64,000 nt of DNA from Hyphomicrobiales bacterium (lineage in GTDB: Bacteria; Pseudomonadota; Alphaproteobacteria; Rhizobiales; Beijerinckiaceae): assembly GCA_028869185.1 (NCBI GenBank), contig JAGWTA010000015.1, forward strand, positions 1-64,000, given 5' to 3'. The notes beneath the pieces were generated by a model. It was given only the letters and a program-made list of their open reading frames with translations. It had not been told where the DNA came from and ran no database searches. Positions 1-64,000 of the stretch are shown here, in pieces. Position 1 is the first letter of the stretch. Every line of letters begins with the position of its first letter. The translations under genes and the position numbers were made by a program.

Positions 1-591
1 CTGCGCGGGGCGGCGGCGCTGGGCGCACTTGGCGGCGGTTTGCTGCTGTTGATGCGCGGCTCGCCCTCGCTGGGCGCCGGCTTCAGCGCTTTTGGCCTGT
101 GGAAGTCGGGAATCTTTCGCGGCGAACGCGTCTCGCGCATCCGGTCGGCGACGCTTGAAATGACGCTGGACCTGCGCAGCGGCCAGATGGCGGGAATGGT
201 GATCGCTGGGCCGCAGGCCGGACGCGCTCTGGCCGACATGACGCGCGCCGAATGTCTTGCCGTTTATGAAAACTGCCTTGTCGAGGATCCAGAAGGCGCG
301 CGCCTGCTAGAAGCGTATCTCGACCGCCGGTTTGCCGGCTGGCGTCATGCAGGTGAGGGCGATGCGCACGCGGGGGCTGAGGGGGCGCGGCGCTCTGGCG
401 TGCGGGGCGCCAGAATGACCGAGCAGGAAGCGTATGAAGTTCTCGGCCTTCGGAAAGGCGCGAGCCGGGACGACATCGCGCGCGCTCACCGGGCGCTCAT
501 GAAGAAACTGCATCCCGACCACGGGGGGTCTACGGATCTCGCGGCCCGCGTCAACGAGGCCAAGGAAACCCTCCTGCGTCGTCATGTCTGA
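1..591 (+). CDS. J-domain (DnaJ-like) membrane protein, 5-prime end missing
   Basis: The reading frame is already open at base 1, so the gene starts upstream of the window; 196 codons are visible. The first visible residues form a hydrophobic Gly/Ala/Leu stretch like a membrane segment. The last ~55 residues are a J domain: EAYEVLGL opening, then KKLHPDHGGS with the HPD tripeptide that stimulates Hsp70 ATPase, then a final helix. An N-terminal membrane anchor with a C-terminal J domain is a common alphaproteobacterial arrangement. The likely role is to recruit DnaK to the inner membrane; the substrate cannot be inferred. It converges with the carboxypeptidase gene. Confidence 0.85.
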   Translation: MRGAAALGALGGGLLLLMRGSPSLGAGFSAFGLWKSGIFRGERVSRIRSATLEMTLDLRSGQMAGMVIAGPQAGRALADMTRAECLAVYENCLVEDPEGARLLEAYLDRRFAGWRHAGEGDAHAGAEGARRSGVRGARMTEQEAYEVLGLRKGASRDDIARAHRALMKKLHPDHGGSTDLAARVNEAKETLLRRHV

Positions 592-634
592 ACTCCACTC
601 AACTCAACTCGAAAAACACGCAAACGTCTGACCG

Positions 635-2272
635 TCAGTTGCGGGCGGCGAAACAGGAGAAGCCGGACCGTTTCAGGTCGCTGCAGGCCAGATGGGCGCT
701 GGCTTCCTGCAGTCCGGCGAAACGGGCGCGGTAAAGGGTCTCGGACCCTTTCTGGATCTTTTCCGTCATCGGCTGGGCGGCGGCGACGGCGCGGCTGCGG
801 CTCTTGGCCTTGGCCAGCAATTCGTGGGCCTTGCCGACATCGTCCGTGGCGCCGATCTGGATCATCCAGCTCTTGCCGGGGCGGGCGGCGGGCGCAAGTT
901 CGGCGCGCGCGACAATCGTTTTGCCCGCTTCCGTTTTCGTTTCGGCCTTTGCCACGGTCCTGGGACGGGCGGCCGGTTGCGGACCAACCACCCAGCGCAT
1001 CGCGGGCGTGGTCGTTGCGGCGGCCACATGGGCGACCTTGCGCGTCGAACCGTCATTGGCGATGGGCGCGGGCTTGCGCAGCGAGGCGACGGGCGTGTCG
1101 TCCTCATCCTCGCGCGCGGGCGCCTTCACGGCGGCGACGTAAGCGGGGCGGGGGCGTTCTGCGATGCGCGCCGGCGGCGTCGGCACGGCGAGATTGAGCG
1201 ACATCGGCGCGGCGTAGGCGACGCGGACCGGGGCGGCGCGCACCGGCGCCGGCGGCGCGACATCCTCTTCGGCCTGACGGCGCGTCTCGACGGCGCGCGG
1301 CTCGGGCTCGCGTTCGCGGCGGGCTTCGACCGCCGCTTCCTTGGCCTCGTCGTCGCGATCGCTCTGGTTCAGAGCAAATTGCGTGCGGGTTTTCGAACCG
1401 GAATCGAGATTGTCTTCGATGAGGCTCGCCATCAGCATGTCGCGCGCGCGCGCCGTGCGGCCGCCCAGAACGGCGGCGACGATGTGGCGGCCGTCGCGAT
1501 GGACCGAGGTCAGCAGGTTGAAGCCCGACGCGTTGGTGTAGCCGGTCTTGATGCCGTCGACGCCTTCGACGCGGCCCAGCAGGTGATTGTGCGTGCGGAT
1601 CGTGCGCCCGGCGTAAGTGAAGGAGTGGGTCGAGAAAAACCCGTAATATTTCGGGAAACGCGACTGGATGGCGCGGCCGAGAATGGCGAGGTCGCGCGCC
1701 GTCGTGATCTGGGCGTTGTTGGGCAGGCCCGAGGCGTTCGCATAATGGGTGCGCGTCATGCCGAGCTGGTGGGCGCGCTCGGTCATGATTTCAGCGAAAT
1801 GCTCCTCGTCGCCGCCGATGGCTTCGGCGATCGTCACGGCCACGTCGTTGGCCGATTTCGTGACGATGGCCTTGATGGCGTCCTCGACTTCGATGGTCTG
1901 GCCGGGGCGCAAGCCGAGCTTGGAGGGCGCCTGCGCCGCAGCATGGGCTGAAACGCGCAGGGGCGTCTCCATGGTGAGACGGCCCTTCTCGAGCTGTTCG
2001 AACAGAAGATAGAGCGTCATCACCTTGGTGATGGAGGCGGGATGGCGCGGCTCATTCTCGTTATGAGCGTAAAGCACGCGGCCTGAATTGCCGTCGACGA
2101 CGATCTCGGCCGTCGGTACGGCTGCGTGATGGCGATAGTGGTGATGGTGGCGCCGCCAATGGTGGCGGCGGGCGTCTGCAGTGCTCACAAGACCAACTGC
2201 GATCGCAAGGCCAGCGGCCAAGGTTCCCCAACGCTTCAACGCAACGCGACTGTCACTCATTTTGGCCGCCAT
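635..2272 (-). CDS. D-alanyl-D-alanine carboxypeptidase (S11 family) with C-terminal SPOR domain
   Basis: A periplasmic penicillin-binding protein that trims the terminal D-Ala of peptidoglycan stem peptides. Counting from the ATG at 2272 (545 aa), the catalytic motifs are S80-I-T-K83, S140-A-N142 and K242-T-G244, followed by a long Ala/Pro/Arg linker and a C-terminal SPOR domain (about residues 465-545), which binds denuded glycan at division sites. A signal sequence ends near ADA at ~34 and is followed by an unusual Arg/His cluster (residues 36-49). The frame stays open to a GTG at 2338, but a GGGGG motif 13 bases upstream of 2272 and a candidate CtrA site at 2354 favour the later start; 2260 is another possibility. 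Confidence 0.92.
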   Translation of the reverse strand: MAAKMSDSRVALKRWGTLAAGLAIAVGLVSTADARRHHWRRHHHHYRHHAAVPTAEIVVDGNSGRVLYAHNENEPRHPASITKVMTLYLLFEQLEKGRLTMETPLRVSAHAAAQAPSKLGLRPGQTIEVEDAIKAIVTKSANDVAVTIAEAIGGDEEHFAEIMTERAHQLGMTRTHYANASGLPNNAQITTARDLAILGRAIQSRFPKYYGFFSTHSFTYAGRTIRTHNHLLGRVEGVDGIKTGYTNASGFNLLTSVHRDGRHIVAAVLGGRTARARDMLMASLIEDNLDSGSKTRTQFALNQSDRDDEAKEAAVEARREREPEPRAVETRRQAEEDVAPPAPVRAAPVRVAYAAPMSLNLAVPTPPARIAERPRPAYVAAVKAPAREDEDDTPVASLRKPAPIANDGSTRKVAHVAAATTTPAMRWVVGPQPAARPRTVAKAETKTEAGKTIVARAELAPAARPGKSWMIQIGATDDVGKAHELLAKAKSRSRAVAAAQPMTEKIQKGSETLYRARFAGLQEASAHLACSDLKRSGFSCFAARN

Positions 2273-2353
2273 AGACTGAATACACCCCCGGACCACGCAA
2301 CGCTGGCAGCGCGTTGCAGGCCGAACACAGTCATTCACGCTAGGCGTTTGCGG

Positions 2354-2368
2354 TTACCCTCTGGTTAA
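2354..2368. promoter_or_regulatory. candidate CtrA box upstream of the carboxypeptidase
   Basis: TTAC-N7-TTAA, one mismatch from the CtrA consensus TTAA-N7-TTAA. It lies about 82 bases upstream of the favoured start of the divergent-facing carboxypeptidase gene. The spacing is exact, but short AT motifs also arise by chance, so this is a candidate only. Confidence 0.35.
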
Positions 2369-2514
2369 TCGCGTAAAATTGTTCCGAAATTCCGTGGGAG
2401 CCCGCCATTTCCGGTCAAAAGCGGCCCGTCCGCGCTTCATCTGCGTCGAGACGGGTCAGCGCGCCCGGCTTGCCGCAGTGCGCCGCATGCGGATCTGCCC
2501 GTTGGATGAAAAAT

Positions 2515-2564
2515 TAGTGCGGTGCACAAATTTTCGTTGACATTATTGTGCAGCGCACTATGTT
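2515..2564 (+). promoter_or_regulatory. phasin promoter embedded in an inverted-repeat operator (PhaR-type candidate)
   Basis: TAGTGCGGTGCACAA (2515-2529) and TTGTGCAGCGCACTA (2546-2560) are inverted copies matching at 14 of 15 positions. Between them sits TTGACA (2537-2542), and TATGTT (2559-2564) follows at 16-base spacing, so one arm covers the -35/-10 spacer. The arms are TGC/GCA-rich like sites reported for PhaR, the polyhydroxybutyrate-responsive repressor of phasin genes in alphaproteobacteria. The symmetry is seen directly; assignment to PhaR is inference from the downstream phasin. Confidence 0.6.
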
Positions 2565-2632
2565 CGGTTGGCAAGAGGGCCGCAGGGGCTCTCCCCGGCG
2601 CCGGGGATGGGCGCAAACCTGAGGATCACCCA

Positions 2633-2968
2633 ATGGCTTACAATTTCGAATCCTTCCAGTCGTTCGGCAAAGACCAGCTCGAAGCCGCTGCGGCCGCTTC
2701 CAGCGAAGTCGCCAAGGCTTTCCAGGCGATCGCCGCCGAACAGGCCGATTATGCCAAGAAGTCCTTCGAGGACGGCTCGCGCCATGTCGAGAAGCTCCTC
2801 GGCGTGAAGAAGATCGACGAGGCTTTCCAGCTTCAGTCCGATTACGCCAAGAACGCCTATGAGGGCTTCGTTGCGCAGGCCAAGAAGGTCGGCGAGCTCT
2901 ACACGGACGCCGTCAAGGTTGCGATGAAGCCGGTCGAGGCCGCCGTCGCCAAGGCGCAGGGCAAGTAA
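2633..2968 (+). CDS. phasin family protein
   Basis: A 111-residue, Ala/Lys-rich, wholly helical protein beginning MAYNFESFQSFGKDQLEAAA, typical of short alphaproteobacterial phasins that coat polyhydroxyalkanoate granules. The ATG at 2633 is preceded by GAGGA at a good distance; the frame extends upstream to 2522, but that extension overlaps the promoter and is not phasin-like. A strong intrinsic terminator follows, so this is a single-gene unit. Its promoter lies inside an inverted repeat, suggesting repression when no polymer is present. Confidence 0.88.
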   Translation: MAYNFESFQSFGKDQLEAAAAASSEVAKAFQAIAAEQADYAKKSFEDGSRHVEKLLGVKKIDEAFQLQSDYAKNAYEGFVAQAKKVGELYTDAVKVAMKPVEAAVAKAQGK

Positions 2969-3013
2969 GCCCCAAACGGCCGCCCTAACGGGCGACTTTG
3001 TTGAAGTTCTGCG

Positions 3014-3047
3014 AAAAGCCCGGCCTTGCGCCGGGCTTTTTGTTTTT
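3014..3047 (+). terminator. intrinsic terminator after the phasin gene
   Basis: AAAAGCCCGGC, a five-base loop, then GCCGGGCTTTT running into TGTTTTT. The stem is an 11-bp perfect match. Confidence 0.9.
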
Positions 3048-3147
3048 CGCAATTCCGCCTTGCCTTCGCCATCGAGCCGCAGAAAGATGATGGAGCGCGG
3101 CACTGGCGCCGCGCAAAATGCGACCTATCTTTCTGGGCTGAGATTCG

Positions 3148-3525
3148 ATGAACGGCGCACGGAAGGCCAGTTTGCAGACCATGACAGGAAACGGCCCCGC
3201 GCGGCGCGGGGGCGACAACGGACCTCCGGGCGGCGGCACGGCGGTCATTACGCGGACCAGGACGCAGACCAAAAAGCCCAGCATGTACCGGGTTTTGCTG
3301 CTGAACGACGATTACACGCCGATGGACTTCGTCGTCATGGTGCTGGTCAAATATTTCGCCAAGAACCGCGACGACGCGTGGCGGATCATGATGCATGTGC
3401 ATCAACAGGGCGTGGGGGAGTGCGGCGTCTTCACCTATGAGGTCGCTGAAACCAAAGTGACGCAGGTGATGGATTTCGCCCGCAAGAATCAGCACCCCCT
3501 TCAGTGCATCATGGAAAAGAAATAG
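3148..3525 (+). CDS. clpS: ClpS, N-end-rule adaptor for ClpA
   Basis: A 125-residue adaptor that delivers substrates with destabilising N-terminal residues to ClpAP. The core begins near residue 45 with [17 protein letters not shown], a family hallmark, and ends with the conserved segment before the C-terminal KK. The first ~40 residues are a Gly/Arg/Thr-rich flexible extension like the N-terminal extension through which ClpS modulates ClpA. An alternative ATG at 3181 would shorten this extension. clpA follows after 8 bases, so the two are cotranscribed. Confidence 0.95.
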
Positions 3526-3533
3526 GAGCTGCG

Positions 3534-5996
3534 ATGCCGACCTTTTCCCGCAACCTCGAACAGACCCTGCATCGCGCGCTGACCGCCGCCAACGAGCGCC
3601 GGCACGAATATGCGACGCTCGAACATCTGTTGCTGGCGCTTCTGGACGATTCGGACGCGGCCGCAGTCATGCGCGCCTGCTCAGTCGATATCGACCAGCT
3701 CCGCACGACCGTTCGCGACTATATCGACACCGAACTCGAGAATATCGTGACGGAAGGCCGCGAGGACGCCAAGCCGACCGCCAGCTTTCAGCGGGTGATC
3801 CAGCGCGCGGTGATTCACGTGCAATCGTCCGGACGTGAGGAAGTGACGGGCGCCAATGTGCTCGTGGCGATTTTCGCCGAGCGCGAGAGCCACGCCGCCT
3901 ATTTCCTGCAAGAGCAGGACATGACCCGTTACGACGCAGTCAATTACATTTCCCATGGCATCGCCAAGCGGCCGGGCTCGTCCGAAATCCGGGCGGCGCG
4001 CGGCTCGGAAGAGGAATCGGAAAAGCACGAGACACGCGAGGAACGCAACAGCGGGCAGGGCGGCGATCAGAAGAAAAAGGAAGCTGCGCTCGATGCTTAC
4101 TGTGTGAATCTGAATAAAAAAGCGAAGGACGGCCGGATTGATCCGCTGATCGGTCGCGACGCCGAAGTGCAACGCACGATTCAGGTTCTGTGTCGCCGCC
4201 ACAAGAACAACCCGCTTCTGGTCGGGGACCCCGGCGTCGGCAAGACGGCGATCGCGGAAGGCCTTGCGCGGCGCATCGTCAACGACGACGTGCCGGAGGT
4301 TCTGGCCGGGGCGACGGTCTTTGCGCTCGACATGGGCTCGCTGCTCGCGGGCACTCGCTACCGCGGCGATTTCGAGGAACGGCTGAAGCAGGTGATGAAG
4401 GAGATCGAGCAGCACAAGAGCGCGATCCTGTTCATCGACGAAATCCACACGGTCATCGGCGCCGGCGCCACGTCCGGCGGAGCGATGGACGCCTCCAATC
4501 TGCTCAAGCCCGCGCTCGCCCAGGGCACGCTGCGGTGCATCGGCTCGACCACCTACAAGGAGTACCGGCAATATTTCGAGAAAGACCGCGCGCTGGTGCG
4601 GCGCTTCCAGAAGATCGACGTCAATGAGCCGAGCGTGTCCGACGCCATCGAAATCATGAAGGGGCTCAAGAAGTCCTTCGAGGATTTCCACAAGGTCCGT
4701 TACACGAGCGAGGCGCTGAAGGCGGCGGTCGAGCTGTCGCACCGCTACATCCACGACCGCAAGCTGCCGGACAAGGCTATCGACGTGATCGACGAGACCG
4801 GCGCCAGCCAGATGCTGCTGCCGGAGGCGCGGCGCAAGAAGACCATCGGTCTCAAGGAAATCGAGACGACCGTCGCGACGATGGCGCGCATTCCGCCCAA
4901 ATCCGTCTCGAAAGACGACGCCGAGGTTCTGGCTCATCTGAACGAGACGCTGAAACGCGTCGTTTACGGTCAGGATGCGGCGATCGAGGCGCTGACGGCG
5001 GCGATCAAGCTCGCGCGCGCTGGCCTGCGCGACGGGGAGAAGCCCATCGGCTCGTATCTGTTCGCCGGTCCCACGGGCGTCGGCAAGACGGAGGTCGCCA
5101 AACAGCTCGCCTCCGCGCTCGGCGTCGAACTCGTGCGTTTCGACATGTCCGAATATATGGAGCGGCACACGGTCAGCCGCCTGATCGGCGCGCCTCCGGG
5201 CTATGTCGGCTTTGACCAGGGCGGTCTTTTGACCGATGCGGTCGATCAGCACCCCCATTGCGTTCTGCTGCTCGACGAGATCGAGAAGGCTCATCCCGAT
5301 CTCTACAACATCCTGTTGCAGGTGATGGACCACGGCAAGTTGACCGACCACAACGGCAAGCAGATCAGCTTCCGCAACGTCATCTTGATCATGACCACCA
5401 ATGCCGGCGCTTCCGACGCCCAGCGCAACGCCATCGGCTTTGGTTCGACGCGGCGGACCGGCGACGAGATGGAGGCGATCAACCGGATGTTCACGCCGGA
5501 ATTCCGCAACCGTCTCGACGCGATCGTCGCCTTCGGCCAGTTGCCGCGGGCGGTCATCGGCCGGGTGGTCGACAAGTTCATCCTCCAGCTGGAGGCGCAG
5601 CTCGCCGACCGCAACGTGACCATCGAGCTGACCGACGAAGCGCGCAACTGGCTGGTCGACAATGGCTATGACGAGACGATGGGCGCGCGCCCGATGGCGC
5701 GCGTGATCCAGCAGTCCATCAAGACGCCGCTCGCCGACGAGGTGCTGTTCGGGCGGCTCAAGAACGGCGGCGCAGCGCGCGTGATGGTGACGGCCGACGC
5801 CGACGGGAAGAAGAAGCTCGGCTTCGTGTTTCCCGAAGGGCCGGTCCTGCCGCGACCCGAGCGCGACGTCGTCGAGGCCGGGCGCAAGAAGGGACCGAAG
5901 GACGAGCCCGAGGTTTCAGCCAAGCGCGCGCGCAAGACGGGCAAAGGAAAGAGCCGGTCAAGCGAGCCCGCCGAGACCGACGAGGCGAAAAACTAG
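3534..5996 (+). CDS. clpA: ClpA, AAA+ unfoldase of the ClpAP protease
   Basis: An 820-residue ATP-dependent unfoldase. The Clp_N repeats (residues 1-150, with [14 protein letters not shown]) bind ClpS; D1 carries Walker A GDPGVGKT near 231 and Walker [11 protein letters not shown]2 carries GPTGVGKT near 512 and [13 protein letters not shown], then the C-terminal D2-small domain. The tail after about residue 770 is Lys/Arg/Glu-rich and probably disordered. The ATG at 3534 is chosen because AGGAG precedes it by a few bases; an in-frame start at 3504 lies inside clpS. Confidence 0.97.
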
Positions 5997-6002
5997 AGTT
6001 GA

Positions 6003-6030
6003 GGCGGGCGAAGCCCGCCTTCTTCTTTCT
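6003..6030 (+). terminator. intrinsic terminator after clpA
   Basis: GGCGGGC-GAA-GCCCGCC followed by a T-rich tract (TTCTTCTTTCT). Confidence 0.8.
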
Positions 6031-6140
6031 GTTGGCAGTAAAAGTTCGTCGTCTTTCCTTTCCATTGAATTCCTGTATTCGCGTTACATCTCCGGTAAGG
6101 AATTGCCGGTAGCTCTTCTTGCGCATTTTTGAGGGCGCCT

Positions 6141-8963
6141 ATGGCCAGCCATCTGACGATCACGCTTTCCTGGGACGCCAGCGTCGCCAGCGCCCCCGCC
6201 GCCTTCAAGACCGACGTGCAGCGGGCGGTCAATTATCTGCAGCAGAGCATCCTCTCGACCGCCACGATCAATCTCGCGATCGGCTATGGCGAGGTGCAGG
6301 GGACGTCCATGGGATCGGGCGCGCTCGGCCAGAACATCTCCTATCTCTCCAGCTACACATATGCGCAGATCCGATCGGCGCTCGCCTCCAGCGCCAGTGG
6401 CCGCGTCGACGCTTCGGTGCTGGCCAGCCTGCCGGCGGCTGATCCGATTACGGGAACCTACTGGCTGACGACCGCCCAGGCCAAGGTTCTGGGTCTTGCG
6501 GCCGCCAGTTCCAGCATCGACGGCTATGTCGGGCTCAGCAGCATCTATCCGTTCAACTACGACCCGAACAATCGCGCCGCCTCGGCGTCTTCCTATGACT
6601 TCATCGGCACGGTGCTGCACGAAATCACCGAGGTGCTGGGCCGCCAGTGCATTGCCGGCGACACGATCGGCTCGGGCGCCGGCTATTCGCTGCTCGATCT
6701 CTTCCGCTATTCGGGCACGGGCGTGCGCTCGCCCATCGGCGCCAATGGCGGCTATTTTTCGATCGACGGCGGGGTCACCAATCTTGGCGCGTTCAACGCC
6801 AACGCCGGCGGCGACTGGGGCGACTGGGCCTCGAGCGTCGGCGTCGATTCCGCGCTCGCGTTCAGCCCTCCCGGCAATATCGACGGCTTTACCGCGCGAG
6901 ACATGACGTTGCTCGACGCCGTCGGCTACACGATCGCCGGCGATACGGTCTCCTATTTCACCACCAACAGGACGGCGCTCGACGCGCAATATGGCGTGTT
7001 CGCGATTTCCGATACGGCGGCCAACATTTCGAGCGCGATCGATGCGTTGAATTCGGACGCATCCGTCTATTCCATCTCTTTCACCGATGTTGTCGCGCCG
7101 ACGCTGAATATCACGATCGCGCAGGCGCTGAACGACACGCGCGCGCTCAGCGTGATGGGGACGCATTCGACTGCCATCGCCGATACAGCCGGGCAAATTG
7201 GCGCGCTGACATCTGCGCAAATGACATCGCTCGCCGCGCTTGGCGTCACGTCGCTGACAGCCATCGATACGTCGGTCACGCTGTCTATTGCGACGGCGCT
7301 CGCGTTGCAGTCGCATGGCATGACCGTCCATGCGCCAACCGGGGGGATCGTGCGGGCGTACGATACGGCCGCGAATTTCCTGGCGTTGACGCAGACGCAG
7401 GCTGCCGCGATGTATGCGGCGGGCGTAACGATCGTGACGGCCAGCAGCGGCTCAATGACCGGCACGGCGGCGCAGGCTCTCGTTTTCGCCAACGCCGGCC
7501 TTACGGTGACGGGCGGCTTCTCTGTCTCCGATACATCGGCGAATGTGAGCGCCAATTTTGACGCGCTCAACGCGGATGCGAGCATTTCCACCATCGCCGT
7601 CAGCGACGGCGCCACCGCGCAGATCGCGCTGACCTACGCGCAATTCACCCGAGACACGGCGGCGTTCAGCAAGCTGACCGGCGCGCGCGTGGTGTCGATC
7701 AGCGGCATTACCGGCCAGGCCTATACGTCCGAAAAAATGGCCTATGCGGCGGACGGCAGCGCGGTCTATTCCTATCTGGGCATTGCAGGCCAGCCGTTCG
7801 TTTCTCGCAACGTATCCTTCGACAGCGCGGGCTTGGTCACGCAGGTCAATTACCTGCGCGCGGACGGCTCGATCTACGAACAGGATCTCTACAGCGGCGG
7901 CGTGCGCACCAGCCTGTCCTTTCAGGGCATTACGGGTCAGGCCTATGTGCAGCAGATCGACACGTTCAACGCCGCCGGCGCCGTCACGCAAATTCAATAT
8001 GTTCGCGCCGACGGCACGACTTATCTTTTGACGACGCTGAATTCCGACGGAAGCTATGTCGCCTCCTATCAGGGGCTGACGGGCTATCCCTATGTGACGC
8101 GCGCGGTCTCCTACAGCCCGCAGAGCGTCATTACGCAGATCGCATTCGTCAAGTCGGACGGTACGAATTACGAGGTCGACGGTTACGTCGGCGGCGTTCT
8201 GACAACGCTCGCATTCCAGGGCATCACGGGTCAGCCTTACGTGCAGCAGATCGATACGCTGACGGGCAGCGGCGCGATGGGGCAGATCCAGTACCTGCGC
8301 GCGGACGGCTCCACCTATCTGCTCACGACCTTTGCAGCCGATGGCAGCTATGTCGCCTCCTACCAGGGCATTACGGGACAGCCGTTCGTGACGCGCGCGG
8401 TATCGTATAATCCAGGCGGCGTCGTGCTGCAGGTGACGATGACGCGCGCCGATGGCTCGATTTACGAACAAGACGGCTACACAAACGGCCTGCGCACGTC
8501 CGCATCGTTCCAGGGCATCACCGGCCAGTCCTATACGCAGATCGACGAAACCTTCAACGCGTCGGGCGCCATGACGGTTCTGTCCTACACGCAGACCGAC
8601 GGCTCGCGCGCGATTTACGCGAAAGCAAACAACCTTTCGCTCAGCGGCGATGTGGCTGGCGGCGCAATTACCAACCCGAACGACGTGTTCGAGGTCAGCG
8701 GCTTCACGGGCGAAGCCTTCACCTTCCACAATCATTTCGGGCAAGACGTCATCAACGGCTTTTCCGCCGCGACCGACACGATTCAGTTCGACACATCGCA
8801 ATTCAGCTCGCTGTCGCAACTGATCGCGGGTTCGACTGCGAGCGGGCAGGATCTCAAGATCACGGATTCGGCTGGCGACACACTCACGCTGACCGGCGTT
8901 CTCAGCGGCGGGCAGACGGCGTCAGCCTATCTCAACGCCAATCACGCTGCGTTCCATCTGTAA
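6141..8963 (+). CDS. large repeat-containing zinc metalloprotease-like exoprotein
   Basis: This 940-residue protein has three parts. Residues 1-270 resemble the NF038122-type metalloprotease domain, with VLHEITEVLGR at about 158-168: HExxE plus a downstream Gly-Arg, rather than the textbook HExxH. Residues ~280-510 carry DTAANISS/DTSANVSA-type modules ending in ALNSDAS or ALNADAS. Residues ~515-820 hold seven GITGQ-type repeats. The end (FHNHFGQDVINGFSAATDTI) resembles C-terminal regions of type I secreted proteins. There is no Sec signal, and no exporter genes lie nearby. The ATG at 6141 has GAGGG five bases upstream. Extracellular proteolysis is an inference; activity depends on the unusual metal site. 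Confidence 0.72.
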   Translation: MASHLTITLSWDASVASAPAAFKTDVQRAVNYLQQSILSTATINLAIGYGEVQGTSMGSGALGQNISYLSSYTYAQIRSALASSASGRVDASVLASLPAADPITGTYWLTTAQAKVLGLAAASSSIDGYVGLSSIYPFNYDPNNRAASASSYDFIGTVLHEITEVLGRQCIAGDTIGSGAGYSLLDLFRYSGTGVRSPIGANGGYFSIDGGVTNLGAFNANAGGDWGDWASSVGVDSALAFSPPGNIDGFTARDMTLLDAVGYTIAGDTVSYFTTNRTALDAQYGVFAISDTAANISSAIDALNSDASVYSISFTDVVAPTLNITIAQALNDTRALSVMGTHSTAIADTAGQIGALTSAQMTSLAALGVTSLTAIDTSVTLSIATALALQSHGMTVHAPTGGIVRAYDTAANFLALTQTQAAAMYAAGVTIVTASSGSMTGTAAQALVFANAGLTVTGGFSVSDTSANVSANFDALNADASISTIAVSDGATAQIALTYAQFTRDTAAFSKLTGARVVSISGITGQAYTSEKMAYAADGSAVYSYLGIAGQPFVSRNVSFDSAGLVTQVNYLRADGSIYEQDLYSGGVRTSLSFQGITGQAYVQQIDTFNAAGAVTQIQYVRADGTTYLLTTLNSDGSYVASYQGLTGYPYVTRAVSYSPQSVITQIAFVKSDGTNYEVDGYVGGVLTTLAFQGITGQPYVQQIDTLTGSGAMGQIQYLRADGSTYLLTTFAADGSYVASYQGITGQPFVTRAVSYNPGGVVLQVTMTRADGSIYEQDGYTNGLRTSASFQGITGQSYTQIDETFNASGAMTVLSYTQTDGSRAIYAKANNLSLSGDVAGGAITNPNDVFEVSGFTGEAFTFHNHFGQDVINGFSAATDTIQFDTSQFSSLSQLIAGSTASGQDLKITDSAGDTLTLTGVLSGGQTASAYLNANHAAFHL
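7699..8595 (+). repeat. seven GITGQ-type protein repeats inside the exoprotein gene
   Basis: The encoded motif GITGQ-[A/P/S]-[Y/F] recurs near nucleotides 7703, 7780, 7925, 8070, 8219, 8366 and 8515. The later copies are spaced about 145-149 bases (about 49 residues), each followed by Q-[I/V]-x-[Y/F]-x(3)-DG-[S/T]. DNA copies are diverged, so this is an old protein repeat, not a recent duplication. Confidence 0.75.
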
Positions 8964-9488
8964 TCACGCGGCGGGACTGGCGATCGCCAGATCCGCCATC
9001 ATCTCATGCGCAATGCCCTCGAGCGCCTGACGCAGTTCGTCGGGGTCGAGGTCGGGCGGCAGGTGGAGCTCCGCGCGGGCCTTGAACATTGGCTCGCCCG
9101 AGAAGGACGCGACCGTGCGCTCGGTTTCCAGCTCCGCAATCGAGACCCTTCGGTCGGCCAGCACGCGCGAAATGTCGCGCACGATGCCGGGCCGGTCGAG
9201 ACAGACGAGATCGAGCGACATGGTGCGCCCGGGCGCAACCGTCGCATCGGCGCCGCGTTCGACGCCGATCTTCAGCCCGCGCGGCTCCAGCGCCTTCAGG
9301 CCGGCGATCAGCGCATCGACTTGCGCCTGGGGCGCTGCGATGAGCAGGATGCCGGCGAACTGGCCAGCCAGCGACGCCATGCGCGTGTCGAGCCAATTGC
9401 CGCCGTGCGCAGCGATGACATCGGACACGGCGTTGACGAGGCCGGGGCGATCCGGGCCGATGACTGTGAGAATGAGACGGGCGTCCAT
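8964..9488 (-). CDS. two-ACT-domain regulatory protein (GcvR-like)
   Basis: A 174-residue protein with two tandem ACT folds: the first begins ARLILTVIGPDRPGLVNAVS, the second near residue 90 with LDLVCLDRPGIVRDISRVL. This layout matches the GcvR family (glycine-cleavage regulation in enterics), which act by sensing amino acids rather than by binding DNA. The frame extends to 9509, but the ATG at 9488 fits the fold. Its stop codon abuts that of the convergent exoprotein gene with no visible terminator between. The ligand and partner are unknown. Confidence 0.8.
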   Translation of the reverse strand: MDARLILTVIGPDRPGLVNAVSDVIAAHGGNWLDTRMASLAGQFAGILLIAAPQAQVDALIAGLKALEPRGLKIGVERGADATVAPGRTMSLDLVCLDRPGIVRDISRVLADRRVSIAELETERTVASFSGEPMFKARAELHLPPDLDPDELRQALEGIAHEMMADLAIASPAA

Positions 9489-9560
9489 GCAGCGCTCCTG
9501 AAACGCCAAGGCAAGGACGGATCGCCGCGCCTGTCAATGCGGCGATCCGACCGCGGCTCA

Positions 9561-11039
9561 TTACATGAGTTTCAGGCGCACGAAGCCCATGAAGGAATTG
9601 GGGCCGCCGCCGTACCAGGGACGCAAGGGCTTCGGCGCGAAATCGTGCATCAGGACCCCGCCGAGGCCCAGTTTGAGATGTTCGGCGACGCGCAGGTCGT
9701 AGATGTAGCCAAGGCTCGCCTTATGGACTGTGTAAACCGGCTTGAAGCCGGCGAACGGCGATTCCAGCAACTCGTCCTCGTCCACGCGCTCGCCACGTGC
9801 GAAAAACGTATGCGCGTTGTTGAAGGTCAACGCGCTTTCGATCAGGAACGCGTTGAGCGTGCGGCCGGGATGGTTCATCTTGCGGCCGTAAGCGAATGTG
9901 GTCGCCCAATTGGTTTCGCCAAACCGCCTGTTGTAGATCGCCGAGAGCGTCAGCCGGTCCTCGTTCACATCGGGCGCGAGCTGTTCGCCGCTTTTGATAT
10001 GGCCGAAGCTCGCCTGCAAACTCCAGTTTTCCGTCGGGTTGAAGGTCAGGCGGGTCGAAAAGCTGTCAAGCTTCGGCCGCTCGATATTGTATCGGAACTG
10101 ATCGGGCTCGCGGCCGCGAAAGGCCGAGGCTTCCAGCTTGAGATTGTCATGGATCAGCCCGGCGGTGACGACGCCGAATGTCACATGCGTCGAATCCAGC
10201 CAGTGGTGACTGATCGGCGCAACGGGTGAATCGCCGGACGAGAAGCGATGCATGAAGGTCGGCGGACCAAGCGCCGGTTCCCCGGGCAGGCCGACATAAA
10301 GGAACGCCGAGGTGACGGGGCCAAGGCGGTGGCTGTATGCGGCCGAGAGCTCAGCGAAAAGATCATGCGGATGTTGACGGTCAACCAGATGATCGAGACC
10401 GTTGGCCGTTTCGCCGGTCGCGAAGAGCAGGGGATAGCCGCGCGGCCCCATGAATGGGTCGGGGGACATCATGGCGCGGAAACTCAGTGTCCCGTCGGCG
10501 CCGACGGGGCGTTGCGCCATGCCCATCAACATGCCGGCGGCGAAGCCCTTCTGGCCGCCGCGCGGTCCTGATTGCCTGTCGTAGACGCCGTAGACAGTTC
10601 CGTGCGCCATCAGCATCCAGTCGTCGACCATGAAATGCGCGCCTTCGTGCGGCGTCGATTGCGGCTGCCAGCTTGTGCCGGATGCATCGCGCGTCGAAGG
10701 ATACGGGCCGTAGGGGCTTTGCATCGGCGCGCCGCCGGCGCCGTGCTGATGGCCCATATGCGCAAGCGCCGGGGCAGCGGCGGTCTGATGCGCATGATGT
10801 TGATGCGGATGCATCGTATGAGCGCCGCCATGATGGCGCGCATGACTCATGGGTTTGCGCACGCGTTTTTTCGCGACTGTCTTTTTCGCCGCGTTTTTTG
10901 GCTGGCGCTGGATATGGTCGTGTTGCATCGCGCCGTGTTGCATATGGTCGTGCGCGGTTTGCGCCATCGCTGGCGCAGACAGGGCGAGCGTTATGGCTGC
11001 GGACAGGCCCAGCCATGTCCCGAAACGTCTGGAAATCAT
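9561..11039 (-). CDS. His/Met-rich secreted, probably outer-membrane barrel protein
   Basis: A 492-residue protein with a clear signal peptide ending at PAMAQ (~26). Residues 27-130 are extremely His/Met/Lys rich (HDHMQHGAMQHDHIQ and MHPHQHHAHQ), a composition typical of copper or silver binding. The remainder has alternating amphipathic strands and ends FMGFVRLKLM, a pattern consistent with an outer-membrane beta barrel. Similar proteins occur near copper-resistance genes, but no copper ATPase or oxidase is in this window. The neighbouring gene upstream encodes a small His/Cys-rich secreted protein in the same direction, suggesting a two-gene metal-handling unit. Confidence 0.65.
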   Translation of the reverse strand: MISRRFGTWLGLSAAITLALSAPAMAQTAHDHMQHGAMQHDHIQRQPKNAAKKTVAKKRVRKPMSHARHHGGAHTMHPHQHHAHQTAAAPALAHMGHQHGAGGAPMQSPYGPYPSTRDASGTSWQPQSTPHEGAHFMVDDWMLMAHGTVYGVYDRQSGPRGGQKGFAAGMLMGMAQRPVGADGTLSFRAMMSPDPFMGPRGYPLLFATGETANGLDHLVDRQHPHDLFAELSAAYSHRLGPVTSAFLYVGLPGEPALGPPTFMHRFSSGDSPVAPISHHWLDSTHVTFGVVTAGLIHDNLKLEASAFRGREPDQFRYNIERPKLDSFSTRLTFNPTENWSLQASFGHIKSGEQLAPDVNEDRLTLSAIYNRRFGETNWATTFAYGRKMNHPGRTLNAFLIESALTFNNAHTFFARGERVDEDELLESPFAGFKPVYTVHKASLGYIYDLRVAEHLKLGLGGVLMHDFAPKPLRPWYGGGPNSFMGFVRLKLM

Positions 11040-11096
11040 GAAAACCTCGTTGTCTGTGCGATATCGATCGCGCCGTTGCCGGCGCGGGCGGTTGCG

Positions 11097-11486
11097 TCAG
11101 ACAATCGATCTGGGCGGGCTGTGCGGTGGCCTGAGGGCGAGCCCGCGCAATACGGGTGCGGGCGCCAAGAATGGCGCGAGCCGCGCCGAATGGCGCAGCG
11201 GCCCGGTTGCGCAACCCGTTGGCAGGGTGCATGCGGTCTGCCCTGTGCAGCAGGACGAGAGCGTCGGCGCATCGCGCGGCGCGGCGATCTCGTCGATCGA
11301 CGTCAGCGACGGCGCAGCCGCATGCCCGTGCTCCGCATGCGCATGTTGACCGGCAGGCGCGGCGTGCGCTGGCGCGTGGCAATGTTCGCCTGGATGCGCA
11401 AGAACCGGCGCCGCCGCCCCCTGCGCCACAAATGCGAGGGCCGCCGCAAACATGCACAGGCGCACGAGCGCGAAAAACCGATTCAT
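11097..11486 (-). CDS. small His/Cys-rich secreted protein
   Basis: 129 residues from the ATG at 11486, which has AGGA upstream. A signal peptide ends near LAHPG. It is followed by a His/Ala segment (GQHAHAEHGHAA) and a Cys cluster (SSCCTGQTACTLPTGC). The C-terminal third is Pro/Arg-rich without obvious fold. It precedes the His/Met-rich barrel gene by 57 bases on the same strand. The metal-binding role is inferred from composition only; I do not recognise a named family. Confidence 0.6.
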   Translation of the reverse strand: MNRFFALVRLCMFAAALAFVAQGAAAPVLAHPGEHCHAPAHAAPAGQHAHAEHGHAAAPSLTSIDEIAAPRDAPTLSSCCTGQTACTLPTGCATGPLRHSARLAPFLAPAPVLRGLALRPPHSPPRSIV

Positions 11487-11619
11487 GGCGCCATCCTGCC
11501 ATTGGCGCGATGGACGATCAAATGCGAATGACGCTGGCGGCGCATGCAAAAACGACCGTGGCGTTTCGCGCGCAGCCGGGGATAAACTCGTGCGCATCGT
11601 CTGAAGGAACGCAAACGTC

Positions 11620-12363
11620 TTGTCGCAAATCGTGGAGCTGACGCCCGCCGATCGCCGCCGCTGGTTTATGGAAGGCGTCCGTCAGGCCTTCACGGGCCCC
11701 GCCTATTTCGTGGCGGTGGCGCTGATCGGTGTGGGCGGGCTCGCCAGGGCGGCCGGCTTTCCTGCGGGCGTGGCGGTGCTGTCGACATTGCTGATCTGGG
11801 CGGGGCCGGCGCAATTGCTGTTTTTCGGCGCAGCGGCGGCCAAGACGAGTTGGCTCGCCGTCGCGGTTTCCGTTTCGCTGTCGTCCATCCGCTTTCTGCC
11901 GATGTGCCTTTCCGTGCTGCCGATGTTGCGCACGCCCGGCACGCGCCGCTCGACCTTGTGGCTCGCCGCACATTTCGTTGCGGTGACGGTCTGGGTCGAA
12001 TCGTTGCGACGCCTGCCCGATATCGACCGGCCCGCGCGCATGCCATTCTTCTTCGGTTTCGCGCTGGCCTGCATTCTCACGACGAGCCTGTTTACGGGCG
12101 TCGGTTATTTCCTCGTTGCGGCGCTGCCGCCGGCGCTTGCAGTGGGCGTGCTGTTTCTCAGCCCGGTCTATTTTCTGGCGACGCTGATCCGCGGCGCACG
12201 CGCGCCGGTGGACTGGTTTGCGCTCACCGCCGGTCTGGTCCTTGCGCCCGTTACGGAAGCGTTTGTTGGCGGCGGGCTCGATCTGATGGCGCTTGGCCTC
12301 GTTGGCGGCACGGCGGCCTATCTTGCCGGGCGCTGGCACGAGGCCAGAAGGGCAGAGCCATGA
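11620..12363 (+). CDS. azlC: AzlC-family branched-chain amino acid exporter subunit
   Basis: A 247-residue inner-membrane protein with several hydrophobic helices. The opening RRRWFMEGVRQAF, then the helix ending LLIWAGPAQLLFFGAA, are AzlC/YgaZ hallmarks. With AzlD it would export branched-chain amino acids. The start used is TTG at 11620 (GAAGGA 11 bases upstream); GTG at 11632 is an alternative. It overlaps azlD by ATGA. Confidence 0.87.
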   Translation: MSQIVELTPADRRRWFMEGVRQAFTGPAYFVAVALIGVGGLARAAGFPAGVAVLSTLLIWAGPAQLLFFGAAAAKTSWLAVAVSVSLSSIRFLPMCLSVLPMLRTPGTRRSTLWLAAHFVAVTVWVESLRRLPDIDRPARMPFFFGFALACILTTSLFTGVGYFLVAALPPALAVGVLFLSPVYFLATLIRGARAPVDWFALTAGLVLAPVTEAFVGGGLDLMALGLVGGTAAYLAGRWHEARRAEP

Positions 12364-12698
12364 GCGGCGCGTTGTGGCCCTATTTTCTGCTGATCGTTTT
12401 CGGGTTCCTGCCGAGCGAAATCTGGCGTTGGCTGTCCGTCATCCTGTCGCATGGCATCGACGAGGGCTCGCAGATTTTCACCTTCTTGAAGACAGTCGCC
12501 ACGGTGCTGCTCGTGGGGGTGGTCGCGCGGCTGATCTTTGCGCCGACCGGCGAATTGGCGCATGTGCCGCTTGCCGCGCGCATCGGCGCGCTCGCGCTGG
12601 CGGGCGGCGTCTTCGCCATCACGCGCCGCAATGTGCTTGCGGCGGTGCTGACGGGCGAGGCGGCGATTATCGCGGCCGGGTTCTGGTTCCTACGCTAG
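12360..12698 (+). CDS. azlD: AzlD-family small membrane partner of AzlC
   Basis: 112 residues, four hydrophobic helices, with the conserved FLPSEIWRW near the N-terminus. The ATG overlaps the azlC stop as ATGA, indicating translational coupling. The last nine bases overlap the 3-prime end of the convergent HIT gene. Confidence 0.85.
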   Translation: MSGALWPYFLLIVFGFLPSEIWRWLSVILSHGIDEGSQIFTFLKTVATVLLVGVVARLIFAPTGELAHVPLAARIGALALAGGVFAITRRNVLAAVLTGEAAIIAAGFWFLR

Positions 12699-13109
12699 GG
12701 CGGCGCGGATTTTTTCCGCCTGCTGTTCCAGCAGCGCCCGATCGGCCATCTGGCCCGGCGGGCGAAGCTGCACGCCGGCCCAGCGCGGCAGGAGGTGGAA
12801 ATGCAGGTGAAACACCACCTGTCCGCCGGCCTGTTCGTTGAATTGTTGCAGCGTCAGGCCGTCGGCTTTCATCGCCTTGAACACGGCCTGGCCGACATGC
12901 TGCACGCGCGGCATCAGCGCCGAGAGATCGGCCGGCTTAATGTCGAGCAGGTTGCGGCAGGGCGCCTTGGGGATGACCAGGGTGTGTCCATCGGCGCGCG
13001 GCATGATGTCCATGAAAGCAAAAGCGGCATCGTCCTCGAACACTTTCAGCGATGGCATTTCGCCGCGCAGGATCTTGCCGAAAATATTGTTGGGATCGTA
13101 GGCGGCCAT
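12690..13109 (-). CDS. HIT-family nucleotide hydrolase
   Basis: 139 residues with the histidine triad HLHFHLLP near residue 98 and the N-terminal NIFGKILRGEMPS typical of the bacterial HINT branch. Family members hydrolyse AMP-linked phosphoramidates or nucleotide conjugates. The ATG at 13109 has GGAGGA upstream; the open frame continues to 13232 but without family similarity. It is monocistronic and faces the divergent small secreted gene. Confidence 0.92.
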   Translation of the reverse strand: MAAYDPNNIFGKILRGEMPSLKVFEDDAAFAFMDIMPRADGHTLVIPKAPCRNLLDIKPADLSALMPRVQHVGQAVFKAMKADGLTLQQFNEQAGGQVVFHLHFHLLPRWAGVQLRPPGQMADRALLEQQAEKIRAALA

Positions 13110-13171
13110 GGTTCCTCCGCACACTTGCAGCTGCGCCGAATGTGCGCGGGAATTATCGGGTCCGTCAAGCG

Positions 13172-13196
13172 GGAACCCTAGGCTGTTCAGTGCGTT
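13172..13196 (+). promoter_or_regulatory. EcfG-type general stress promoter candidate
   Basis: GGAAC, exactly 16 bases, then CGTT, an exact match to the alphaproteobacterial sigma-EcfG consensus. It lies 48 bases upstream of the ATG at 13244. Confidence 0.65.
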
Positions 13197-13243
13197 AACA
13201 AAACACGACCGGCTTTGCCGGACGCTCAACAAGGAGGAAGACT

Positions 13244-13531
13244 ATGCGCAAATTCATCTTGGCCGGCGCTTTCGCCATGGGAACGGCGTTCGCCGCCTTC
13301 CAGCCAGCCTCGGCGATGCCTGCGGCGCCGGTCGGCGTGAACAATCCTGCGATCCAGCTTGCAGCCTACGGTTGCGGACGCGGCTGGGTTCCCAATCGCT
13401 GGGGCCGCTGCGTGCCGATGCGCCGCTGGGCGCCGCCGCCGCGCGCTTGGCGTTATGATCGCTACCATCGCCGGCATGACTGGGACCGTCGCCACCGCGA
13501 GGAGCGTCGCGAACACCGGCGCCATCGCTAA
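13244..13531 (+). CDS. small secreted Cys/Arg-rich protein (GCG_CRPN-like motif)
   Basis: 95 residues. A signal peptide ends at ASAMP (~25). The mature part has YGCGRGWVPNRWGRCVPM, a Gly-Cys-Gly ... Cys-x-Pro motif like the GCG_CRPN domain of rhizobial secreted proteins, and ends in a strongly basic His/Arg tail. The exact function is unknown. An AAGGAGG ribosome site precedes the start, and an EcfG-type promoter suggests stress induction. Confidence 0.8.
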   Translation: MRKFILAGAFAMGTAFAAFQPASAMPAAPVGVNNPAIQLAAYGCGRGWVPNRWGRCVPMRRWAPPPRAWRYDRYHRRHDWDRRHREERREHRRHR

Positions 13532-13559
13532 CCAAAGCAGAGGCGGCCTGGAGGCCGCC

Positions 13560-14816
13560 TCACGCCTTTTTATAGGGGGCATCTTCGGCGTAAGCCGCGA
13601 TCATGCCGTCGACAGCTCGTCTTTCGCGCGCCAGAAAGTCTTCGATCGCCGCCGACAGGCGCGGATCGGCGAATGCGTGGGCTGAAAATGTTGGAACCGG
13701 CACATACCCACGCGCAAGCTTGTGCTCGCCTTGAGCGCCGGCCTCGACGCGCTTCAGGCCGCGCGCGATAGCGAAGTCGATCGCCTGATAATAACAAAGC
13801 TCGAAATGGAGAAAGGGCACGTCTTCGATCGCGCCCCAATTGCGCCCATAGAGCGCGGCGTCGCCGATGAAATTCAGAGCGCCCGCGATGTAGCGACCGC
13901 CGCGTCGGGCCATGACCAGAAGGATACGATCGGCGAGGCGCTCGCCGATCAGCGAGAAAAACCGCCGGTTCAGGTACGGGCGGCCCCATTTCCGGGCGCC
14001 GGTGTCCATGTAAAACTCGAAAAAGGCGTCCCAATGCGCTTCGCGCAGACCGGCGCCGGTCGCCCATTCGATTTCGATCCCCTCTTGCAACGCTGCGGCG
14101 CGTTCCTTCCGGATCGCCTTGCGTTTACGCGACGCGAGCGTCGCCAGGAAATCCTCGAACGACGCGTAGCCCGGATTGAAGAAGTGGAACTGCTGTCCCG
14201 TGCGCTGGAGAAGGCCGGCCTCGCCGAGCGCGCGCCAGTCCTGCGCATCGGGGAAGGTGACATGGAGCGAGGAGACGCGGGACTGCCGCATCAGCGCGCG
14301 CAATCCCGCGATCAGCAAAGCGCGATGGTCGGCATTGTCGGGCTCGGCCAGCAGGAGGCGGCGGCCGGGAACGGGCGTGAAGGGCGCGGCCACCTGCAGC
14401 TTCGGATAATAGGCGCCGCCCGCGCGCTCATAGGCCTCCGCCCAGCCGTGATCGAAGACATATTCCCCATAGGAATGGGACTTCAGATAACAGGGCGCAG
14501 CGCCCATAAGGCGCCCCTCGCCATCCTCAAGCAAAAGATGGACCGGGCTCCAGCCGGTTTTCGGCCCAACCGACCCCGACTCTTCCAGCGCCGACAAAAA
14601 AGCGTGCGTTATGAAAGGGTTGAACGATTCATCGGCATGCGTTGAATCAAGCGGCTCCCGCAGAGATTCGGCTGGAGGCGCCGCAACGGCGCCAATCTCT
14701 TGTTTTGATTCAAAAAATCCGGCCAAAGCCTTGGCGGGATTGGCGCATTTGTCCCATGCCTCGGGGGCGACGTCCTTGAGGCTGGAGATTGTGCGCAATG
14801 TGGGAGCTGCGGGCAT
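13560..14816 (-). CDS. FemAB-like GNAT-fold acyltransferase (DUF482/PF04339)
   Basis: 418 residues. Conserved landmarks are FITHAFLSALEESGS, PVHLLLEDGEGRLMGAAPCY, SRKRKAIRKERA, and FYMDTGARKWGRPYLNRRFF, all typical of the PF04339 family related to FemAB aminoacyl transferases. The C-terminal part has FELCYYQAIDFAI and GAQGEHKLARGY. The real substrate of this family is not settled. A segment near residues 28-62 looks like a low-complexity insertion. It is 9 bases downstream of the GDPD gene and probably in the same leftward transcript. Confidence 0.85.
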   Translation of the reverse strand: MPAAPTLRTISSLKDVAPEAWDKCANPAKALAGFFESKQEIGAVAAPPAESLREPLDSTHADESFNPFITHAFLSALEESGSVGPKTGWSPVHLLLEDGEGRLMGAAPCYLKSHSYGEYVFDHGWAEAYERAGGAYYPKLQVAAPFTPVPGRRLLLAEPDNADHRALLIAGLRALMRQSRVSSLHVTFPDAQDWRALGEAGLLQRTGQQFHFFNPGYASFEDFLATLASRKRKAIRKERAAALQEGIEIEWATGAGLREAHWDAFFEFYMDTGARKWGRPYLNRRFFSLIGERLADRILLVMARRGGRYIAGALNFIGDAALYGRNWGAIEDVPFLHFELCYYQAIDFAIARGLKRVEAGAQGEHKLARGYVPVPTFSAHAFADPRLSAAIEDFLARERRAVDGMIAAYAEDAPYKKA

Positions 14817-14825
14817 GGCGTCAAT

Positions 14826-15584
14826 CTAGGGATGGAATCCCTCGAAAACCATCTGGTCTGCAAATCGGCCTGCGACGGCGCGTTCTTCCTGCGTACGCAC
14901 GGTCCAGGTCATCACCGGCAATCCGAGCCCGATGCGAAAGAGATGGGGAACGCCATGCGGCAGATCGCCCACGCGCCAGGACAGGAAGTCGGGCCGGGTG
15001 CGTTCGTAATGCAGAAGATGTGGCAGGCCGGCGCGCTTTTCGGGCGCGACCTGCAACCATTCGCCGCTGTCGCAATGGGCCTCCGCCACGATTCCGAGCG
15101 GAACGCCCGCAAGGCCAAGCTTCGGCCCGGCGGCTCGCAGGAAGGCGATGACGTCGGGATCGAAGCTTTTCAGCGCGACGGCCGTTCGCCCCGCAACGAT
15201 TTCCGCCACGCGGCGCGCAAGCGTGAGATCGCCATCGAAGGCGCTCTTGATTTCGACGACGACCGGCGCCGCCCCGCCGATCAGATCGAGAAAGGCGGCC
15301 AGCGTCGGGATCGTGTCCTGGGATCCCGTCAGCGTCACCGCGCCAAGTTGCGCCGCCGTTCTGGAGCGCAGCCAGCCGCTCTGCGCGGTCAGCCTGTCGA
15401 GCTTGAAGTCGTGAAAGACGACGGCCTCGCCATCGGCGGTCAGTTGCACGTCGCATTCGAGGCCATAGCCCGCCGCGAGCGCGGCTTTGGCGGCGGCCGG
15501 CGCATTTTCGATCCGGCCGGCGGTCTTGTCGTGCAGGCCGCGATGGGCGATCGGGCGCGCGGTCAGCCAGGGAAAGCCGCTCAT
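14826..15584 (-). CDS. glycerophosphodiester phosphodiesterase
   Basis: 252 residues with the GDPD barrel signatures: PIAHRGLHDKTAGRIENA (catalytic His and Arg, then the Glu-Asn pair), LECDVQLTADGEAVVFHD (metal-binding Glu/Asp and catalytic His), and VVVEIKS. It hydrolyses glycerophosphodiesters to glycerol-3-phosphate. No signal peptide, so probably cytosolic. The ATG at 15584 overlaps the ridA stop (ATGA), giving a RidA-GDPD-acyltransferase run. Confidence 0.92.
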   Translation of the reverse strand: MSGFPWLTARPIAHRGLHDKTAGRIENAPAAAKAALAAGYGLECDVQLTADGEAVVFHDFKLDRLTAQSGWLRSRTAAQLGAVTLTGSQDTIPTLAAFLDLIGGAAPVVVEIKSAFDGDLTLARRVAEIVAGRTAVALKSFDPDVIAFLRAAGPKLGLAGVPLGIVAEAHCDSGEWLQVAPEKRAGLPHLLHYERTRPDFLSWRVGDLPHGVPHLFRIGLGLPVMTWTVRTQEERAVAGRFADQMVFEGFHP

Positions 15585-16141
15585 GCGCGCAGCTCGAACA
15601 GGGCTTCGACCTCGACCGCCGCATCGAGCGGCAGTTGCGCCACGCCGACGGTCGAGCGGGCGTGCCGGCCGGCTTCGCCGAAGACATCGACCATGAGATC
15701 GGACGCGCCGTTCATGATGGCGGGCAGGGCGTTGAAATCGCTTCTGCAATTGATGAAGCCACCCAGCCGGACGCAGCGCTTGATCCGGTCGAGCGAACCC
15801 AGGGCGGCTTGCGCCTGCGCCAGAATATTGATCGCACATTGGCGCGCGGCGGCGCGCCCGGCCTCGTGAAAGACGGTTTCGCCGAGCTTGCCGATGTGGA
15901 CCGGCGCAATCTTGCCATCCGCGCCGAAGGGCAATTGCCCGGAGACGACGAGCTGGCGGGCGCTGAGCGCCGTGGGCGCGTAATTGGCGAGCGGCGGCGC
16001 CGTTTCAGGCAGGACAACACCAAGCGCAGCCAGACGTTTCTCGATTTTTCCAGCGGCCGCGGCGCGCGCCGGCCGCGCGGCGGTGGCGCTCGCCTTTAAC
16101 GGCGCCTTTACGGCTTTGGCCGACTTTGGGGACTTGCTCAT
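15581..16141 (-). CDS. RidA/YjgF family protein with Lys/Ala-rich N-terminal extension
   Basis: 186 residues. The RidA core starts near residue 33 (KRLAALGVVLPETAPPLANY), longer-subunit type, with SGQLPFG and the late CVRLGGFINC segment. Family members deaminate reactive enamine/imine intermediates, but the catalytic arginine position of RidA proper is not clear here, so activity is uncertain. The first ~30 residues are Lys/Ala/Pro rich and not part of the fold. The ATG at 16141 has GAGG upstream. Confidence 0.85.
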   Translation of the reverse strand: MSKSPKSAKAVKAPLKASATAARPARAAAAGKIEKRLAALGVVLPETAPPLANYAPTALSARQLVVSGQLPFGADGKIAPVHIGKLGETVFHEAGRAAARQCAINILAQAQAALGSLDRIKRCVRLGGFINCRSDFNALPAIMNGASDLMVDVFGEAGRHARSTVGVAQLPLDAAVEVEALFELRA

Positions 16142-16253
16142 TGCGGGCCTCGCATTCGCTGCGGGCTGGCCCGCAATTTCGCCATGCGTCCATGAGACGC
16201 CATCATGCACGTCAGCGCAATCGGCGCGGGCGTTCTGGGGAGACGCCTTTCCG

Positions 16254-17069
16254 ATGAATTATGCGCGCCTTGCTTCCGGCTTTCTGTTCGCGGCCATGGT
16301 GGGCGCGGCGCATGCGCAGCCGGTGACGCTTGCGCCCCATCGCGCGGTATACGACCTGAAGCTTCTATCGACGGCCTCCGACAAGGCGCCCTCCGCCGCC
16401 ACGGGGCGCATCGCGTTCGATTTTTCCGGCAACGCCTGCGAGGGCTATGTGCAATCGCTGCGCCAGACGACCGAAATCCAGCCCGACGAAGGGCCGACGC
16501 GCCTGTCCGACATGAAGTCGACGACATTCGAGGACGGCGATGCGAAGAATTTCCGCTTCCGTCTCGAAACGCGGTCGGACACCGGCCGGGCCGAAAATGT
16601 CGACGGCAAGGCCGCCAAAAGCGGAGACGACAGTTTTTCCGTTTCGCTTTCGAAGCCCCGTTTGCTGAAAGTCGACCTTGCGCGCACGGTGCTGTTTCCG
16701 ACCGAGCACATGAAACACATCATCGAGGCGGCCCGCGCCGGCAAGACGATCGTGCAGGCCAAGGTCTACGACGGATCGGAAACCGGCGAGAAGGTCTACG
16801 ACACAACCACGATCATCGGCCGACCGATCGCGGCCGCGCCGACGGAAGAGGCCGCCAAAATCCCGCAGTTGCAGGGGTTGCGCCGTTGGCCGGTGGCCGT
16901 TTCCTATTTCGAGGAAGGCGGCAAGGACGCTTCTCCGTCTTACGTGCTGTCGTTCGATCTCTACGAGAACGGCGTGTCGCGCGCGCTCAAGCTCGATTAC
17001 GGCAGCTTCGTTCTGTCGGGCGAAATGACGAAACTGGAAATGCTGCCGGTCAAGAATTGCGCGAAGTAG
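16254..17069 (+). CDS. eipB: EipB family periplasmic cell-envelope integrity protein (DUF1849)
   Basis: 271 residues with a signal peptide ending at AHAQP. The family cysteines are seen in NACEGYVQSLRQ and in the last residues (KNCAK); in Brucella EipB these form a disulfide bridging a spiral beta barrel. EipB is needed for envelope stress tolerance. GGGGAGA precedes the start. It converges with dinB, stop codons seven bases apart. Confidence 0.92.
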   Translation: MNYARLASGFLFAAMVGAAHAQPVTLAPHRAVYDLKLLSTASDKAPSAATGRIAFDFSGNACEGYVQSLRQTTEIQPDEGPTRLSDMKSTTFEDGDAKNFRFRLETRSDTGRAENVDGKAAKSGDDSFSVSLSKPRLLKVDLARTVLFPTEHMKHIIEAARAGKTIVQAKVYDGSETGEKVYDTTTIIGRPIAAAPTEEAAKIPQLQGLRRWPVAVSYFEEGGKDASPSYVLSFDLYENGVSRALKLDYGSFVLSGEMTKLEMLPVKNCAK

Positions 17070-17075
17070 CGCAGC

Positions 17076-18347
17076 TCAGCCCTTGTTTTTTGGTCCGCCC
17101 AGTCCGACGCCCTTGATAACCGCGTCCTTGCCGAATTTTGCGCGTATCGCGTCCATCGCCTGTTCGGCGGCCTTGAGGCGGCCGGCGTCGGGGTCGGCAA
17201 GATCGGGCGCGTCGGCAAGCTCGGGCTCGCATAAATCCGACAGGCCAACGCCGATCAGCCGATAGCGCGTTGCGCCCAGTTCGGCGCGCAGCAGATCGCG
17301 CGCCACGGGAAAGATGCGCGCGGCCAGTTGCGTTGGCGCCAGTCCCGAGCGCTGACGGGTGCGCGTTTTGAAATCGGCGGTCTTGAGCTTCAGCGTGACG
17401 CAGCGGCCGGCGTAACCTTCGCGCTTGGCGCGCGCGGAAACCTTTTCGGCGAGGGCGTGCAGGATCGGCGTCAGGGTCTGCGCGTCGGCGATGTCGGTCT
17501 CGAAGGTCGTTTCTGCGGAAATGCTTTTCGTTTCGCGCTCGGGATTGACGGTGCGCGGATCGACGCCGTTGGCGAGGCGCCACAGGCGCTGTCCCTCCTG
17601 GCCGAAGGCTTTCATCATGTCGATTTCGCCGCGCGCCTGAATGTCGGCGATCGCGCGCAGGCCGCGCGCCTCGAGCCTTGCCGCGAAGGCTGCGCCGACG
17701 CCCCAGATTTTCGTGACCGGCATGGGCGCCAGCAACGATTTCGCCTCGGCGCGGCCGATGATGGAAAAGCCGCGCGGCTTGTCGAGATCGGACGCCAGCT
17801 TGGCGAGAAACTTGCAGTACGAAAGGCCGACGGAGACGGTGACGCCGACCTCCCGCTCGACCCTTGCGGAAAAGCGCGCCAGCGTCAGCGCGGGCGCGGC
17901 GTGGTGCAGACGCTCCGTGCCCGAAAGATCGAGGAAGGCCTCGTCGATCGACAATGGCTCGACCAGCGGCGTCAGCGCGCGCATCATGTCGCGGATCTGC
18001 CGCCCGACCGCGACATATTTCGCCATGTCGGGCTTCACCACCACAGCGTCGGGGCAGAGCGCGCGCGCCTTGAACATCGGCATGGCCGAACGCACGCCAT
18101 AGGTGCGCGCGATGTAGCAGCAGGTGGAGACGACGCCGCGCTTGCCGCCGCCCACGATCAGCGGCTTGTCGGCGAGCGCAGGATTGTCGCGTTTCTCGAC
18201 GGCGGCGTAGAACGCGTCGCAATCGATATGGGCGAGCGAGAGGGCGTCGCGCTCGGGATGGGCAAGCAGACGCGGCGAGCCGCATGCCGGGCAACGGCCG
18301 CCGCCGGGGGCAGGGGCGAGGCAATCGCGGCAAATGGGCTGCGCCAT
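17076..18347 (-). CDS. dinB: DNA polymerase IV (Y family)
   Basis: 423 residues. Catalytic acidic residues appear in [14 protein letters not shown] and in [30 protein letters not shown] and the helix-hairpin segment PVTKIWGVG follow; the C-terminal little-finger domain ends near [10 protein letters not shown]. The N-terminus (residues 6-22) has two C-x2-C pairs, a predicted zinc knuckle found in one alphaproteobacterial DinB branch. Translesion synthesis is the expected role. The start directly abuts the upstream DUF3572 gene. No LexA box was evident upstream. Confidence 0.94.
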
Positions 18348-18641
18348 CTAGGCCTGCTTCAAAATCTGGCTCGCCTGCGCGATGCGCTCGGGCGGCAGGC
18401 GATGCTCGCCTGCGAAGGCCACGAGATCGGGCTCGTGACCGGCCAGATGATCGAGAACGGCGGGCAGAAAATCCGGGGCGGCGGCGGCCGCGCGCAATTG
18501 ATCGGGTTCAAGCCCCGTCAAAGCCATGAAGCGGCTGAGGCGCTCGGCGTCGGCCGCGAGCCAGACGAAAGCGGAGACGCCTATTTCCTCGGCGTCAGCG
18601 CGGCTTAAACCACGTTTTCGATCATGCGGTTCGCGCAGCAA
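18348..18641 (-). CDS. DUF3572 family protein
   Basis: 97 residues, all-helical, with AFVWLAADAERLSRFMALTGLEPDQLR, the typical DUF3572 core. The first codon is TTG. It runs directly into dinB, so the two form a unit. Function is unknown; conservation beside dinB or divK is common in Hyphomicrobiales. Confidence 0.8.
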   Translation of the reverse strand: MLREPHDRKRGLSRADAEEIGVSAFVWLAADAERLSRFMALTGLEPDQLRAAAAAPDFLPAVLDHLAGHEPDLVAFAGEHRLPPERIAQASQILKQA

Positions 18642-18645
18642 GCAA

Positions 18646-18660
18646 TTACCCTTTCATTAA
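18646..18660. promoter_or_regulatory. candidate CtrA box between DUF3572 and divK
   Basis: TTAC-N7-TTAA in the 87-base divergent region. divK is a known target of CtrA in Caulobacter, which gives this site more weight than a random match. Confidence 0.4.
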
Positions 18661-18728
18661 AGGTGTAGATTCTATCATTGTCTGGAACCATCAGATCCCC
18701 TTTTGCGGGTATTGGGAAATTGGGCGAT

Positions 18729-19100
18729 ATGCAAAAGACGGTGCTCATTGTCGAGGACAACGAGCTGAATATGAGACTTTTCAACGACTTGTTGGAGGCT
18801 CATGGATATCGCACGCTTCAGACGCGCTCGGGCGTCGAGGCGGTGGCGCTGGCGCGCGAGCATCGCCCCAACCTGATCTTGATGGATATCCAGCTTCCGG
18901 AAGTGTCGGGTCTGCAGGTCACGCAATGGCTGAAGGACGACGAGCAGCTCAAGGCCATCCCGGTGGTGGCCATCACTGCTTTTGCGATGAAGGGGGATGA
19001 GGAAAAGATCCGCCAGGGGGGCTGCGAGGCTTATCTCTCCAAACCGATTTCGGTCGTGAAGTTTCTGGAAACCGTCCGCGCCTATGCGTCCGACGGCTGA
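18729..19100 (+). CDS. divK: DivK single-domain response regulator
   Basis: 123 residues, one receiver domain beginning [20 protein letters not shown]. The phospho-acceptor is D53 ([13 protein letters not shown]), with the conserved Thr/Lys in [13 protein letters not shown] and YLSKPI. DivK controls polarity and CtrA activity through DivL/CckA. The frame opens at 18678, but the ATG at 18729 matches the family start. pleD follows after nine bases. Confidence 0.96.
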
Positions 19101-19109
19101 GGGTTTGCC

Positions 19110-20480
19110 ATGACAGCGCGCGTACTCGTCGTCGACGATCTGCTGCCCAACATCAAGCTTCTGGAAGCGCGGCTGATCGTCGAATATTTCGACGTGCTGA
19201 CGGCGACCAACGGGCCCGATGCGATCGAGGCCTGCCGTGCGGGGCTTGCCGATATTGTCCTGCTCGACGTGATGATGCCGGGCATGGACGGATTTGAAGT
19301 CTGCCGCACGCTGAAGAGCGATCCGGCGACCGCGCATATCCCCGTCGTGATGGTGACCGCGCTCGATCAGGCGTCCGATCGCGTGAAGGGGCTCGACGCC
19401 GGCGCTGACGATTTTCTGACCAAGCCTGTCGATGAAATCGCCCTGATCGCGCGCGTGCGCTCGCTGGCGCGGCTGAAGGTCGCGATCGACGAATTGCGCG
19501 GGCGCGCGCAGAGTTCGGCTCGGCTCGGGCGCAACGATCCTTTCGTCGTCGCCACTGCGGCCGATGGGCTCAACGGCGACGTTCTGGTGGTGGACGACCG
19601 CGCAAGTTCGAGCGACCGCATCCAGTCTGCGCTGCGCAAGCAGCACACGGTCTGCATCGAGACCAACCCGCAGGAAGCCTTGTTCCGCGCCGCCGAACGC
19701 AAGTTCGACCTCGTGATCGTCAGCCTCGCGCTCGCCAATTACGACGCGCTGAGGCTTGCCAGCCAGTTGCGCTCGCTGGAGAGCACGCGCGCAACGCCGA
19801 TCCTGCTGATCGCCGATCTCGACGACCGCACCAAGGTGCTGCGCGGCCTCGATCTCGGCGTGAACGATTATCTCATGCGGCCGATCGACCAGAACGAATT
19901 GATCGCGCGCGTGCGCACGCAAATCCGGCGCCGGCGCTACGCCGACCATCTGCGCGACGATGTCGAGCAGGCGATCGAGGCGGCGGTGATCGATCCGCTG
20001 ACCGGCCTCTACAACCGCCGTTATTTCGACAGTTGCCTGCCGGCGCTGTTCAGCCAGGCGTCGCAGGGCGTCAAACCTCTGTCGCTGCTCGCCTTCGACA
20101 TCGACTTCTTCAAGCGCGTGAACGATACGCACGGGCATGACGCGGGCGACGAGGTTTTGCGCGCGCTTTCAGCGCGCGTGCGGCGCGCGGTGCGCAATAT
20201 CGACCTGGTCTGCCGGCTCGGCGGCGAGGAATTCGTCATCGTGATGCCCGATACGCCGATCGACGTTGCGGCGCGGGTGGCCGAACGCGTGCGCCGGTCG
20301 GTGGAGGCAGAGCCTTTCGGCGTGCAATCGGGCGCCGCGCTCGTGCCCGTGACGATTTCGATCGGGATTGCCGAACGCCAGCGCACGGGCAGCCCCGACG
20401 CGCTTTACAAGTCGGCCGACAAGGCGCTCTACGAATCGAAGACGCATGGCCGCAACCGGGTGACGCTGGCTGCGGCCTGA
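19110..20480 (+). CDS. pleD: PleD response regulator with diguanylate cyclase domain
   Basis: 456 residues. The first receiver carries D53 (LLDVMMPGMDG); the second receiver (about 155-275) lacks the usual acidic set and is an adaptor; the GGDEF domain follows with FDIDFFKRVNDTHGHDAGDEVLR and the active site GGEEF at 371-375. An inhibitory-site RxxD (RNID) sits five residues before it. It makes cyclic di-GMP when phosphorylated. It is cotranscribed with divK, the classical polarity and cell-cycle pair. Confidence 0.97.
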   Translation: MTARVLVVDDLLPNIKLLEARLIVEYFDVLTATNGPDAIEACRAGLADIVLLDVMMPGMDGFEVCRTLKSDPATAHIPVVMVTALDQASDRVKGLDAGADDFLTKPVDEIALIARVRSLARLKVAIDELRGRAQSSARLGRNDPFVVATAADGLNGDVLVVDDRASSSDRIQSALRKQHTVCIETNPQEALFRAAERKFDLVIVSLALANYDALRLASQLRSLESTRATPILLIADLDDRTKVLRGLDLGVNDYLMRPIDQNELIARVRTQIRRRRYADHLRDDVEQAIEAAVIDPLTGLYNRRYFDSCLPALFSQASQGVKPLSLLAFDIDFFKRVNDTHGHDAGDEVLRALSARVRRAVRNIDLVCRLGGEEFVIVMPDTPIDVAARVAERVRRSVEAEPFGVQSGAALVPVTISIGIAERQRTGSPDALYKSADKALYESKTHGRNRVTLAAA

Positions 20481-20520
20481 ACCTGCTGCCGACGTCGCCC
20501 AAAGCTTCGCGCCGATAAGG

Positions 20521-20545
20521 GGAACTTTGCGCCTCGCAGCGCGTT
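20521..20545 (+). promoter_or_regulatory. EcfG-type general stress promoter candidate upstream of the DUF883 gene
   Basis: GGAAC-N16-CGTT, exact consensus and spacing, 36 bases before the ATG at 20582. Confidence 0.7.
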
Positions 20546-20581
20546 TTCAACCCGACAGCAAACGCTGAAGGGGAAAAACTC

Positions 20582-21043
20582 ATGTCCGAACTGAAAAACG
20601 AAATGCGCAAGGCCTTCGAGCACGCGAAGGACGCCGCCGAGCACGCGAAGGACGCCGCATCGGATACGGCGCAGAACGTGAAGGATACCGTTGTCGCCTC
20701 GACCGAAAGCGCGGACGTCGCCGCGCTCAAGGCTGATGTGGCGCGCCTTTCGCAGACGCTGGCCGATCTGGTGAAAAACCAGACCAATCAGGCGAGCGCA
20801 GCATTTTACGACGCGAGCGAGCGGGTTTCCTCCGCCGCGAGCGATGCCCGCGACCGCATCTCCAGCGCCGCAAGCGATGTGCGCGACAAGCTCGCCGACA
20901 GCGCATCGGATGCGCGAGACCGGCTGGGCGCTGTCAGCGGCGACCTCGAAGCCACAATCGAGCGGAACCCGCTGATGGCGGTCATTGCCGCCCTGATAGC
21001 CGGCATTTTCGTCGGCATGATGTCGCGCGGTTCGCGGCGCTGA
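20582..21043 (+). CDS. DUF883-like (ElaB/YqjD-type) membrane-anchored helical protein
   Basis: 153 residues. Residues 1-125 are an amphipathic helical region with repeats of the type ASDARDRISSAASDVRDKL, and residues 128-147 form a membrane helix followed by RGSRR. This is the ElaB/YqjD layout, tail-anchored inner-membrane proteins linked to stationary phase and ribosome binding in enterics. The EcfG-type promoter fits a general-stress role. The next gene begins three bases after the stop. Confidence 0.85.
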   Translation: MSELKNEMRKAFEHAKDAAEHAKDAASDTAQNVKDTVVASTESADVAALKADVARLSQTLADLVKNQTNQASAAFYDASERVSSAASDARDRISSAASDVRDKLADSASDARDRLGAVSGDLEATIERNPLMAVIAALIAGIFVGMMSRGSRR

Positions 21044-21046
21044 CGC

Positions 21047-21592
21047 ATGGACGGCGCTCCTCAGACAGGATCGTTCCTGCAGAGGCTGGTCGGCGACGCC
21101 GTCAGCCCCGTGAGCGAGGCGGCTGGCCGCCTCGCCCGCGCGGCCGTTCTGGGGCTGCTGGCGGGGCTGGCTTTCGCCGCCGCGCTCGCGGTCCTGACAT
21201 TTGCCGGCTACGCCTGGCTCGCCCCCCAGATCGGGCGCGCCTGGGCGATCACGGCGCTCGGCGGCGCCTGGCTGCTCGTGGCCATCGTCTTTGCGATGAT
21301 GGCTGCGAGCGCGACCAAGCGTCGAATCGCCGTTCCGCCGCCCGCGCCAGTTGCGGTCGCCGACACGCCCGAGGTTGAGGCTGCGCGTCGCGCCGCCGCC
21401 AATTTCGGTTCCACGGTCGACGGGTTCGTCGATCCGGTCGCGGGCGTCCTCAGCAGTCTCGGGCTCAAGACGGAAACCGTCGCGCTGCTTTCGGCCGCGC
21501 AGGTCGTCAAATCGCTGAAGCCGATCCATCTCGTCGGAGCGGCCATGGCGCTGGGCGTGATTCTCGGGGGCAACATCGGCAAGCGCCGCTGA
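21047..21592 (+). CDS. small membrane protein, phage-holin-family-like
   Basis: 181 residues with two adjacent hydrophobic helices (about 31-55 and 65-85), then a soluble segment and another hydrophobic stretch near the C-terminus (IHLVGAAMALGVILGG). The layout matches the holin-superfamily 3_6 type that often follows DUF883 genes. Lytic function is not implied. Cotranscription with DUF883 is suggested by a three-base gap. Confidence 0.7.
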   Translation: MDGAPQTGSFLQRLVGDAVSPVSEAAGRLARAAVLGLLAGLAFAAALAVLTFAGYAWLAPQIGRAWAITALGGAWLLVAIVFAMMAASATKRRIAVPPPAPVAVADTPEVEAARRAAANFGSTVDGFVDPVAGVLSSLGLKTETVALLSAAQVVKSLKPIHLVGAAMALGVILGGNIGKRR

Positions 21593-21614
21593 CACGCTCG
21601 CAAAGACGTAGGGG

Positions 21615-21638
21615 AAGGCCGCCGCAGGGCGGCTTTTT
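21615..21638 (+). terminator. intrinsic terminator after the DUF883/holin-like pair
   Basis: GCCGCC-GCAG-GGCGGC followed by five T. Confidence 0.75.
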
Positions 21639-21742
21639 CGCATTCACCACAAACGTTTATGTTAACAATGCATTTCCGGGCCGCGACGGTTTCTCGGCAT
21701 TGCTTTTCGGCCGCCCGCGCGTAATCTCGCTTTTGTCGAATA

Positions 21743-21852
21743 CCCTACGGAGTGCTCAGGTCCGCCGCATCTCCTGGGTCCGTGGGGTCGGCCGGTCGAC
21801 TGTCGGTTTAGGAGTGGCCTCCTCGAAACTGCGGTCGACCGGCCACCTTTTT
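21743..21852 (+). ncRNA. candidate structured small RNA, two hairpins ending in T5
   Basis: Hairpin 1: CCCTACGGA (21743-21751) and CTCAGG (21755-21760) pair with CCTGGG (21773-21778) and TCCGTGGGG (21779-21787), allowing G-U pairs, around a 12-base loop. Hairpin 2 is a rod: GGCCGGTCGAC (21790-21800) with GTCGACCGGCC (21834-21844), then CGGTTT with AAACTG, then AGGAG with CTCCT around TGGC. TTTTT (21848-21852) follows directly, so the rod acts as an intrinsic terminator. The apical stem holds AGGAG opposite CTCCT, Shine-Dalgarno and anti-Shine-Dalgarno sequences. No protein-like frame covers it. I could not match it with certainty to a named RNA family. The true 5-prime end is unknown. Confidence 0.65.
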
Positions 21853-21881
21853 CCAAGCAACAGCGCTTCTGTTCAGGCAAT

Positions 21882-21909
21882 AAAAAACGCGCCGATTGGC
21901 GCGTTTTTT
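21882..21909 (-). terminator. bidirectional intrinsic terminator, rpmG side
   Basis: AAAAAACGCGCC-GATT-GGCGCGTTTTTT, a perfect 12-bp stem with A and T runs on both sides, so it can stop rpmG transcription and any read-through from the upstream RNA candidate. Confidence 0.9.
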
Positions 21910-21928
21910 ATTGGGAAATTTGTGAAGA

Positions 21929-22096
21929 TTACTTGATCTTCGTTTCCGTGAACTCGACGTGCTTGCGCGCCACCGGGTCGTACTTCTTGAATTTCAGCTT
22001 TTCCGTCTTCGTGCGGGCGTTCTTCTTGGTCACGTAAAAGAAGCCGGTGTCCGCCGTGGACTGAAGCTTGATCTTGATGGTCGCGGCCTTGGCCAT
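21929..22096 (-). CDS. rpmG: 50S ribosomal protein L33
   Basis: A 55-residue gene, easily missed because it is short. It reads [20 protein letters not shown] and ends EFTETKIK, the standard L33 sequence in alphaproteobacteria. It lacks the zinc-binding Cys pairs (a C-minus form). A bidirectional terminator follows its stop. It is transcribed in the same direction as the MFS-NUDIX-DUF983-rnr block but about 100 bases beyond the MFS stop. Confidence 0.96.
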
Positions 22097-22197
22097 GGGA
22101 TTCGTCCAGTTTCATGCAAAGGAAAAAGGCCGGAGAACGCATTTTGTGCGATCCGGCCCGGAAGCTCGCGCGCAAAATAGCCGCCACGCGCGGTTTG

Positions 22198-23316
22198 TCA
22201 ACGCGGAAAGATGCGCAGCGCCATGACATAGGCGGCCAGCAGGCCGGCCAGCGCCCCGAACATGCCATGAGCGGGCGAGGCGTCGATGGCGGCGCCAAGC
22301 AGGGGCGGGCCAAGGAGCATGCCCAGCGCATAAAGCATGATGAAGGCGGCGTTGGCGGCGGCGAGTTCTGCGCCGTCGTAGACATCGCCGAGTTCGGCGA
22401 GGCCGACCATGTAGAGGCCGCCGAGCAGGCCAGCCCAGACGAACAGCAAGGGTGCGAAGGCCGGCGAGGCGGCGGAGAAAGCGAGCGCCAGCGACAGGAG
22501 CGCGCCTGCCGCCGCGATGATGCGCATGAGCCGACGCTTGTCGGTGCGGTCCGCCACGAGGCCGATCGGGATCTGAAAGACAGCGTTGGACAAGGCGATG
22601 AGCGTCACCAGCAGCGCAGCGTTGCGGGCATCGTAGCCGTTGCGCATCGCGTGAACCGGCGTCAGCCCCATGCCGCCGGCCTCGACGACGCCGAAAACGA
22701 GCGCCGCCAGCATGAGGGTCGGCGCGCGGGCGAACAGCGACGCAGAGCGCGGGGTCGGCGCGTCCGAAAAGCCCGGGATGGCGTTGCGCGCCAGCAGGAT
22801 CGGCGCCAGCGCCAGCACATGCAGGCCGACGCCAATATAAAGCGCCAGCGGCGTATCCGTTCCGGTAAGCCCGAGCAGCGCCGGGCCTACGGCGAAACCA
22901 AGGCCGAGGGCGGTGGAATAGACGCCAACCCAGAAGCCGCGCGAATCATCGGGCGCCATGGCGGTGATGGCGTATTCCGACAGGACGAACAGCGCCGAGA
23001 GCGCGCAGCTGTAAAAGAAGCGGATGGCGGTCCATGCCCCGACATTGTTCGTCGAGGCCAGCGCCAGCAGCGCGAGCGCGCCGAGCGCGGCGGCGGCCAG
23101 CAGCGTGTTCCCGATGCCGAGCCGGCGCGCCACGACCGGCGCAAGCGGCGAGGCGAAGAAGACCGCCAGACCCGCAACGGCGGTGCTTGCGCCATTGGCG
23201 CCGGCGCTGTAGCCCGCCGCCTCCATGCGCAGCGCAATGTAGGGGATGGTCAGCGACAGGCCTGCGCCGACGATGGCGATGGCCGCGATGGCCGCCAGCA
23301 GCGGCGCGCGGTTCAT
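22198..23316 (-). CDS. major facilitator superfamily transporter
   Basis: 372 residues with about twelve hydrophobic helices. The first helix pair and VARRLGIGN, and the central LVADRTDKRRLM between helices 8 and 9, match MFS drug/metabolite exporters of the YcaD type. Substrate is not predictable. The ATG at 23316 lies four bases after the NUDIX stop; the longer open frame upstream is the overlap with that gene. Confidence 0.88.
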   Translation of the reverse strand: MNRAPLLAAIAAIAIVGAGLSLTIPYIALRMEAAGYSAGANGASTAVAGLAVFFASPLAPVVARRLGIGNTLLAAAALGALALLALASTNNVGAWTAIRFFYSCALSALFVLSEYAITAMAPDDSRGFWVGVYSTALGLGFAVGPALLGLTGTDTPLALYIGVGLHVLALAPILLARNAIPGFSDAPTPRSASLFARAPTLMLAALVFGVVEAGGMGLTPVHAMRNGYDARNAALLVTLIALSNAVFQIPIGLVADRTDKRRLMRIIAAAGALLSLALAFSAASPAFAPLLFVWAGLLGGLYMVGLAELGDVYDGAELAAANAAFIMLYALGMLLGPPLLGAAIDASPAHGMFGALAGLLAAYVMALRIFPR

Positions 23317-23320
23317 GCCG

Positions 23321-24067
23321 TCAGAGCTCCTCGCGGAACCATTGCCGGTTGCGCTCGAAATAGAACGGCACGGGCAATTCATGGCCCATGCCTTGCGCGC
23401 TGCGGGCGTCAAGCTCCTTGAGCACGACGCGCGTGATATGGGGCAGATCGAGCGCCTGCGCATCTTTCAGCGGCACCCATACGAGTTCGACCAGTTCGCT
23501 CGACGGGGTGACGACGCCTTCAATCCGTTCGGCGATGGCCGTGGCGTCCATCGACAGGAAGGTCGTGTCGAAACGCTTGGGGCGTTTGGGCGGGGTGATG
23601 GCGCGGGCGATGAAGCTGACGCCGGAAAGATCGGGCGTCACGCCATGGCCGACGAAATCGGCCCAAGGGCCGGCGGGCGCTCTCGCCGCGCCCTGTTTGC
23701 GGCCGAGCAGAAGGCCGGTTTCCTCGAATGTTTCGCGAATGGCGGCGAGCGCCAGCGCGCGCGGCCGCGAGGCGGCTGGCTTGACGCGGCGCTTCAGCAA
23801 CTTCTCCTCGACCATCGCTGGCAGGGGCGCACAGAAAGGCGCAAGCCGGTCGGCGCTTTCGATACGTCCGCCGGGAAACACGAATTTTCCGGGCATGAAT
23901 TTGTGGCCTTCATGGCGCTTGCCCATCAGCACCTTGGCCTCCTTGCCCTTACGGTCGAGCAGGATGAGCGTCGCGGCGTTGCGCGGCCGCACATTGGGCC
24001 ATTTGCGCTCGCGTTCGGCTTCGGTCAGGCCCCTGGCGTATTCATGATCCTTTTTCGGGCCGTCCAT
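23321..24067 (-). CDS. NUDIX hydrolase with inserted loop
   Basis: 248 residues. The NUDIX box is split: FPGGRIESAD near the start and RETFEETGLLLG later, with about 35 residues between, as in NUDT19-like enzymes. The family cleaves nucleoside diphosphates linked to another group, often CoA esters. GAGGAG lies six bases before the ATG at 24067, which decides the start over the ATG at 24073. It is in the leftward rnr block. Confidence 0.88.
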   Translation of the reverse strand: MDGPKKDHEYARGLTEAERERKWPNVRPRNAATLILLDRKGKEAKVLMGKRHEGHKFMPGKFVFPGGRIESADRLAPFCAPLPAMVEEKLLKRRVKPAASRPRALALAAIRETFEETGLLLGRKQGAARAPAGPWADFVGHGVTPDLSGVSFIARAITPPKRPKRFDTTFLSMDATAIAERIEGVVTPSSELVELVWVPLKDAQALDLPHITRVVLKELDARSAQGMGHELPVPFYFERNRQWFREEL

Positions 24068-24117
24068 CCGCATCTCCTCATCGCCAAACGCCGTTGCGCG
24101 CGGCGCAGGGCGCGCAC

Positions 24118-24537
24118 TCAGCCGACCGTGTCGCTTTCGCCGCCAAACCCATGCATGCGCAGCGCCCACTGATAACCGATGAGCGCGCCCTTCACGAGCG
24201 GCAGCAGCCAGAGCGAGGCCAGGATGACGAAACTGGACCAGAGAATCGCGTGCAGCCAGTAGGGCGCATCGGGCCACACTTCGTCGAAGGCCAAAAGCGC
24301 GGCGACGACGAAATGGCCGACGATGAAAATGGTGAAATAGGGCGGCGCGTCGTCGGCGCGGTGATGGTGCAGCTCTTCGCCACAGACCGCGCATTTGTCG
24401 ACGACCTTGAGGTAGGACGAATACAGCTTGCCCTCGCCGCAGGCGGGACACCGGCAGAACAGGCCGCGCCGCATCGCCTGCCACACATCGCGTTTTTGCG
24501 GAAGCGCGTCCGCGCCTGTCAGCGTTTCAATGGTCAT
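24118..24537 (-). CDS. DUF983 membrane protein with zinc-ribbon-like Cys pairs
   Basis: 139 residues. Two C-x2-C pairs (CRCPACGEGKLY and CAVCGEE) flank a short soluble segment, then two hydrophobic helices (FTIFIVGHFVVAALLAF and a second ending LLPLVKG). This is the DUF983 layout. Its ATG overlaps the rnr stop (ATGA), implying coupling to RNase R. Confidence 0.9.
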   Translation of the reverse strand: MTIETLTGADALPQKRDVWQAMRRGLFCRCPACGEGKLYSSYLKVVDKCAVCGEELHHHRADDAPPYFTIFIVGHFVVAALLAFDEVWPDAPYWLHAILWSSFVILASLWLLPLVKGALIGYQWALRMHGFGGESDTVG

Positions 24538-26858
24538 CGGCGGCCCTTTGCGCCTTTCTTGCCTGATTTTCCGGCGGATTTTTGTCGGCCGCCGTGCGCC
24601 GGCTTCGCCTGGCTCCTGCCTTTGCGCAGTGCAAGACCCTTCAGCGGCCGCGCGCTGGATAGCACTTCAAAGCGCATGGCGCCAGCAAGCGGGGCGACCT
24701 CCAGCAAGCGCGCCTCCACCGTGTCGCCAAGGCGATAGGCCCGGCCGGACCGGGAGCCGACCAGCGCGGCATGCGCTTCCTCGTGGCGGAAATATTCATC
24801 GCCCAGCGTCGAGGCCGGCACAAAACCGTCGGCGCCGGTTTCGCTCAATTTGACGAACAGCCCCGAGCGGGTGACGCCGGAAATGCGCGCCGAGAATGTC
24901 GCGCCGATCTGGTCGGCGAGAAACGCCGCGATCAACCGGTCGTTGGTCTCGCGTTCGGCGGCCATCGCGCGCCGCTCGGCGGCCGAAATGCGGGCGGCGA
25001 TTTCGGCCAGTTCGTCCAGGCCTGTGTCCGGCAGGCCGCCGGGCCCAAGGTGAAGCGCGCGCACCAGCGCTCGATGCACGATGAGATCGGCGTAGCGGCG
25101 GATCGGCGACGTGAAATGGGCGTAACGGCGCAGATTCAGGCCGAAATGGCCGTAGTTTTGCGCGGTATATTCGGCCTGCGCCTGACTGCGCAACACGACT
25201 TCGTTGACGACATGCTCGTGCTCTGTGTCCTTCACGCGCGCGAGGATGTCGTTGAACTGTTTGGCGCGCATTGTCTGGCCTTTCGCCAGACGCACGCCGA
25301 CCGTCGCCAGAAAATCCGAAAGCGCATGCAGCTTTTCGACGCTCGGCTCGTCGTGCGCGCGATAGATGAGATGCTGGCGCTTTTCTTCCAGCGTTTCGGC
25401 CGCCGCAACGTTGGCGAGGATCATGAACTCCTCGATCACGCGATGGGCTTCGAGGCGCGGGGGAACCTCGACGCGGTCGACCGTTCCATCGGCTTTCAGC
25501 CGGATCTTGCGCTCGGGCAGATCGAGATCGAGCGGGCCACGTCTGTCGCGCGCCTGCGTCGCGCATCGATAGGCGGCGAGCAGCGGTTCGAGCGCGCCCT
25601 TCATCAGCGGCGCGCAGGTTTCGTCGGGCCGGCCGTCGAACGCCTGCTGCGCCTGCTGATACGACAGCTTCGCCGCCGAACGCATCATGACTCGATGAAA
25701 GGCGTGGTCGATCTTGTGTCCGTTCTTGTCGAGCCGCATCTTCACGGCGAGCGCAGGGCGGTCCTCCAGCGGACGCAGCGAACAGAGATCGTTGGAAATG
25801 CGTTCGGGCAGCATCGGCACAACGCGGTCGGGGAAATAGACGGAATTGCCGCGCGCCACCGCCTCGCGATCGAGCGCGGAATTGGGCCGCACGTACCAGC
25901 TCACATCGGCGATGGCGACGGTGACGACGAAGCCGCCTTCATTGTCGGGCGCAGCGTCGGGCTCGGCGAAAACAGCGTCGTCGTGATCCTTCGCGTCCGG
26001 CGGATCGATGGTGAGCAAAGGCGTCGAACGCCAGTCCTCGCGAGCGAAGCCTTCCGCTTCCATCGGAGCGGGTTTGGCCTCTTGCGCTTCGGCGATCGTT
26101 GCGGGGCGAAAGGCGTCGGGGATGTCGTGACTGGCGATGGCGATCTGGCTGACCGCCTTTTCCGACGACAGCGAACCGACGACTTCGCGCACGCGCGCGG
26201 CGGGCAGGCCGAAGGCGCGCGTGCGCAAGATGTCGACGGCGACGAGGTCGCCATCGCGCGCATCGCCGCGGTCTGCTTCGCTGACAGCAAGTTCCCGGCC
26301 GATCTGTTTTCGGTCGATGGGCTCGATGCGGCCGCCGGCGGTGCGGGCGTCTGCGCGGAAGACGCCGAGAACGCGCGCGGTCTTTCGCGAGAGCAGCTTG
26401 ATGACGCGTCCGACATAGGCCGGCGCGCCAGGCTCTGGATCGCGCGCGCGTTCGGCGCGCACCAGCGCGCGGTCGCCGACGCCCGGAACAGGGACGCCCG
26501 GCTTCTGGCGCGCGGGAACATTCAGAAGGATGCGCGGCACGGGACCGAACTGGCTTGCATCCCATTCGACGGGCCGGGCGATCAGTTCGCCGTCGAGATC
26601 GCGTCCGGTCACGTCGCACAGCGTGACAGGGGGCAGGGCGCCCGGCCGCGCCAACGCCTTGCCGCGTTTTTCCAGAAGGCCCTCGTCCTGCAATTCGCGC
26701 AAAAGACGTTTCAGCTCGATCTTGTCGGACCCCTTGATGGCGAAAGCGCGGGCGATTTCGCGCTTGCCGATCGGGCCGACAGCGCCGCCTTCCCGTTCGC
26801 GCGCGACGAAGGCGAGGATATTTTCGCGGGTGGGAAGGGTTTTCGGATTCGCGGCCAT
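24534..26858 (-). CDS. rnr: ribonuclease R (RNB family exoribonuclease)
   Basis: 774 residues. The catalytic RNB centre reads DPPDAKDHDDAVF, with later landmarks DLCSLRPLEDRPALAV and HFTSPIRRYADLIVH; a C-terminal S1 domain (SGVTRSGLFVKLSETGADGFV) and a Lys-rich tail follow. It degrades structured RNA 3-prime to 5-prime and, with SmpB (encoded at 58116), helps tmRNA-linked mRNA decay in other bacteria. It heads the leftward block with DUF983, NUDIX and MFS genes. Confidence 0.96.
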   Translation of the reverse strand: MAANPKTLPTRENILAFVAREREGGAVGPIGKREIARAFAIKGSDKIELKRLLRELQDEGLLEKRGKALARPGALPPVTLCDVTGRDLDGELIARPVEWDASQFGPVPRILLNVPARQKPGVPVPGVGDRALVRAERARDPEPGAPAYVGRVIKLLSRKTARVLGVFRADARTAGGRIEPIDRKQIGRELAVSEADRGDARDGDLVAVDILRTRAFGLPAARVREVVGSLSSEKAVSQIAIASHDIPDAFRPATIAEAQEAKPAPMEAEGFAREDWRSTPLLTIDPPDAKDHDDAVFAEPDAAPDNEGGFVVTVAIADVSWYVRPNSALDREAVARGNSVYFPDRVVPMLPERISNDLCSLRPLEDRPALAVKMRLDKNGHKIDHAFHRVMMRSAAKLSYQQAQQAFDGRPDETCAPLMKGALEPLLAAYRCATQARDRRGPLDLDLPERKIRLKADGTVDRVEVPPRLEAHRVIEEFMILANVAAAETLEEKRQHLIYRAHDEPSVEKLHALSDFLATVGVRLAKGQTMRAKQFNDILARVKDTEHEHVVNEVVLRSQAQAEYTAQNYGHFGLNLRRYAHFTSPIRRYADLIVHRALVRALHLGPGGLPDTGLDELAEIAARISAAERRAMAAERETNDRLIAAFLADQIGATFSARISGVTRSGLFVKLSETGADGFVPASTLGDEYFRHEEAHAALVGSRSGRAYRLGDTVEARLLEVAPLAGAMRFEVLSSARPLKGLALRKGRSQAKPAHGGRQKSAGKSGKKGAKGRR

Positions 26859-26944
26859 TGCGCGAAGCCTACCGTTCCTTGGCCGGGAGGTCGATAAAGG
26901 CTTTGGGAGCGGTTATATTGCCGCCGTTTCGCAGAAAGGTCGCC

Positions 26945-28153
26945 ATGCGCCTCGCAGCCATCGCTCTCGCCGCCGCTTTTGCCGCGCCCGTCGCCGCGCA
27001 GCAACTGGGACCGGACGAAGTGAGCCGTCTCATTCTCAACGAGCAGGGCGGGGTGCGCGATGCGCGCGGCTGGGGCGCCGATATTCTTGGCGCGATCTCC
27101 GACAACAGGTTGCCGGTCAACAACGAGAATGTCTGTGCGGTCGTTGCGGTGGTCTCGCAGGAGTCAGGTTTCAAGGAAAATCCCGCCGTGCCCGGACTGG
27201 GCAAGATCGCCGAGGCGGAAGTTCGCAAGCGCGCGTCGGTCGTGCCGTTTCTGGGCGCAAAGGCGGTGGATTATCTCGGCACGATCCCCACGCCGCAAAA
27301 CTCGTTTCTCAAGCGCATCCGCAATGCGAAGACCGAACGCGATCTCGATCTGACCTATCGCGATTTCGTCGAATACGGCGCCAAGGGCGTGGCCCTCGAC
27401 GGTTTGCTGAAGACGGGGCTCCTCGACAAGACGGTGGAAGAATACAACCAGATCGGCACTGTCGGCTCGATGCAGGTTTCGGTCGCCTTCGCGCTCGACA
27501 CCGAGCGCGGCGAACATTGGCGCCCGATCTCGCATAGCGAGGCTGTGGCTGTGCGCGACAAGCTGTATACGCGTCGCGGCGGTCTGTTCTACGGCGTCAA
27601 GCAATTGCTCGATTACCAGACAGGCTATCCGCAAAAGCTTTTCCGTTTCGCCGATTACAACGCCGGCCGTTATGCGGCGCGCAATGCGGCGTTTCAGATG
27701 CAGATCGCGCGGCTTTCGGGCATGAAAATCGATCACGACGGCGATCTTCTGTCCTACAATAAAAACAAGTCGCCCAAGGGCGATGTGACGAAATCCGAGC
27801 AGGCTGCGCGCGCCGCGATCGGCCGGTATCATCTTGGCATCGACGACAATGCGCTGCGCGCCGATCTGCTGCACGAGAAAAAGTTCGATTTCACGCAGAC
27901 GCGCACCTACAACGTCATCCGCGAGGCTTACCGCAACGCCGCGCACGCGGATGCGGCTTTCGCCGTTATGCCGGGCATCGAACTCAAAAGCGGCAAGATC
28001 AAATCGCACATGACGACGGCGATCTACGCGCAACGCGTCGAACGGCGATACGGCAAATGCATGAAGCTTGCGGCCGCAATCACGCAAAATCCGGCCATGC
28101 GCGCGCAGACGCAGGCGAAGGGCTGGACCTGGCCGAAATTCTGGCCGGATTGA
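26945..28153 (+). CDS. DUF1615 family exported protein
   Basis: 402 residues with a signal peptide ending at VAAQQ. AVVSQESGFKENPAVPGLGK resembles the catalytic Glu-Ser segment of lysozyme-like transglycosylases and is typical of PF07759 (DUF1615); DYNAGRYAARNAAFQ later resembles the NAG motif of lytic transglycosylases. A peptidoglycan-lysing role is plausible but unproved. It is inserted rightward between the leftward rnr and topA, breaking an otherwise common gene order. GAAAGG precedes the ATG at 26945. Confidence 0.85.
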   Translation: MRLAAIALAAAFAAPVAAQQLGPDEVSRLILNEQGGVRDARGWGADILGAISDNRLPVNNENVCAVVAVVSQESGFKENPAVPGLGKIAEAEVRKRASVVPFLGAKAVDYLGTIPTPQNSFLKRIRNAKTERDLDLTYRDFVEYGAKGVALDGLLKTGLLDKTVEEYNQIGTVGSMQVSVAFALDTERGEHWRPISHSEAVAVRDKLYTRRGGLFYGVKQLLDYQTGYPQKLFRFADYNAGRYAARNAAFQMQIARLSGMKIDHDGDLLSYNKNKSPKGDVTKSEQAARAAIGRYHLGIDDNALRADLLHEKKFDFTQTRTYNVIREAYRNAAHADAAFAVMPGIELKSGKIKSHMTTAIYAQRVERRYGKCMKLAAAITQNPAMRAQTQAKGWTWPKFWPD

Positions 28154-28169
28154 GAAGACCGGCGAGCGC

Positions 28170-31088
28170 CTATTTTTTCTTCGCCGCGTTCTTTGCGACA
28201 GGCTTTTTCGCAACCGCTTTTTTGGCAGGCTTTGCATCGTCGAAAGGCGCAGCGTCGCTGTCCTCGATCGTCTTTTTCGCTTTCGCCGGCGCCTTTTTGT
28301 CTGCAGGTTTCTTGGCCGGCGCCTTTTTGGCCGTCGCCTTTTTCGGCGCAGCTTTTTTGGTCGGGCCTTTCTTGCCCGTCGCCTTGGCTTTCGCATTGAC
28401 GAGTTCGACAGCTTCCTCGAGCGTCAACGCATCGGGCGACTGGCTTTTCGGAATGGTGGCGAAAACCTTGCCCCAGGCGACATAAGGACCAAAGCGGCCC
28501 GCGCGCACGCTGAGCGCGCCGCCCTCGGGATGATCGCCGAGCGCGCGTCCGCCGCCTGCATCGCCGCCCCCATCCTGTTTGGCCTTGATCATCGCCAGCG
28601 CGTCGGCGAGCGTCACGCTTTCGGGGTCGGTTCCACGCGGTATCGTCGCGTTGACCTTGTTCCAGTTCACATAGGGGCCGAAGCGGCCGGACTTGATCGT
28701 CACCGCGCCGCCCTCGGGATGAGCGCCGAGGTCGCGCGCGCTGGCGCCGCCGCGCTGAAAGCCGCCGCCTTGCTCCTTCTGCACGATCAGGTCGATGGCG
28801 CGATTGGCGCCGATGTCGAGCACGTCGTCATCGCGGCCAAGATTGGCGTAAGTCTTGCCGTGCTGAACGTAGGAGCCGTAGCGGCCGATGCCGGCGAGGA
28901 TCGGTTCGCCGCTGGAGGGGTGGCGCGCGACTTCGCGCGGCAGCGACAGAAGCTTCAACGCCTTTTCGAGCGTGACGTCGTCGGGCTTCAAGCCTTTCGG
29001 CAAAGATGAGCGTTTGGGCTTTTCATCGCCGTCTTCTCCTGCTTCGCCCATCTGCACATAGGCGCCGAAACGCCCGTCGCGCAGCGTGACTTCCGCGCCC
29101 GTTTCGGGATCGCTGCCGAGCACTTTCACGCCCGGGCGATCGCCGTTGGCGATGGCTTCGGCCGATTGCGGCGTGAGCGTGCGCGTATATTTGCATTCGG
29201 GATAATTCGAGCAACCGATGAAGGCGCCGAACTTGCCGACCTTGAGCGACAGTTTGCCCGCGCCGCATGAAGGGCAACCGCGCGGATCGGAACCGTCTTC
29301 CTTCGCCGGGAAGATGTGCGGCCCCAGAAGATCGTTCAGCGCATCGAGCACCTGCGTGGTGCGCAGGTCTTTCGTGGCGTCGATGGCCGTGGAAAAATCC
29401 TGCCAGAAATCGCGCAGCACCTGCTTCCAGTCGATCTCGGAATTGGAGATGCGATCGAGTTGCTCCTCCAGCCCGGCGGTAAAGCCGTATTCGACATAAC
29501 GGTCGAAAAAGCTCTCCAGAAAGGCGACGACGAGCCGGCCCTTGTCCTCGGGCACGAGGCGTTTCTTGTCGAGTTTCACATAATCGCGGTCGCGCAACAC
29601 GGCGAGCGTCGAGGCGTAGGTGGAAGGGCGTCCGATGCCCAGTTCCTCCATCCGCTTGACGAGCGTCGCCTCGGTGAAGCGCGGCGGCGGTTCGGTGAAA
29701 TGCTGGCTTGCCTCGATCCGCTCGCGCGTGCAGGCCTCGCCCGTCTCCATCGGCGGCAGGCGGCTCGACTCCTCGTCGTCGGGATCGTCGTCGCGGCCTT
29801 CCTGATAGAGTTTCAGAAAGCCGTCGAAGCGCACGACCTGGCCTGTTGCGCGCAGGTCGATCGTGCGCGCGCCGGCCTTGGCCTCGATGTCGACGGTGGT
29901 GCGTTCCAGTTCAGCCGATTCCATCTGGCTGGCGACAGTGCGCGTCCAGATGAGTTCGTAGAGTTTGGCCTGTTCGGCGTCGAGCATTTTGGCGACGCGG
30001 CGGGGCAGGCGGGCCATGTCGGTCGGCCGGATCGCCTCATGCGCTTCCTGCGCATTCTTGGCCTTCACCGTATATTTGCGCGGCGCCTGCGGCACGTAGC
30101 GCTCGCCATATTCCTGGCCGATGACGCGGCGGGCGGCGGCGATGGCTTCCGGCGCCATGTCGACGCCATCGGTTCGCATATAAGTGATGAGGCCGACCGT
30201 CTCGCCATCGATGTCGACGCCTTCATAAAGGCGCTGGGCGAGTTGCATGGTGCGGGCGGGCGACAGACCCAGCTTGCGCGAAGCCTCCTGCTGCAGGCTC
30301 GATGTCGTGAAAGGAGCCGACGGGTGGCGCCGCGCAGGCTTGGCCTCGACCTGGCGCACCGTGAAAGTCGCCACTTCCAGCGACTTTTTGAAATCCTCGG
30401 CCTCCTTGCCGGAGCCGATGTCCAGACGGGCGACCTTCTTGCCGTCCGCGCCGACAAGACGGGCGATGAAGGGCGCGCCGGCCTTCGTCTTGAGATGGGC
30501 GACGAGCGACCAGTATTCGCGGGCGACGAATTTCTCGATTTCCAGTTCGCGGTCGCAGACGAGGCGCAGCGCCACCGATTGGACGCGGCCGGCCGAGCGC
30601 GCGCCCGGCAGCTTGCGCCACAGGACGGGCGAGAGATTGAAGCCGACGAGATAATCGAGCGCCCGGCGGGCGAGATAGGCGTCCACCAGCGCGGCGTCGA
30701 TCTCGCGCGGATGTTTCATCGCGTCGAGAATTGCGTCCTTGGTGATGGCGTTGAAGACGACGCGCTCGATCTTCTTGTCCTTGAGCACCTTCTTCTGCCG
30801 CAGCACTTCCAGAACGTGCCAGGAGATGGCCTCGCCCTCGCGGTCCGGGTCGGTCGCCAGAATGACTTTATTGGCGCCTTTGACGGCGCCAGCGATGTCG
30901 GACAGGCGCTTGGCGGCCTTGGCGTCGACCTCCCATTTCATCGCGAAATCGTCGTCCGGCTCGACCGAGCCGTCCTTGGAAGGCAGATCGCGCACATGGC
31001 CGAACGAGGCGAGCACCTCGTAATCGCGGCCGAGATATTTGTTGATCGTCTTGGCCTTGGCGGGCGATTCGACGATGACGACGTTCAT
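28170..31088 (-). CDS. topA: DNA topoisomerase I with Lys/Ala-rich tail
   Basis: 972 residues. The Toprim domain shows VIVESPAKAKTINKYLG and ILATDPDREGEAISWH; the catalytic Tyr is about residue 303 in TYMRTDGVD. A zinc-ribbon (CPSCGAGKLSL ... CSNYPECKYT) and several topoisomerase C-terminal repeats (GRFGPYVNWNK, GRFGPYVAWGK) follow. The last ~75 residues are KKAPAKK-type, histone-like. It relaxes negative supercoils. Transcribed toward DUF1615. Confidence 0.97.
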   Translation of the reverse strand: MNVVIVESPAKAKTINKYLGRDYEVLASFGHVRDLPSKDGSVEPDDDFAMKWEVDAKAAKRLSDIAGAVKGANKVILATDPDREGEAISWHVLEVLRQKKVLKDKKIERVVFNAITKDAILDAMKHPREIDAALVDAYLARRALDYLVGFNLSPVLWRKLPGARSAGRVQSVALRLVCDRELEIEKFVAREYWSLVAHLKTKAGAPFIARLVGADGKKVARLDIGSGKEAEDFKKSLEVATFTVRQVEAKPARRHPSAPFTTSSLQQEASRKLGLSPARTMQLAQRLYEGVDIDGETVGLITYMRTDGVDMAPEAIAAARRVIGQEYGERYVPQAPRKYTVKAKNAQEAHEAIRPTDMARLPRRVAKMLDAEQAKLYELIWTRTVASQMESAELERTTVDIEAKAGARTIDLRATGQVVRFDGFLKLYQEGRDDDPDDEESSRLPPMETGEACTRERIEASQHFTEPPPRFTEATLVKRMEELGIGRPSTYASTLAVLRDRDYVKLDKKRLVPEDKGRLVVAFLESFFDRYVEYGFTAGLEEQLDRISNSEIDWKQVLRDFWQDFSTAIDATKDLRTTQVLDALNDLLGPHIFPAKEDGSDPRGCPSCGAGKLSLKVGKFGAFIGCSNYPECKYTRTLTPQSAEAIANGDRPGVKVLGSDPETGAEVTLRDGRFGAYVQMGEAGEDGDEKPKRSSLPKGLKPDDVTLEKALKLLSLPREVARHPSSGEPILAGIGRYGSYVQHGKTYANLGRDDDVLDIGANRAIDLIVQKEQGGGFQRGGASARDLGAHPEGGAVTIKSGRFGPYVNWNKVNATIPRGTDPESVTLADALAMIKAKQDGGGDAGGGRALGDHPEGGALSVRAGRFGPYVAWGKVFATIPKSQSPDALTLEEAVELVNAKAKATGKKGPTKKAAPKKATAKKAPAKKPADKKAPAKAKKTIEDSDAAPFDDAKPAKKAVAKKPVAKNAAKKK

Positions 31089-31276
31089 TGCGTGTCCGAA
31101 ATGTTGGGGGAGGCCCGAGGGGCGATTTGGGCCGGGAACATGGGGAAGGGGAGGCGGGCTGTCAAATGGGCGCGCGCCGAAACGCCGTGCGCTCGCCTGA
31201 TGGACGCCATCAGGCGAGGGAGCTTAAGGCTCGGTTATCGCAGGCGAAATATGTCTGTGCGGCAGTCGTGGGCGCG

Positions 31277-31642
31277 TCAGCGGAAGATCCAGGGATCGGG
31301 GCGCCAGAAGACGCCGGGGGCGCTCGTTTCATAAGGCATGGCGTTAAACTGCGTCATGGGCGCCATATAGCGGTCCCGGCTGCCGACCGGCGCGACGACG
31401 CCGGAGTCGGTGAAAGATCGCGGGTGCACAACGAGAACGCGTTCTGTCCTTCTGGCTTTGGCGCCATGGCGCAAATGGCGCGCCATGGCCGCCTGCGGCG
31501 CCGTCGCCGCCGCACACATGGTCGCCGCACAAATGGCCGCCGCACACTTGGCCGCCGCACACTTGGCGACGCGCGCGAAGGCGAGCGTCTGGCCTGTGCG
31601 TGAACGGTGGCGCAGCGCGCCCGCACGATCTGCATTTTTCAT
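31277..31642 (-). CDS. hypothetical protein with Cys-Ala pentapeptide repeats
   Basis: 121 residues from the ATG at 31642, chosen because AGGAG lies seven bases upstream. The middle carries repeats of the type KCAAA (Lys/Ile/Met-Cys-Ala). The C-terminus (RDRYMAPMTQFNAMPYETSA then PGVFWRPDPWIFR) has normal composition unlike the other frames, which supports coding. No family recognised. Other frames here are less convincing. Confidence 0.45.
   Translation of the reverse strand: MKNADRAGALRHRSRTGQTLAFARVAKCAAAKCAAAICAATMCAAATAPQAAMARHLRHGAKARRTERVLVVHPRSFTDSGVVAPVGSRDRYMAPMTQFNAMPYETSAPGVFWRPDPWIFR
31509..31568. repeat. four tandem 15-base units
   Basis: Units begin at 31509, 31524, 31539 and 31554, each of the form GCCGCACAC(A/T)TGGCC with a few changes. 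They encode the Cys-Ala pentapeptide repeat on the minus strand and are a likely slippage-prone minisatellite. Confidence 0.8.
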
Positions 31643-31789
31643 CGCCCTGCTCCTCATCGCGCCGCGAGCGCCGCTCGCCGCCATGGCGTCAGACTAGCAA
31701 AGGCGCGCAGCGCAGCCTCAAAAACAAAGTTTAGAAATAAGCCGTTTTCGGAGGCGTTCGCGCTGCGCCAGCCCTTGCGAGGGGCGCTC

Positions 31790-32251
31790 TCAATCGCAGA
31801 CAGTGACCAATCTGCGCCGCAACCCATGCACCGTGCGCACCCATCGGCGCTGCAAAAAGCATGAAGGGGCGCCGCCATAATAAGGATCGTCGAACCCGTC
31901 ATCGAACAAGCCGATGGAGGGATAACCCCATCCATAGGCCGGCGCTCCCCAATAACCGCCGCCCCAGCCGCCGCCCCAGCCGCCACGCCAGCCGCCATGC
32001 CAGCCGCCCCAGCCGCCGTGAAACCCACCGCCCCTGAAACCGCCGCCCCTGAAACCGCCGCCATGCGCAAAGCCGCCGCCGCCGAAGCCGCCGCCATGCG
32101 CGAATCCGCCGCCGCCGAAACCGCCATGTCCGCCGCCACCCCCGCCATGCCCGCCGAACGCCGCCGCCGGGCTTGTCAGGGCGAGTGCGCCAAACAGGGT
32201 TGCAACAACGGCGAACGCCGCGCGCGGGCTTTTCACTCTGCTGTTTTTCAT
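31790..32251 (-). CDS. glycine-rich secreted protein
   Basis: 153 residues. The signal peptide ends at PAAAFGG. The mature part is about 60 residues of GGG, GGF, HGG and GWGG units (GGGFAHGGGFGGGGFAHGGG), then YWGAPAYGWGYPSIGLFD and a basic end with two Cys (PSCFLQRRWVR, LVTVCD). Such small Gly-rich exported proteins are frequent in Hyphomicrobiales; function unknown. ATG at 32251 used; an upstream start at 32272 is possible. Confidence 0.7.
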   Translation of the reverse strand: MKNSRVKSPRAAFAVVATLFGALALTSPAAAFGGHGGGGGGHGGFGGGGFAHGGGFGGGGFAHGGGFRGGGFRGGGFHGGWGGWHGGWRGGWGGGWGGGYWGAPAYGWGYPSIGLFDDGFDDPYYGGAPSCFLQRRWVRTVHGLRRRLVTVCD

Positions 32252-32417
32252 GTTGCGTCTCCATCGCAGCACGTCTGCGCTGCGTCATGACGCAAGACAT
32301 GGGCATGAAAAGCGCAATGAAAACGCATCTAAAGCAAAGTTTATAACCGTTGCTGCGCGCCCGCCTGGCGCAAGTTTGCGAGCCTATGAAAGACCCATTC
32401 GACGGCCAGGAGCCGAA

Positions 32418-32981
32418 ATGGGAAGGCATACGACGCTTTGGGCGCAGGCGGCCGCCATCATCGCGGCGTTTGGACTGTTGATCCGCTTCGCCACGACAGG
32501 CGCGGACGGTTTCGCCAGCCGCACCTATTCGGTCGCTTTCAATGCCTTTCTGGCGCGACGGGGCGTCGCGGGTCTCGGCGTCGATCGTCTGACGGATGTC
32601 GAACTGTCTTGCATTTTGCTGTCGGGCCTTGGGCTGGCGACAATCGCGTCGGCGCTTGCGCTGATCTTCACGCAGGGCCGCGGGCTTGGCTTGAAGGCGG
32701 GCGCCCTGGCGGCGCTTCTGCCCGTGGTTGTCGCCGTTTTGGCCTATGGGCGGCTGCATCCGTTCCCGCAGCCTGCCGAACTGCCCGCGATGGCCGCATC
32801 GTCGGTCGCGCTGGCGACGGTCTGCCTCACCTTGCCGCAATTGGCCTTTCGCGCGGCGCGGGCGCTTGCCGCTCTGATGGCGCGTTCCGCCGCCCCTGCG
32901 CGGCCGCGCGCCCGCCAGACGGCGCCAGCGCCGCAGATCAATCAGGCGCGGATGGATATGGCCCGTCGCACCCATCGCTAG
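32418..32981 (+). CDS. membrane protein of unknown function
   Basis: 187 residues with four hydrophobic segments (residues ~8-25, 60-82, 90-108 and 118-142), then a Pro/Ala/Arg-rich cytosolic-type tail. AGGAG precedes the ATG at 32418. I do not recognise the family. It lies ~100 bases upstream of pyrB in the same direction. Confidence 0.65.
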
Positions 32982-33079
32982 CGGCATTAGGCTTTTGTGA
33001 GTGGTTTTGCGGGAAAAAGCCGGGCCGCGGCGTTCCCGCCCTTGCCCGCAGCGGCGGCTTGGCCCATACAGCGGCTTTA

Positions 33080-34030
33080 ATGCCGCAGCACAAAAATCCC
33101 GCCTCGTTCCCGCATCGCCATCTGCTCGGGATCGAGGGGCTTTCGCGCCCCGATATCGAGGTTCTGCTCGATATGGCGGAGGAGGCGGTCGACGTGTCCC
33201 GCCAGGTCGAGAAAAAGCGCGCGACGCTGCGCGGGCGCACGCAGATCAACCTGTTCTTCGAATCCTCCACCCGTACGCAATCCTCGTTCGAACTTGCCGG
33301 CAAGCGCCTCGGCGCCGATGTGATGAACATGTCGGTCGCCAATTCGTCCGTGAAAAAAGGCGAGACGCTGATCGATACGGCGATCACGCTCAACGCCATG
33401 CGCCCAGATGTGATCGTGGTGCGCCATTCGCAGGCGGGCGCGGTGCACCTGCTGGCCCGCAAGGTCGATTGCGCCGTCGTGAATGCAGGCGACGGCGCCC
33501 ATGAACATCCCACGCAAGCCTTGCTCGACGCGCTGACGATCCGCCGCAACAAGGGCCGGATCGAGGGGCTGAACGTGGCGATCTGCGGCGACATCCTGCA
33601 TTCGCGCGTGGCGCGTTCGAATATCATCCTGCTCTCGGCGCTGGGCGCGCGCGTGCGGGTTGTGGCGCCCTCGACGCTGCTGCCGACCGGCATCGAGCGC
33701 ATGGGCGTAGACGTGTTTCGCGACATGAAAATGGGGCTCAAGGGCGCCGATGTCGTGATGATGCTGCGCCTGCAGCGCGAGCGGATGAATGGCGGCTTCG
33801 TGCCCTCCGTGCGCGAATATTTCCGCTATTTCGGTCTCGACGCCGAAAAACTGGCTCTTGCGGACCCCAAGGCGCTGGTGATGCATCCTGGCCCCATGAA
33901 TCGTGGCGTGGAAATCGATTCCTCGGTTGCGGACGGTCCGCAATCGCTGATCCGCGAACAGGTCGAAATGGGCGTCGCCGTGCGCATGGCGGTGCTCGAA
34001 GCTTTGGCGCGCAACATGCCGAACATGTGA
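33080..34030 (+). CDS. pyrB: aspartate carbamoyltransferase catalytic subunit
   Basis: 316 residues. Carbamoyl-phosphate motif [24 protein letters not shown], and the aspartate-domain [12 protein letters not shown] are all present. It condenses carbamoyl phosphate with aspartate, the first committed step of pyrimidine synthesis. It is followed by a small membrane gene and a pseudo-dihydroorotase, the latter typical of the holoenzyme partner. No regulatory pyrI is seen nearby. Confidence 0.96.
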
Positions 34031-34037
34031 GGGAGCC

Positions 34038-34340
34038 ATGGTCGAAGCAATGCGGATGACAGGCTTTATCGGCGCAGCCGTGATGAGCGACCTGACGACA
34101 TGGGTCGGCGTTCTCGCCCTCCTGTTCGCCATCATGACGGGCATCAGCAGTTTCGCCTTCGTGACCGTGGTGGCCGAGATCATGACCTTTGCGGTTCTGA
34201 AGGAATATCTGGCCCATCCGGCCGGTCTTGTGACGGGCGGGGCGGCGATGCAGTCGATCGCGTTCAATTGCATTTCCTTTGGCGTTATCTGCGTCGTCGG
34301 CTTCATCGTCGGGCGCATGTTCGCAAAGCGAGCGGACTGA
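34038..34340 (+). CDS. small membrane protein between pyrB and pyrC-prime
   Basis: 100 residues with two or three hydrophobic helices (WVGVLALLFAIMTGISSFAF and a second ending VICVVGFIVGRMF). It starts seven bases after pyrB and overlaps pyrC-prime by TGATG. Family not recognised. The tight spacing places it in the pyrimidine/plsY operon. Confidence 0.7.
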   Translation: MVEAMRMTGFIGAAVMSDLTTWVGVLALLFAIMTGISSFAFVTVVAEIMTFAVLKEYLAHPAGLVTGGAAMQSIAFNCISFGVICVVGFIVGRMFAKRAD

Positions 34341-35635
34341 TGCCCGATACAATTCCACCGATCGCGCTTGTGAATGGCCTGCTCGTCGATCCGGCGACAG
34401 GCGCGCAGACGCGCGGCGGCGTCATCGCGCAAGACGGCGTCATCAAGGCGGTTGGCGCCGCCGTCACCCGCGCCGACGTGCCGGTCGACATGCGCATTGT
34501 CGATTGCAAGGGCGACGTTGTGGCGCCGGGCCTTGTCGACATGCTCGCTTTCGTCGGCGAGCCAGGCGCTGAATCGCGCGAGACCATCGCCAGCGCCAGC
34601 GCGGCTGCGGCCGCAGGCGGGGTGACGACGATCGTCACCCGCGCCGACACCAATCCGCCGGTCGACGATCCGGCCGTGGTGGATTTTTTGCGCCGGCGCG
34701 CACGCGACACGGGCGCGGTGCGCGTGCTGCCGAGCGCGACGCTGACTCGCGGGCGCGAGGGCAAGGAAATTTCCGAGATCGGCCTGCTGATGGAAGCCGG
34801 CGCGGTGTGTTTTTCCGATGCAGGGCGAACGCTGCGCAACGCGCAGACGATGCGCCGCGCGCTGACCTATGCGCGCGACTTCGGCGCGCTGGTGTGCCAT
34901 TTCTGCGAAGATCGCGATCTGGCCGCCCATGGCGTAATGAACGAAGGCGAATTCGCCTCGCGCCTTGGCCTGACCGGCGTTCCGGCGGAAGCCGAGAGCA
35001 TCGCGCTCGAGCGCGACATGCGCCTCGTCGCTTTGACGGGCGGGCGTTATCACGCCACGCTGATTTCGACAGAGCAGTCGCTCGAAATCATTGCGCGCGC
35101 AAAGGCGGCCGGACTGCCGGTGACCTGCGCGACCTCGATCAACCATCTCACGCTGAACGAGAACGACATCGGCGATTACCGCACCTTTCTGAAAGTGCGT
35201 CCGCCTTTGCGCCGCGAGGAAACGCGACGCGCGCTGGCGCATGCGGTCGCCGACGGGCTCATCGACGTCATCGTGTCCGATCACGACCCGCAGGACGTCG
35301 AAACCAAGCGTCTGCCGTTCGGAGAGGCCGAATTCGGCGCGGTCGGCCTCGAGACCATGCTGTCGGCCGGTTTGCGGCTCGTGCATTCGGGCGACCTGAA
35401 GCTGGCGCAATTGCTGCGGGCGATGTCGTTGCGCCCCGCTGAAATCCTCGGTTTGCCGCAGGGACGGCTGGAGGTTGGCGCGCCGGCCGATCTCATCAGG
35501 TTCGATCCGCACGAGCCCTATATCGTCGATCCCGAAAAGCTCCATTCGCGCTGCAAGAACACGCCGTTCGACGAAGCGCGCATGCAGGGTGTCGTCAAGC
35601 TGACGCTGGTTGCGGGCGCGGTGGCGCGGGAATAG
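34340..35635 (+). CDS. pyrC: dihydroorotase-like subunit, probably non-catalytic (PyrC-prime)
   Basis: 431 residues of the amidohydrolase fold. The metal-binding HxH of active dihydroorotase is replaced: [13 protein letters not shown] has no His. The carboxylated Lys (normally in a GAVAFK-like motif) is Ser in GAVCFSD. The AHVS motif reads TLIS. Asp is kept in SDHDPQ. So three metal-site features are lost, as in PyrC-prime proteins that stabilise PyrB in a dodecamer. A separate active dihydroorotase gene would be expected elsewhere. The ATG overlaps the preceding stop. Confidence 0.88.
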
Positions 35636-35667
35636 ACTTCGCCCGTCGTCGCCCTGCGAGTTTCTTG

Positions 35668-36276
35668 ATGCCGCTCTCTTCATCTGCGCCGCTCGTCCCG
35701 CTCCTGGCGCTGGCGTTCGGTTATCTCTGCGGCTCCATTCCATTCGGCGTTCTGCTGACGCGCGCGGCGGGCGCGGGCGACCTGCGCTCGATTGGCTCGG
35801 GCAACATCGGCGCGACTAATGTGTTGCGCACGGGCCGCAAGGGGCTTGCTGCGGCGACCTTGCTGCTCGATGCGCTGAAGGGAACATTCGCCGTTCTGAC
35901 AGCGGCGCATTTCGGCGGCCCGCTTGCGGCGGGCGCCGCCGCGCTCGGGGCGTTTCTCGGCCACATCTTTCCCGTGTGGCTCGGCTTTCGCGGCGGCAAG
36001 GGCGTTGCGACCTTTCTGGGCGGACTGTTTGGTCTGGACTGGCGCGCCGGCGTCGCCTTCGCGCTGGTGTGGCTCGGCGTCGCTTTCGCCAGCCGCTATT
36101 CGTCGCTGGCCGCGCTGGTTGCAAGCGCGACGACGCCGTTCGTTCTCTGGATGCTGGGCGAGCGCGATATTGCGCTTCTGGCGGCGGCGATGGTTTGCCT
36201 GCTGTGGTGGAAGCATCGCGAAAATATCGCGCGGCTCGCCGCCGGCGCAGAAAGCCGCATCGGGCAGAAAACATGA
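35668..36276 (+). CDS. plsY: PlsY, acyl-phosphate:glycerol-3-phosphate acyltransferase
   Basis: 202 residues, about five membrane helices. Motifs [20 protein letters not shown] and [10 protein letters not shown] are those of PlsY. It acylates glycerol-3-phosphate in the first step of phospholipid synthesis. The TTG at 35665 directly before the ATG was rejected. It overlaps dprA by ATGA. Confidence 0.95.
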
Positions 36277-37493
36277 GCGCGCTGCTGACAGACGAGCAGC
36301 GGCTCGACTGGCTGCAACTCATCCGCAGCGAGAATGTGGGCCCTCGCACCTTTCGTGCGCTGATCAACAAATTCGGCGGCGCGCGCGCCGCCCTCGAAGG
36401 CCTGCCGGACCTGCTGCGCCATGCGACCGGCGCGCGCGCGATCCGTCTGTTTTCGCGCGACGATGCGGCGCGCGAAATGGATGCTGCGCGCAAAATGGGC
36501 GTTGTTTTCGTGGCGCTCGGCGAGGCGCATTATCCGGCGGCTTTGCGCGCGATCGACGCGGCGCCGCCGTTGCTGGCGGTGAAGGGCGATCTTGCGTCGC
36601 TCGCGCGTCCCTGCGCGGCGATCGTGGGCTCGCGCAACGCTTCGGCGGCGGGGCTCGCTTTCGCCGAAAAGCTGGCCCGCAGCTTGAGCGCGGAGCGAAT
36701 TGTCGTCGTCTCGGGCCTTGCGCGCGGCGTCGACGCGGCCGCCCATCGCGCGAGCCTGGCGCATGGCACGATTGCGGCGCTCGCCGGCGGGCATGCGCGA
36801 CTTTATCCCAGCGAACACGCCGACCTTGCCGCGCAGATTTGCGAGCGCGGCGCGCTCGTTTCGGAAATGCCGCTTGAATGGGAGCCGCGCGGCCGCGATT
36901 TTCCCCGGCGCAACCGCATCGTCTCGGGACTTTCGCTGGCGAGCGTCGTTGTGGAGGCGGCGCGCCGTTCAGGTTCGCTCATCACCGCGCGTTTTGCGGC
37001 CGAGCAGGGCAGGGAGGTTTTCGCCGTGCCCGGCTCGCCGCTTGACCCACGCGCCGAAGGCACGAACGATCTCCTGCGCGAAGGCGCGCAATTCTGCACG
37101 CGGCCGGAAGATGTGATCGCTGCGCTGGCCCCGCTGATCGAGGGCGCGGCCCCGCGCGCCGACCTGTTTCAGGAAACGGCGCCTGCGCATGAAACAGAGC
37201 CGCTGTGGGAAGAGAGCGATCTGTTCGGCGCAGCGCAGCCGTCGCCGCGCACGGCGCCCGACCATGAGATGGACGAAGAGCGGGCGGCTTACGCTCCCGC
37301 GGTCGACGATCAAGACGCGCGGGCGATGATTGCAGCGATGCTTGGACCGACGCCGATCGCGGTCGATGATCTCGCGCGCGCTGCGCGTTTGCCAGCGCCC
37401 GCCGTCCTGACGGCGCTGGTCGAGCTTGAAATGGCGGGCCTCACCGAGCGGCACGCTGGCGGCCGCTTTTCCGCCGCGCGGCCGCGGTCCTGA
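36273..37493 (+). CDS. dprA: DprA (DNA-processing protein A)
   Basis: 406 residues. The extended Rossmann domain shows [44 protein letters not shown] and [12 protein letters not shown]; a C-terminal winged-helix domain (about 345-400) follows an acidic linker. DprA loads RecA on incoming single-stranded DNA during natural transformation. Its stop codon abuts that of the convergent small gene. Translationally coupled to plsY. Confidence 0.96.
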
Positions 37494-37730
37494 TCAGGCG
37501 CGTTCGCGCGATGCGAGGGCGGCCATTTCGGCTTCCACGCGCGACATGTTGAGAAAATAGGTGAGGGTCGACATCCGTTCGCGGCCAGCAAGCGCCGCCA
37601 GCTCGCCGCACATATTGGCGATATAAAGCGCCGTCTCGCGGCGTTGTTGAGGCGAATTTTGCTGCGCGGCGCGCGCACCGCGCCGCTTTACGTTCGATTG
37701 CATGGAATCCCCGCCGTCCACATTCCCCAT
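37494..37730 (-). CDS. conserved small helical protein
   Basis: 78 residues; the core ETALYIANMCGELAALAGRE then TYFLNMSRVEAEMA resembles a conserved Hyphomicrobiales hypothetical protein found by dprA or ruvX. Function unknown. Convergent with dprA, stop codons adjacent. Confidence 0.75.
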   Translation of the reverse strand: MGNVDGGDSMQSNVKRRGARAAQQNSPQQRRETALYIANMCGELAALAGRERMSTLTYFLNMSRVEAEMAALASRERA

Positions 37731-37775
37731 ACTTGTTTTTATGTCGAGATTCGCCTTTTTGCAACCAATGGTTGC

Positions 37776-38267
37776 TTAAATCGTGGCGCGATTGAGGCGG
37801 TCGAGCGCGCCCTGGAGGATGTAGGCGGCGGCCATCTTGTCGACGACGGCCCGCCGTTTTGCGCGGGACACGTCGGCGGCGATGAGTTCGCGCGTGACGG
37901 CGGCGGTCGAAAGTCGTTCGTCCCACAGCACGAAGGGCAGATCGGTGCGGTTCGCGCAATTACGGATGAAGGCGCGCGTCGTCTGCGCGCGCGGCCCTTC
38001 GCTGCCATCCATGTTCAAGGGCAGGCCGATGACGAAGGCGGCGACCTGGAACGCGCGCGCGCGTTCCAGCAAAACATCCACGTCCCGCGAGAATTTCGTG
38101 CGCTGGATTGTCTCCAGCGGCGAGGCGAGGCTGCGTTCTACATCCGACAGCGCAAGGCCAATCGTCTTGTCGCCGAGATCGAGACCCATCAGCCGGTCGA
38201 AGCGCTGCAGGCGCGCCGGCAAGTCTTCCAGCGTCGCGATATGTCCGTGTTTTGACGGCGCGTTCAT
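37776..38267 (-). CDS. ruvX: RuvX/YqgF pre-16S rRNA nuclease
   Basis: 163 residues. RNase H-like motifs: [16 protein letters not shown] with the first Asp, [14 protein letters not shown], and WDERLST with the last acidic residues. It processes the 5-prime end of 16S rRNA. The start at 38267 is chosen; 38285 is equally possible. The very long open frame upstream on this strand is noise opposite gatA. Confidence 0.93.
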
Positions 38268-38366
38268 CGGCAAGCCATTGCGCATGCGGCCTGCGTCGTC
38301 AATTGCGGTCGCCATTCGGCGGTCCCGTTCATGATTTGGCAAACAGGCGCGGCGAGACTGCGCGCC

Positions 38367-39059
38367 ATGAACGATGAAGCCGCGACATTGCGCGAAGGAC
38401 GCCCGCTCTGGGCGCTTGCCGGCCTTGGCGTCACCCTGGCTGGGCCCTTCTTCCTGTCGAGCGAGCCGGCGCAGAATTTCTACAAGCTGGCGGGTTCGGA
38501 CCATGGCGCCGTTTTCCTCGGACAGCTCTGTTTCACGCTGACGCTGGTTGCAGCCTTGCTCTGCCTGACGCTGGGCGAAAAGCTGCCGCTGGCGAGCGTC
38601 GGTCTCGTGCGCCCGCAGTTGCGGTCGGTTCTGACGGGTATTGCGATCGGCGGGGGCGTCTTCGCTGTCCTGTTCGGCGCTGCCGTCGTCCTGTCGCATT
38701 TCGGAAAGTTCGACACCAGGCAGGCGGCCGCTGTCGTGCTCGACTGGCCGCTTTGGCTGAAAATATACGCCGTTGTGACCGCCGGCGTCGTCGAAGAGGC
38801 GATCTATCGCGGTTACGCGATCTCGCGGCTGACGGCGCTGACGGGCCGCCGCTGGCTCGCCGCAGCGCTTTCCCTGGCGGCTTTCGTTGTGGCGCACCTG
38901 CCATTCTGGGGTGTCGGCGCGATTGCGACGCCCCTGATCGGCGGCGCCTTCTTCACGATCGTCTATCTGTGGCGGCGCGACCTGATTGCGGTCATGAGCG
39001 CGCATGTCATGGTCGATTTCGTCGGCCTGATCCTGGCGCCGATGCTGGGGGCGCATTGA
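38367..39059 (+). CDS. CPBP-family intramembrane metalloprotease
   Basis: 230 residues with about seven membrane helices. The catalytic EExxxR motif appears as [13 protein letters not shown]; later His residues in FVVAHLPFW and SAHVMVDF complete the pattern. CPBP (Abi/CAAX) proteases cleave membrane or prenylated proteins; the substrate here is unknown. The frame opens at 38331, an alternative start. Confidence 0.87.
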
Positions 39060-39128
39060 GTTTGCGCCTGCGAAGGGCCGGATGGTATAGGGCGCCAAGC
39101 GCTTTCCACTGACCATTCCGGAGCTTTC

Positions 39129-39416
39129 ATGTCCGTCGATCAGGCGACCGTCCGCCGCATTGCGCATCTGGCGCGCATTGCGGTCGAGGAAAAAGAAGTC
39201 GAACACCTGCAGGGCGAGATCAACGCCATTTTGTCTTTCGTCGAGGAATTGTCGAGCGTCGACGTCGCGGGCGTCGAAGCCATGACATCGACCATGCCGA
39301 TGAAGCTGCGCATGCGCGCCGATGTCGTCAACGATGGACACAAGGCGGCCGATATCGTCGCCAACGCGCCGGAGCGCGAGGACAATTTCTTCGTCGTGCC
39401 GAAGGTTGTGGAGTAA
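39129..39416 (+). CDS. gatC: GatC, amidotransferase subunit C
   Basis: 95 residues starting [20 protein letters not shown], typical GatC, with [19 protein letters not shown]. It links GatA and GatB in the tRNA-dependent amidotransferase that forms Gln-tRNA and Asn-tRNA. gatA begins three bases after the stop. A GGAG motif precedes the ATG. Confidence 0.96.
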
Positions 39417-39419
39417 GTC

Positions 39420-40898
39420 ATGACCGAACTGACGAAACTCACGCTGGCGGCTGCGCGCGACGGGCTTCGCGCCAGGAAATTCACGGCCACCGAATTGACG
39501 AAAGCCCATATCGCGGCAGTCGAGAAGGCGCGCGCGCTCAACGCCTATATTGCGGAGACGCCGGAGCGCGCCCTGGCGCAAGCTGCAGACAGCGATGCGC
39601 GGCTTGCAAAAGGCGAGGGCCGTCCGCTCGAGGGACTGCCGCTCGGCATCAAGGATCTCTATTGCACGCAGGGCGTGGAGACGACTGCCGCCAGCCGCAT
39701 CCTGAAGGGGTTCAAGCCGCATTATGAATCCACGGTCACCGCGCAGCTCTGGCGCGACGGCGGCGTGATGCTCGGCAAACTCAATCTCGACGAATTCGCG
39801 ATGGGCTCTTCGAACGAGACAAGCGCATTCGGACCCGTGGTTTCGCCATGGAGGCGCAAAGGGTCGGACGCCAAGATCGTGCCGGGCGGCTCTTCGGGCG
39901 GTTCTGCTGCGGCTGTCGCCGCGCACCTCTGCCTTGCGGCGACCGCGACGGATACGGGCGGCTCGATCCGCCAGCCGGCCGCCTTCACCGGCACCGTCGG
40001 CGTCAAGCCGACCTATGGGCGCTGCTCGCGCTGGGGCGTGGTGGCGTTTGCGTCCTCGCTCGATCAGGCTGGCCCGATTGCGCGCGATGTGCGCGACTGC
40101 GCCATCATGCTGCGTTCGATGGCCGGGTTCGATCCCAAGGATTCCACTTCCGTCGACCGGCCTGTGCCCGATTACGAAAAAGCCATCGGCGCGTCGGTCT
40201 CCGGCAAAACGATCGGCATTCCCCGGGAATACCGGCTCGAAGGCATGTCGGCCGAAATCGACGGACTGTGGAAGCAGGGCGTCGAATGGCTGCGCGACGC
40301 CGGCGCAAAAATCGTCGACATTTCCTTGCCGCATACGCGCATGGCGCTGCCGGCCTATTATATCGTCGCGCCGGCGGAGGCCTCCTCCAATCTCGCGCGC
40401 TATGATGGCGTGCGCTACGGCTTGCGCGAGAACGGGCGCGATATTGTGGAGCTGTACGAGAAGACGCGCGCGGCCGGCTTCGGCCCGGAAGTGCGGCGGC
40501 GCATCATGATCGGCACCTATGTTCTGTCGGCGGGTTATTACGACGCCTATTACGTGCGGGCGCAGAAAATCCGCACGCTCATCAAGCAGGATTTCGAGCA
40601 GGCGTTTCATGCCGGCGTCGACGCCATTTTGACGCCCGCGACGCCTTCGCCTGCTTTCGCGCTCGGTGAAAAGGGGTCGGCCGATCCCGTCGAAATGTAT
40701 CTCAACGACGTGTTCACGGTTACGGTGAACATGGCCGGGCTGCCCGGGCTTGTCGCGCCCTGCGGGCTCGCCGCCGATGGCCTGCCGCTGGGCCTGCAAT
40801 TGATCGGACGCCCTTTCGAGGAGGAAACCTTGTTTTCGCTCGGCGCGGCGCTGGAGAATGCGGCGCCGAAAATCGGATTGCCCAAAGCCTGGTGGTGA
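39420..40898 (+). CDS. gatA: GatA, amidase subunit of GatCAB
   Basis: 492 residues of the amidase signature family. The Ser-cisSer-Lys triad is visible: Lys in [11 protein letters not shown], the Ser pair in [14 protein letters not shown], and [11 protein letters not shown]. It releases ammonia from glutamine for GatB. Cotranscribed with gatC; gatB lies about 1.1 kb further on. Confidence 0.97.
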
Positions 40899-40902
40899 CG
40901 AA

Positions 40903-41130
40903 ATGCCTTTCACCAAAGCGATGCTTTCCGCGACGCTCTCGGTTCTCGGACTGATCGTCTACTTCATTGGCGGCCTGCTGGCGTTGCTGGCGGCCAGCGC
41001 CCTGTGGCGCAACGAGGCCTCGCCAGTTTCGCCGCTCGCAAGCCTTGCCATGGCGGCCGGATGCCTTGTCATCGCCTATGGCCTGCGCGTCGTCGCCCGC
41101 AAGGTCGCCGAATCCGACGTTTTGGACTGA
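40903..41130 (+). CDS. small membrane protein downstream of gatA
   Basis: 75 residues, two hydrophobic helices ([19 protein letters not shown] and [17 protein letters not shown]) and a charged end. It starts four bases after gatA. No family recognised. Confidence 0.65.
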
Positions 41131-41134
41131 CCGT

Positions 41135-41968
41135 CTAGCGCAAGCCTTTTTCGATGCGGGCGCCGAAGGCCGAAGGCTTTTCGGCGAACAGGCGCTCAGC
41201 CGCTTTCATCGCGCGTTTGAGAAGATCCTTGCGCCGCCGGCGAAACGGCTTGGCGAAGGCCTCGTAGCGCTGCGGGGCGAGGGCGTCCAGATGGACCATC
41301 AGCACGTCGATGTCGTTGACTTCGCCAAGCGCGTCGCGCGCGCTTTTGGCGGCTGCGTAAATGTCGCCGAGCTTGGGCGCATGCGCGGCGAGCAGGAAGA
41401 CCTGATATTGCAGATCGACGGCGCTGCGGCGCAGACGGTGCAAATCGTCCGTTTCGCCATCGGCCGCCTGCTTCAGCCGCTTGCGGCCGCGCCGATAGAC
41501 CTTTTGCGTCGCCTCCACGAGATCGCTCACGGCGATGCCGGACGCATCGATCGCGCGCCATTCGGCTGCGAGCGCTTCGAACGCGCTCGCGCTCTGCGAT
41601 GGCGCGCTGGCCTGCGGGCCGTTCCTTTCGAGCATGGCGGCGAAAGCTGCGCCCGCGCCTGGCGCATGCGGCTCGAGCGCGGCGAGCGTCTGGCGGCGTA
41701 CTTCCGCATCGCGTGTTTCGCCCAGCGCGCGGCGCGCGGCGCTGGCGGCGTGCTGCGTGCTGCGCGCGAGCGCATGCAGGCTGGCGGGCGCGAGACGCGC
41801 GAGCGCCCGGGCGCGCTTGGCCGACTTGCGCGCCTCGTGCGAGGCGCCGCGCTCGCGCGCGGCCTCCAGGTTTTCCAGCGCCGCCACGATCGCGTCGCGC
41901 CAATGTTCGGATAGGCTCGGGTCGGTCATGGCCGCCATTGCCCGCATGGGCCCGTCATAGTCAAGCAC
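41135..41968 (-). CDS. CHAD-domain protein
   Basis: 277 residues, all-helical and rich in Ala/Arg/His. [16 protein letters not shown] and the second half [14 protein letters not shown] are CHAD-type His/Arg helices, which bind polyphosphate. The first codon is GTG; the ATG at 41929 could be used instead. It is set between gatA and gatB in the opposite direction. Confidence 0.82.
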
Positions 41969-42034
41969 GGTTCCGTTCGTCGCCGAAAGGCATTAAAAGA
42001 CCGGCCAATCTCACACCCGTTGAGGAATTTTCCC

Positions 42035-43522
42035 ATGAGCCAGCACGTCAAACCATCCAAACTCGTCAAGGGCGCGACGGGCGATTGGGAAATCGTGGTG
42101 GGTATGGAAATCCATGCACAGGTTTCCTCGCAGTCCAAACTGTTTTCCGGCGCCTCGACCGAATTCGGCGGCGAGCCCAACGATCACGTCTCGCTGGTGG
42201 ACGCCGCCATGCCCGGCATGCTGCCGGTCATCAACGAGGAATGCGTCAAGCAAGCGGTGCGCACCGGTCTTGGGCTGAAGGCCAGGATCAACCTTCGCTC
42301 GGTGTTCGATCGCAAGAACTACTTCTACCCCGATCTTCCGCAGGGGTATCAGATCTCGCAGTTCAAATATCCCATCGTGGGCGAGGGCGAGGTGATCGTG
42401 GACGTGACGCCGACCGAACAGATCACGGTCGGCATTGAGCGTCTGCATCTCGAGCAGGACGCGGGCAAGTCGCTGCACGATCAGGCGCCGAACGAGAGTT
42501 TCGTCGATCTCAACCGCTCGGGCGTTGCGCTGATGGAAATCGTCTCGCGCCCCGACATCCGCTCGGCGGAAGAGGCGCGCGCCTATGTGACGAAGCTGCG
42601 TTCCATCCTGCGCTACATCGGCGCGTGCGACGGCAATATGGAGCAGGGGTCATTGCGCGCGGACGTCAACGTTTCGGTGCGCCGCCCGGGCGAGCCGCTC
42701 GGCACACGTTGCGAAATCAAGAACGTGAACTCCATCCGTTTCATCGGACAGGCGGTGGAGACGGAAGCGCGCCGCCAGATCGCCATTCTGGAAGACGGCG
42801 GCAAGATCGATCAGGAAACGCGGCTGTTCGATCCTGCGCGCGGCGAAACGCGCGCCATGCGCTCCAAGGAAGAAGCGCACGACTATCGTTATTTCCCCGA
42901 TCCCGATCTGCTGCCGCTCGAGTTCGATCAGGCCTTCGTCGATGCGCTGGCGCGCGATCTGCCGGAACTGCCGGACGCCAAGCGCGCGCGCTTCATCGGT
43001 GATTACGGGCTGCCGCCCTATGACGCGGGCGTGCTCGTCGCCGACAAGGAAACGGCCGACTATTACGAGGCCTGCGTGCAGGCGCAGACCGGCAAACGCG
43101 ACGCCAAGGCGGTCGCCAACTGGGTGACGGGCGACATCGCCGCCGCCGCCAACGCCGCAGGCCGCTCCATCGCTCAGGCTGGCGTTTCGCCCGCGCAAGT
43201 CGCTGGTCTTGTCGACCTCATCGGCGATGGGACCATCTCCGGCAAGATCGCCAAGGACGTGCTCGCCCTGATGTTCGACGAGGAACAGGGCAAGGCGCCG
43301 CGCGACATTGTCGAACGGCGCGGGATGAAACAGGTGACCGATACGGGCGAGATCGAAAAGGCGATCGACGCGATCATCGCCGCCAATCCCGACAAGGTCG
43401 CACAAGCGAAAGCGAAGCCGACGATGCTCGGCTGGTTCGTCGGTCAGGCGATGAAAGCCACCGGCGGAAAAGCCAATCCGCAGGCGGTCAACGACATCCT
43501 GAAAGCGAAACTCGGACTGTAA
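42035..43522 (+). CDS. gatB: GatB, amidotransferase subunit B
   Basis: 495 residues. [38 protein letters not shown] and [11 protein letters not shown] are GatB hallmarks; a C-terminal YqeY-like tail ends in [11 protein letters not shown]. It phosphorylates and amidates mis-acylated Glu- or Asp-tRNA. TGAGGA precedes the ATG at 42035. A strong terminator follows. Confidence 0.97.
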
Positions 43523-43532
43523 ATTCCCTGCG

Positions 43533-43576
43533 CGCGCGAATCGCTCTTGGCGGCGATTCGCGCGATTTTTGTTTTT
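43533..43576 (+). terminator. intrinsic terminator after gatB
   Basis: CGCGCGAATCGC pairs perfectly (12 bp) with GCGATTCGCGCG around an eight-base loop, followed by ATTTTTGTTTTT. Confidence 0.9.
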
Positions 43577-44141
43577 CGCCGCTGCGCGGGCGCCGGCGAA
43601 AAGCAAAAAATTTCACTTCTCCAAAAAAAAATTTTCAAGGCGCGCGCCGTCTTTTCGATTGACGGGCGCGCGCCGTCCGAGTCGCGCGTTGCGCCGGCCG
43701 CAGCACAGCGCGGCCGCATCCAGCGAACGGCGCGCGCAGCCGAATCGCTCGGCGCGGCAGACGGCGGCGCCCACAGCTTGCAAAACGCGCACCGCGTCGC
43801 TGCAGCTTCGATTCACGTCGATAAAACAACGTTTTTTGTGACGGCGATTTTGCGCGCGACGATTGTTCTGCGCGCTTTATTTGCGGCGCGCCTGTCCAGC
43901 TTCGCGCGCCGCGCGCAAACATTTCGGGCGGCGGCGCTTATGCTTGCAACGTCCTGCGCAACGGGCGCGCGCGCGATTGCGCAGAGCGTTGCGGCGAAGC
44001 GTTTTTGCGTCGTGAGCATGCGCGGATTGCGCGTTGCGCGGCGCGCGCCTCTTGCAGGATTGATTAACCAAGCTACGGTAATCAGGCCTCTTGCCGGTGA
44101 ATAAATTTTCCTGACCGGCGACTCGACGAGGGGAAAAGAAG
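43577..44141 (+). other. non-coding GCGCGC-rich gap upstream of the histone-like gene
   Basis: About 565 bases with no convincing gene. Weak frames here are Arg/Ala-rich with no family features. The stretch is crowded with GCGC and GCGCGC palindromes, and GGCGCGCGCCGTC occurs twice near 43640-43680. The last 40 bases are AT-richer (TTAACCAAGCT ... AATAAATTTTCC) and probably contain the promoter of the next gene. Confidence 0.6.
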
Positions 44142-44405
44142 ATGGCGAAAGCAACGACCAAGCGTAAGCCGGCCCGTAAGGCCGCCAAGAAAAGCGTCCG
44201 TAAAGCTGCGAAGAAGACCGTCCGCAAGAGCGTGAAGAAGACGGCGCGCAAGGCTACCAAGAAGCCGGTTCGCAAGGCCGCCAAGAAGACGGCTCGCAAG
44301 GCTACGAAGAAGACGGCCCGCAAGGCCACCAAGAAGACGGCCCGCAAGGCCACGAAGCGCCGCGCGCCCGCCAAGAAGGCGGCTGCTCCTGCGCCGACGA
44401 TGTAA
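44142..44405 (+). CDS. histone H1-like Lys/Ala-rich DNA-binding protein
   Basis: 87 residues made almost wholly of KKTARKAT-type octads (about seven copies), ending APAPTM. This matches the bacterial histone H1-like (HC1/AlgP-type) proteins that compact DNA. A GGGGAAAAGAAG ribosome site precedes the ATG. It stands alone between a long leader and a terminator. Repeats at DNA level make its length likely to vary among strains. Confidence 0.85.
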   Translation: MAKATTKRKPARKAAKKSVRKAAKKTVRKSVKKTARKATKKPVRKAAKKTARKATKKTARKATKKTARKATKRRAPAKKAAAPAPTM

Positions 44406-44462
44406 TGCGCGCGGGCGTCCGCGCCCGCATCGCCTCCGCGCCTGAGCGCGGGGCCATTCATG

Positions 44463-44499
44463 CGTCCTCCTGACTTCGTCGGGAGGACGTTTTTATTTT
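44463..44499 (+). terminator. intrinsic terminator after the histone-like gene
   Basis: CGTCCTCC and GGAGGACG pair around an 11-base loop, followed by TTTTTATTTT. A smaller GCGGGCG/CGCCCGC hairpin lies just upstream at 44409-44428. Confidence 0.8.
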
Positions 44500-44506
44500 G
44501 TGCGGT

Positions 44507-44908
44507 TTATCGGCCGGGTTTGCCGGTCTGGGCGGGATGCGGCGATGGCCCGGCGTCGGGCTGTGTCAGACATTGCGTCGCGAACTGGCGCCAGGTCGTT
44601 CCAAGATCCTTGCCGCTCTTTTTCATCTGCTCCCACTTCATCCCGCATTCGTGCATCTTCGCCCGGCTGGCGGGCGGCAGCGTCGGCGCCTTGTCCGGAT
44701 CGAGGCCGATGATCGTTTGCGGCGGCGCGACGTTTTGCGGCGATGTGTTCGGCGATGTGTTCGGCGATGCGTTCGGCGGCGCGGTCTGGCCGAGATCGGC
44801 GGGGCGCGGCACGGGTTCGGGCGGATTGCCGGCCGCCTGCGCGCGCAAGGGCGCGGCGGCCAGGAGGGCCGCTGCGAGCGCGATCACGCGAAGCCGGAGT
44901 GTGTTCAT
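44507..44908 (-). CDS. secreted protein of unknown function
   Basis: 133 residues from the ATG at 44908. Signal peptide ending AQAAG; a Pro/Asn-rich linker with three copies of an NASP or NTSP type; then the C-terminal domain MHECGMKWEQMKKSGKDLGT and TWRQFATQCL, a Cys-bounded motif repeated in many small rhizobial exported proteins (PsiF-like). Function unknown. Confidence 0.72.
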   Translation of the reverse strand: MNTLRLRVIALAAALLAAAPLRAQAAGNPPEPVPRPADLGQTAPPNASPNTSPNTSPQNVAPPQTIIGLDPDKAPTLPPASRAKMHECGMKWEQMKKSGKDLGTTWRQFATQCLTQPDAGPSPHPAQTGKPGR

Positions 44909-45076
44909 GCTTTTGCGGCCTGTCCTGCGCGGGGGTATGCGGCCTCTAACATAAGCGCACGCGGGCGTCTGCGGGAGCCTGCCGGAAGACATGCGTCGGT
45001 GCGTGCGCAAACAAAAAGCGCGCCGTCGCCAGCGCGCTTCCTGTTGCAGCCGATGCGGCTGTGATTTTACCAGCGC

Positions 45077-48000
45077 CTATTTCTTCGAGGTCGGCACCTC
45101 GCCCGCCATGACGCGCTTGGCGAACTCGCCCATCTCGCCCTTCGCCAGATGTTTGGCCTGTTCGATCCATTGCTCGCGATCGATGCGGCCGGGGAAGGCC
45201 AGATAGGCGCCAACCCATTTCACATTTTCCGGAGACCAGGATGCGATCTGATCGAAATGGAAGATGCCGAGCTTGTGCAGGCGCTCCTCGTTCTGCTTTC
45301 CGATGCCCTTGATGAGCTTCAGATCGTCGTGCTTGCCGCCGCGCGCGCCGGCAAGGCCCAGCGGGCGACGCCCGCCATAGCTGTCTTCGTTCTCGACGCG
45401 TGCGGCCTGCTGCGGCAGCGCCTTGCGCAGCGCGTCGGCGTCGGCCGCGCTCAAGGCATCGTCCGAAACCTTGACGCGGCCCGCGCGCACGGCGGCCGAA
45501 TGTTCGGTCTCCATGCCATTGGCGAGGAAGCGCGCCTGTTCGATCCAGTGCTCGCGCTCGATGCGGCCGGGGAACTTCATGTGATGCCCGACCCATTCGG
45601 CATTTTGCGGCGTCCATTCCGCGATCTGGATGAAGCGTCGCACGCCAAGTCCGTTGAGCGCGGCTTCGTTCTTCGGCCCGATGCCCTTGATGAGCTTCAG
45701 GTCGTCGGCGCTCTCGGAGCCGGCGTAAGCGGCCGGCCGATGCTTGTCGGCGGGCGCCGGCGTTTCCACGACGCGCGGGGCGGGCGCAGCCTTTTGCGCG
45801 GCTGCGGCCTTGCGCGCGTTTTCTTCCGCTTCGGCGGCGAGGCGTGCGCGCTCGCTTTCAGCGGCCGCACGCGCTTTTTCCGCCTCCTGCAGTTTCACGC
45901 GATCGGCCTCGAGCGCGGCGCGCGCCTGCTGCGCCGCACGGCTGCGCGCATCCAGATCTGCGACGATCTTTGCGCGTTCGGCCTCCCAATTCGCGCGAGC
46001 CTTTTCCTGCTCGGCGACCTTGGCGCGTTCTGCGTCGATGGCGGCTTTGGCCTGTTCGGCGGCGCGGCGTTTGGCTTCGACATCCTGCGCGATGCGGGCG
46101 CGTTCGGCCTCCCAGTTCGCGCGGGCCTTTTCCTGCTCGGCGACCTTGGCGCGTTCTGCGTCGATGGCGGCCTTGGCCTGTTCGGCGGCGCGGCGTTTGG
46201 CCTCGACATCCTGCGCGATGCGGGCGCGTTCGGCCTCCCAGTTCGCGCGGGCCTTTTCCTGCTCGGCGACCTTGGCGCGCTCTGCGTCGATGGCGGCCTT
46301 GGCCTGTTCGGCGGCGCGGCGTTTGGCCTCGACGTCCTGCGCGATGCGGGCGCGTTCGGCCTCCCAGTTCGCGCGGGCCTTTTCCTGCTCGGCGACCTTG
46401 GCGCGTTCCGCTTCGATGGCGGCCTTGGCCTGTTCGGCGGCGCGGCGTTTGGCCTCGACGTCCTGCGCGATGCGCGCGCGTTCGGCTTCCCAATCGCTGC
46501 GCGCCTTGTCGTGTTCAGCGACCTTGGCGCGTTCGGCGTCGATCAAGCCGCGCGCCTGCGTCGCCGCCTTGGCGCGGGCCTCGACGTCCTGAGCGATGCG
46601 GGCGCGTTCGGCCTCCCAGTTGGCGCGCGCCTTGTCGTGCTCGGCGAGTTTTGCGCGCTCTGCATCGACAGCCGCCTTGGCCTGCGCCGCAGCGCGGCTG
46701 CGCGTTTCGACATCCTGCGCAACCCGCGCGCGTTCGGCCTCGTGTTCCTTTCGCGCCTTTTCAAGATCGGCGATTTTGGCGTTCTCGGCGTCGAGCAGAC
46801 CGCGCGCCTTGCTCGCCGCTTCATTGGCGAGACGGAGACGTTCGGCGTCGGCGGCGCGGGCCTTTTCGGTTTCGGTTGCGCGCGCGCGCTCGGCGTCATG
46901 CGCGGCCTTGGCTTTCGCCTCGACCTCGGCGACGATTTTTGCGCGTTCGGCGTCGAGCGTCGCGCGCTGCTTTTCGTAATCGCCGATTTTCACACGTTCG
47001 GCGTCGATGGCGGCGCGCGCTTGCGTCACGGAGCGCGATTTCGCCTCGACCTCCTGTGCGATGCGCGCGCGCTCTGCTTCCGCGGTCTGGCGCGCCTTTT
47101 CCTGTTCGGCGAGCCGGGCGCGCTCGACGTCGACGGCGGCCTTGGCCTGTTGGGCGGCGCGCGCCTTGGCCTCGACATCCGCGACGATTTTGGCGCGTTC
47201 GGCGTCGAAGTTTGCGCGGGCCTTGTCATGCTCGGCGATCTTCGCGCGTTCGGCGTCGATCAAGGCGCGGGCGTCATGCGCGGCCTTCGCTCTGGCTTCG
47301 GCATCCTGCGCGATGCGGGCGCGTTCCGCGTCCGCTGCGTTGCGCGCCTTGTCGTGCTCGGCGAGCTTGGCGCGCTCGACATCGATGGCTGCTTTCGCGT
47401 GCTGCGCGGCGCGCGCCTTCGCTTCGACTTCGCCGGCGATTTTTGCGCGTTCGGCGTCCCAGGCGGTGCGCGCCTTTTCATGCTCGGCGATCTTGGCGCG
47501 CTCGGCGTCGATCAGACCGCGCGCATCATTGGCGGCCTTGGCCTTGGCGGCGGCTTCGCCCGCGATTTTCGCGTGTTCGGCGGTCCAGCTGGCGTGCGCC
47601 TTTTCGTGCTCGCCGATTTTCGCACGCTCGGCGTCGACAAGGCCGCGCGCCTGTTCGGCGGCGCGACGGCGGGCTTCCACATCCTGCGCGATCTTCGCGC
47701 GTTCGGCCTCGGCAGCCTGCAGCGCTTTCTCATGCTCGGCGGTCTTGGCCCGTTCGGCGTCAATCGCTGCACGCGCCTTGGCGGCTGCTTCGGCCGCCTG
47801 GCGGGCGCGCTCGACTTCGGCGGCGTGCGCTTTCTGCGCATCGGCCAGAGCGCGCGCATGCGCTTCGGCTTCCTGCGCGGCTTTGGCGCGTTGGGCGTCG
47901 ATCGCCGCTTTTTGTTGAGCGGCGGCTTCGGCCGCTGCGCGCGCCTTTTCGGCTTCCGCCGCGCGCGCCTTTTCAGCTTCGGCTGCAATGCGGGCGCGCT

Positions 48001-48802
48001 CGGCGTCCGCCGCTTTCGCCTTTGCTTCCGCTTCGGCGCGGGCCTTTGCCTCCGCTTCGGCGCGAGCCTTTGCTTCCGCTTCGGCGCGAGCCCTGGCCTC
48101 CTGTTCGGCGCGAGCCTTGGCCTCTGCGTCTGCGCGGGCCTTCGCCTCCTGTTCGGCGCGTAGTTTGGCCTCGTGCTCGGCTTTCGCTTTGGCGTCGGCT
48201 TCCGCGCGCGCTTTCAACTCCGCCTCGTGTTTGGCTTTTTGGGCGGCGGCGGCCGCGGCGGCCGCAGCGGCGGTCGCTGCAGCGGCGGCGGCGGCCTTGG
48301 CTTCGGGCGAGCCGGCGTAGGTCGGTCCGGGGCCGGCTTTCAGATAGGTGTGCACCCAGCTGTCGGGCGCTGGCGTCTGCGGCTGCGCAGGGGCGACAGG
48401 CGCCGGCGCAGATTTCACCGCATCGGCTTCAATCGCGCGTGCGACCGTCTTGTGCGCAACCGGCGCCGACGCTTCAACTGCTTTTGCAGGCGCAGCGTGA
48501 TGAACGCCATGGTCGTCGTCCGCAGCTTCCTTGCCGGAGCCAAAACCGCAGCCGAGCATGCAGCCGATGAGATAAGCGGCCAGAAGCATCGTCGCCACTT
48601 CCAGCGCAAGACCCCACCAGCCCGGAATGACTTTGAAGATCGCAAGGAACAGCGCAATCAGCAAAGCGCCGATCGCCCAATAGACCCAGCTGTTGCGCCA
48701 GCCGGTTCGCGCCGGCTGGCCGCAGGTGCTCCAGCCCACGAAAATGCCGAGCACGAGCGCCAATGCGATGAAAATCCAGAATTGTGAAAAAAGATATGCC
48801 AT
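45077..48802 (-). CDS. very long membrane-anchored coiled-coil protein with two C-terminal KGIG domains
   Basis: 1241 residues. Three membrane helices lie within residues 1-90, then an Ala/Pro linker. About 840 residues of Ala/Glu/Lys/Arg coiled coil follow, much of it 42-residue repeats (six heptads) such as AEQEKARANWEAERARIAQD. The C-terminal ~190 residues hold two related ~65-residue domains beginning DDLKLIKGIGPKNE and DDLKLIKGIGKQNE, a helix-hairpin-helix-like module. It lies 12 bases downstream of the OmpA/BON gene and shares its transcript. An envelope-spanning or nucleoid-tethering scaffold is a guess. Translation of opposite-strand frames is not credible. Confidence 0.85.
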   Translation of the reverse strand: MAYLFSQFWIFIALALVLGIFVGWSTCGQPARTGWRNSWVYWAIGALLIALFLAIFKVIPGWWGLALEVATMLLAAYLIGCMLGCGFGSGKEAADDDHGVHHAAPAKAVEASAPVAHKTVARAIEADAVKSAPAPVAPAQPQTPAPDSWVHTYLKAGPGPTYAGSPEAKAAAAAAATAAAAAAAAAAQKAKHEAELKARAEADAKAKAEHEAKLRAEQEAKARADAEAKARAEQEARARAEAEAKARAEAEAKARAEAEAKAKAADAERARIAAEAEKARAAEAEKARAAAEAAAQQKAAIDAQRAKAAQEAEAHARALADAQKAHAAEVERARQAAEAAAKARAAIDAERAKTAEHEKALQAAEAERAKIAQDVEARRRAAEQARGLVDAERAKIGEHEKAHASWTAEHAKIAGEAAAKAKAANDARGLIDAERAKIAEHEKARTAWDAERAKIAGEVEAKARAAQHAKAAIDVERAKLAEHDKARNAADAERARIAQDAEARAKAAHDARALIDAERAKIAEHDKARANFDAERAKIVADVEAKARAAQQAKAAVDVERARLAEQEKARQTAEAERARIAQEVEAKSRSVTQARAAIDAERVKIGDYEKQRATLDAERAKIVAEVEAKAKAAHDAERARATETEKARAADAERLRLANEAASKARGLLDAENAKIADLEKARKEHEAERARVAQDVETRSRAAAQAKAAVDAERAKLAEHDKARANWEAERARIAQDVEARAKAATQARGLIDAERAKVAEHDKARSDWEAERARIAQDVEAKRRAAEQAKAAIEAERAKVAEQEKARANWEAERARIAQDVEAKRRAAEQAKAAIDAERAKVAEQEKARANWEAERARIAQDVEAKRRAAEQAKAAIDAERAKVAEQEKARANWEAERARIAQDVEAKRRAAEQAKAAIDAERAKVAEQEKARANWEAERAKIVADLDARSRAAQQARAALEADRVKLQEAEKARAAAESERARLAAEAEENARKAAAAQKAAPAPRVVETPAPADKHRPAAYAGSESADDLKLIKGIGPKNEAALNGLGVRRFIQIAEWTPQNAEWVGHHMKFPGRIEREHWIEQARFLANGMETEHSAAVRAGRVKVSDDALSAADADALRKALPQQAARVENEDSYGGRRPLGLAGARGGKHDDLKLIKGIGKQNEERLHKLGIFHFDQIASWSPENVKWVGAYLAFPGRIDREQWIEQAKHLAKGEMGEFAKRVMAGEVPTSKK
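45961..46595 (-). repeat. 126-base tandem repeats in the coiled-coil gene
   Basis: GATGCGGGCGCGTTCGGCCT and its flanks recur at 46091, 46217 and 46343, and in altered form at 46469; a further related copy lies near 45965. Spacing is exactly 126 bases (42 codons). The middle three copies are almost identical, so recent expansion or gene conversion is likely. Confidence 0.85.
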
Positions 48803-48814
48803 GACGCGACCCGC

Positions 48815-50605
48815 TCACTTCACGCTAAATTCAATGCGACGATTTTTGGCGCGGCCATCGGCCGAGTCATTGGATGCGATCGGACGCTCCTCGCCATAGC
48901 CGACGCCCGTGAGGTGGTCGGCGGCGACGCCGCGTTTGACGAGCGCTGCGACGACCGCCTTGGCGCGGCGATCGGACAAGCCCTTGTTCATGTCGGCCGC
49001 GCCGACATTGTCAGTGTGGCCCGACACTTCGACGATCGCAGCGGGGCAGGACTTCAGGACAGACGCCAATTCGTCGATCAAAGCCTGCGACGCGCTGGCG
49101 ATCTCGGCCGAACCCGTGGCGAAGTTGATCTTGTTGTTGGCCATTCTGTCGAGCAGACCCTTCTGGCAGGCGATTGCTTCGGGCGCCGGAGCAGGCGGCG
49201 GCGGCGGCGGGGGCGGCGGGGGCGGAGGCGGCGGGGGCGCCGCGACAACGATGGACTTGATGTCCTCGAGCTTCAGCTTCACGCCGGCCGGAAGATGCGC
49301 GAGTTGAGCGCGCACGGCCTTCACCACGTCCTCGTCGCCTTCGCCATGGATGACCAGACCGTCCTCGCCGAGAATCATCTGGCCCCATTTCAGACGGGCG
49401 ATGGCGTTGACGCCTGCGTTCACCGACTGGCCGAAATCAATCCCGCCTGGCAGGCCGGCCGCCAGTTGCGCGGCGCCGGAGACAGCGCCGAGATCCTTCG
49501 CGCGGGCGAAAGCTGCAGCGCGCGCGGCTTCGCTCGGCGCAAATCCCGAGACCTTGACCTTGCCGTCCGTCGAACGGTCAATCTCAAAGACATAGGGATG
49601 CTGTTCGCCGACCTTCACCTCGTTGCGGGCGACCGAGAAACCGCCGGGAAGGGCGCCTTTCAGATAAGCGCCGACCGTGTCGACATTTTCGCCCTGCTTG
49701 CCGATGCCGATGATCGACAGCGCCTGATCGACCAGCGAGGCCTTTCCGGACACAAGATGCGACAGGCCCGAGAGGCCCGCGCCGACAGCGCCGCCGAATC
49801 CGGCGGGCGCGCCGGCGGCGAGCGTCATGCGATCGACGATGGAAACGCCGGGAAGGGCGCTTTTGGCGGCGGCGAGCGCGGCGGCGCGCGCTTCTTCGGA
49901 GGGAACGGCGCCTTCCAGAGTGACCGTTTTGCCGTCGTTCGTCGCCGACCACACGTAAGGCGACAGAACCGGCGCCTTGATGTCCGCCTTGGCGAGCGTC
50001 ATGCCAGCCGGCAAGGTGCGCGCGGCGGCGTTGGCGGCGGCGTAATTGCCGGCGTCGGGCGCTTCGCCCGTGATTGTATATGATGTGTCGACCAGATCTG
50101 CGGCGCCCGCCTTGAGCTTGCCAAGCGGCGCGAGCGCGGCGGCGGCCAGCGCCGCGTAATTGGCGGGCGCGCCCTGGGCATAGGTCATCTTGTCGACGAC
50201 GTTGGGCGCAATTTTCTTGGCGCTCGCGACAATCGAGGCCCGGGTCGTCTCGTCGGGCGTGAAGCCGGTGAGCGTTACGGCGTCGCCCGCGCGCACCGCG
50301 CCGAACCGGTAAGGTTTCTCCAGCGCGGGCAAGGTGAGGCCGTTGTTGACGAGCCGGACGCCGTTGACGGCGTCGGCGGTCGCGACGGCCTTGTTCTGGC
50401 CTTCGGCCGAGAAAGCCGCGCCGCCTAGGGTGACGTCGCGTCCGTGAACGTCGACGCTGCGTTGGGCGAGACCTGCGCCCGCAAGCGCCGATTCGGCGCG
50501 AGTCGTCAGGTCATGTTTGATTTCTGAGGTCTTCAGACCGAGCGCTGCAAGAAGGATCAGCGCGAGAGGAAGCAATCCGGGGAACCAGCGGCTGGGACGG
50601 CACAT
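48815..50605 (-). CDS. OmpA-family protein with BON-like repeats and a polyproline hinge
   Basis: 596 residues. A membrane-spanning or signal segment occupies residues 8-24. About five BON-like units follow (each DGKTVTLEGAVPSEEARAAA or similar), then fifteen consecutive prolines at about residues 451-465, then an OmpA C-terminal domain with INFATGSAEI and VSGHTDNVGAADMNKGLSDR, where the Asp and Arg bind peptidoglycan. The layout resembles ArfA-type proteins. It heads the operon with the long coiled-coil gene. Confidence 0.9.
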   Translation of the reverse strand: MCRPSRWFPGLLPLALILLAALGLKTSEIKHDLTTRAESALAGAGLAQRSVDVHGRDVTLGGAAFSAEGQNKAVATADAVNGVRLVNNGLTLPALEKPYRFGAVRAGDAVTLTGFTPDETTRASIVASAKKIAPNVVDKMTYAQGAPANYAALAAAALAPLGKLKAGAADLVDTSYTITGEAPDAGNYAAANAAARTLPAGMTLAKADIKAPVLSPYVWSATNDGKTVTLEGAVPSEEARAAALAAAKSALPGVSIVDRMTLAAGAPAGFGGAVGAGLSGLSHLVSGKASLVDQALSIIGIGKQGENVDTVGAYLKGALPGGFSVARNEVKVGEQHPYVFEIDRSTDGKVKVSGFAPSEAARAAAFARAKDLGAVSGAAQLAAGLPGGIDFGQSVNAGVNAIARLKWGQMILGEDGLVIHGEGDEDVVKAVRAQLAHLPAGVKLKLEDIKSIVVAAPPPPPPPPPPPPPPPAPAPEAIACQKGLLDRMANNKINFATGSAEIASASQALIDELASVLKSCPAAIVEVSGHTDNVGAADMNKGLSDRRAKAVVAALVKRGVAADHLTGVGYGEERPIASNDSADGRAKNRRIEFSVK

Positions 50606-50857
50606 TATATAAAAATCCCGATACGCGACCGAAAAGGACGCTCAATTACGATGCGCCGAGTACGCAAAATGCGCCAAAAACATGGCTTTCCCGAGCCTCG
50701 GCGCGGTTACATTACGTAAGAAAACGCACTTGTAAACTGACTTTTAACCCCTTTTAAACACCGCAACGCGGCGCGTTTTCCGCTGCAGCGCCACAATTCG
50801 TTGCACTCTTGCCACAGCCCCACCGGAAAGACTCTAAATTTCGATTTATCGTTTTGA
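50606..50857. other. divergent promoter region between the OmpA/BON gene and porin
   Basis: About 250 bases with no gene. Candidate porin promoter: TTGCCA (50809) and TCTAAA (50833) at 18-base spacing. TTAACCCCTTTTAA near 50743 resembles a CtrA site but has six bases between half-sites instead of seven. Confidence 0.35.
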
Positions 50858-50972
50858 GGACTCAGGGGCCCTCTGTATGGTCCAGCCTGCGAGCAGGGCT
50901 GACAGGCGACAAAGTCTCCTTTGGCCTGTCCGCCTCGCAGTCGGCATGGTCCCGCCGCAATAGCCAGGGACC
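50858..50972 (+). promoter_or_regulatory. structured leader of the porin gene (three consecutive hairpins)
   Basis: Hairpin A: GGAC (50858) with GTCC (50880-50883) around an inner CAGGG/CCTCTG stem. Hairpin B: CTGCGAG (50887-50893) with CTCGCAG (50934-50940), enclosing GACAGGC (50901-50907) with GCCTGTC (50924-50930) and CAAAG with CTTTG around TCTC. Hairpin C: GGTCCC (50948-50953) with GGGACC (50967-50972). All lie in the ~180 bases before the porin ATG, so they are probably transcribed as its 5-prime untranslated region. They could stabilise this mRNA or be an RNA element; no named family was recognised. Confidence 0.5.
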
Positions 50973-51042
50973 GGCGGTCGGCTCAGTAGCGTAAAAACGA
51001 AAACCAACCGGCCGTTTTAAAGGCCATACTGGAGGTCCACAC

Positions 51043-52656
51043 ATGAAGGTTAAAAGCCTTCTTCTCGGCGCCGCCGCCGGTCTCGTGACCGTCGCCGCCT
51101 CGCAGGCCGCCGATCTTCCGACCCGGAAGGCCGCGCCTGTCAACTACGTCCGCGTTTGCGACGCCTATGGCGCGGGCTTCTTCTACATTCCCGGCACGGA
51201 CACCTGTCTGCGCGTCGGCGGCTCCGTGCTCGCCCAGACCCGCATCCAGGGCTCGTCCCAGATGTACGCCATGGCCCCGAACGCGGGTCTCGGCCAGATC
51301 ATCGCCGGCACGACGGCTACGGCGGTCGGCGCTGTCCCGACTTCGGTCTATTACGCCGGTTCGGCGTATCGTCCGGCCGGCCTCGGCCTGACGCGCGACC
51401 AGGTCGGCTATGACGCCATCGGCGCCATCGAGCTCGACGCGCGCACCCAGTCCCCGTGGGGCACGGTTCGTTCGTTCGTCCGCATCCGCAGCGTCTTCGG
51501 CTCGGGCGTGAACGCCACGACCGGCGCTTACGGCGCTCTGCTGCCGGGCGGTTCGGGCTTCGTCGCTGGTCCGGCGAAGGACTTCACCTATCTCGACAAG
51601 GCGTTCATCCAGTTCGCCGGCATCACGATGGGTCGCGTCCAGTCGTTCTTCGACTTCTACACCGACAACTTCAACTATGAATCGCTGCGCGGTTCGAACC
51701 AGAACGTGTGGGCCCTCGCTTACACGGCGGCGTTCGGCGGCGGCATGTCGGCCACGCTGTCGATCGAGGACAACTACTCGCATCGCGGTCCGGTTGCCTC
51801 GGTTCTGCCGCAGAGCAACTACACGTTCCCGGGCTTCTTTAACTTCGGCGGCGCTGGCATTGCGGCTGCCCAGATCCCGAACGTTGTCGCCAACCTGCGC
51901 ATCGACCAGCCTTGGGGCTCGGCTCAGATCGCCGGCGCGATCAACCCGGTCCGCGCGGTTGCCTACGCTGTCCCGACGGGTTCGGGCACGCCGGCTGGCA
52001 TGCCCCTCATCGTCGCCAACAAGATTGGCTGGGCGGTTTCGGGCGGCCTGAAGTTCAACCTCGACATGCTGTCGCCGGGCGACCAGCTGTGGCTCCAGGC
52101 GATCTACGCCCAGGGCGCCATCGGCTACGTCTCGGGCGCCAACATGGCGTTCGTCGGTTCGCCTAACCTGACGCCGGCTTACGGCATCGGCGTTGCGCGC
52201 ACCTCGAACGCTTACGGCTGGGGCAACGCCACGGACGCCGATTGCGTTCTGACGCTCGCGGGCACCTGCGAACTGTCGAAGGCTCTCGCTGTCACGGCTG
52301 CTCTGAAGCACTACTGGTCGCCGACCCTGAGCTCTGCTCTGTTCGGCAGCTACTATGCTGTGAACTACTCGCAGAACGCTCTGACGCCGGTCACGATGAC
52401 CGGCGGCGCCGGCGGCGCTACGCCGATGGCTCTTGGCGGCATCTCCAACTACAAGGAAGTCCGTATCGGCACGAACCTTGTTTGGTCGCCTGTCAAGAAC
52501 TTCGACATCGGTGGCGAAATCGCCTGGATCCGTGGCATCACGAGCCGTCCGTTCGGTCTCCCGAACGACTACACGCTCGCCGCGACCGGTCTGCCGACCT
52601 TCCATGGCGTGAACGACTCGTTCTACGGCAAGATCCGTATGGTCCGCGCGTTCTGA
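51043..52656 (+). CDS. outer-membrane porin (Porin_2 family)
   Basis: 537 residues. The signal peptide ends at ASQAADLPT; the mature start RKAAPVNYVRVCDAYGAGFF then YIPGTDTCLRVGG is the Hyphomicrobiales porin signature, with the conserved Cys pair. Strands end KIRMVRAF with a terminal Phe, as needed for BAM insertion. Codon use is strongly biased to C-ending codons, as in highly expressed genes. GGAGG precedes the ATG; a strong terminator follows. Confidence 0.95.
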   Translation: MKVKSLLLGAAAGLVTVAASQAADLPTRKAAPVNYVRVCDAYGAGFFYIPGTDTCLRVGGSVLAQTRIQGSSQMYAMAPNAGLGQIIAGTTATAVGAVPTSVYYAGSAYRPAGLGLTRDQVGYDAIGAIELDARTQSPWGTVRSFVRIRSVFGSGVNATTGAYGALLPGGSGFVAGPAKDFTYLDKAFIQFAGITMGRVQSFFDFYTDNFNYESLRGSNQNVWALAYTAAFGGGMSATLSIEDNYSHRGPVASVLPQSNYTFPGFFNFGGAGIAAAQIPNVVANLRIDQPWGSAQIAGAINPVRAVAYAVPTGSGTPAGMPLIVANKIGWAVSGGLKFNLDMLSPGDQLWLQAIYAQGAIGYVSGANMAFVGSPNLTPAYGIGVARTSNAYGWGNATDADCVLTLAGTCELSKALAVTAALKHYWSPTLSSALFGSYYAVNYSQNALTPVTMTGGAGGATPMALGGISNYKEVRIGTNLVWSPVKNFDIGGEIAWIRGITSRPFGLPNDYTLAATGLPTFHGVNDSFYGKIRMVRAF

Positions 52657-52683
52657 TCGAACCGCAGATTTACGAAACAGGAG

Positions 52684-52713
52684 AACCCCGGCTTCGGCCG
52701 GGGTTTTTCTTTT
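52684..52713 (+). terminator. intrinsic terminator after the porin gene
   Basis: AACCCCGGC-TTCG-GCCGGGGTT followed by TTTCTTTT; a very stable UUCG tetraloop hairpin. Confidence 0.95.
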
Positions 52714-52931
52714 GTAAAGGCTCTCTTCAGCCGCAGTCGCACCGCGCAACGTCGGGCGAATTCTGCAGCCTGATGGCGCGTATGACGGCGCGCAATGGAA
52801 AGTGTTGTTTGCTTTTGGCCTCGCAATACCGCGCGTGCGGCGCCGGTTGCGACCGCATCTGTTCAGAACTGCGCAGCCCGTCCGCGCAGCGCTTGCAAAA
52901 GCCGCCCGCGCCGTTCATATGTCAGCGCGCT

Positions 52932-53022
52932 GGAGACGTGGCCGAGAGGCTGAAGGCACTCGTTTGCTAAATGAGCAAGCCCCAAAAGGGCTTCGAGGGT
53001 TCGAATCCCTCCGTCTCCGCCA
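52932..53022 (+). tRNA. tRNA-Ser(GCT)
   Basis: The acceptor stem GGAGACG (52932) pairs with CGTCTCC, discriminator G, then encoded CCA (53020-53022). Anticodon GCT is at 52966-52968 in the loop TTGCTAA. The long variable arm (GCCC/GGGC around CAAAA) is the class II mark of serine tRNA, and the T arm has GGTTCGAATCC. It reads AGC/AGT serine codons. The 218 bases before it, after the porin terminator, hold no gene. Confidence 0.97.
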
Positions 53023-53295
53023 TTTAACGCGCCGTTTCCGTTCGAACCCTCGAATCTTTTCTTTCGCCCAGCGCAGCTGGAGCGAAAGCATGAGACTTGG
53101 GTTCGAATCCCTCCGTCTCCGCCATTTAACGCGCCGTTTCCGTTCGAACCCTCGAATTTTTTCTTTCGCCCAGCGGAGCTGGAGCGAAAGCATGAGACCT
53201 GGGTTCGAATCCCTCCGTCTCCGCCATTTAACGCGCCGTTTCCGTTCGAACCCTCGAATTTTTTCTTTCGCCCGGCGGAGCTGGAGCGAAAGCCT
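52999..53295 (+). repeat. 102-base tandem repeats carrying the tRNA-Ser 3-prime end
   Basis: GTTCGAATCCCTCCGTCTCC occurs at 52999 (in the tRNA), 53101 and 53203, exactly 102 bases apart. Each unit holds the tRNA T-arm half, acceptor and CCA, then an inverted copy of the T-arm sequence (TTCGAACCCTCGAA) followed by a T-rich run, then a TTTCGC...GCGAAA hairpin around CAGC/GCTG. The third unit is cut short near 53295. Copies two and three cannot make a full tRNA because 5-prime halves are missing. Confidence 0.9.
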
Positions 53296-53380
53296 CCGTC
53301 TGCGCATTCACAATGGCGAATAGCGAGTAGGGCGTAGCGAATAGAGCCGTTGCTATTCCGCGACATCCGCAGCGATTGCA

Positions 53381-53520
53381 CCGTCATTGCGAGGAGCCGA
53401 AGGCGACGCGGCAATCCATCCTCGCGCTTTTGTCGCAGAGGCGATGCGTGAGAAAGCCGCGTCTTGCTCGACAGGATGCGGGGCTGGATTGCTTCGTCGC
53501 TGCACTCCTCGCAATGACGG
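53381..53520. repeat. REP-like palindromic element
   Basis: CCGTCATTGCGAGGAG (53381-53396) and CTCCTCGCAATGACGG (53505-53520) are a perfect 16-bp inverted pair. Inside, GCGACGCGGCAATCCA (53403) pairs with TGGATTGCTTCGTCGC (53485) at 14 of 16 positions. This 140-base palindrome matches the TCATTGCGAGGAG-type repeats scattered in many alphaproteobacterial genomes. Confidence 0.85.
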
Positions 53521-53558
53521 GAAATTCAGCGCGTGCGCCCTTTGCCGTCTCATGGTTG

Positions 53559-53602
53559 GAGACGCGCTCGCCATGAAGGTTCGAGACGCGCTCGCCATGA
53601 AG
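53559..53602. repeat. short direct repeat
   Basis: GAGACGCGCTCGCCATGAAG occurs at 53559 and again at 53583, 24 bases apart. It is beside other short repetitive motifs of the GGCGAATAGCGAGTAG type at 53313 and, inverted, near 53610. No gene is seen between the REP element and 53615. Confidence 0.7.
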
Positions 53603-53615
53603 ATTGCTCTACTCG

Positions 53616-54485
53616 CTACTCGCCCTTTATCCCCCGCACAAAACCCGCAATCGCGTCGATCGCGGCTGCGTCAATCAGCAATGGCGCGTGGCCTTCGCCG
53701 GGCGCCTTGTAGAGTCTTGCGTCGGGGCGGCGCATGGCCATTTCCGCCAGCGTTTTCTCGCTCAACAGATCGGAGTTTTCGCCGCGCAGGATCATCAGCG
53801 GCGTTTGCTTCAAGGCGTCATACAGCGGCCAGAGTTCGATCGGCGGCATGTCGGGCGTGATGGCGTCAAGTGTTTTCATCAGCGCAGGGTCGTAGCGGAT
53901 CGTCAGCGCGCCTTCGCGCTCGGCGAAGGTCATGCGCGCGTATGTTTCCCATTGCGCGTGGTCGAGGCCGGGAAACTGTGCGCTCATCGTACGCTTCAAC
54001 ACGGCGACCGCTTCATGCCAGTCGCGCGGCGTCGGCCATTTGCCGACATAGCTCTTGATGCGCAGCAGGCCAGCGGTCTCGACGACGGGGCCGACATCGT
54101 TCAGCACGGCGCCGGCCAGCATGTGCGGGACGACAGCGGCGAGGCCCATGATGTGCAAGCCGCCACGCGACGTGCCGATGAAAATCGCGCGCGCAACATT
54201 GGCGGCGCGCAACACTGCGAGAATGTCGGCGCCTTCCGTCTGCAGATTGTAGCGCGTCCAGTCCTTGTCGAAATCGGACAAGCCGCGACCGCGATAGTCG
54301 AGGACCAGGACGCGCCGTCCATCTCGTGCGAGCCGGCGCGCAAGCACGTCGAAATCTTCGGTCGTGCGCGTGAGACCGGGCAGGCAGACGACAGGCGTCG
54401 ACGCGTGCCCTGCGCCATATTCGCGCCAGTAAAGCCGCAGCCCGTCGGGCGCGAAGCTGAAGTGGTGGATGAATGCATCGCTCAT
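53616..54485 (-). CDS. alpha/beta hydrolase
   Basis: 289 residues. The oxyanion motif is VVCLPGLTRTTEDF, the nucleophile elbow IGTSRGG (Ser), then DVGPVVE, and a late His in GEGHAPLL. YRGRGLSDFD follows the standard third strand. Substrate unknown. The ATG at 54485 was chosen; the frame extends upstream without similarity. Confidence 0.9.
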   Translation of the reverse strand: MSDAFIHHFSFAPDGLRLYWREYGAGHASTPVVCLPGLTRTTEDFDVLARRLARDGRRVLVLDYRGRGLSDFDKDWTRYNLQTEGADILAVLRAANVARAIFIGTSRGGLHIMGLAAVVPHMLAGAVLNDVGPVVETAGLLRIKSYVGKWPTPRDWHEAVAVLKRTMSAQFPGLDHAQWETYARMTFAEREGALTIRYDPALMKTLDAITPDMPPIELWPLYDALKQTPLMILRGENSDLLSEKTLAEMAMRRPDARLYKAPGEGHAPLLIDAAAIDAIAGFVRGIKGE

Positions 54486-54666
54486 GCGCGCACCATGGCG
54501 CAAATGCGGCGAGGCGCCAAACCCGCGTCCTGAGACGTCGCGCAGCAGCGCGTCGAAGCACGTGCAAACGCTGCGCGGGCATCGGGACGCTTCCGGCTCT
54601 CGCGGTTCTGGAGGGCCGTCGCGCGACCCTTTCGCCACGAAGCCGTTTGTATTTGCAAAGGAAGCG

Positions 54667-57048
54667 TCAGCGCATCCGCGCTTCGGTGCGCAGCGGGTCG
54701 ATCGGCGGGCGCGCCGTATCGCCGAGGCGCGCACGGTAAACCATCAGGTTTTCCATGACACGCTGCACGTAATTGCGCGTTTCGGGGATCGGGATGCGTT
54801 CGATCCAGTCGATGGGATCGACGTCGGCATGGCGCGGGTCGCCATGCGCGTTGATCCATTCCTGCACGCGACCGGCGCCAGCGTTGTAATCGGCGAATGT
54901 CAGGATGAGCGAGCCGCGCGTTTCGTTGAGCAGCGCGCCGAGATGGGCGGCGCCAAGCTGCGCGTTGAATGTCGGATCGGTGCGCATGCGCGACACGTCG
55001 AAAGGCACGCCGACCTGGCGGGCGGTGATGCGCGCGGTGGAGGCGATCATCTGCATCAGGCCCATGGCGCCGGCGCGCGACAGCGCTGTCGCGTCGAAAG
55101 CGCTTTCCTGACGCGCGATTGCGTGCACGATCGGCAGCGAGGCCGATCGGCCGAGCGGCGTGAATTGCGGAATCCCGAATGTCGGGAAGGCGAGATCGTC
55201 CATCGGCACGCCATGCTGGGCGGTGGTCTTGCCGATGTTGAGCGCCATTTTCGGATCGCGGTCCTTGATGACGACGTGGCCGAGCGCGGCGACTTGCGCA
55301 GGATCGCGCAAGGTTTTCGCGCAGAGCATGGCGAGCGGCGCGGCGATTTGCTTTTGTCCGGCTGCGTAAAGCAATTCGACGACGCGCACCGCTTCGGAAC
55401 GGTTCAGCCCCTGCGCTGCGACGGCCGGGCGGCGCAGCGGGACGTCGTTCATGCCAAGCCGCAAGCGCGCAAGCTGTCCATAAAAGGCCGTCGATTCAAT
55501 CGCGGCCTTTTCGTAATACGGTCGGCCGTCCTCGCCCAGCGCATCGGCGGCGCGACCGCGCCAATAACCGGCGCGCGCGCGCGACAGCGGCGTATAGGCC
55601 AGTTCCATCGCGACATCGAAATGACGCGCGGCGTCTTTGGGTTGGCGGGCATAGCGCAAGGCGATCCAGCCCGCATGAAAGGCGGCGTCGATGCGCTTGT
55701 CCTTGCTTAGCGGACGGGCGCCGTCGCAAAGCTCGTAGGCGAGCTTGTAATCGCCTTTGTCGAGCAGTTTGCGCGCGAGATCGCGGCGCAATTGCCACCA
55801 GGCGTCGCCATCGACCTGCGCGTCGACATCGAGCGGGACGATCAGCTTGCCGGCTTCGGCGAATTTCTTGGACGCCGCGAGCGATTTCGCCTTGGCGTAA
55901 AACAGGCCGGGGTCCTTTTTGAACGCGGCGGGCGCATTTTCCGGCTTGCCCATCGCGCGGGCTTTCGCCCAGGCCTGAACATCAGGCGAGCCGAGCGCGG
56001 CTGTGCGCATGGCCGCGCCGCTATAGCCCTTGTAGAAAAGACGGTCGGCGCGGAATTTTATGTCGGCGTCGGTGAAAACGGCGCGGAAACTGGCGACCAT
56101 TTCCTTTTCCATGCCGCTCGTCAGGCCGTCCTCGCGCCAGATTTTGCGCGCCAGATCGTTAGCCTGCTGCGTTGCGCCTTCGGCAAGCAGCGCGCGCGCG
56201 AGCATCACGCGTCCGGCAGGCGATTCGGGTTCCCAGCCTGTGAAAAACGCGTGCACCGCTGCGGGCGCGGGCGCGGCCTCGACGTAGAATTGCTCCTCCG
56301 CTGTCCGGCGCAGCGTCGCATCATGCGGCCAGTCGGGATGGTCGGCGTAAAACCGCCGCACGCGAGCGTAGCCCGCCTGCATCGGCTTGTCGCGCAGGAG
56401 CGCCCATTCCAGCGCCGTCTTGACCAGCGGATCGCGCGCGTTGGCGGCGATGGCGTCGCCGCGCGCTATGTCGCCGGCGCGATAGGCGTCCAGCCCTTCG
56501 CGCAGGCCTTTGGCGTCGACGGCGATGTGGCTGAGGGGGTCGACGGTGACGCTGGGGTCGGTCGGGCTGACGGCGGGCGCATAGGCGCTGACGCGCGGCG
56601 GATCGAAGGCGCCGGATGACTTGCCGGCGCGCGGGGCGATGGCCTCGATGGCGTCGAGCGCATTGGCCGGCCCCTCGAGCACGACCGGCTTTTCGACTGC
56701 GGCGATTTGGGGCGCAGGTTGCGGCGCGGGCGCTGATGGCGTGGCGATCTGCGCGGGAGCCGATGGCTGCGTGGTCTCGCTCGCCTGCGGCGATGTTTGC
56801 GCGGGGGCCGGCGCCGCAGCGGGGTGGGGCGCCTCCGATTCCGTCAGAACGAAGGGCGCGGGCTCGGGCGCCGGGCGCGCTTCAGCGGGATTTGCCGGTT
56901 CTGCGGGCCTGGCGTCGGCCGACGCGACGGCGGCTAGCGCATGCGCCTTCTCGTCGGCGATGCGGTCGACATACAGCATCGGCGCCAGAACAAGCGGGCC
57001 GGCGGCGGCTGTCGCCAGCAGGAAATTTTTGAAAAATCTGCTCGTCAC
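54667..57048 (-). CDS. soluble lytic murein transglycosylase (Slt70-like)
   Basis: 793 residues. A GTG start, a signal or anchor segment (residues 7-25), an Ala/Pro-rich linker, a superhelical helical domain (~250-600), then the SLT catalytic domain with AIARQESAFDATALSRAGAM (catalytic Glu), GLMQMIASTA and DYNAGAGRVQEW. It cleaves glycan strands to anhydro-muropeptides. The gene ends 181 bases upstream of the hydrolase start. Confidence 0.95.
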   Translation of the reverse strand: MTSRFFKNFLLATAAAGPLVLAPMLYVDRIADEKAHALAAVASADARPAEPANPAEARPAPEPAPFVLTESEAPHPAAAPAPAQTSPQASETTQPSAPAQIATPSAPAPQPAPQIAAVEKPVVLEGPANALDAIEAIAPRAGKSSGAFDPPRVSAYAPAVSPTDPSVTVDPLSHIAVDAKGLREGLDAYRAGDIARGDAIAANARDPLVKTALEWALLRDKPMQAGYARVRRFYADHPDWPHDATLRRTAEEQFYVEAAPAPAAVHAFFTGWEPESPAGRVMLARALLAEGATQQANDLARKIWREDGLTSGMEKEMVASFRAVFTDADIKFRADRLFYKGYSGAAMRTAALGSPDVQAWAKARAMGKPENAPAAFKKDPGLFYAKAKSLAASKKFAEAGKLIVPLDVDAQVDGDAWWQLRRDLARKLLDKGDYKLAYELCDGARPLSKDKRIDAAFHAGWIALRYARQPKDAARHFDVAMELAYTPLSRARAGYWRGRAADALGEDGRPYYEKAAIESTAFYGQLARLRLGMNDVPLRRPAVAAQGLNRSEAVRVVELLYAAGQKQIAAPLAMLCAKTLRDPAQVAALGHVVIKDRDPKMALNIGKTTAQHGVPMDDLAFPTFGIPQFTPLGRSASLPIVHAIARQESAFDATALSRAGAMGLMQMIASTARITARQVGVPFDVSRMRTDPTFNAQLGAAHLGALLNETRGSLILTFADYNAGAGRVQEWINAHGDPRHADVDPIDWIERIPIPETRNYVQRVMENLMVYRARLGDTARPPIDPLRTEARMR

Positions 57049-57217
57049 TCTGCCTGTCCGATTCCCTTAAATCGTCGCGCAACGCCCCTAACGGAGCGAT
57101 AATTCGGAACTGCGCCATTGGCGGCCCGGGACGGGTGTCGTAAATAGGCCTGCGAATAAGGCAGGGATGGGGCAGGCCGTTGAAAGGCTTGAACCTCTGC
57201 GGACGGGATCGGAAAAG

Positions 57218-58111
57218 ATGGCTGCTCAGGCTAATTTCAGGGGTTGGATGCCGGCGCTGGTGACGCCCTTCAAGGACGGCGCCGTCGACGAAAACGCATT
57301 TCGCGCGCTCGTCGACTGGCAGATCGCCAGCGGGGCGTCGGCGCTGGTGCCATGCGGCACGACCGGCGAAAGCCCGACGCTCACCCACGAGGAGCATCGC
57401 CGCGTCGTCGAAATCTGCATTTCCGAAGCGCGCGGCCGTGTTCCTGTGATCGCGGGGGCGGGCTCGAACAATACGGCCGAGGCCGTTGCGCTCGCCAGGC
57501 ACGCGGAAAAGGCGGGCGCGGCGGGCGTGCTGGTGGTGACGCCCTATTACAACAAGCCCAATCAGGAAGGGCTGTTTCAACATTTCAAGGCGATCGACGC
57601 CGCCATCGGCATTCCGATCGTTATTTATAACATCCCGCCGCGCTCGGTGATCGATATGAGCGTCGATACGATGCAGCGTTGTTACGAGTTGAAGAACGTT
57701 TGCGGCGTGAAGGACGCCACCGGCAACATCGGGCGCATTTCCTTGCAACGGCAGGCGATGGGCGCTGATTTCATCCAGCTCTCGGGCGACGACATCACGG
57801 CGCTCGCCTGCATGGCGGCGGGCGCGCATGGTTGCATCTCGGTCGTCTCCAACATGGCGCCGCGCCTGTGCGCCGATCTGCAGGATGCTTGTTTTGCCGG
57901 CGACTACAAAAAGGCGCTCGCCGTGCAGGACCGTCTTGTTCCGCTGCATGCGGCCACCTTCCTCGAGGCGGGCGTCACCGGCGCGAAATATGGCCTGTCG
58001 CTGCTCGGCAAGGCGCGCGAGGATGTGCGACTGCCGCTCGTTCCGTCCACCGAACCGACGAAAAAGGCCATTCGCGCCGCGCTGGTTCACGCCGGCCTGC
58101 TGAACGCCTGA
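57218..58111 (+). CDS. dapA: 4-hydroxy-tetrahydrodipicolinate synthase
   Basis: 297 residues. [27 protein letters not shown] (Tyr), and CGVKDATGN (Schiff-base Lys) mark DapA. It condenses pyruvate and aspartate semialdehyde for lysine and diaminopimelate. The ATG at 57218 fits; an earlier frame start at 57167 is unlikely. smpB starts four bases after the stop. Confidence 0.97.
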
Positions 58112-58115
58112 GCCC

Positions 58116-58592
58116 ATGGCGCAGAAGGAACAGCCGAATTTCAAGGTTGTGGCCGACAACCGGCGCGCGCGTTTCGATTATGAAATCGGCGAGCGTTTCG
58201 AGGCGGGGCTGATGCTGACGGGCACCGAGGTCAAGTCGCTGCGCACGGGCAAGGCGACGATTGCGGAAAGCTACGCCAGCGTCGACAAGGCCGGCGAGAT
58301 GTGGCTCTACAACGCGAACATTCCCGAATATCTCGCAGGCAATCGCTTCAATCACGAGCCGAAACGGCCGCGCAAGCTGCTGCTCAAGAAACGCGAGATC
58401 GCCAAGCTGGCGCAAGGCGTCCAGCGCGAAGGCATGACGATCGTGCCGCTCAAGCTGTTTTTCAACGAGAAGGGCAGAGCCAAGCTCGATGTTGCGCTCG
58501 GCCGCGGCAAGAAGATTCACGACAAGCGCGAAACCGAAAAGAAGCGCGACTGGGGGCGCGAAAAAGGCCGCCTGATGCGCCAGCGCGGGTGA
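58116..58592 (+). CDS. smpB: SmpB, tmRNA-binding protein
   Basis: 158 residues with [20 protein letters not shown] and [19 protein letters not shown], then the C-terminal basic tail [14 protein letters not shown]. It brings tmRNA to stalled ribosomes. Cotranscribed with dapA, an arrangement common in alphaproteobacteria. Confidence 0.97.
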
Positions 58593-58623
58593 TAGGTTCG
58601 CCTGCGTTCATTCACGGGCGTCG

Positions 58624-58941
58624 TTACGTCAGCAGCTCATCGCTCGCCGCTTTGCGCGACACGCGTTTCACCTCGCAGATCTGCAGGCTGTATTCGGCAT
58701 AGAAATCGCGGCGGCCCTTGGCCTGCGCGGCGCGATGATCGGGATGCATCGCCCAGGCGCGCTGCGTTTCCTCATCCTCGAATTCGACGATGGTGACGCG
58801 CTCGCCGTCTTCGGCCGTGAAGACCTTGTGCGCGATATAGCCCGGCATGGCGCGCGCGAGCGCGCTCATCTGCGCAGCGAGCGGGTCATATTCGGCGCGG
58901 GCGCCGTCCTTGAGGCGGGACCGGAAGACGGTGACGATCAT
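58624..58941 (-). CDS. antibiotic-biosynthesis-monooxygenase-fold protein
   Basis: 105 residues starting MIVTVFRSRLKDGARAEYDP, with MPGYIAHKVFTAEDGERVTI and VEFEDEETQRAWAMHPDH, the dimeric ferredoxin-like ABM fold. Its role is unclear. Its first 56 bases overlap the end of the uracil-DNA glycosylase gene in another frame, suggesting coupled translation. Confidence 0.82.
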   Translation of the reverse strand: MIVTVFRSRLKDGARAEYDPLAAQMSALARAMPGYIAHKVFTAEDGERVTIVEFEDEETQRAWAMHPDHRAAQAKGRRDFYAEYSLQICEVKRVSRKAASDELLT

Positions 58942-59587
58942 CGGCGCGCTCCGTATCGAGAATCGCGCGGGCCTGTTTGAAAACCGCGCGAAACATGGCG
59001 GGCGTCAGCACCCCTGTATTCGTGTTGTAGCGCGAGCAATGATAGCTGTCCAAAAGCCGCACGTCGCCAAGATCATGCTCGAGGCCGTGGCCGAACGGAA
59101 AGGCGGCGAGCCGGCCGCCCAAGGCGCGCACGACGCTCTCATGCGCGATCCGGCCCAGCGCGACGATGACGCGCAGGCGGGCGGCGCTTTCGCGCGTCGC
59201 TTCCAGAAACGGACGGCAGGTCTTGATCTCTGCGGGCGTCGGCTTGTTTTGCGGCGGCACGCAGCGCACGGCGTTGGCGATTGCGCAATCGACAAGGCGC
59301 AACCCGTCATCGGGGCGCGCTTCGTAACGGCCTTGCGCAAAGCCGAAGGCGAGCAGGGTTTCATAGAGCAGATCGCCGGCATAATCGCCGGTGAAGGGCC
59401 GCCCCGTGCGATTTGCGCCCTGCAGGCCCGGCGCCAGGCCGACAATCAGCAGACGCGCCGTTTGCGGCGCGCCGAATGTCGGCACAGGCCCATTGAACCA
59501 GTCCGGACGCTCGCGTCGCTGCGCGTTCCGAAACGCCGCCAGCCGAGGGCAGAGCGGGCAGTCATGGTCAGGTTCGGAGGCGTTCAA
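58886..59587 (-). CDS. uracil-DNA glycosylase, family 5 (UDGb-like)
   Basis: 233 residues with the family-5 motif LIVGLAPGLQGANRTGRPFT and the later HCSRYNTNTG. Cysteines in DCPLCPRL, AVRCVPP and KTCRPF are as expected for the 4Fe-4S cluster. It removes uracil or related bases from DNA. The first codon appears to be TTG, directly after the NYN stop; no strong ribosome site is visible. Confidence 0.88.
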   Translation of the reverse strand: MNASEPDHDCPLCPRLAAFRNAQRRERPDWFNGPVPTFGAPQTARLLIVGLAPGLQGANRTGRPFTGDYAGDLLYETLLAFGFAQGRYEARPDDGLRLVDCAIANAVRCVPPQNKPTPAEIKTCRPFLEATRESAARLRVIVALGRIAHESVVRALGGRLAAFPFGHGLEHDLGDVRLLDSYHCSRYNTNTGVLTPAMFRAVFKQARAILDTERADDRHRLPVPPQGRRPRRI

Positions 59588-59593
59588 GCCGGG

Positions 59594-60196
59594 TCAGTCG
59601 TCGTAAGCCGGGCCCAGATCGCCATTGACCGCCACGGGGCGGCGCTCGCCGGCAATGCGGGGACCGCGTTCGCCAGGCTCGCGCCCGATACGGCTCATCA
59701 TGTGGACGATGTCGATGAATTCGTCGGCCTGGCGCCGCAATTCGTCGGCCACCATCGGCGGCTGCGTTGCAATGGTGGAAACGACCGTCACGCGGACACC
59801 CTTGCGCTGGATCGCCTCCACCAGCGAGCGAAAATCGCCATCGCCGGAGAAAAGCACGACGTGATCGAGATGCTCGGCCATCTCCATGGCGTCGACCGCC
59901 AGTTCGATGTCCATGTTGCCCTTGACCTTGCGACGGCCCATGGAATCCACGAATTCCTTGGTCGGCTTTGTCACCACCTTGTAGCCGTTGTAATCAAGCC
60001 AGTCGATCAGGGGGCGAATGGAAGAATATTCCTGATCCTCGACCAGCGCGGTATAATAAAAGGCGCGGATGAGGCGGCCTTTCCCTTGGAAGTCCTTGAG
60101 AAGACGTTTATAGTCGATGTCGAAATTGAGCGCCTTTGCGGTAGCGTAGAGATTCGCGCCATCGATGAATAGGGCGGTGCGATCATTGTCTGACAT
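59594..60196 (-). CDS. NYN-domain (LabA/DUF88) protein
   Basis: 200 residues. The PIN-like NYN fold shows RTALFIDGANLYATAKAL, VKGNMDIELAVDAMEM and VVLFSGDGDFRSLVEAI, with conserved Asp at each site. Probably an RNase or RNA-binding regulator. It precedes the UDG gene with seven bases between. Confidence 0.92.
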   Translation of the reverse strand: MSDNDRTALFIDGANLYATAKALNFDIDYKRLLKDFQGKGRLIRAFYYTALVEDQEYSSIRPLIDWLDYNGYKVVTKPTKEFVDSMGRRKVKGNMDIELAVDAMEMAEHLDHVVLFSGDGDFRSLVEAIQRKGVRVTVVSTIATQPPMVADELRRQADEFIDIVHMMSRIGREPGERGPRIAGERRPVAVNGDLGPAYDD

Positions 60197-60565
60197 ATTT
60201 GTCTCGGTTACTTTCGAAATAGACGATGCGAATAGTGCATGAGCGCCAAATTACTCTGCGCGGGCGAAAAAGCCTTCGCTTGAGCAGCGCCATACGCGTG
60301 GCAATCGCGGCTGGATTGCGCCAATGTGAGAATGCAAGTCCCATTCGTCAAGTGGCAAAATAGGCGACCAAATTAGCTTATTAATTGATTTAATGTGATA
60401 ATTTTGCCCGCCCATTCGCATATTTGGTGCCGCTCGCAGCAAATATAGTTGATTTTGCGGCGTCTTCCCTTGGGGAAGCTTGTCGCGCTGCGCTGCGGTT
60501 GCGTCGCCTGCCGTTCCTGTGTATGGACTGCGGCTTCCCAATTCCCGTTCAGGAACCGCTCTACC
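60197..60565. other. AT-richer divergent region between the NYN gene and rpoZ
   Basis: About 370 bases without a gene. The stretch 60360-60410 is AT-rich (TTAGCTTATTAATTGATTTA), unlike the rest of the window, and is the most likely promoter location for one or both genes. No clear operator or terminator was found. Confidence 0.5.
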
Positions 60566-60958
60566 ATGGCGCGCGTCACCGTTGAAGACTGCATTGAAAA
60601 AGTCGAGAATCGATTCGATCTCGTGCTTCTGGCGAGCCATCGCGCGCGCATGATTTCTTCCGGCCAGCAGATTTTGGTCGACCGCGACCGCGATAAAAAC
60701 CCGGTCGTCGCGTTGCGCGAAATTGCCGACGGCAAGCTCACGCCGGAAGACCTTGAGGAAGATTTCATCCATTCGCTGCAGAAGCACGTGGAAGTGGACG
60801 AGCCGGAGGCCGAGACGACGCCGGCGCTGACCTCGAGCGCGCCTTCCGTCGACTCGCAGGGCGAGCCGCAGTTCGACCGCATGACGGAAGAAGACCTGTT
60901 GCGCGGCCTCGAGGGGCTGGTGCCGCCCGCCGCCACGGCCGACGACGACGGCGAGTAA
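60566..60958 (+). CDS. rpoZ: RNA polymerase omega subunit
   Basis: 130 residues starting [20 protein letters not shown], then [13 protein letters not shown] and [12 protein letters not shown]. It is longer than the ~90-residue enteric form because of an acidic C-terminal tail. Omega assists RNA polymerase assembly and ppGpp response, and rsh lies just downstream. Confidence 0.96.
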
Positions 60959-60976
60959 GCCCGCCGGGATTTCGCG

Positions 60977-61007
60977 AAAAGCCGCTCCTTGCCGGGGCGG
61001 CTTTTTT
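60977..61007 (+). terminator. intrinsic terminator after rpoZ
   Basis: AAAAGCCGCTCC, five-base loop, GGGGCGGCTTTTTTG (one G-U pair). It separates rpoZ from rsh. Confidence 0.85.
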
Positions 61008-61092
61008 GTTTGCTGCAAGACTGCCGCTCTGGCTCGATATGTTCTAATTTCCCGCGACTCGGGGCGACAGGCAAACGGGATTTTCGCGCGCG

Positions 61093-63297
61093 ATGATGCG
61101 GCAGTACGACCTTCTGGAACGCGTTCGGAAATATAATCCCAATGCGAACGAAGATCTGCTGAACCGCGCCTATGTCTATGCGATGAAGGCGCATGGCGCG
61201 CAAAAGCGCGCGTCGGGCGATCCCTATTTCACCCATCCGCTCGAAGTCGCCGCCATCCTCATCGACATGGGTCTGGACGATTCCACGATCGTCGCCGCCA
61301 TTCTGCACGATACGATCGAGGATACGGAGGCGACGCGCGAGGAAATCGATCAGATGTTCGGCCCCGACATCGGCCGACTGGTCGAGGGCCTCACCAAGAT
61401 CAAGAAGCTCGACCTCGTTTCCAAGAAAGCCGCGCAGGCGGAAAATTTCCGCAAGCTGTTGCTGGCGATTGCGGACGATATTCGCGTGCTGATCGTCAAA
61501 CTCGCCGACCGGTTGCACAATATGCGAACGTTGCATCATGTGCCGCTGGCCAAACGCGCGCGCATTGCCGAGGAGACGCTGGAGATCTATGCCCCGCTCG
61601 CCGCGCGCATGGGCATGCAGAGTGTGCGAGAGGAACTCGAAAACATCGCGTTCCAGAATCTGATGCCCGACGCCAGCGCGACTATTGCTGCGCGTCTCGA
61701 CGATCTGGAAAAGAAAAACGGCGCGACCATCGCGCGCGTCGAGAGCGAGTTGCGCGAGGAACTGTCGGAGCGCGGCATCGACGCGGATGTGCGCGGGCGG
61801 CGCAAGTCGCCTTATTCCGTCTGGAGCAAGATGGAGCGCAAGTCGCTCGCCTTCGAACAATTGTCTGACATCTACGGTTTCCGCGTCGTCGTGCCGACGG
61901 TGGAGGACTGCTACCGCGTGCTGGGCGTCGTGCACACGAAATGGTCGATGGTGCCGGGGCGTTTCAAGGACTACATCTCGACGCCGAAGCAGAACGATTA
62001 CCGCTCGCTGCATACGACGGTGGTCGGGCCCGGACGCCAGCGCGTCGAATTGCAGATCCGCACGCAGGCGATGAACGACATTGCGCGTTACGGCATCGCG
62101 GCGCATTCGCTCTACAAGGATTCGGCCGTCGCCGATCCAGAAAGTCTCTCGCGCGAAAGCGGCGCTTACCGCTGGCTGCAGCGCACGCTGGAGCTGTTGG
62201 GCGATGGCGACAGTCCGGAAGAATTTCTGGAACACACCAAGCTCGAACTGTTTCACGATCAGGTGTTCTGCTTCACGCCGAAAGGACGCCTGATCGCCTT
62301 GCCGCGCGGGGCCACGCCGATCGATTTCGCCTATGCGGTGCACACCAATGTCGGCAATTCGGCCGTCGGCGCGAAAATCAATGGACGCATTTCGCCGCTG
62401 CTGTCCGAACTGAACAATGGCGATGAAGTGGAGATCGTGCGCGCCGACGGCCAGACGCCGCCGGCGGCCTGGGAGTCGCTTGTGGTCACCGGCAAGGCGC
62501 GTGCAGCCATTCGCCGGGCGACGCGCGAGGCGGTGCGCGCGCAATATGCGGGGCTCGGCAAGCAGATCGTCGCGCGCGCTTTCGAGCGCGCAGGCAAAAC
62601 CTTCAGCGATGACGAATTGCGCAAGGCGCTGCCGAGGCTCGCGCGCGCATCGAGCGAGGACGTTTTCGCCGCCGTCGGGCGCGGCGAGATCGCCTCGGCC
62701 GATGTCGTGAAGGCGGTGCATCCGGAGTTCAAGGACGAGCCGCGCAAGGCTGCGCCGGCGGTCGACAAATCGGAGACCGGCTGGTTCGGCCTCAAAAAGG
62801 CGTCGCGTCTCATTTTCCGTGTGCCGGGATCGAATGCCGGCGCGCGCGCCATTCCCATTCGCGGCCTCAATCACGACCTGCCCGTGCGCTTTGCGCCCAA
62901 TGGCGGCGCTGTGCCGGGCGATCGCATCGTCGGCATCGTCACACCGGGCGAGGGGATCACGATCTATCCGATCCAGTCGCCGGCGCTGTCGGCCTTCGAC
63001 AATCAGCCGGACCGCTGGCTGGACGTGCGCTGGGACCTCGAGGAAGCGGGCGCGGAAAAATATCCAGCGCAAATTCGCGTTCAGGCGATCAATGAGCCTG
63101 GCACGCTGGGCGCCATCGCTGCGACAATCGGCGAGAGCGGCGCCAATATCGACGAAATCGTCTTCGAGAAGCACTCGCCTGATTTTCGCGATATCATCAT
63201 CGACATCGAGGTCGCCGATCTCAAACAGCTCAACGCCATTGTCGCGGCGCTGAAAGCGAAATCGGTGGTCAACAAGGTGGAACGGGTGAACGGCTGA
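61093..63297 (+). CDS. rsh: bifunctional (p)ppGpp synthetase/hydrolase (Rel/SpoT, RSH)
   Basis: 734 residues. The hydrolase HD domain has [18 protein letters not shown]; the synthetase has [18 protein letters not shown] and [18 protein letters not shown]; then TGS ([20 protein letters not shown]), a helical region, and a C-terminal ACT domain ([18 protein letters not shown]). It controls the stringent response. pdxJ starts within its stop codon. This is the usual single RSH of alphaproteobacteria. Confidence 0.97.
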
Positions 63298-64000
63298 TGG
63301 CGCACCATCCGAAATTGCGGCTCGGCGTCAACGTCGATCACGTCGCCACGGTGCGCAATGCGCGCGGCGGCGCGCGGCCCGATCCCGTGCGCGCGGCCCT
63401 GATGGCGATCGAGGCGGGCGCAGACGGGATTACGGCGCATCTGCGCGAAGACCGGCGCCATATTCGCGACGATGATATGGAGCGCCTCAAGGCGGCGATC
63501 ACGAAGCCGCTCAATTTCGAAATGGCGGCAACCGAGCAGATGCTGGACATCGCCTTGCGCATCAAGCCGCACGCCTGCTGTCTGGTGCCCGAGAAGCGCA
63601 CCGAGCGCACGACGGAAGGCGGGCTCGATGTGATTGGCGGGCAGGGGCATCTGGCGCCATATATCGCCGAACTTGCGCGCGGGGGCGTGCGCGTGTCGCT
63701 GTTCATCGAGCCGGACGAAGAAGCCATTCTGACCGCCGCCGCGCTGAAAGCGCCCGTGATCGAATTGCACACCGGCAGCTGGTGCCACGCATTCGAGAAC
63801 GGCGAAGCGGCGCGGGCGGAAGCGGAGTTTCAGAGGATCGTGCGTGGCGCGCGGACGGCGCGTGCAGCGGGGCTCGAATGTCACGCTGGCCACGGCCTCG
63901 ACTTCGAAACGGCGCGACGCATCGCCGCACTGCCCGAGATCGTGGAACTGAATATCGGGCATTTTCTCATGGGAGAGGCTTTGTTCGTCGGGTTGCCGAA
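63297..64000 (+). CDS. pdxJ: pyridoxine 5-phosphate synthase, 3-prime end missing
   Basis: About 234 of ~250 codons are visible; the gene runs off the window end. [20 protein letters not shown] and [18 protein letters not shown] are PdxJ; catalytic Glu in NFEMAATEQ, and ECHAGHGLD later. It condenses 1-deoxyxylulose-5-phosphate with 3-amino-1-hydroxyacetone phosphate in vitamin B6 synthesis. The ATG overlaps the rsh stop (TGATG). Confidence 0.95.

Follow-up and report, generated by a model that had tools for sequence, protein, structure and literature searches.

The window, the whole stretch of 64,000 nucleotides analyzed here, carries on its forward strand divK, a response regulator, and pleD, with two receivers and a GGDEF domain (18678-20480), assigned by Pfam matches and by the upstream synteny. 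The convergent neighbour is rpmG, which encodes ribosomal protein L33 (21929-22096, reverse strand, Pfam PF00471). The structured locus that concerns us spans positions 21743-21852 of the forward strand and is preceded by a hairpin with a run of five T (21621-21638) and followed by a hairpin shared with rpmG that is flanked on either side by A and T tracts (21883-21909). The initial annotation had placed the locus between a terminator of the upstream genes and that of rpmG, and both hairpins are indeed found at these places. A simple terminator scan of the region 20600-23000 gave 4 sites, including 21621-21638, against 2.7 (sd 1.7) in shuffled sequences. Two short ORFs cross the locus, one of 78 aa (+) and one of 72 aa (-), and neither has a Pfam match at E values up to 1. 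Two other small ORFs, of 153 and 181 aa, lie between pleD and the locus (20582-21592, +). They have weak, below-cut-off Pfam matches to an apolipoprotein-like domain and a holin-like family, they were found by tblastn (E ≤ 1e-4) upstream of the homologous locus in 0 of 133 related loci, and a viral scan with the small ORF at 20582 returned no relative.

A covariance search against Rfam, which the initial annotation had proposed while being unable to name the family, assigns positions 21740-21849 (+) to the core of the EcpR1 sRNA (RF02500, also called Atu_C6). The match has 105.3 bits, for a gathering score of 60 bits, and covers positions 1-113 of the 113 of the model, with a 2-nt insertion and a 5-nt deletion in the second stem-loop of the window. 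As far as identity alone is concerned, this is almost certainly the gene of the trans-acting sRNA EcpR1. It is a further member of an already known RNA family. The genome from which the window comes (96% completeness) has a single match to RF02500, and 14 control genomes have none. Twelve sub-threshold Rfam matches at 21500-22200, most of them on the rpmG hairpin region, were taken as chance.

The family is widespread in the order. Of 397 genomes, 271 have an RF02500 match with an E value of 0.001 or less, 223 of them over the cut-off, and in a sample of the class it occurs in 10 of 385 genomes, 8 of which belong to two families outside the order; both searches used stricter filters, with which weak matches are lost. 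All six genomes of the window's genus have EcpR1 over the cut-off. Several genera of the window's own family lack a match (8 listed for genus g4, 2 for g2, and 1 for g7, under strict filters), and EcpR1 may have been lost there or have diverged beyond the model.

The minimum free energy (MFE) fold of 21743-21852 consists of two strong hairpins, adjacent and extensively paired as annotated, with an energy of -63.9 kcal/mol (z -5.8) that was matched by 0 of 200 dinucleotide shuffles (-42.8 ± 3.6 kcal/mol). The z-score of a longer fold, 21735-21912, which includes the rpmG hairpin, is -8.0. Stem-loop 1 (SL1, 21743-21787) has 15 bp (8 + 7), as the initial annotation had approximately counted, and a 12-nt loop. 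This loop, UCCGCCGCAUCU at 21761-21772, is unpaired in the MFE fold of the window RNA and identical to the mRNA-pairing region of EcpR1 (PMC3927594, PMC4414408). It is the known functional part of the molecule, which the initial annotation had not singled out. A study of 2011 (PMC3927594) described the loop motifs UCCGCCGCAUCU and UCCUCG, of which the second is present in the window at 21820-21825 (TCCTCG), in stem-loop 2 (SL2, 21790-21844). SL2 is a long, terminator-like rod with 24 bp in the MFE fold rather than the 22 bp first counted. The T5 run (21848-21852) is where it had been reported, but the hairpins stop 3 nt before it instead of ending exactly at the run.

The T5 run could be the 3' end of a short form of the RNA, and a TTTT run is found near this position in only 38 of 125 relatives. 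The hairpin at 21883-21909 is a possible 3' end for longer forms; EcpR1 forms of 101, 142, and 171 nt are reported in Sinorhizobium meliloti (PMC4414408). A script alone picked out a weak candidate promoter, TTGCTT-N16-TAATCT (21700-21727, +), in which we have low confidence: it matches the consensus at 6 of 12 positions, is not among the sites of a sigma-70 scan, and has no common position across relatives. Nothing stood out by conservation in the region upstream of SL1 in relatives, and, unlike in S. meliloti, no promoter resembling the published one was recognised in the window.

The conservation of the structure was analyzed in a set of relatives that combined stretches with an exact 20-nt core pattern, of which there are at least 119 in genome contigs, with loci fetched from genomes, for a total of 177 sequences, or 125 once made non-redundant. 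In a global MAFFT/RNAalifold alignment of these 125 relatives the variable stems were misaligned and the consensus was weak, and the helices were therefore tested sequence by sequence. In 122 of the 125 relatives the basal helix of SL2 reaches 8 bp or more, against 44 when one arm is shuffled, and this is a variable stem, with 118 distinct pairs of arms. For the lower helix of SL1, 117 of 125 relatives reach 6 bp or more, against 69 with one arm shuffled. Over the whole alignment there are 59 two-sided changes, for a mean of 21.75 and a maximum of 32 in 200 shuffles. Hence, both helices are kept by compensatory change, which the initial annotation had suggested looking for; together with the covariance match, this supports its proposal of a small-RNA gene with a real structure. 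Loop 1 has at least 10 of its 12 nucleotides unpaired in the MFE folds of all 123 relatives that carry the motif. The motif itself served to find most of the relatives, so that its constancy in this set cannot count as independent evidence. Among 34 loci found by the covariance model, the 20-nt core is exact in 29, has one or two differences in 4, and was not found in 1.

The genomic context is also conserved. Of the 102 related loci that have 3 kb or more of upstream sequence, 94 show a PleD-like match there on the same strand; some of these matches are short and near 30% identity and may therefore represent another response regulator. A convergent rpmG is present within 1.5 kb in 114 of the 143 loci with at least 600 nt downstream. 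EcpR1 with a PleD-like match upstream was also observed in 8 genomes of two families, f61 and f142, that are outside the window's order by the grouping used (L316-L323; the match is farther away in L323).

The closest point of comparison is EcpR1 of S. meliloti (SmelC291, sra33, smrC10), which has two stem-loops, an identical loop 1, and the UCCUCG motif in SL2, as in the window. Its gene lies between divK-pleD and rpmG (PMC4414408); the window has the same arrangement with convergent rpmG, unlike S. meliloti with the two small ORFs intervening between pleD and ecpR1. The S. meliloti RNA is reported to be expressed as an independent unit, to be induced in stationary phase and in response to stress, with ppGpp responsible for part of the induction, and to repress gcrA and dnaA via loop 1 in reporter assays (PMC4414408). 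Its action is described as Hfq-independent, with RNase E needed for the full effect on dnaA (PMC4414408). A putative EcpR1 was also reported next to rpmG in the methanotroph Methylosinus sporium 5, from mapped non-coding transcription units; it has two stem-loops, like that of the window, and the same orientation as in S. meliloti (PMC12403871).

The gcrA gene of the genome under study has a match to loop 1 in its leader. The sequence GTGCGGCGGACC, at about -127 from the ATG, can pair with loop 1 over 12 bp, one of them G-U, and the partner itself, GUGCGGCGGACC, spans about -127 to -116. The complement of loop 1 is thus found roughly 110-130 nt before the start codon, like in S. meliloti, where the site follows a transcription start (-122) at a distance of 13 nt (PMC4414408). 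The duplex of a 16-nt loop region with the gcrA leader has an energy of -27.3 kcal/mol, and 0 of 60 shuffled leaders were as good. The genome contains 5 exact copies of the 11-mer TGCGGCGGACC, against 4 of the backward control. One is in the gcrA leader, one, as the complement, in ecpR1 itself, and the other three have open frames around them. Across the genus, the exact 17-mer ATCTCGTGCGGCGGACC occurs once per genome, upstream of gcrA, in 6 of 6 genomes. Its 11-nt core starts at -126 to -135 from the gcrA ATG and is invariant at 11 of 11 positions, for 41 invariant columns out of 128 in the alignment from the core to the start codon.

The site has conserved surroundings. A palindrome (TACGACATCTCGTG in the genome under study) directly precedes it and may function as an operator or form a small hairpin at the 5' end of the gcrA mRNA. 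Because the site abuts this palindrome, part of its conservation could be that of a DNA element. Palindromes like YACGAYATVTCGTR, recognised by eye, also occur in genomes that lack the site, e.g. G024 and G041. Beyond the palindrome, further from gcrA, there is another invariant block, CTAGTGTAGCGTC. A second GGACC close to the ribosome-binding site of gcrA is invariant in the six genomes of the genus and could, at a guess, be a minor second contact for EcpR1. When the gcrA leader is folded, most of the site is predicted to be paired. A cofold of the leader with EcpR1 favours another interaction, by a method that cannot score loop-loop pairing; the ddG values of -10.1 to -13.3 compare with values for 100 shuffled loops that average -6.1 and go down to -13.3.

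We then compared, across the order, gcrA leaders of genomes with and without EcpR1. From 53 EcpR1-positive genomes, including the one under study, 1 was dropped for lack of a GcrA match, and 31 of the remaining 52 had both an EcpR1 locus with the exact loop and a leader of at least 150 nt. Those left out were G005 (one change in the loop), G046 (132-nt leader, no loop found), and others, mostly without a fetched locus. From 27 EcpR1-negative genomes, 8 had no good GcrA match, leaving 19. Pairing was defined as contiguous pairing with loop 1, G-U allowed, at -150 to -80 of gcrA, and three cut-offs were tried. At least 10 bp are found in 10 of 31 genomes with EcpR1 and in 0 of 19 without (one-sided Fisher p 0.004), in counts that are not independent since the genomes are related, and with some EcpR1-less genomes possibly being misses of the strict search filters. 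Permuted loops gave a mean of 0.37 and a maximum of 9 at this cut-off, so that 0 of 400 reached 10. At 9 bp the figures are 11 of 31 (1 of 400 permutations gave as many) and 1 of 19, and at 11 bp they are 8 of 31 (1 of 400 permutations) and 0 of 19. The contrast is weaker with perfect matches only: 11 of 31 against 3 of 19 for 7 nt (p 0.12), 10 of 31 against 2 of 19 for 8 nt (p 0.077), and 7 of 31 against 0 of 19 for 9 nt (p 0.026). An exact match of at least 9 nt at -250 to +30 is found in 9 of the 52 EcpR1-positive genomes and in 1 of the 19 negative ones. Several families, though far from all, have kept the gcrA site. Targets in S. meliloti were predicted with CopraRNA, which weighs conservation over species (PMC4414408), so a gcrA site conserved across rhizobia is by itself no novelty.

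Taken as a whole, the reading that we find probable is that the window encodes EcpR1 and that this RNA, when the cell is stressed, base-pairs through loop 1 with the leader of gcrA and reduces GcrA. Transcription, stress induction, repression of gcrA, and the effect on the cell cycle are inferred from S. meliloti, on whose model EcpR1 would accumulate when cells are stressed or in stationary phase. The exposed loop 1 (GGUCCGCCGCAU) would then pair with the partner GUGCGGCGGACC of the gcrA leader, and this pairing would lower GcrA and delay the progression of the cell cycle. SL2 would close and protect the RNA, and may serve as its terminator.

The main competitor, which we hold to be unlikely but worth keeping in mind, is that EcpR1 is made and has main targets other than gcrA, the block upstream of gcrA being a promoter or operator element that matches the loop by chance. 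It would account for the palindrome that, by eye, also precedes this position in genomes without the loop complement, and for the 21 of 31 EcpR1 genomes that lack a site of at least 10 bp, among which are both of the tested genomes with the exact loop that belong to the window's family but to other genera (G238 and G287). It also agrees with the study of M. sporium 5, in which no consistent targets were predicted for EcpR1 (PMC12403871), unlike the window's genus with its explicit gcrA site. Against it, the sites that differ in sequence (GTGTGGTGGACC, GTGTGGCGGACC, GTGCGGCGGACT, and GTGCGGCGGGTC) keep all 12 pairs with the loop through G-U, and none of the 19 EcpR1-less genomes carries 10 bp or more. 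Furthermore, the homologous interaction was shown in S. meliloti at a similar distance from the start codon, where one pair of matching changes in the sRNA and the leader partly restored repression and a second pair did not (PMC4414408).

The case of dnaA differs from that of S. meliloti. The window's genome has no good site for loop 1 at dnaA: the best exact match is 7 nt and the best duplex is -13.8, or -16.3 inside the coding start. Matches of at least 9 nt at dnaA occur in 4 of 49 genomes with EcpR1 and in 2 of 18 without, at no common position, with offsets counted from the model match instead of the ATG and a few starts imprecise. With neither a strong site nor a with/without pattern, dnaA was rejected as a target of EcpR1 here, and a dnaA target is not a defining feature of the family.

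The apex of SL2 had attracted the attention of the initial annotation as a possible Shine-Dalgarno (SD)/anti-SD stem. The pairing itself is seen in the MFE fold, where AGGAG (21810-21814) pairs with CTCCT (21819-21823) across a TGGC loop, the latter being part of an anti-SD-like CUCCUC motif (21819-21824) that is predicted to be paired; this possibility at the apex is a difference from S. meliloti. The genus-mate G255 (L291) can also pair AGGAG with the motif. As a conserved feature, the switch did not hold. AGGAG is present in 11 of 124 non-redundant relatives, and the apical pairing as a whole is no commoner than after shuffling: all five pairs are possible in 14 of 124 relatives (mean 12.8 with the 5' strand shuffled) and at least four in 59 of 124 (mean 67.0). 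The inner GAG is common, being found within 8 nt in 72 of 124. Among the MFE folds of the 116 relatives that have the CUCCUC/UUCCUC motif, 32 leave its six bases entirely unpaired and 41 leave no more than two of them unpaired. The CUCCUC or UUCCUC strand is kept in 115 of 125 relatives, and it follows that what is conserved is the anti-SD-like strand and not its pairing. We take this strand to resemble the core of the 16S anti-SD.

Two ideas build on this strand. In the first, which is a rather doubtful extension, EcpR1 would have two effector loops: loop 1 would act on the fixed 12-nt gcrA site beside a small hairpin near the 5' end of the mRNA, in a far-upstream mode, and the CUCCUC of SL2 would be a second arm acting on ribosome-binding sites, masked here by AGGAG. 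In the second, the rod of SL2 would open and expose an anti-SD or SD mimic acting on ribosomes or SD sequences. The strong conservation of the strand and its pairing with AGGAG in the window and potentially in the genus-mate speak for such a switch, but with AGGAG in so few relatives and apical pairing not above that of shuffled sequences there is no conserved switch, and we regard this as very improbable. The EcpR1 literature examined, seen in part, yielded no function for SL2. Finally, the locus could belong only to the flanking genes, as a terminator or an inverted repeat devoid of sRNA function. This fits its position between two genes and its ending in T5, but is barely credible, given that the upstream genes and rpmG have hairpins of their own, that the family model fits over its whole 113 positions, and that homologues are an independent unit in S. 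meliloti (PMC4414408) and one of the non-coding transcription units of M. sporium (PMC12403871).

In the titles and abstract starts of the EcpR1 papers that our searches listed, we found neither a report of a gcrA site in the window's genus nor a comparison of genomes with and without EcpR1, and we do not claim that there are none. These results extend to another genus an sRNA known from related bacteria to hold back the cell cycle under stress. They also provide comparative evidence, in several families of the order, for the gcrA interaction that was tested in S. meliloti, whereas the control of dnaA by EcpR1 may not extend to several families as the interaction with gcrA does. A review of 2020 describes the mechanism by which pairing so far upstream in gcrA silences the mRNA as still unknown (PMC7143759). 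The fixed far-upstream site of gcrA, beside its palindrome, offers a concrete place to study silencing by such pairing.
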